In this document: piece after piece, positions 1-21,384 of the stretch
Position numbering within the stretch: the first letter of the stretch is position 1
How the letters are laid out: the number at the start of each line of letters is the position of its first letter
From: Pseudomonadota bacterium
GTDB lineage: Bacteria; Myxococcota; UBA9042; PHBI01
Length of the DNA stretch: 21,384 nt
Assembly: GCA_005772945.1 (NCBI GenBank)
Contig: SXIE01000193.1
Location: 1 to 21,384, forward strand
Direction of reading: 5' to 3'
Made by a program: the position numbers and the translations under genes
Notes under the pieces: model-generated
The model's input: only the letters and a program-made list of their open reading frames with translations
What the model was told of the DNA's origin: nothing
Database searches by the model: none

Positions 1-1920
1 GGCCGCCAAGAGCGGGTGGATGACCGTGCCGATGTCTTGGACGGCGACGAACTCCTCGACGTGCGCGCGGTAGGTCAGCATGTCGACGGCCACGACCGCG
101 ACGTAGGCGGCCCAACCGAAGCACGCGTAGGCCGAGCCGCGGTAGGCCTTGTCGTCCCAGACGATCCCGGGCGGCGGCGTGTAGGTCGCGGAGGTCGTGA
201 GCGGCAACCCGTGCTCGGCATGCCAGCGCGCGGCGGCCGCGCGGAATTGTTGGTACTCAAATGATTCCGCGAGCAGACCCGCGCCCTGCAGCGTCGCGAT
301 CAGCTTGTGGCACGCGCGCTCGACCAGCTTGCCGACGACCATGGTCGTGCGCGACGCGACGGTCGGGCCCGAGTCGGGGACGTCGGCGGTGTCGGGGCGC
401 GCCACGCGCACGGCGTCGTAGGGGATCCCGAGCGCGTCGGCGGCGATCTGCGCGAAGATGGTGTTGGTCCCCTGGCCGATCTCGGTCGACGACGCGAGCA
501 CCTCGACGACGCCGTCGGGGAGCAGGCGTACGCCGGCGACCGACGCCAGGTAGACCTCGCCCGAGCCGGTGAAGCCCGAGCCATGGAAGAAGGTCGCGAG
601 CCCGATCCCGCGCTTGATGCGCACCCCCGGCTCCTGGTTGGCGCGCGCGAATTCGACGCGCCGCTCCTCCCATCCCGAGAGGACGAGGGCGCGTTCCATG
701 AGCGCATTCAGATCGATCGGCTCCTGGATCGCCTGCGACGTGGCCGTCAGCGCGCCCGGCGTCAGGAAGTTCTTGCGCCGGAAGGCGTCCGGCGCGAGCC
801 CGACCGCGGCCGCCACGCGGTCCATGTGGCGCTCGACGGCGAAGCAGCTCTGGGGCGCGCCGAAGCCGCGGAAGGCCCCGTGCGGCGGGTGGTTCGTCGC
901 GAGCGCGCGCGAGCGGATGCGGACGTTCGGACACTCATAGGGTCCGGCCGCGTGGATCGTTCCGCGCGAGAGCACGACCGCCGAGAGCGTCGCGTAGGCA
1001 CCGCCGTCGAGGTCGAAGGCGATGTCCATCGCGACCAGGCGGCCGTCGCGCGTGACCGCCGTGCGATGGCGCGTGCGCGAGGGGTGTCGCTTGGTCGTGG
1101 CGACCATGTCCTCGGCGCGATCGTAGATCATCTTGACCGGGCGACCGCCGGCCTTGGCCGAGAGCAGCGCCGCGTGCCCGGCTAGCATGGACGGGTATTC
1201 CTCCTTGCCTCCGAAGCCGCCGCCGGTCGTCGCCTGCACCACGCGGACCTTGTCGGCGGGCAGGCGGAAGAGCGGCTTCAATGCTTTGTGTACGTAATAA
1301 GGGCACTGCAACGAGCCCCACACGGTGACGGACTCGCCGCGCTTGGCGACCGCGATCATGCCCTGCGGCTCGATGTAGAGCTGCTCCTGGGCGCCGGTCT
1401 CGTAGGCGCCCTCGACCACGATGAGCGACGGATCCGCGAACGCGCGCTCGACGTCGCCCTTGTCGATGGCGATGTGCTTGAAGCAGTTGTCATCCTTATA
1501 GAGGAGGACCTCGGCGCGCGCGGCGGCGTCCATGGTGAAGACGGCCGGCAGCGTGTCGATCGCGACGCGGACGTGCTTGCGGCCTTCTTCGGCGCGCACC
1601 TTGTCGGCGTGCGCGAGGAGGACGATGGCCTCCTCCGGGTGCATGACGACGTCCTTGACGAGGTAGGGCTGGTCGGTCTCGATGAGCGTCACGACGTTGT
1701 CGCCGGGGATGTCCGCGTGGGTGACGATGACGAAGTCGGTCCAGTCGAAGGCCGGGTCGAAGACGATCTCGCGCACGCGCCCATGTGCGGCGGTGCTGCG
1801 GACGGTGACCCCGTGGAGGAGCCCCTCGAAGGGCAGGTCATCCGCATAGAGCGCGGCGCCGGTCACCTTCTCGATGCCCTCTTTGCGCAGCGGACTCGTG
1901 CCGACCGCGGGCATGCCCAT
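1..1920 (-). CDS. Xanthine dehydrogenase-type molybdopterin-binding subunit (C-terminus off window)
   Basis: Large subunit of the xanthine oxidase/aldehyde oxidase/CO dehydrogenase family, which holds the molybdenum cofactor and hydroxylates a carbon substrate. I read 640 codons without a stop from the ATG at 1920 to the window edge; the family usually has about 750-800 residues. The N-terminus has the family signature (KVTGAALYADDL). Cofactor-domain motifs follow: GGGFGGKE at residues 233-240, GAFRGFGAPQ at 348-357 and STEIGQG at 478-484. The last visible residues (VQDIGTVIHP) match the usual late conserved block, so the missing part, which normally contains the catalytic Glu, lies to the left. 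The start is fixed by an AGGAG 5 bases upstream. FAD and 2Fe-2S partner subunits are not fused here and may lie beyond the edge. The substrate cannot be told: purine, aldehyde, nicotinate and aromatic-CoA enzymes all share these motifs. Confidence 0.9.
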   Translation of the reverse strand, partial: MGMPAVGTSPLRKEGIEKVTGAALYADDLPFEGLLHGVTVRSTAAHGRVREIVFDPAFDWTDFVIVTHADIPGDNVVTLIETDQPYLVKDVVMHPEEAIVLLAHADKVRAEEGRKHVRVAIDTLPAVFTMDAAARAEVLLYKDDNCFKHIAIDKGDVERAFADPSLIVVEGAYETGAQEQLYIEPQGMIAVAKRGESVTVWGSLQCPYYVHKALKPLFRLPADKVRVVQATTGGGFGGKEEYPSMLAGHAALLSAKAGGRPVKMIYDRAEDMVATTKRHPSRTRHRTAVTRDGRLVAMDIAFDLDGGAYATLSAVVLSRGTIHAAGPYECPNVRIRSRALATNHPPHGAFRGFGAPQSCFAVERHMDRVAAAVGLAPDAFRRKNFLTPGALTATSQAIQEPIDLNALMERALVLSGWEERRVEFARANQEPGVRIKRGIGLATFFHGSGFTGSGEVYLASVAGVRLLPDGVVEVLASSTEIGQGTNTIFAQIAADALGIPYDAVRVARPDTADVPDSGPTVASRTTMVVGKLVERACHKLIATLQGAGLLAESFEYQQFRAAAARWHAEHGLPLTTSATYTPPPGIVWDDKAYRGSAYACFGWAAYVAVVAVDMLTYRAHVEEFVAVQDIGTVIHPLLAA

Positions 1921-1960
1921 GTTCACTCCTTGGCCGCCGTGGCCCCGCACCTGAGGCCGT

Positions 1961-2028
1961 GCGGTCGCGACCGCTGGCCCGCCGGGGGCCGTACCCCCCT
2001 GGCTAAGCCGAAGGGGCGCGGCTGTCAA
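1961..2028 (-). promoter_or_regulatory. Candidate promoter and operator of the molybdenum hydroxylase gene
   Basis: A perfect TTGACA (-35 hexamer) reads leftward at 2028-2023, followed after 17 bases by a weak -10 (TAGCCA, 2005-2000). Just downstream lie a G5/C5 inverted repeat (1984-1998) and a 14-base perfect palindrome, GCGGTCGCGACCGC (1961-1974), where a repressor could bind. The palindrome overlaps a second small inverted repeat (CCGCAC/GTGCGG, 1945-1964). The motifs are seen directly; the promoter and operator roles are inferred. The same 212-base gap must also hold the promoter of the rightward stress-protein gene, which I could not identify. Confidence 0.4.
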
Positions 2029-2132
2029 CGACGCCCTTGGCGCTGTCGACGCGACGCCCCCCGCGCAGCGCGGCGGTGCCGCGACCGCTTGCGGCCTGCC
2101 GCTGCTCGTGTTCCTCTGAGCGTGGAGGATCC

Positions 2133-2558
2133 ATGGATCTCCAGCGTGTTGCCCGCGTTCTCGTCGCCCTCGACTTCTCCGAACTCTCGCTGTCGGCCGT
2201 GCGCACCGCCTTGTCGATTGCGGGGCCGGAGAAAGTGCATCTCGTTCACGTCCTGCCGGTGATGGGCGGACTGCACTGGATGACCGGCAAGGCGGACGAA
2301 GAGGCGCGCACCGAGGTCGTCACCGAGCGTATCCAGCGCGAGCTCGCGACCGCCCAGATCGCGACCGACGGCATGACGTTTCACGTCGTGGTCGGCGCGC
2401 CCGGACCCGAGATCTGCGACCTCGCGCACCGTCTCGGCGTCGAGCTCGTCGTCATCGGCTCGCACGGGCACAAGGGCGGGTTCCAGCGTCTGCTCATGGG
2501 ATCGACCGCCTACGCGGTCGTCCGACACGTCAAGACCTCGGTCCTGGTCGTACGCTGA
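2133..2558 (+). CDS. Universal stress protein (UspA family)
   Basis: Single-domain universal stress protein of 141 residues, the usual length. It starts with the beta-strand/ATP-site sequence RVARVLVALDFSELS, where the family has VLVPVDFSE, and has the conserved HVL strand after it. The C-terminal nucleotide-binding loop is GSHGHKGGFQRLLMGS; the spacing between the second Gly and the final Gly-Ser is ten residues rather than the nine of the classic GxxG-x9-G(S/T) motif, so ATP binding is likely but not certain. The chosen ATG has GGAGG four bases upstream; in-frame upstream codons read into the GC-rich intergenic region and look non-coding. The gene lies 12 bases before the CoA-transferase gene, so the two are probably cotranscribed. 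Universal stress proteins are often coupled to metabolic or energy stress, which fits an acyl-CoA enzyme partner. Confidence 0.92.
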   Translation: MDLQRVARVLVALDFSELSLSAVRTALSIAGPEKVHLVHVLPVMGGLHWMTGKADEEARTEVVTERIQRELATAQIATDGMTFHVVVGAPGPEICDLAHRLGVELVVIGSHGHKGGFQRLLMGSTAYAVVRHVKTSVLVVR

Positions 2559-2570
2559 GGGCACCTCGCC

Positions 2571-3857
2571 ATGCGCTGCCAAACCGCTCTCGAGTGCATC
2601 GCGCGCCTGCCCCTTCCCGCGCACGGGGGCCGCGTCTTCGTCCACGGCGCGTGCGCGACGCCCCATCGCCTGCTCGCCGCGCTGGTCGAGAGCGCCGAGC
2701 GTTTCCGCGGGCTCGAGCTCATCCATCTCCACACGCACGGGCCCGCGCGCTACGCCGCCCGCGACATGCATCGCCACTTCCGGGTGGCGAACCTCTTCGT
2801 CGCGCCGAACATGCGCCACCAGCTCGACGGCGAGGCGGTCGATTATCTGCCGCTGTTCCTGTCGGAGATCCCGGCGCTGTTCCGATCGCGCCGGCGCCCG
2901 CTGGATGCGGCGCTCTTGCACCTCTCGCCGCCTGACGCCCACGGCTATTGCACGCTCGGCATGAGCGTCGACGTGGCGCTCGCGGCCGCCGAGTCCGCGC
3001 CCCACGTGGTCGCCGAGATCAACCGCCAGATGCCGCGCGTTCACGGCGCCGGCGTGATCCACCTCTCGCGCCTCGACGCCTACGTCGAGGTCGACGAGCC
3101 GATCGACCAGGTCGCGCCGTCGCTCGCCAACCCGATCCACGACGAGATCGCGCGCTACGTCGCCCAACGCATCGAGGACGGCGCGACCTTGCAGATGGGG
3201 ATCGGCGCCGTTCCCGACGCCGTCCTGCGCGCGCTGGGCGGCCACCGCCACCTCGGGATCCACACCGAGATGTTCTCGGACGGGGTCGTCGATCTCATCG
3301 CCACGGGCGCCGTCGACAACAGCCGGAAGACCATCCTGCGCGGCCAGACGACCGCCAGCTTCGTCATGGGCAGCCGCCGCCTCATCGACTTCGTCGACGA
3401 CAACCCGGCGGTCACGCTGCACTGCGCCTCGTTCGTCAACGACACCCGCACCATCCGCAAGAACCCGAAGGTCGTCGCCATCAACTCGGCGGTCGAGCTC
3501 GATCTGACCGGCCAAATCTGCGCCGATTCGGTCGGTGCCCGCATCATTTCCGGGGTCGGCGGGCAGATGGACTTCATGCGCGGCGCCTCGCTGTCCGAGG
3601 GCGGCAAGCCCATCATCGCGCTCACGGCGCGCACCGACAAAGGTCACCCGCGCATCGTGCCCGAGCTCGCGTCGGGCGCCGGCGTCGTCACGACGCGCGG
3701 CCACGTTCACTACGTCGCGACCGAGTACGGCATCGTCGATCTCTACGGCAAGACGCTTGGCGAGCGGGCCCGCGCCCTCATCAGCGTCGCCCATCCCGAC
3801 GACCGCGAGGGGCTCGCCCGGGCCTGGACCGATCGACTGCGGCGCGCGACCCACTGA
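2571..3857 (+). CDS. Acetyl-CoA hydrolase / 4-hydroxybutyrate CoA-transferase family protein
   Basis: A 428-residue cytoplasmic enzyme of the acetyl-CoA hydrolase/transferase family (Cat1, 4-hydroxybutyrate CoA-transferase, succinyl-CoA:acetate CoA-transferase). These enzymes move CoA between carboxylic acids through a glutamyl-CoA thioester. Family landmarks are LQMGIGAVPDAVL (about 207-219), GIHTEMFSDG with the presumed catalytic Glu233, and a C-terminal block GVGGQMDFMRGASLSEGGK followed by YVATEYGIVDLYGKT. Length and motif order match the complete family fold, so it should be active. The acyl donor and acceptor cannot be read from the sequence. It is the second gene of a likely operon with the universal stress protein and is followed by a small hairpin. 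A role in acetate, butyrate or succinate CoA exchange during starvation is an inference. Confidence 0.92.
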   Translation: MRCQTALECIARLPLPAHGGRVFVHGACATPHRLLAALVESAERFRGLELIHLHTHGPARYAARDMHRHFRVANLFVAPNMRHQLDGEAVDYLPLFLSEIPALFRSRRRPLDAALLHLSPPDAHGYCTLGMSVDVALAAAESAPHVVAEINRQMPRVHGAGVIHLSRLDAYVEVDEPIDQVAPSLANPIHDEIARYVAQRIEDGATLQMGIGAVPDAVLRALGGHRHLGIHTEMFSDGVVDLIATGAVDNSRKTILRGQTTASFVMGSRRLIDFVDDNPAVTLHCASFVNDTRTIRKNPKVVAINSAVELDLTGQICADSVGARIISGVGGQMDFMRGASLSEGGKPIIALTARTDKGHPRIVPELASGAGVVTTRGHVHYVATEYGIVDLYGKTLGERARALISVAHPDDREGLARAWTDRLRRATH

Positions 3858-3860
3858 GTA

Positions 3861-3877
3861 CGCGCCGTCGGGGCGCG
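3861..3877 (+). terminator. Possible terminator hairpin after the CoA-transferase gene
   Basis: Perfect 6-base-pair stem CGCGCC/GGCGCG around a 5-base loop, starting three bases after the stop codon. No T run follows, so intrinsic termination is doubtful; it may only protect the 3' end or be a chance of the high GC content. Confidence 0.3.
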
Positions 3878-3996
3878 GCTCACGGCACGATGTTCGCGAG
3901 GACGCGCTCCTCCTCGTCGACGACCAGCACCGCGCCTCCGACGACGCCGACTGCCGCGGGGCGGTTGAGTGCGCCGGGGAGCGCGCCCGGCAGGCC

Positions 3997-5094
3997 CTAC
4001 TCGTCGGCCAACAACGTGCCTTTCAAGATGGCCTTCAGACGCGCCGCGAAGAGCGTCGGCTCCTCATAGAACGGAAAGTGCGCGCTCGCTTCGAACCAGA
4101 CCAGCCGGTGCGGCCCGCGGATGCCTTTGCTGTAAGCCTCGACCAGCGGCGCCGGCGTGTCGTAGTCATGGCGGCCCATGAAGAAGAACAGCGGCACCGT
4201 GTCGTCGCTGTGCAGGACGCGTGCGTCCCACGCGGTGACCCGCGGGTCATCGAAGAGGCGGGCCGAGAATTCGACACCCGCACTCCATGGGTCCTCGCGC
4301 CCCTGATAGGCGGCGCTCTCCAGAATCGCCGCCTCGACGGCGTCCGAACCGGTTTCGCCGTAGAGGTCACCGCCGAAGTAGCCGACCCACTCGTTCGTCA
4401 CGGCGAAGCCGTCCGCCAGAGAGTCGCACGCGGCCGCGGCTGGCGGTCCGTACGTGAAGTCGTCGTTGGGCCGCCCGACGCAGGTCAGGGCGTCGATCGC
4501 CTCCTGGTTGCCCGCGGCCCGGGCCTTGGCCAACGCGAAGTCGTAGCTGCCCTGTTCGTTTTCGGCGACCTGCACGACCTGCCCCGCGCCGATGTAGCCC
4601 TCGTAGTCATCCGGAAAACGCTTCACGAGCTCGAGCCCGATCATCGTGCCCATCGAGTGGCCGAGCACGTAGACGCGCGTGTCGCCGATCCGGCCGAGGT
4701 GCACGAGGACCCGGGCGCGGACCGCGTGCGCGTCCTCGACAAACTGCGCGAGCGTCATCGACGCCGGATCCACGTTCTCCGAATACGAAAGTCCGGCGCC
4801 GCGCTGGTCGTAGCTCACGACGACGAAGTCGTGTTCCAGCGCGGGGACGTGGGTGTGGAGGAGGTCGATCATCGCAAAGCCCGGGCCGCCGTGAATCACG
4901 AGCAGCAGCGGCAGGGACGCATGATCGCCGCGGGCGCGCACTTCCAGCGAGGTACCGTTCACGGTCAGCCGGTCGGCCCAGGCGACGGCGCCACTCGAGG
5001 GCCCTGGGGTGTCATCGGGCGTGCCTCTCGCGCCGCGTCCGCACGCGGCGAGCCACACACACAGAAGCAGCACATGGCGGAGCGGACCACGCAT
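3997..5094 (-). CDS. Lipoprotein alpha/beta hydrolase, proline iminopeptidase-like (S33)
   Basis: A 365-residue exported serine hydrolase. Residues 1-18 form a lipoprotein signal (hydrophobic HVLLLCVWLAAC, lipobox Cys18), so the enzyme should be lipid-anchored outside the cytoplasm. The hydrolase fold is complete: oxyanion motif HGGPG at 68-72, DQRGAGLS as in proline iminopeptidases, nucleophile elbow GHSMG with Ser147, the acid in MGRHDYD (Asp310) and His339 in ASAHF. The cap region between about 170 and 260 does not reveal substrate. I chose the ATG at 5094 because it gives a compact signal peptide; an in-frame ATG at 5136 adds 14 residues and has a slightly better upstream AGGG, so the start is uncertain. 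It probably cleaves N-terminal residues from peptides or hydrolyses small esters. It lies downstream, on the same strand, of the split protease gene (about 170-210 bases away) and could be read from the same transcript. Confidence 0.87.
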   Translation of the reverse strand: MRGPLRHVLLLCVWLAACGRGARGTPDDTPGPSSGAVAWADRLTVNGTSLEVRARGDHASLPLLLVIHGGPGFAMIDLLHTHVPALEHDFVVVSYDQRGAGLSYSENVDPASMTLAQFVEDAHAVRARVLVHLGRIGDTRVYVLGHSMGTMIGLELVKRFPDDYEGYIGAGQVVQVAENEQGSYDFALAKARAAGNQEAIDALTCVGRPNDDFTYGPPAAAACDSLADGFAVTNEWVGYFGGDLYGETGSDAVEAAILESAAYQGREDPWSAGVEFSARLFDDPRVTAWDARVLHSDDTVPLFFFMGRHDYDTPAPLVEAYSKGIRGPHRLVWFEASAHFPFYEEPTLFAARLKAILKGTLLADE

Positions 5095-5245
5095 GGGGGC
5101 GTGCGCGAACGTGGGTGCTGCGTGTGTGGTCGTCATGCGCCCTGGTTGTCCTCGTGGTTGTTCGATCCTCGAGCCTCGGAGTGCCACATCGTACCACACG
5201 CAAGAAACGCCGGCGCGTAGGCGACGTCCGCGAGCTCGAGGGTGT

Positions 5246-5267
5246 CGAGCGCGCGGCGCGGCGCTCG
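5246..5267 (-). terminator. Inverted repeat downstream of the thrombospondin-repeat gene
   Basis: A 7-base-pair stem (CGAGCGC/GCGCTCG) with an 8-base GC loop about 40 bases past the stop of the leftward gene. A smaller GTGAG/CTCAC stem lies at 5291-5304, directly next to that stop. No T run follows either. They may attenuate transcription between this gene and the hydrolase; function is unproven. Confidence 0.25.
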
Positions 5268-5306
5268 CATAGACGACGCCTTCGGCGAACGTGAGCGCTC
5301 TCACCG

Positions 5307-6344
5307 TCAGAGCCGCGCGAACCCTCGCACGAACGCCGCGCGGATGCAGTTCGTGTCGGCCCCGCAGCCGAGGCTCGCTCGCGACGCCCCCGTGGCGCGC
5401 GCATACACCGTCTCGAGCGCCCAGGCGGCCAGGTGCTGCTGAACCTTGCGGTCGCGTGCAAGTGTCGTCGCGCTCCGCGACGGCGCCTGAAGACGCGTCA
5501 GGTGCTCGAGCACCAGCAACGCGCTCGTATCGAACGGGGCCGTCAGCCCGTACTGGACGAGCGCCTTCTCGCGCTCGTAGGGGACCGGATCCTCGAGGCG
5601 CTTCTGGAGTTCGTCCGCAGTGAAGGCGCGCGCGCAGTCGACCACCGTGCACGGCTGGACGAACAGGTCCCCCTCGGGGGCGAGCGTCGTGTCGAAGCCG
5701 CAGCTGCCGGTTCCCATCGCGCGCAGGCACTGGTCACTCGCATCGCAGGCCGATCCGACGCCGTTCTTGTCCAGGTCGAACTGGTCGTCGTTGAAGACGG
5801 TCGGGCAGTTGTCCTGGCCGTTGAGGACGCCGTCGTCGTCAATGTCGGCGTCGCAGGCATCGCCCTTCGGATCCCCGTCGACATTGCTCTGGTCGGCGTT
5901 GGCCGTACGCACGCAGTTGTCGCAGGCGTCGCCGATCCCGTCGGCATCGGCGTCGGCCTGGCCGGCCGCATGGTGGCTCGCGCCAAGGAGGATCGGGTTG
6001 GCGATGAGCGGGCAGTTGTCCTGGCTATTCGCGACCCCGTCCCCGTCGACGTCGGGATCGCAGTCGTCGCCGATCCCATCGACATCCAGATCCGCCTGCG
6101 CCGGATTGGCCGAGGCCGCGCAGTTGTCGCAGGCGTCGCCGAGGCCGTCCTGGTCCGCGTCCCACTGGGCCTGGTTCTTGGCCAGCTTGCAGTTGTCGCA
6201 GCCGTTGCCGACGCCGTCCACGTCCGCGTCGGCCTGATCCGGATTCGACACGTCGGGGCAGTTGTCGGCGGCATCGAGGACACCGTCGCCGTCGGGATCC
6301 TCGCAGGTGCCGCTCCAGTAGTCGGCGCTCTCGAGATGCTTCAT
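5307..6344 (-). CDS. Thrombospondin type 3 repeat protein, downstream half of a split protease gene
   Basis: A 345-codon frame made of about nine calcium-binding thrombospondin type 3 repeats (for example [27 protein letters not shown]) over roughly residues 12-220, then about 125 residues of unknown, helix-rich C-terminal domain with several Cys. Between repeats about halfway along there is an insertion ([10 protein letters not shown]) that interrupts the usual NPDQ spacing. The first possible ATG (6344) overlaps the stop of the upstream protease frame by four bases (ATGA). There is no signal peptide, although such repeats fold with calcium outside the cytoplasm, so an independent cytoplasmic protein makes little sense. 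I think this is the C-terminal part of the upstream lipoprotein protease, separated by a one-base deletion or a sequencing error. The alternative is genuine translational coupling of two genes. Confidence 0.75.
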
Positions 6345-8161
6345 GTTGGGTCGTCGCGCAGGACATACGGCAGCGAGTGGCGCTGATAGCGGTCGTAGCG
6401 ACCCGGGCAGTAGTCGCACGCGTCGCCCACCGCGTCGCCGTCGAAGTCCCCCTGGTCCTTGTTCCAGCCGAAGGGGCAGTTGTCTTTGAGATCCGGAACG
6501 CCGTCGCCGTCGGTGTCCTTCTTCCAGGACGCGGACGCCGGAATGGTGCTGAGGATCGCTCCGTCGGGTCCGCGCACGCCGGCGCTGACGCTCTTGATCA
6601 CCGTGTAGTGCGTCCACTCGGTGGCGAGCGTGCCCTTGGAGAATGCCGGGAGGAACAGCATGCGCTTGGTGCTCAGGGGCGCGACGGGGCTGCCCGAGGT
6701 ACCGGGCGTTCGGAGCACGACGAACTCGTCTTTGCCCTTGGTCGCTTGGTCGCTCTCGGTCGACTCACCGTGGCTGTTCTTGATGATGAAGTACTGCTCG
6801 TTGGCGTCGTTGACGGCGGCGAGGTAGCCGACCACGGCGACCTCGTGGTTCGACCAGAACTTGTAGAGCGTGCCGCCGAAGACCCGATCGGGCGCAGCGG
6901 CCTTCGCTGCGTCGCTCTGATCGGCGTCGACGAAGACGGCGTTGCCGGCCGAGTCGAGTTGGCCCAGCGGGGCCGGATCGACCCGCACGAAGGACCACTC
7001 GGGATTGCCGGCGTCGGCGTGGACGCGCGCGCCAGCGAGCCACCACTTGATCGTGGTCACCACCGGGTAACCGGCCTTCACGGCGGCTTTGACGAGGTCA
7101 TCGACCTGCTGATAATCGACCTCGATCGTGCCGTCCTGGAACCCCTTCGCCGTGCACGTCGTCTTCTGTTTCGTGCCGACGTCGAGGCACTGGTCGCCGA
7201 CGATCTTCTGCTCGCTGGCCGCCGAGACCACCAGCGCGCCCGCCGCGACCTCGACGGCCTCGGTGCACTGAGTGACGGCCTTGCCGGTCGTCAGGTTGGC
7301 GGCGTTCGAGCACGCCACGACCCCGCCGTTGCCGGCCGTGGACGGGAGATCGAGCCACAGCGACTCCGCCGAGAAGTTCTTGCTGGCGGGCCCGTACATG
7401 GTCTCGAGCATCGTGCCCATCTCGCCGCCGCTCCAGTCGTTGGGCTGGACGCCCGAGGGCGCGGCGGCGTGAAAGGCCATGTACGGAAAGGTACTTTCGA
7501 GCGTCGCCTGGTAGCAGTGGGGGAGGCCCGTGGGGCACGTTGTGCCGGTCTTCCAGCGCGTGTAGGCCGCGGCCTCGGCGAGATCGACCGGGCTGAAGGA
7601 CGCGTTCTGGCCGCCGAGTTGGTAGCCCGCGAGGGTCTCCATCGCGGTCAGCGCCGCATGCGTTTGGCACGTCCCGTAGCTGCCCTGTTGCTTCACGCGC
7701 GTCAGGCGATTGGCACCGTTGCACTGCCCGAGAAAGACCATCCAGTAGTCGCGGCTGGCGCCCGTTCCGTCGAGATCGAGCGTGACCTTTTCGGGCGCGC
7801 ACGCCTCGCCGCCGATGGCCGGCAGCGGCGACACGACCGGGGGCGCGGTGGGCGTGGCGGGCGACGCGAGGGTCAAGGCCGGCAGCTTCGCGACCGATCG
7901 GCTGAGCTTCTGGAGCTCGTATTCGAGCGAGCCCGGTAGCGTGCCCGACAGCTTCTGATTGATAGGCGAGATGAACGCCGGCGTCGCGCCCTCGCTGGCC
8001 GCGACCGCGCACCCCGCGGCGCTTGCCGTGCAATCGAAGGCGCTATAGGCGCTCGGCTGGTCGACGATTCCGAGAGGCGGGACGACCACGTCGGTACAGG
8101 CGATGAGGGGCAGCGCGGTCAGCGCGGCGAGGACGAAGTACGATCGCTCTTGCGGATCCAT
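6341..8161 (-). CDS. Papain-like (C1) lipoprotein protease with thrombospondin type 3 repeats
   Basis: A 606-residue exported cysteine protease. The signal peptide ends in a lipobox (LPLIAC, Cys22). A linker rich in Ser, Thr, Pro and Ala (about 90-120) precedes the peptidase domain. The papain active site is complete: oxyanion Gln159 and Cys165 in [10 protein letters not shown], with the same six-residue spacing as papain Gln19/Cys25; His439 in NHEVAVVGY; Asn462 in IIKNSHG. The usual Trp after the nucleophile and the paired Cys before it are replaced (SYGTCQT instead of SCGSCW). Two thrombospondin type 3 repeats ([18 protein letters not shown]) begin near residue 546 and the frame then stops abruptly at 6341. 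Repeats continue in the next frame downstream. The start at 8161 is supported by AGGGAG five bases upstream. Likely a surface-anchored, calcium-stabilised protease. Confidence 0.87.
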
Positions 8162-8186
8162 CGGTTCTCCCTGGGGCGTGATGAGG

Positions 8187-8210
8187 CGGGCGCGCGTCCG
8201 GGCGCGCGTC
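8187..8210. repeat. Perfect 12-base tandem direct repeat in a divergent intergenic region
   Basis: Two adjacent copies of CGGGCGCGCGTC lie 26 bases upstream of the protease start codon, in the 147-base gap shared with the divergent membrane-protein gene. It could be a regulator site, but a simple GC-rich duplication is as likely. Confidence 0.5.
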
Positions 8211-8308
8211 TCGTTCACCCGCGGCGCGGGGAAGAAGCGAAATCTGTTTGCGAGGAACGTCGCGCGCACGCGTGACGGGATGGCGGATCGGCCCGTAGAG
8301 TGGGAGGC

Positions 8309-8680
8309 ATGGATCCATGGCTCCTCTCCGCCGCCGCGCTGTCGCTTTTCACCGCCGGAGTGCACCTCTTCGCCGGCGGGGCCGCCGTTGCGCGCCCGCT
8401 CCTTGCGAGCCGCGAGCTCGATCCGGTCGTCAAGTACACCGCCTATTACTGTTGGCACCTCGTGTCGCTCGTGCTGGTGGCGATGCCGATCGGTTTCGGC
8501 GTGGGCGCGGTGCGCGAGGAGTCGCGCGAGCTCGCGGTGCTCATGACCGCGCTGGCCGCCGCGTTCGGGCTGTTGAGCGTGTGGCTCGTCGTCTGGACGC
8601 GGCTCGGGAAATGGCGGCTGCCGCAGTGGGCGCTGTTCGTGCCGATCGCGCTGCTCGGTGCGGTCGGGCTGTGGCGCTGA
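8309..8680 (+). CDS. Small four-helix membrane protein, function unknown
   Basis: A 123-residue protein that is almost entirely hydrophobic, with four predicted membrane helices (about 2-24, 43-64, 74-96 and 104-121). Polar residues that look conserved sit near the first two helices: AGVHLFAGG followed by ARPLL, and YYCWHLVSLVL. I recognise this as a small hypothetical inner-membrane protein type found in proteobacteria, but know no function for it. The ATG at 8309 is preferred; the GGGAGG before it ends only one base from the ATG, so ribosome binding is unusual. A GTG at 8300 would add three residues. It is divergent from the protease gene and convergent with the ABC permease, so it is probably transcribed alone. 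Confidence 0.75.
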   Translation: MDPWLLSAAALSLFTAGVHLFAGGAAVARPLLASRELDPVVKYTAYYCWHLVSLVLVAMPIGFGVGAVREESRELAVLMTALAAAFGLLSVWLVVWTRLGKWRLPQWALFVPIALLGAVGLWR

Positions 8681-8730
8681 CCGGAGACGTGCGCGTGCCG
8701 CGGGTCCAGGTCCAGTGATCCGGTGCCGCG

Positions 8731-8747
8731 GTGGCCCCTGCGGCCAC
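8731..8747. terminator. Candidate bidirectional terminator between convergent genes
   Basis: A perfect 6-base-pair stem GTGGCC/GGCCAC with loop CCTGC lies in the 74-base gap between the stops of the small membrane protein (+) and the ABC permease (-). The position fits a shared terminator, but there is no T run on either strand. Confidence 0.4.
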
Positions 8748-8754
8748 GCGTCGC

Positions 8755-9939
8755 CTACTCCTCCCAGCGAAAGCGCCAGGCGGCAAGCATCGCCAGCACC
8801 GCCGCGACGCCCAGCATGAGCGCGCTCGGAGCGAGCACCGCCTCGATTCCCTGGCCCCGCCACATGACGGCGTCGAGCCCGTCGACCGCCCAACGCGTCG
8901 GGATGAACTGCGTCACGGTCTGGAGCCAATCCGGCAGGATGAACGTCGGCACCCAGGCGCCGCCGAGCATCACCATCACCAGGATGACAAAGAGCCCGGC
9001 GCCGCGCGTGGCCTGCGGCGTCTTGCCCAGCGTCGACACGAAGACGCCGACCGAGGACGCCATCAGCGCGAACGTGAGCGACACGAGCCCGAGCCCGAGC
9101 AGGCTACCGTTGAGCTCGACGCCGAGGACGAAGCGCCCGAAGAGCACGAGGAACGCGAGCGTCATGAGCGCGATGATCGCCGAGCTGATGATGCGCGCCG
9201 TCAGTACGCGCGCGCGGCTGATCGGCGCCGTGCGAATGCGGCGCCAGAGCCCGCGCTGGCGCTCGGTGATGAGGATGACGGCGCTCTCGATCGCCGCCAT
9301 CAGGATGAACTGCACGGCCATGCCGGCGACGGCGTGACCGGCGCCGCTGTAGCGCTCGGTGGCCGCCGAGAGGGTGTCGACGCGGTAGGCCATATTCAGG
9401 TCGCCGCACGCGGCGAGGCGCGCCTTGACGGCGGGATCGGCCAGCGCGTCGACGATGCGGCTACGGATGAGACTGGCCGCGATGCCGGCGCCCGCGGGTG
9501 AGGTTGGATCGGTGATGAACACGACGGTAGCGAGGTCCGTCGGGGCCGCGGCCGCAGCGCCGGTGTCGGATCGACGCATTTTTTCGGCGAGGGCCGCGAT
9601 GGTGGTCTCGGCGAACCGCTTGGGCAAGACGAGCGCGAGGACGTTGTGGCCGCCGCGCACCGCCTCCTCAGCCTCCGCGCGCCCCATCGGCGTGGCCGTC
9701 AGCGCGGGATCGGCCTGCAGTGCCGCGACCAGGCGGCGCGAGCCCTCGCTCTGATCTTCGTCGCTGACGAGGATGGGGACGCGCAGCGCCTTGGGTCCAT
9801 CCCCTGAGCTGCGAAATGCGATCGACATGAAGGCCGCGAGCGCAGCCGGCAGCAAAAACGACAGGATGACGGCGCGCCGATCGGTCAGGTGAACGAGGAG
9901 GTCCTTGCGGACGATCGCGCGAATCGGTCGGAAGCTCAT
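8755..9939 (-). CDS. ABC-2 type transporter permease
   Basis: Membrane subunit of an ABC exporter, 394 residues. The layout is that of the ABC-2 family (DrrB/NatB/YhiH-like): an N-terminal amphipathic stretch (FRPIRAIVRKDLLVHL), a first helix at about 24-42, a long extracytoplasmic domain (about 45-215), then five helices, including one followed by the cytoplasmic sequence ITERQRGLWRRIRTAP that usually contacts the ATPase. The ATG at 9939 lies 13 bases after the stop of the ATPase gene; a GTG at 9972 would overlap that gene and is less likely. It works with the preceding ATPase to export or extrude a substrate (drug, lipid, sodium or polysaccharide) that cannot be identified. Confidence 0.9.
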   Translation of the reverse strand: MSFRPIRAIVRKDLLVHLTDRRAVILSFLLPAALAAFMSIAFRSSGDGPKALRVPILVSDEDQSEGSRRLVAALQADPALTATPMGRAEAEEAVRGGHNVLALVLPKRFAETTIAALAEKMRRSDTGAAAAAPTDLATVVFITDPTSPAGAGIAASLIRSRIVDALADPAVKARLAACGDLNMAYRVDTLSAATERYSGAGHAVAGMAVQFILMAAIESAVILITERQRGLWRRIRTAPISRARVLTARIISSAIIALMTLAFLVLFGRFVLGVELNGSLLGLGLVSLTFALMASSVGVFVSTLGKTPQATRGAGLFVILVMVMLGGAWVPTFILPDWLQTVTQFIPTRWAVDGLDAVMWRGQGIEAVLAPSALMLGVAAVLAMLAAWRFRWEE

Positions 9940-9952
9940 GGCGGTTTTCGTC

Positions 9953-10888
9953 CTAGGCGTCGCGGAGGGCACGGCCCGTCAGCGCGAGGAAGATGGCCTC
10001 GAGGTTCGGCTTCTCGGAGGCGAAGTGTCCGAGGCGGAGACCCTCGCTCTGGAGCCACGCGAGGATCGCCGGGGCGTCGGCGAGGTCCGCGAGCTCGAGC
10101 GTCAGCGCGCCGTCGATCAAGGTCGCCGAGACCACCCCGGCCCGCCGCCCAAGCGGCTCGAGCCACGAAGATGCTGGGGTCGCGCCGGGCAGCTCGACCA
10201 CGAGACGCTGCGCGATCGGATGCGCCCGCACCAGTCCGCGCAGCGTGTCGTCGGCGACGACGCGCCCGCGTTCCATGATGACGAGGCGGTCGGCGAGTCG
10301 CTCGGCCTCCTCCATATAATGGGTCGTATAGAGGATGGCCTTGCCGCGCGCCTTCAACGCCTCGAGGTTCGCGAACATCGCGGCGCGGCTCTGGGGATCG
10401 ACGCCGACGGTCGGCTCGTCCAAAATGAGTAGATCTGGATCGTGAAGCAGCGCGGCCGCGAGGTTGAGGCGGCGCTTCATCCCGCCCGAGAAGTCCTTCA
10501 CCCGATCCTTGCGCCTATCTGCAAGTCCGACGAACGCCAAGGCCTCGTCCATCGCCTTGTGCAGAGCGGCTGGCGTGAGGTCGTAGAGCGCCCCGAAGAA
10601 GCGCAGGTTCTCGTCGGCCGAGAGCTCCTCGTAGAGCGCGAGCTCCTGCGGCACGAGCCCGAGCTTCGCTTTGCGCGGATCGGTGTCGCCGCGAAACGGC
10701 GCGCCCGCGAGGAGCGCCTCGCCTCCATCGGGATGGAGCACTCCGGCGATCATCGAGACGGTCGTGGTCTTGCCGGCGCCGTTGGGTCCGAGCAGCCCCA
10801 CGCACGTCCCCGCGGCGACGGTGAAACTCACGCCATCGACCGCGACGGCCTGTCCAAAATGCTTGCGGAGCTGTCGGACCTCGAGCAT
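9953..10888 (-). CDS. ABC transporter ATP-binding protein
   Basis: ATPase subunit of the exporter, 311 residues. All nucleotide-binding motifs are intact: Walker A GPNGAGKT (34-41), Q-loop Gln81, signature SGGMK (134-138), Walker B LLILDEP with Asp157/Glu158, and switch His190 in LYTTH. After residue about 215 there is a C-terminal regulatory extension typical of drug/antibiotic and NodI/DrrA-type exporters. It is the first gene of a two-gene operon with the permease. No ribosome-binding site precedes the ATG at 10888, and a good promoter ends almost at the ATG, suggesting a leaderless message. Confidence 0.94.
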   Translation of the reverse strand: MLEVRQLRKHFGQAVAVDGVSFTVAAGTCVGLLGPNGAGKTTTVSMIAGVLHPDGGEALLAGAPFRGDTDPRKAKLGLVPQELALYEELSADENLRFFGALYDLTPAALHKAMDEALAFVGLADRRKDRVKDFSGGMKRRLNLAAALLHDPDLLILDEPTVGVDPQSRAAMFANLEALKARGKAILYTTHYMEEAERLADRLVIMERGRVVADDTLRGLVRAHPIAQRLVVELPGATPASSWLEPLGRRAGVVSATLIDGALTLELADLADAPAILAWLQSEGLRLGHFASEKPNLEAIFLALTGRALRDA

Positions 10889-10895
10889 GCCCGCG

Positions 10896-10923
10896 ACCCT
10901 AGCACCGCGGAACCGAGCGTCAA
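10896..10923 (-). promoter_or_regulatory. Predicted sigma-70-type promoter of the ABC operon
   Basis: TTGACG (10923-10918) and TAGGGT (10901-10896) are separated by 16 bases. Transcription would begin at about 10889, directly at the start codon of the ATPase gene (10888). It lies in the 63-base gap after the di-haem oxidoreductase gene, so the ABC operon can be expressed independently of that gene. Confidence 0.45.
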
Positions 10924-10951
10924 CGCACTCGCAGGCAGGCGCGCGAGGCGT

Positions 10952-12313
10952 TCAGCGCGAGGCGAGAAACGCCAAGAGCGCGGCCCGGTCCGCGGCCGGC
11001 GCCAACCGGAAGACCTCGCGCGCCGCCTCGGCCTCGCCACCGTGCCAGAGGATGGCCTCGGCCGCATCGCGCGCGCGCCCATCGTGGAGGAAGCCCGCGC
11101 CCGGCAGCACCGTCTGCGTCAGGCCGAGACCCCAGAGGGGCGCGGTGCGCCACTCGGTTCCGGTCGCTTCGAAGTCGGGGCGGCTGTCGCCGAGGGCCTC
11201 GCCGAGATCGTGGAGGAGCAGATCGGTGTAGGGGTGTATCGTTTGACCACCAAGCATTTCGCCGATCGTCCCGGCGGCGCCGGTCGCGAGCGTTTCGACG
11301 TGACAGCCATCGCACCGGAACGCTCGAAACACGCTCTCGCCGTGGGCAACGGCCGCGCGCTCGGCCGCGCTCTCGCCCGGCCACGGCTCGGGCGCGCCCA
11401 GCGTCGCGACGAAGAAGGTGTTGTCGGCGAGGGTCGCGGGGTCGAGCTCGGGCGGCGCGTCGGCCGCCGGAAAGACGGGGTTCGTGACGCCCATGTCGTT
11501 CACATAGGCGGCCGCGACCTGCGCCGCGAGCGAGGCCGTGTTGGCCTTCCAGCCGAAGCGCCCGAGCGCGGCGCGGCCATGGGCTGGGTCCCATACGTGG
11601 TTCGCGCGTCCCGAGATCCCGTCGCCGTCGCGGTCGTCGGGATCGGCGCGGGCCTCGAGGTCCGCCGCCGGGATGGCCTCGAGCAGCCCGAGCCCGAACA
11701 CCGGGGCCGCGATGCGGAGCGAGGTCAGCACCCCGGCGCCGAGCGGCGTGCCATCGGGGCGCGTGATCGTGACGCGTGGGCGCCGCAGGGTGTAGGCCTG
11801 GCCGTCGCCGTAGGTGCCCGGGACGTCGTCCCAGGCGAGGCGGACGCTGGCCTCGATGGCGGCTCCCGCGACCGCGTGGTCCTGGAGCTGCAGGCCGAGG
11901 TCAGGGACGGGGATCGGCCCACCCGGGACCTCGGGCGGCGCACGCCCGGCCAGGGCCGGTGCGAGCGACACCCGCACCAGCATCGGCGACGCGCCCAGCT
12001 CGGGGCCGACGACCGCCAAGCCGCGGCCCGCAGCGACATGGCACCCGGTGCAGCTCGTGTGGTTGAAGGTCGGACCCAGGCCGGTGGCCGCCGCGAAGGT
12101 CGTGCCGAAGGCCGTTGCGCCGGCGCGATGGCGGGTGAGCGCCGCGCCGCCGAGCACTTCGGGCGTGCGCTGAAACGCTTGCGCACTGCGGTCGTAGACC
12201 GTCAGCGCCCCGGCCGGCATGAAGAACGCCTCGGACGGCGCGCCCGCGTCGCAAGCCGGTACGAGCAACGCCAGCGCAAGGACGATCGGCATCGACAGGC
12301 AATCGCGGTGCAT
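10952..12313 (-). CDS. Lipoprotein di-haem oxidoreductase (DUF1111 / putative peroxidase family)
   Basis: A 453-residue exported c-type cytochrome. The signal peptide ends at a lipobox (LLVPAC, Cys21), so it is predicted to be anchored in the cell envelope. Two haem-binding CxxCH motifs are present: CTGCH at 88-92 and CDGCH at 334-338. Other family blocks are visible: DRDGDGISGRANHV (about 227-240), GRFGWKA (about 251-257), TAPLWGLG (390-397) and LHDGRARDAAEAILWHGGEA (409-428). These place it in the di-haem oxidoreductase family, once called thiol oxidoreductases and related to MauG/cytochrome c peroxidases. The reaction is not known. The start at 12313 has AGGGGG upstream and gives a proper signal peptide; a longer frame to 12361 is unlikely. 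Its common partner, an imelysin-like iron protein, is not in the window. Confidence 0.9.
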   Translation of the reverse strand: MHRDCLSMPIVLALALLVPACDAGAPSEAFFMPAGALTVYDRSAQAFQRTPEVLGGAALTRHRAGATAFGTTFAAATGLGPTFNHTSCTGCHVAAGRGLAVVGPELGASPMLVRVSLAPALAGRAPPEVPGGPIPVPDLGLQLQDHAVAGAAIEASVRLAWDDVPGTYGDGQAYTLRRPRVTITRPDGTPLGAGVLTSLRIAAPVFGLGLLEAIPAADLEARADPDDRDGDGISGRANHVWDPAHGRAALGRFGWKANTASLAAQVAAAYVNDMGVTNPVFPAADAPPELDPATLADNTFFVATLGAPEPWPGESAAERAAVAHGESVFRAFRCDGCHVETLATGAAGTIGEMLGGQTIHPYTDLLLHDLGEALGDSRPDFEATGTEWRTAPLWGLGLTQTVLPGAGFLHDGRARDAAEAILWHGGEAEAAREVFRLAPAADRAALLAFLASR

Positions 12314-12599
12314 GATCGTCACCCCCTGAGACCCGGACTGCACGATGCCCTCGTGGCGCACCGCCGATCAATGCGACCCTCGCCGAACGCCCCGCAAACG
12401 CATTGAACTACTCAAAACCTATGACATTTGTCGCACACGCGGCGGACCAGCCTTGTTCGCGGGCGGTCTGCGACCGGGCGCCCCTTGCGCTTCGCGGCGC
12501 TTCGGTCGAAGCTCACGCCAGTGCCTCGCGCAAACGCGGGGTCACCGCAGGCGCGAGGTTCGCGAGGCGGTTGCCAACGCGAAAGCGTGATGTTCCGAG
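12314..12599. promoter_or_regulatory. Divergent intergenic region between oxidoreductase and kinase genes
   Basis: The longest gene-free stretch of the window (286 bases). It contains the most AT-rich patch here (about 12402-12432), where promoters would be expected, but no convincing -35/-10 pair on either strand. Two inverted repeats lie on the kinase side: CGGTC-TGC-GACCG (12464-12476) and GCTTCG-GT-CGAAGC (12499-12512). I see no open frame with coding character, no RNA gene and no riboswitch. Confidence 0.35.
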
Positions 12600-14096
12600 A
12601 TGTCGTCTGTGCCGTCCCAGTTCGTGGGCACGCGGGTCGAAGGCCAGTTGGTCCCCCCGCGCACGGCCCGTGGAGCCACCACTCGCAGCGTGGTGTTCGA
12701 ACTCGTGCGCTTTGTGGGCGCCGGGAAGTTCGCCTGGGTGTTCGAGGCGAAGGCGCCGAACGGCGAGCGCGCCGCCGTCAAGATGCTGAGCCGCGACGAC
12801 GTTCAGGCGGTGCGCCGTTTCCAGCGTGAAATCAAGATCATGCAGCAGTTGCCCGTGCACTCCAACTGCGTGCAATACCGCGGGCACGGGCAAGCGAAAG
12901 ACCACCCGTGGGTGGCGATGGACTTCATCGACGGCTTCACGCTCGGCGCCATCCTGCGCAGCGCGAAGGCCATCCCCGAGCGCACCGCGTGCCAGCTGAT
13001 GGCGCAGCTGTGCGACGGCTTCGAGGGCCTACACAAGCTCGGCCTCACGCACCGCGACATCACGCCCGAGAACATCATGATCACGCATGCCGATCGGCAG
13101 GTGAAGCTGATGGACTTCGGGCTGGTGCAGGACTCGCAGGGGCTCCTGCAGTTGTACGAGCAGGCCGACATCCTCTCCGGCAAGGACTTCCTCGACGACC
13201 TTGACGCGGGCCTCATCGCGGGCACGCCCGAGTTCATGGCGCCCGAGCAGATCCTCGATCCGCACGAGAAGGACCGCACGCGCCAGAAGACCGACACGCC
13301 GGCCGACGTGTTCGCGCTCGGGACGATCTTCTACCAGCTCGTGTCCGGGACGCAGCTCTTCCCCTACGACAAGGGCAGTAGGGGCGCGACCGGCAAGCAG
13401 GGCCTCATCAACTACCTCGACTGGCGCGTGCGCCTCGGCGAGGACGCGATCGTGTGCCCGCCGAACGTGCCGACCGAGCTCTGGACCATCATCCGCAAGA
13501 GCCTCCTGCGCGAGCCCAAGATGCGGCAGCGCGACGCGACCGAGCTCGGCGCCGATCTGCGCTTCTACATGGAGACCGGCCAGGGCGTCCTCGAGGACGA
13601 CATGTCGGCGACGATCGCGCAGAACTTCGATCTCGCGCGCCTGCGCTCGCTCGCGTCGCCGCTCAGCACCTCCGAGTTTGCCTCGATCAAAGAGGCGGTC
13701 GCCGAGGCCGCCGCGCGCAAGCAGGGCGGCGCGCGCATCGAAGTGCACGCCGATGCCGACACGGTTCGCAAGCGGGTCGACCCCCCGGACATGCCCGTCA
13801 CACGCGGCCGCAAGACGCGCCCGGACCGGACACCGGCGAAGTCCGCCGTCACGGTGCCCGAGCGCAGCAGCGTCGGTGCCTTCAACGACGCCGCCACGCT
13901 CCCGGCGATCCAGGACTCGACGACCGCACGCGGCAACCGCCACGCCCCGAGCCGCGAGAAGATCGAGGCGGCGCGCCGCGCCCTCTCGTCGTCCGAAACG
14001 CGCGCCCGACGCGGCCGCGTGGCGCTCTACCTCGTCATCGGCGCCATCGTCGTCGCGGGCGGGGTCTTGGCCGCCTTCTTCCTGTCACGGCCCTAG
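12600..14096 (+). CDS. Tail-anchored serine/threonine protein kinase
   Basis: A 498-residue eukaryotic-like protein kinase. The catalytic domain (about 34-330) has every key residue: glycine loop GAGKFAWV (40-47), Lys61 in AAVK, helix C Glu77, HRD 151-153 with Asn158, DFG 172-174 and APE 214-216. The activation segment between DFG and APE is long (39 residues) and contains an acidic DFLDDLD stretch. Residues 375-470 are a charged, probably disordered linker with many Arg, Thr and Ser. A single membrane helix at 474-495 ends the protein, so the kinase is cytoplasmic and held by its tail, with almost nothing outside the cell; sensing must come from another protein or the linker. The start has no strong ribosome-binding site. 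It converges on the AAA+ ATPase gene with only 27 bases between stops. Confidence 0.93.
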   Translation: MSSVPSQFVGTRVEGQLVPPRTARGATTRSVVFELVRFVGAGKFAWVFEAKAPNGERAAVKMLSRDDVQAVRRFQREIKIMQQLPVHSNCVQYRGHGQAKDHPWVAMDFIDGFTLGAILRSAKAIPERTACQLMAQLCDGFEGLHKLGLTHRDITPENIMITHADRQVKLMDFGLVQDSQGLLQLYEQADILSGKDFLDDLDAGLIAGTPEFMAPEQILDPHEKDRTRQKTDTPADVFALGTIFYQLVSGTQLFPYDKGSRGATGKQGLINYLDWRVRLGEDAIVCPPNVPTELWTIIRKSLLREPKMRQRDATELGADLRFYMETGQGVLEDDMSATIAQNFDLARLRSLASPLSTSEFASIKEAVAEAAARKQGGARIEVHADADTVRKRVDPPDMPVTRGRKTRPDRTPAKSAVTVPERSSVGAFNDAATLPAIQDSTTARGNRHAPSREKIEAARRALSSSETRARRGRVALYLVIGAIVVAGGVLAAFFLSRP

Positions 14097-14123
14097 CGAT
14101 CACGGCCCTGTGTCAACGGCCGC

Positions 14124-16274
14124 CTACCACTCCCGCAGCTTCGACGCGCGGAACAGCTTCCCTGCGTTGATGCACTCTTTCTCGGCCGCGAATTCGATGT
14201 CGTCCCAGGTGATCTTGTCGCGCCGCTCGGCCGCACGGTAGGCGGCCCGGACGACTGCGTTCTTGATGTTACCGCCGGCCAGCTCGAACGAGTCGGCGAG
14301 CGCCTCGTAGTCGATGTCCTCGGCGACGGGGCAGTCCTTCGGGACGAGCTTTTTCCAGATCAGGTGCCGGTGTTTCGCGTCCGGTTTCGGGAAGTCGATC
14401 TTGAACATGATGCGGCGGGCGAACGCGTCGTCGATGTTCTTGTCGAGGTTGGTGGTCATGATGACGACGCCCTCGAAGCGCTCGATCTCCTGCAGGAGCA
14501 GGTTCGTTTCCATGTTCGAGAAGCGGTCGATGGAGCTCTCGACGTTGGTCACGCGCTTGCCGAACAGCGAGTCGGCCTCGTCGAAGAGGAGCATGCAGTG
14601 GTTGGCGCGCGCGGAGGCGAAGATCTTCGAGAGGTTCTTCTCGGTCTCGCCGACGTACTTCGACACGATGCGCGGGATGCTGACCTGGTAGAGCTTCATG
14701 CCGAGCTCGGAGGCCAGGATCTCGGCGCACAGCGTCTTGCCCGTGCCGGGGTCGCCTTTGAAGAGGACGGTGATACCCTTGCCGGTCACGAGGCGCTTGC
14801 CGAAACCCCACTTCGTCATGACGAAGATGCGGTTACGGCAGGCGGTGAGGACCTCGCGGATCATCGCGATCTCGCGCTGCGGCAGGATCAGATCCTCGAG
14901 CGTCAGGTTGATGCGCGAACGCACCGAGAGGTCGTCCATGTTCGCGCGGATCTGCGCCTGCGCGCACGACTTCAGCAGAACGGTCGTGATGATCGGGTGG
15001 TCGGTTCCGGCGCGCACGCGTTGCTCGGCGAGCCCACAGGCGGCCGCGATCTGGCCGCCCGTCAGCTCGAAGCGCGTGCCGAGATCGTCGAGGTCGACCT
15101 CGGGGTGGATGGCGACGTCGCCCGGCATGTGCGTCTGCCAGATGCGCGTACGTTGATCGACGTCGGGCATCGCGAGCGTCAGCTGGAAGCCGACGTAGTG
15201 CTCGACGCTGGTGTCGATCTCGTCGGGGCGGTTCGAGGTGAAGATGACGAGCCCGCCGTGGCGCTCGAGCTGCGAGAGGAGCGGCGGGAGCTTCGCGTTG
15301 CCCTTGCTGACGAGGGACTCGCAGCGATCGAAGACGAGCACCGCGCCCTGCACGCGCGCCTCGGTGTAGAGGTCGGCGACGAGCAGGACGAAGCTGCGCG
15401 GATCGCCGGCGAGCGTCGCGCAGTCGACCACGATGAGCGGACGACGGAGCTCGAAGGCGAGCGCCTCGGCGAGCATCGATTTGCCGGTACCGGGCGTGCC
15501 GACGATCGCGATGGCGAGGCCGTTGGGGCCTACGAACGGGCCCGCATGCGGCGGGTTCGGGCTGAGCTGCGGGCGGCCGGAGGGGTTGGCGAAGTGGCGT
15601 AGGATCTGGCGCAGCTCGTCCATGTCCTCGCCGAGCAGCGCGACCTGGTCGAGCCGAACGACAGGGTCCTTGAGATCGGCGAACGCGCGCAGCGTGGCGT
15701 CGATACTGCGGCGGCAGAGGACAAAGTCGGCGAGCCGCTCCGGGACCTTGATTTCCTGGGCGAGCGCGCCGTCGCCCTTGGGCTCCTTGGCGCGCTCGAG
15801 CGAGGTCAGCTTGTGCTGGATGAGCTTCGAATCGGACGCGAAGTACCGCCGCGACTGAAGGCGCTCGACGCGGCTGCCGAAGAGGAGCTGGAGCGCGAGG
15901 TCGACGTCGACGAAGTCGAGCAAGATGTTGTTGTTGAAGCGCGCGAGGCGGCGCCGGAACGTCAGATCGAGCAGCGGCATGAGCGCCAGCTCGAGCACCT
16001 GGCGCTCGACGTCGTCGAGGTCGTGGGCTTGCGTCACGTCGTCCAGCGGGAAGGACCAGCCGTTCTGGGCGGCCTCGCCGCGCAGGCCCGCCATCTCCAT
16101 GTCGGACTCGAGCGCGCCCTGGCGGATATTGTCGACCGCCTGGTCGGCGTCCTCGGGGGAGAGGCCGCCGTGGCGCAGATGGATGGCGTGCTCGAGCAGC
16201 ATTTCCCAACGGCGCAGGATGCTGTCCATGAAGCGCGCGTTGAGCTGGATGAAGTCGGGATCGGTATAAAGCAC
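14124..16274 (-). CDS. Tandem AAA+ ATPase with degenerate first domain
   Basis: A 716-residue cytoplasmic protein with an N-terminal helical region (1-240) and two AAA+ domains. Domain 1 (about 250-400) has Walker A GTPGTGKS (259-266), but Walker B reads FDRCES (315-320) with Arg where the catalytic Glu should be, and the arginine-finger region has no Arg. Domain 2 (about 460-690) is intact: GDPGTGKT (507-514), FDEAD with Asp565/Glu566, sensor Asn609 and Arg620/Arg621. Domain 2 resembles the ATPases of contractile injection systems (Afp15-like) and CDC48-type remodellers. I chose GTG at 16274 because GGAGG lies seven bases upstream; longer frames to 16454 read through the intergenic region. 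It is divergent from the sigma-factor operon and may remodel one of its products, which is inference. Confidence 0.9.
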   Translation of the reverse strand: MLYTDPDFIQLNARFMDSILRRWEMLLEHAIHLRHGGLSPEDADQAVDNIRQGALESDMEMAGLRGEAAQNGWSFPLDDVTQAHDLDDVERQVLELALMPLLDLTFRRRLARFNNNILLDFVDVDLALQLLFGSRVERLQSRRYFASDSKLIQHKLTSLERAKEPKGDGALAQEIKVPERLADFVLCRRSIDATLRAFADLKDPVVRLDQVALLGEDMDELRQILRHFANPSGRPQLSPNPPHAGPFVGPNGLAIAIVGTPGTGKSMLAEALAFELRRPLIVVDCATLAGDPRSFVLLVADLYTEARVQGAVLVFDRCESLVSKGNAKLPPLLSQLERHGGLVIFTSNRPDEIDTSVEHYVGFQLTLAMPDVDQRTRIWQTHMPGDVAIHPEVDLDDLGTRFELTGGQIAAACGLAEQRVRAGTDHPIITTVLLKSCAQAQIRANMDDLSVRSRINLTLEDLILPQREIAMIREVLTACRNRIFVMTKWGFGKRLVTGKGITVLFKGDPGTGKTLCAEILASELGMKLYQVSIPRIVSKYVGETEKNLSKIFASARANHCMLLFDEADSLFGKRVTNVESSIDRFSNMETNLLLQEIERFEGVVIMTTNLDKNIDDAFARRIMFKIDFPKPDAKHRHLIWKKLVPKDCPVAEDIDYEALADSFELAGGNIKNAVVRAAYRAAERRDKITWDDIEFAAEKECINAGKLFRASKLREW

Positions 16275-16295
16275 CGCGGGGCCTCCAAGGGGGAC

Positions 16296-16325
16296 AGTCT
16301 GGCGGCCCGATCGGGAACCTGTCAA
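16296..16325 (-). promoter_or_regulatory. Predicted sigma-70-type promoter of the AAA+ ATPase gene
   Basis: A perfect TTGACA (16325-16320) is followed after 18 bases by CAGACT (16301-16296). Transcription would start near 16289, giving a leader of about 15 bases that just includes the GGAGG at 16286-16282. The -35 directly abuts the GGAACC element on the other strand. Confidence 0.45.
16314..16319 (+). promoter_or_regulatory. ECF-type -35 element upstream of the sigma-factor operon
   Basis: GGAACC, the common -35 core of ECF sigma promoters, lies 145 bases before the sigma gene and reads toward it. A -10 element at the right distance is not clear (GGTAGA at 16340-16345 is the nearest candidate). 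If real, the sigma factor may activate its own operon. Confidence 0.3.
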
Positions 16326-16426
16326 CGCGCGCCCTTCATGGTAGAGGGCGGGCGGTCCCTGCGCATTCTGCGGCCGCGTGGGCAGCCGCGAGGCGGCCTT
16401 CGCGAAACTTCGACGAACCACCGCCA

Positions 16427-16441
16427 GGTCCGGAAAGGACC
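16427..16441. repeat. Inverted repeat just upstream of the sigma-factor gene
   Basis: GGTCC-GGAAA-GGACC, five-base arms around a five-base spacer, ends 22 bases before the GTG start of the sigma gene. It could be an operator or a leader hairpin; its position in the 189-base divergent region is the only support. Confidence 0.35.
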
Positions 16442-16463
16442 ATCGCCCTAGCATTCGAGGACT

Positions 16464-17057
16464 GTGGGCAACGATCTTCTACGCGACGATGCGAAGTGCC
16501 GCGAGGCCTTTCGCAGGGGAGAACGATGGGCGATGGCGGCCGTGTACCGGAATTACGCGCCGTTGGCGTACACGATTGTGAGCCAAGGCTTCGGCGGTTT
16601 CCGCGGGTTCTTCGACCCCGTCTTGCGCGACGATGCGGTGCAGAACATCTTCGCGGCGGCCTTCGAGGAGCGCGCGCGGCTGGCCTATGACGGCATCCAG
16701 GACTACGCGCGCTTCTTGCGCGGGCTCGCGCAGAATATCTGCCGTCAGATGCTCGATCGCGGTCGCCGCTTCGCGCGGACGCCCGAGACCGAGGTGGCCG
16801 CGGTGCCGCAAGCAGAGCCGGATGCCGAGCTCGAGCTGATCGACGCTGAGGCCGAGAGCGTGTGCCGGAAGTTTCGCGAGAGCCTGAGCGACGCGACCGA
16901 GAAGGCGGTTTTGGCGCGGTATTTCACGGACGGCGAGGCCGAGGAGACGCTCGCCGAGGCGTTGTCGCTGACGCGCTATCGCCTGCGGAAGGTGATCGCC
17001 GACGTGCGAAAGAAGATGACGCGCTATCTCAAGGAGCACGGCATCGATGGGACCTGA
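16464..17057 (+). CDS. RNA polymerase sigma factor, ECF-like
   Basis: A 197-residue sigma-70 family protein with only regions 2 and 4, as in ECF sigma factors. Region 2 spans about 14-102 (LRDDAVQNIFAAAFEERARL and ARFLRGLAQNICRQMLDRGRR correspond to the core-binding and -10-recognition helices). An acidic linker rich in Glu and Asp (108-130) follows. Region 4 is about 131-192, with the helix-turn-helix at ETLAEALSLTRYRLRKVIADV. The sequence is divergent, so region 4 might recognise an unusual -35. The GTG start has GAGG three bases upstream; no better in-frame start exists before Met24. It is the first gene of a five-gene overlapping operon and overlaps the next gene by 11 bases, which suggests that the membrane protein next to it controls its activity. 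Confidence 0.85.
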   Translation: MGNDLLRDDAKCREAFRRGERWAMAAVYRNYAPLAYTIVSQGFGGFRGFFDPVLRDDAVQNIFAAAFEERARLAYDGIQDYARFLRGLAQNICRQMLDRGRRFARTPETEVAAVPQAEPDAELELIDAEAESVCRKFRESLSDATEKAVLARYFTDGEAEETLAEALSLTRYRLRKVIADVRKKMTRYLKEHGIDGT

Positions 17058-18042
17058 GGGCCATGCATCTCGCGAAGGCCGCGAAGCGGCTGCCCGCGAT
17101 GGCCGCCAAGCGCCACCCCGACGGGCCGTGGCGCTGACGCGTCGCTACCTCGACCCGGCCAAGGCCTGGCGCGCCGAGGACGAGCGGGCGCTGCGCACGG
17201 CACTACGGGAATCGACGGCCGCGGCCGCGCACCATCGGGCGCAGATCGTGCGCCATCGGCTCATGACGGGGGGCGCGAGCGGGGTCCCGAGCGGCTTCGA
17301 GCTGCGCCGGATGGGCGACGCGGCGGTCGCGGTGGCGCTCGGCGGCAGGGTCGCGGATCCGGCGAAGCAGCGGGCGTGGCGCGGGCTGTGGGCGCTGGTA
17401 GGCGCGCTGGGAGCGGCCGCGCTCGTGGTCTTTGCGACGCGGCCCGCTGGGGTCGATGTGCATGGGGATGTGAACGACGATCACATTCAGGCGCGCGGGC
17501 TCGGCGACGGGGCTTGGCCCGAGGAACGGGTCGGCTTGGGGATCGGCGGCGTGACGGCCGACGGCGGCGAGTACGAGGCGATCGCGACGGCGCAGCTCTA
17601 CGCGGACGACTGGTTGCGCCTGACCTACACGAACGAGAAGTCGGAGCTCGGCTGGCTCTTCGTCGTGGCGCTGCAGCCCGATCGGGCGCCCGGCGAGCGC
17701 GTCGTCTGGATCGCGCCGACCCCCGAGGAAGGCCAGAGCCTGGCCATCACCGTGACGCGCTACAAGCCGCTGCCGTTCGAGGTGCGCGTCGGGGCGCGGC
17801 ATATCGTCGGCAAGACGCGCTTCGTGGCAATCTTCACGACCCGGGCACGCACGCTCTCCGAAGTCGGCGCGGCGCTCGACGCTGCGAGCGATACCGCGCT
17901 ACCATCCGAGGTCGCTGGGCGCGAGTTCGCCGCGAGCGTCGGAAGCCGCCTGGGGCTGGGCCCCGAGGAGGTCGTGCAGGTGATCGACACGCGCATCGTC
18001 GCTGGAACCGCCGCCGATCACGGCATCGAGGCGCCCCGATGA
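17047..18042 (+). CDS. Single-pass membrane protein, possible anti-sigma or sigma-linked sensor
   Basis: A 331-residue protein with a basic cytoplasmic N-terminal part (1-110), one membrane helix (about 111-131) and a 200-residue extracytoplasmic part. That part contains a beta-rich segment (LRLTYTNEKSELGWLFVVAL, then VVWIAPTPEEGQSLAITV) that recalls domains often attached to anti-sigma or caspase-linked regulators (DUF4384-like), but the match is weak. No anti-sigma zinc motif (HxxxCxxC) is present. It overlaps the sigma gene by 11 bases and the caspase-like gene by four. The ATG at 17047 has AAGGAG ten bases upstream inside the sigma gene; a GTG at 17128 is an alternative start. A role as membrane partner that holds or senses for the sigma factor is inferred from position and topology only. 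Confidence 0.72.
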   Translation: MGPEGHASREGREAAARDGRQAPPRRAVALTRRYLDPAKAWRAEDERALRTALRESTAAAAHHRAQIVRHRLMTGGASGVPSGFELRRMGDAAVAVALGGRVADPAKQRAWRGLWALVGALGAAALVVFATRPAGVDVHGDVNDDHIQARGLGDGAWPEERVGLGIGGVTADGGEYEAIATAQLYADDWLRLTYTNEKSELGWLFVVALQPDRAPGERVVWIAPTPEEGQSLAITVTRYKPLPFEVRVGARHIVGKTRFVAIFTTRARTLSEVGAALDAASDTALPSEVAGREFAASVGSRLGLGPEEVVQVIDTRIVAGTAADHGIEAPR

Positions 18043-19583
18043 TGGTTCGCGTCGCGCTGGCGATGGCTATCTGGGCGGCTCTTAGCGCCTCCGCACATGC
18101 GGCCGATCGGCGCTTTGCGCTCGTTATCGGCTGGAACCGCTCGGACGATCCGCAGCTCGCGCCGCTGCGCTATGCCGACGACGACGCGCTGCGCGACCAC
18201 GAGGTCCTCGCGGCCATCAGCGAGAAGGCCTTCGTCTTTACCGAGATGGACGACGAGACGGCGGGACTCCTCGGCGAGCGGCACGTCGCGGCGCCCACGC
18301 GCGCCCGCGTCCTCGACGCGCTCCAAGAGCTGCGCGGGGCCATGGCGCGCGCCAAACAGGCCGGCGACCGGCCCATCCTCTGCTTCGTCTACTCGGGCCA
18401 CGGCAGCGTCGACGCCGAGGGTCGCGGCTACGTCTACCTCGCGGACGGGCGCTTCACGGCGCGCGACCTCTTCGGGCGCGTGCTCGCGCCGACCGCCGAC
18501 GACACGGTCATCCTCATGATCGACGCCTGCAATGCGGCCCTCATGGTCAACGGCCGCGGCGCCCCCGCCGAGCGACGACCGGTCGGCGCCTCGCGCCTCG
18601 ACCTCGCCGACTACCCGAATGTCGGCGTCATCTTGGCGAGTAGCTCGCTCGGCGAGACGCACGAATGGGGCCGCTATCTGGCCGGCATCTTCAGCCACGA
18701 GGTGCGCTCGGGGCTCCTCGGCGCGGCCGATCTGGACGACGATCAACAGATCACCTTCGCCGAGCTCGCGGCCTTCGTCTCGTCGGCCAACGCGCGCGTC
18801 AAGAACCCGACCATCCGCGTGACGCCGTATATCCGGCCGCCGCTGACCGACCCCAACATCGCGATCGTCGACCTGGCGCGCGGCCGCTTCCGCGCGAAAC
18901 TTCGCATCGATCGCACGATCGCCGGCAAGGCCCACGTCGTCGACGAGGACCTCGTGCGCTACGCCGACTTCCATCGCACGGCCGGGAGCCCCGCCTTCTG
19001 GCTTGCCCTCACGCGCCCTGGCGAGGCCACCCTCGTCGCCGACGAGGCCGAGTGGGTCGTCCCGGCGAAGGCCAACGGTGAGCTCGCGCTCGCCGCGCTC
19101 GAGAAGCGCGCGCGCGGCAAGCTCTCCGCACGCGGCCCGGGCTCGGAGTACTTCGATCGCACGCTCTTCCACCAGGCCTTCGACCTGCCCTACGCCGAGA
19201 AATACCTGACGCTCGACTACCTCGGCGACCTCACGCTCGAGCGCTTCATCCAAGCGCCCTGGTACGACAACGACACGGCCTGGGTGACGCTCGGCGCCGG
19301 GCTCGCGGCGACCGCGGCCGGCATCGGCATGCAGGTCCACGCGTACGCGCTCGCCAGCGACGCCGAGAGCGCCCCCTGGGCCGACCAGCGCCGCCGCCTC
19401 AATGGCGACATCGGCACCTACCAGACCGGCGCCGCCATCCTTTATGGGGTCGGCGGGGCCGCCGCGCTGACCGGGATCCTGCTCTTCGTCCTCGACCCCC
19501 ACCCCGCTCGCATCGAGTCGTGGCGACCGCCGCTGGGGATCGAGCTGATCAGCAACGGCGTGCGCCTCCGGACGGGGTTTTGA
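18039..19583 (+). CDS. Exported caspase-like (C14) peptidase with C-terminal membrane helices
   Basis: A 514-residue protein. A signal peptide (about 1-22, ending SAHA) sends it out of the cytoplasm. The caspase-hemoglobinase domain (about 25-270) starts with RRFALVIGWN and PLRYADDDALRDHEVL, as in bacterial metacaspases and caspase family proteins. The catalytic pair is present: His121 in YSGHGS and Cys164 in MIDACNA. Inside the domain, residues 231-242 (DLDDDQQITFAE) form an EF-hand-like loop with only the central Gly replaced by Gln. A region of unknown fold (270-405) and two membrane helices (about 411-433 and 462-486) follow. The ATG overlaps the previous stop by four bases; a second ATG follows directly. 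Metacaspases cut after Arg or Lys and often need calcium; the substrate here is unknown, and the neighbouring envelope lipoproteins are candidates. Confidence 0.88.
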   Translation: MMVRVALAMAIWAALSASAHAADRRFALVIGWNRSDDPQLAPLRYADDDALRDHEVLAAISEKAFVFTEMDDETAGLLGERHVAAPTRARVLDALQELRGAMARAKQAGDRPILCFVYSGHGSVDAEGRGYVYLADGRFTARDLFGRVLAPTADDTVILMIDACNAALMVNGRGAPAERRPVGASRLDLADYPNVGVILASSSLGETHEWGRYLAGIFSHEVRSGLLGAADLDDDQQITFAELAAFVSSANARVKNPTIRVTPYIRPPLTDPNIAIVDLARGRFRAKLRIDRTIAGKAHVVDEDLVRYADFHRTAGSPAFWLALTRPGEATLVADEAEWVVPAKANGELALAALEKRARGKLSARGPGSEYFDRTLFHQAFDLPYAEKYLTLDYLGDLTLERFIQAPWYDNDTAWVTLGAGLAATAAGIGMQVHAYALASDAESAPWADQRRRLNGDIGTYQTGAAILYGVGGAAALTGILLFVLDPHPARIESWRPPLGIELISNGVRLRTGF

Positions 19584-20029
19584 TGCGGAGGACCTCGACC
19601 CGTACGGGCGCCGGTACTGCCCGCGGATGGCTTGCGGTGATGTTTGTCGCCGCGGCCGCCGTTGCGATTGGGGCCTGCGCCCAGCCGGCCCCAATCGAGG
19701 GCGCGGGCTGCAACGAGGCGCATCCGTGCCCGAGCGGCTACGACTGCGAGGGCCAGCGCTGCTACCGCTTCCAGCCGGCACGCTGGCATTGTGACGCTGA
19801 TTCACAGTGCCCGCTCGGCCGCTGCAATCACGCGCGGGTCTGCGGCTGCGAAGACGACGGCGACTGCAACGGCTCGAGCTGCCTTCAGTCCGGCCCCTTC
19901 AAGTACCAGTGCGGCTGTGCGAGCGACGCGGAGTGCCCCAGCGGCGCGTGCCTTGCGACGGGCGCCTGCCAAAAGAGCGACGAAGCGACGACGGCACCGG
20001 AAGGGACGACCGGAGGTGCGGGCCCATGA
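19583..20029 (+). CDS. Small Cys-rich lipoprotein
   Basis: A 148-residue predicted lipoprotein. The N-terminus has a charged stretch, a hydrophobic core (LAVMFVAAAAVAIG) and a lipobox Cys32. The mature part has many Cys in short units of the form DxxCPxGxCxxxxxC (for example CNEAHPCPSGYDCEGQRC, CASDAECPSGACLATGAC), which look disulfide-bonded and are common in myxobacterial surface proteins. The end (SDEATTAPEGTTGGAGP) is low complexity. The start codon overlaps the caspase-like stop by one base (TGATG). Its role is unknown; position suggests it is an envelope partner or target of the same system. Confidence 0.78.
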   Translation: MRRTSTRTGAGTARGWLAVMFVAAAAVAIGACAQPAPIEGAGCNEAHPCPSGYDCEGQRCYRFQPARWHCDADSQCPLGRCNHARVCGCEDDGDCNGSSCLQSGPFKYQCGCASDAECPSGACLATGACQKSDEATTAPEGTTGGAGP

Positions 20030-21384
20030 CATCGCGCATCACGATCGCGTTCGTCGCGCTGCTGTCCGTGGCCGCATGCCATGACAACGGGCGCGATCCG
20101 GCGCTCGGCCGCCCGGTCGACTCGGCGGCCTCCGCGCTGGCTTGCGAAGCCGATCTCAGCTGCCCGCACGGCGGCATCTGCGACCCGCGCTCGCTGCGCT
20201 GCGTCGAGTGCATGGACGACGTCGACTGCGCTCCGGGCCACTGCGACGTCGCGCGCCACGCGTGCGTGCAATGCGTCGCCGACGGCGACTGCGCGAGCGG
20301 CCGCTGCCACCCGTCTCTCGCCGTGTGCGTCGGGTGCGCGAGCGACGCCGAGTGCGGCGGGGGGCTCTGCGATCCGCGGACCTTCGCGTGCGTCGGCTGT
20401 CTGCCGGAGCTCGCGGGGATCTGCGGCACGGGCGCTTGCGATCCGGCGACGCTCACCTGCGTGGGCGGCTGCTTGAACGACGCCCAATGCGACGACGGCG
20501 CGCCCTGCACGCGCGATCACTGCGCGCCTCCGGAGGGCGAGGGCGAGACCGGCTGCGTTCACGAGGCGATCAGCGACGGCGCGTGTTGCGCCCCGGCCGC
20601 CTGTGGTGCGGGCGCGAGCGCCTTCGACGCCGACGGCGATCGCTGCCGCGAGAGCTGCCGCTGTAACGACGGCACGCTGGTCGACGTCGGCGCCGCCTGC
20701 TGCGCGCCGTTCACATGCGCGGACCTGGGGCGCCCGATCGACACGAACGCCGACGGCTGCGCGGACGCCTGCGACTTGTGCGAGCCGCCGACGTGCTTCG
20801 AGGGACAAGCGCCGACCGACGCGGACCACGACGGCTGCCCCGACACGTGCCCCGGGTGCCCGAGCCCCGTGTGCACCGGCGGGCAGCCGCTCGACACGAA
20901 CGACGACGGCTGCGCCGAGTCGTGCATGTGCCCGACCGGCGCGCTCGCGGGACCCGACGGGCAATGCGCCTGCCCGACGAAGCTGACCTGCGCGGGCGCT
21001 TTGGTCGCGTCGGATCTCGACGGGGACGGCTGCCCGGACCGCTGCACGCGCCCGTGCACGACCTCGTGTGACTGCCAGGCGCAGGGCCTCGTGTCCGAGG
21101 TCCCGTGCGCGTTTCCGTGCCCGACCTGCGGGCCTTGGCTCGCGTGCGACGCTGGCGCGTGCGTCGGACAATGCGACTTCGTTCCGCCCGAGGCCGGCCA
21201 GTGCGCCTGCCCTGCCCCGCCGGTGTGCGGCCCGGGCGAGCTCGCGATCGACACCACCGGCGACGGCTGCAGCGACAGCTGCGCGTGCGCGAAGGGCCCG
21301 AGCGACCCGAGCGGTGCCGACTGCGCGTGCACGGCCAGCGTCGCCTGCGCGGCGGGCGCGAGCCCGGTCGACCTGGACGGCGAC
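20026..21384 (+). CDS. Cys-rich lipoprotein with repeated Asp/Cys loops (C-terminus off window)
   Basis: At least 453 codons, still open at the right edge. It has a lipoprotein signal (MTSRITIAFVALLSVAAC, lipobox Cys18). Two repeat types follow. The first, about residues 40-160, has units such as CMDDVDCAPGHCDVARHACV, like the neighbouring small lipoprotein. The second, from about residue 190 to the edge, has units of 30-60 residues built around DTNxDGCxDxC (IDTNADGCADAC, TDADHDGCPDTC, LDTNDDGCAESC, SDLDGDGCPDRC, IDTTGDGCSDSC), with Cys inside an otherwise calcium-loop-like motif. The ATG overlaps the previous stop by four bases (ATGA) and has GGAGG nine bases upstream. Probably a large disulfide- and metal-stabilised surface protein; no catalytic domain is visible. 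Confidence 0.8.
   Translation, partial: MTSRITIAFVALLSVAACHDNGRDPALGRPVDSAASALACEADLSCPHGGICDPRSLRCVECMDDVDCAPGHCDVARHACVQCVADGDCASGRCHPSLAVCVGCASDAECGGGLCDPRTFACVGCLPELAGICGTGACDPATLTCVGGCLNDAQCDDGAPCTRDHCAPPEGEGETGCVHEAISDGACCAPAACGAGASAFDADGDRCRESCRCNDGTLVDVGAACCAPFTCADLGRPIDTNADGCADACDLCEPPTCFEGQAPTDADHDGCPDTCPGCPSPVCTGGQPLDTNDDGCAESCMCPTGALAGPDGQCACPTKLTCAGALVASDLDGDGCPDRCTRPCTTSCDCQAQGLVSEVPCAFPCPTCGPWLACDAGACVGQCDFVPPEAGQCACPAPPVCGPGELAIDTTGDGCSDSCACAKGPSDPSGADCACTASVACAAGASPVDLDGD

Follow-up and report, generated by a model that had tools for sequence, protein, structure and literature searches.

A caspase-like peptidase encoded with an ECF sigma factor and its probable membrane anti-sigma factor: a candidate cell-surface transcription switch

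The role of caspase homologues in bacteria is a long-open question, often discussed in terms of programmed cell death. Several described systems join proteases to the control of ECF sigma factors. In the RseA/DegS/RseP system, the gene order runs from ECF sigma factor to single-pass anti-sigma factor, and the latter receives its first cut outside the membrane (in part PMC10028731). In CASP/Craspase (Csx29 TPR-CHAT, Csx30 and CASP-sigma of type III-E CRISPR), a caspase-like peptidase cuts the protein that inhibits an ECF-like sigma factor (PMC10028731). For the ECF54 group, which has CHAT, subtilase or carboxypeptidase neighbours, control of the sigma factor by a caspase-superfamily neighbour has been proposed (PMC8999054). 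Moreover, sigma-70 genes were reported in 2012 within metacaspase operons of Myxococcus xanthus, Anaeromyxobacter, Haliangium and Sorangium, and also of Ralstonia and Fibrobacter (Asplund-Samuelsson et al., 2012; PMC3501461). M. xanthus DK 1622 is reported to carry four of them (PMC3501461). Likened by their description, with a sigma-70 gene beside a metacaspase gene, these operons are probably of the same kind as the one analysed here. The first-pass annotation of our locus had named no described system with exactly this gene set, a claim that now needs narrowing: the pairing of sigma factor and metacaspase was known, whereas no report of the anti-sigma factor, cut site or regulon of such operons was found in open-licence papers. 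The main text of the 2012 paper does not contain the word "anti-sigma", and its excerpts mention neither a cut site nor a promoter nor a regulon of lipoproteins (PMC3501461).

The window is a 21,384-nucleotide stretch of contig SXIE01000193.1, and the features of its operon are listed in Table 1. As first annotated, five ORFs follow one another with overlaps of 11, 4, 1 and 4 bases at the four junctions. The order is kept in relatives. In a first set of 64 loci, scanned for using the caspase alone, the sigma gene adjoins the caspase gene in 55 of 56 testable loci, and in a second set it lies beside the caspase in every one of the 30 new loci that could be tested. The genes are not mostly apart in relatives; the outcome that had been named as fatal to the proposed module did not occur. 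Across the window and the 64 loci, 57 sigma-model matches at E <1e-3 fall within 2.6 kb upstream of a caspase gene, on either strand, and a single one lies elsewhere in 712 kb, just downstream of the caspase in locus L033; two weaker matches (E 0.0014 and 0.0022) are located elsewhere. Because the matches cluster upstream of the caspase (57 vs 1), the layout is not attributable to chance. With the window included, a 4-base overlap forms a possible start at 31 of 50 junctions between sigma factor and membrane protein and at 32 of 50 between membrane protein and caspase. The gene set occurs across many myxobacteria-like genomes. Two further candidates were rejected as module members. Of the 64 loci in the first set, only L001, the closest relative (78% identity), was found to have the AAA+ ATPase, which had been raised earlier as a possible co-occurring gene. 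Kinase-like matches with weak to moderate scores lie near at most eight loci.

Table 1. Coordinates of the operon and its predicted elements within the window.
Feature	Position	Strand	Details and basis
Predicted autoregulated promoter	16409..16436	+	TTCGACGA (16409-16416), 16 bases, GAAA (16433-16436)
ECF sigma factor	16464..17057	+	GTG start; ORF, family and structure-profile matches
Probable membrane anti-sigma factor	17047..18042	+	Family alignment, zf-HC2, HxxxCxxC, AlphaFold model
Transmembrane helix of the anti-sigma factor	about 17359-17439		Alignment, AlphaFold model
Candidate caspase cut site IQAR/G, juxtamembrane linker	17485..17499	+	R150 codon 17494-17496; conservation, motif tests, pLDDT
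C14 caspase-like peptidase	18039..19583	+	Signal-like N-terminus, H121 (18399-18401), C164 (18528-18530), two C-terminal membrane helices
Candidate self-cut site R173-G174	18555..18560	+	Disordered loop, nine residues past catalytic Cys
Candidate self-cut site R365-G366	19131..19136	+	Between catalytic part and membrane helices
Cys-rich lipoprotein 1	19583..20029	+	17 Cys in 148 aa
Cys-rich lipoprotein 2	20026..21384	+	69 Cys in 452 aa present; ORF open at window end

The first gene product is predicted to be an ECF sigma factor, with sigma-70 regions 2 and 4 only, by way of its family members and the family profile. The window protein itself has no sigma-type Pfam match, and its best NCBI family (TIGR02937, E 1.1e-7) scores below the cut-off. 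Pfam region 2 is found in 16 of 22 family members and region 4 (PF04545) in 13 of 22, neither of them in the window protein, and the family profile matches solved ECF sigma factors with a best E of 7.2e-29. Upstream of the gene, the predicted promoter pattern has one match in the window and none in 100 shuffles. A similar 8+16 layout, read by eye, precedes the sigma gene across the clade, and a genome search found the pattern to be common to the sigma gene and other genes for exported, often Cys-rich lipoproteins.

The second gene product is very probably the anti-sigma factor of the neighbouring sigma factor, to which it would bind. It adjoins the sigma gene and, from the alignment and the AlphaFold model, is predicted to consist of a cytoplasmic helical domain, one transmembrane helix, a disordered linker and a periplasmic beta domain. 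zf-HC2 is matched by 18 of 54 members of this single-pass family and HxxxCxxC is present in 50 of 90; the window member has lost the zinc finger and retains the other marks of such a protein, namely position, a single membrane helix and an N-terminal helical domain. Its earlier reading as a single-pass sigma regulator gains from these observations.

The third gene product is a C14 peptidase of the caspase type. It matches Peptidase_C14 (PF00656) above the curated cut-off (25.5 vs 21.4 bits), its only Pfam match at that level, with no TPR or CHAT match, and the His-Cys dyad, H121 and C164, is present in 214 of 214 alignment rows. A profile search against PDB sequences returned nothing at 0.01; a fold search placed metacaspases and MALT1 among the closest solved folds. 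D49 and D162 are invariant in the alignment, and they may correspond to the acidic positions of the S1 pocket. The signal-like N terminus and two C-terminal hydrophobic segments occur in 97 of 120 homologues, consistent with the exported, membrane-anchored peptidase first described, whose topology is predicted from these segments. Two further positions of the 217-row alignment are basic throughout, R173 in 213 of 213 rows (204 R, 9 K) and R365 in 214 of 214 (192 R, 22 K), the latter followed by G in 204 of 214. Residues 172-179 have pLDDT <50.

The anti-sigma linker carries a comparable position. Just outside the membrane, Arg or Lys is found in 54 of 54 aligned members, and characterised non-caspase C14 peptidases cleave after Arg or Lys (PMC5756287). 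As the likely inhibitor is conserved at a position where a protease of this kind would be expected to cut, the gene set looks like a surface switch thrown by the caspase. Searched without alignment, a tight F-x-A-R/K-G/S-type motif occurs in 73 of 90 proteins, compared with 6.5 in shuffles, and in none of ten other anti-sigma-like proteins. These controls, from five genomes (G005-G009), derive from 30 zf-HC2 loci, of which 7 lacked a suitable frame and 12 a membrane segment. A permissive motif matched 5 of the 11 frames left, or 4 of 10 once L186, a module member, is set aside. In the second set, the aligned position is R or K in 30 of 32 rows (--keeplength alignment); the rows of L108 and L112 are misplaced, and their linkers read TARG and VGVRG. 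Both were entered as R by hand for an Arg/Lys co-evolution test, in which the agreement between protease and anti-sigma factor was not significant after relatedness was allowed for (quick tree, 97 rows). This agreement was dropped as proof of co-evolution and is kept as a hint only.

We consider it probable, and clearly better than an even chance, that the operon forms a transcription switch at the cell surface, with the caspase as site-1 protease on the anti-sigma factor. The single-pass anti-sigma factor would keep the sigma factor at the inner membrane, and its outer domain would share a compartment with the caspase. A surface signal would trigger maturation of the caspase, probably by self-cuts after R173 and R365, and the mature enzyme would cut the anti-sigma factor after R150. 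General intramembrane and cytoplasmic proteases would complete the release, as for RseA, and the freed sigma factor would transcribe its own operon together with exported, often Cys-rich lipoproteins. The model is built on the observed gene order, protein families, conserved sites and shared promoter sequence; the topology, the binding of the sigma factor, the cleavage, the signal, the subsequent proteolysis and the use of the promoter are inferred.

Among other explanations, the strongest, although unlikely, is that a housekeeping site-1 protease frees the sigma factor and that the caspase, as just one of the operon's products, acts on finished surface proteins, the Cys-rich lipoproteins among them. 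The caspase and lipoprotein genes overlap in one string, and their products probably occupy neighbouring compartments. Lipobox-like stretches (IGAC and VAAC) occur, and the second lipoprotein has Myxo_Cys_RPT repeats below cut-off. In close relatives, homologues of the first come right after the caspase gene, and in 10 of 11 window-clade members the caspase is followed by a Cys-rich frame; the exception is L006, with just 0.48 kb of DNA. However, many relatives have the sigma factor, anti-sigma factor and caspase without a Cys-rich neighbour, and 13 Cys-rich clade proteins show no enrichment of the cut-like motif (2 seen vs 2.29 expected), in contrast to its frequency in anti-sigma linkers. 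On this count, an anti-sigma-type site in the lipoproteins is not supported. Since the motif is not enriched and the shared promoter precedes such genes, the lipoproteins seem more likely to be expressed under the sigma factor than to be cut at a site of the same type. The earlier suggestion that the protease processes the regulator or the lipoproteins is accordingly favoured for the regulator, with its candidate site in an exposed linker, and not for the lipoproteins.

Rather less probable still is a docking or membrane-proximal structural role, and no cut, for the conserved linker residue. Its neighbours are conserved too, F before and G or S after, as in a small binding motif. Yet the site ends a segment of predicted disorder (residues 135-150, pLDDT <50), lies anywhere from 4 to 42 residues after the transmembrane window, is tandemly repeated in L039 and occurs as both Arg and Lys. 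That the caspase executes developmental cell death or autolysis, its production merely timed by the sigma/anti-sigma pair, was deemed conceivable for M. xanthus metacaspases (PMC3501461) and would suit a predicted autoregulated promoter that raises caspase levels, but it is improbable here: signal-like and membrane segments point to an envelope location of the enzyme, lipoprotein genes too have the promoter pattern ahead of them, and the conserved basic site in the anti-sigma linker would be superfluous.

A broader reading of the caspase switch is more tentative, and we give it somewhat less than an even chance. The switch may be widespread and self-contained: an envelope zymogen would cut itself twice and the anti-sigma factor once, protease and substrate sites would drift together between Arg and Lys, and several paralogous modules per genome would each couple a surface signal to a set of Cys-rich lipoproteins. 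If true, a whole family of bacterial caspases would gain a physiological substrate, specified to the single residue. Gene order and a conserved residue tie a large caspase family to one testable substrate, the adjoining anti-sigma factor.

The window caspase has the p20-type fold and His-Cys dyad of orthocaspases and metacaspases (family C14), to which it adds the signal-like N terminus and the two C-terminal hydrophobic segments. The succession of ECF sigma factor and single-pass anti-sigma factor resembles that of RseA/DegS/RseP, as does the first cut outside the membrane proposed here; DegS, however, is a trypsin-fold serine protease, whereas the candidate in the window is a caspase-fold cysteine peptidase encoded in the same gene string. 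Craspase is activated by RNA with Cas7-11 and its protease is of the TPR-CHAT type, unlike the window enzyme with its export and membrane segments. ECF54 is cited for control without an anti-sigma factor (PMC8999054), whereas the window operon seems to have one. If the proposed mechanism is true, caspase-fold proteases would serve bacteria in envelope signalling, a case of convergence with DegS-RseA as well as with the CRISPR Craspase.

A genome collection was scanned with two short caspase patterns alone, so neighbouring genes played no part in choosing the resulting 64 loci (the first set; L-numbers denote DNA pieces from other genomes). Eight of these (L002, L009, L012, L032, L034, L054, L061 and L064) have less than 0.9 kb of upstream DNA, too short to show a sigma gene, and were set aside; the smallest upstream stretch among the other 56 is 1.4 kb. 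A sigma gene lies upstream on the same strand in 51 of the 56, including L013, where it stands 2.35 kb away with other frames intervening. Sigma and anti-sigma adjoin the caspase in divergent orientation in L019 and L029, the order is anti-sigma, caspase, sigma in L033, and a sigma-like frame overlaps the caspase frame in L060, where no anti-sigma was recovered. L011 is the sole locus of the 56 without a sigma gene. Counted as matches rather than loci and on either strand, the sigma model (E <1e-3) gave 57 within 2.6 kb upstream of a caspase and one elsewhere in 712 kb.

For a second set, 377 genomes from the phylum to which L003's genome belongs were searched with four candidates scored per genome; 40 of them gave a match at E 1e-40, and places fetched by hand were added. 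This set comprises 59 loci, 27 already in the first set and 32 new; sigma is upstream in 30 of the new ones, and L081 and L110 have too little DNA. Across the two sets, no two caspase genes are near-identical, and some are paralogues within one genome. Two arrangements at individual loci are listed in the table: the L011 caspase, whose assembly also contains the module-bearing L018, and a doubled module in L010.

Coordinates of the features discussed
Sequence	Positions	Strand	Feature
Window	16464-21384	+	Sigma, membrane protein (probable anti-sigma), C14 caspase-like peptidase, Cys-rich lipoproteins 1 and 2
Window	14124-16454		AAA+ ATPase with CDC48-like matches, divergent, upstream of the operon
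Window	5307-8929		Exported papain-like peptidase, then many Asp-rich DxDxDG repeats (by eye)
L010	4779-11758		Two sigma/anti-sigma/caspase modules back to back
L011	9896-11497		Family caspase, no sigma or anti-sigma match nearby
L039	8976-9974		Anti-sigma whose linker has about five tandem 12-residue units, with an F-(R/L)-V-K-S site in every unit

The association was also approached from the sigma side. The window sigma, searched in 58 genomes, gave 73 places, with a match in 40 genomes; 40 of the places were taken, 20 stronger (mostly one per genome) and 20 weaker. The caspase model matches 23 of these 40, namely 16 of the stronger and 7 of the weaker (L221 is L027 again, and L229 is the L033 locus with the caspase beyond the piece). 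The first-pass annotation had named homologues lying mostly apart as the outcome fatal to a module; the stronger sigma relatives do not show it, and weaker ones are often away from a caspase. Among the stronger 20, the caspase is absent from the L203 and L207 pieces, the contig ends in L204, and L205 has an anti-sigma with the candidate cut site and little DNA on the sigma's far side.

In the window itself, the five reading frames overlap by 11, 4, 1 and 4 bases, exactly as first described. The caspase scores above the Pfam C14 cut-off, and its relatives are abundant (579 proteins at E ≤0.001 from 7995 candidates scored). The sigma is divergent, with no sigma-type Pfam match and a TIGR02937 match under the cut-off; a profile of its family recovers structures of ECF sigma factors (E 7.2e-29), and sigma region 2 is matched in 16 of 22 family members. 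Neither the membrane protein nor the two lipoproteins match a family above cut-off, and the membrane protein is fast-evolving, with five matches in the protein search.

This middle gene is probably an anti-sigma. A frame with a single strong hydrophobic segment lies in the sigma-caspase interval; counting the window's, 50 of these were collected, and a further nine came from exceptional and truncated loci. A zf-HC2 match (E 0.01) occurs in 18 of 54 aligned members, and HxxxCxxC precedes the membrane segment in 50 of 90 proteins; the motif is missing in the window, L001, L002, L003, L005, L006 and L007 and kept in L004 and L008. The AlphaFold model of the window protein places helices within residues 9-97 and a membrane helix at 105-131; pLDDT drops below 50 over 135-150, and a beta domain begins at 162.

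The linker beyond the membrane contains a candidate cut site. In an alignment of 54 proteins (window, 48 loci and five protein matches, three of these matches sharing >80% identity with the window), a single column is occupied by basic residues alone, 44 R and 10 K (next best column, 80%). The window's residue in this column is R150, where the predicted disordered stretch ends. Because linkers align poorly, the analysis was repeated alignment-free on 90 proteins (window, the 48 aligned loci, 32 second-set loci and nine further first-set loci). Within 60 residues past the membrane segment, a permissive motif around this residue occurs in 83 of 90, against a mean of 21.4 and a maximum of 34 in 200 shuffles, and a tight motif in 73, against 6.5 and 14. 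Membrane-segment starts of L081, L115, L034 and L054 were placed by hand. The permissive motif is found in 25 of 90 in the following 60 residues and in 8 of 90 in the 60 before the membrane; its seven misses still have the basic residue, read by eye. Nine genomes were also searched for other zf-HC2 membrane proteins; five of them supplied ten, of which none has the tight motif and four have the permissive one. Caspase-linked anti-sigma factors of the reverse set also have the basic residue by eye; L197 has a caspase and no anti-sigma match. Anti-sigmas of the second and reverse sets were mostly chosen by a model that includes the basic column, which introduces a small circularity. The caspase is proposed to cleave the anti-sigma at this site. 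A linker of repeated units occurs in L039.

Predicted promoters may connect the module to possible output genes. In one sister clade, 11 different loci have TCGTCC-N17-CGTT upstream of sigma; 0.89 occurrences of a slightly looser form are expected in all 75 regions, from its rate over loci. A TTC(G/A)ACGA-N16-GAAA-like sequence (spacing by eye) precedes sigma in the window's clade, clearly in the window, L001, L003, L004 and L006 and more weakly in L005, L007 and L008. Across nine whole genomes, the sister-clade pattern (TTCGTCCA-N16-CGTT) has 24 matches versus 3 for the reversed control, or 17 versus 3 without its seven pattern-defining sigma sites; the window-clade pattern, across six, has 16 versus 2, or 12 versus 2 without its four. 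Read by eye, the 17 sites lie ahead of exported lipoprotein-like frames in ten cases, four of these frames having a CPC..CC segment, and ahead of a different exported frame in one; nothing convincing follows the other six. The 12 sites divide into five before lipoproteins, one before a further sigma gene (in L002's genome) and six with nothing convincing after them. Small exported Cys-rich proteins lie 3' of predicted promoters in L141, L158 and L161; those of L141 and L161 have a KP(I/V)(I/V)EC stretch in common and possibly form a secreted peptide family.

Within the window's clade, 10 of the 11 members have a Cys-rich frame downstream of the caspase. In many other relatives this place is taken by a lipoprotein whose CPC..CC segment is followed by repeat or propeller-like parts, and in some by unrelated genes (e.g., enoyl-CoA hydratase in L114). 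On the operon's other side, the AAA+ ATPase probably starts inside its called frame, since similarity to L001, the closest relative, begins at residue 57; such a start would leave room for the sigma promoter.

In the open-licence literature searched, no report was found of the anti-sigma identity, cut site or regulon of these operons. The system is proposed to be an ECF sigma/anti-sigma pathway with an exported caspase homologue as its site-1 protease. An association of sigma factors with metacaspases in myxobacteria is already known (PMC3501461), and Craspase is a caspase-like protease able to cut a sigma-factor inhibitor (PMC10028731).
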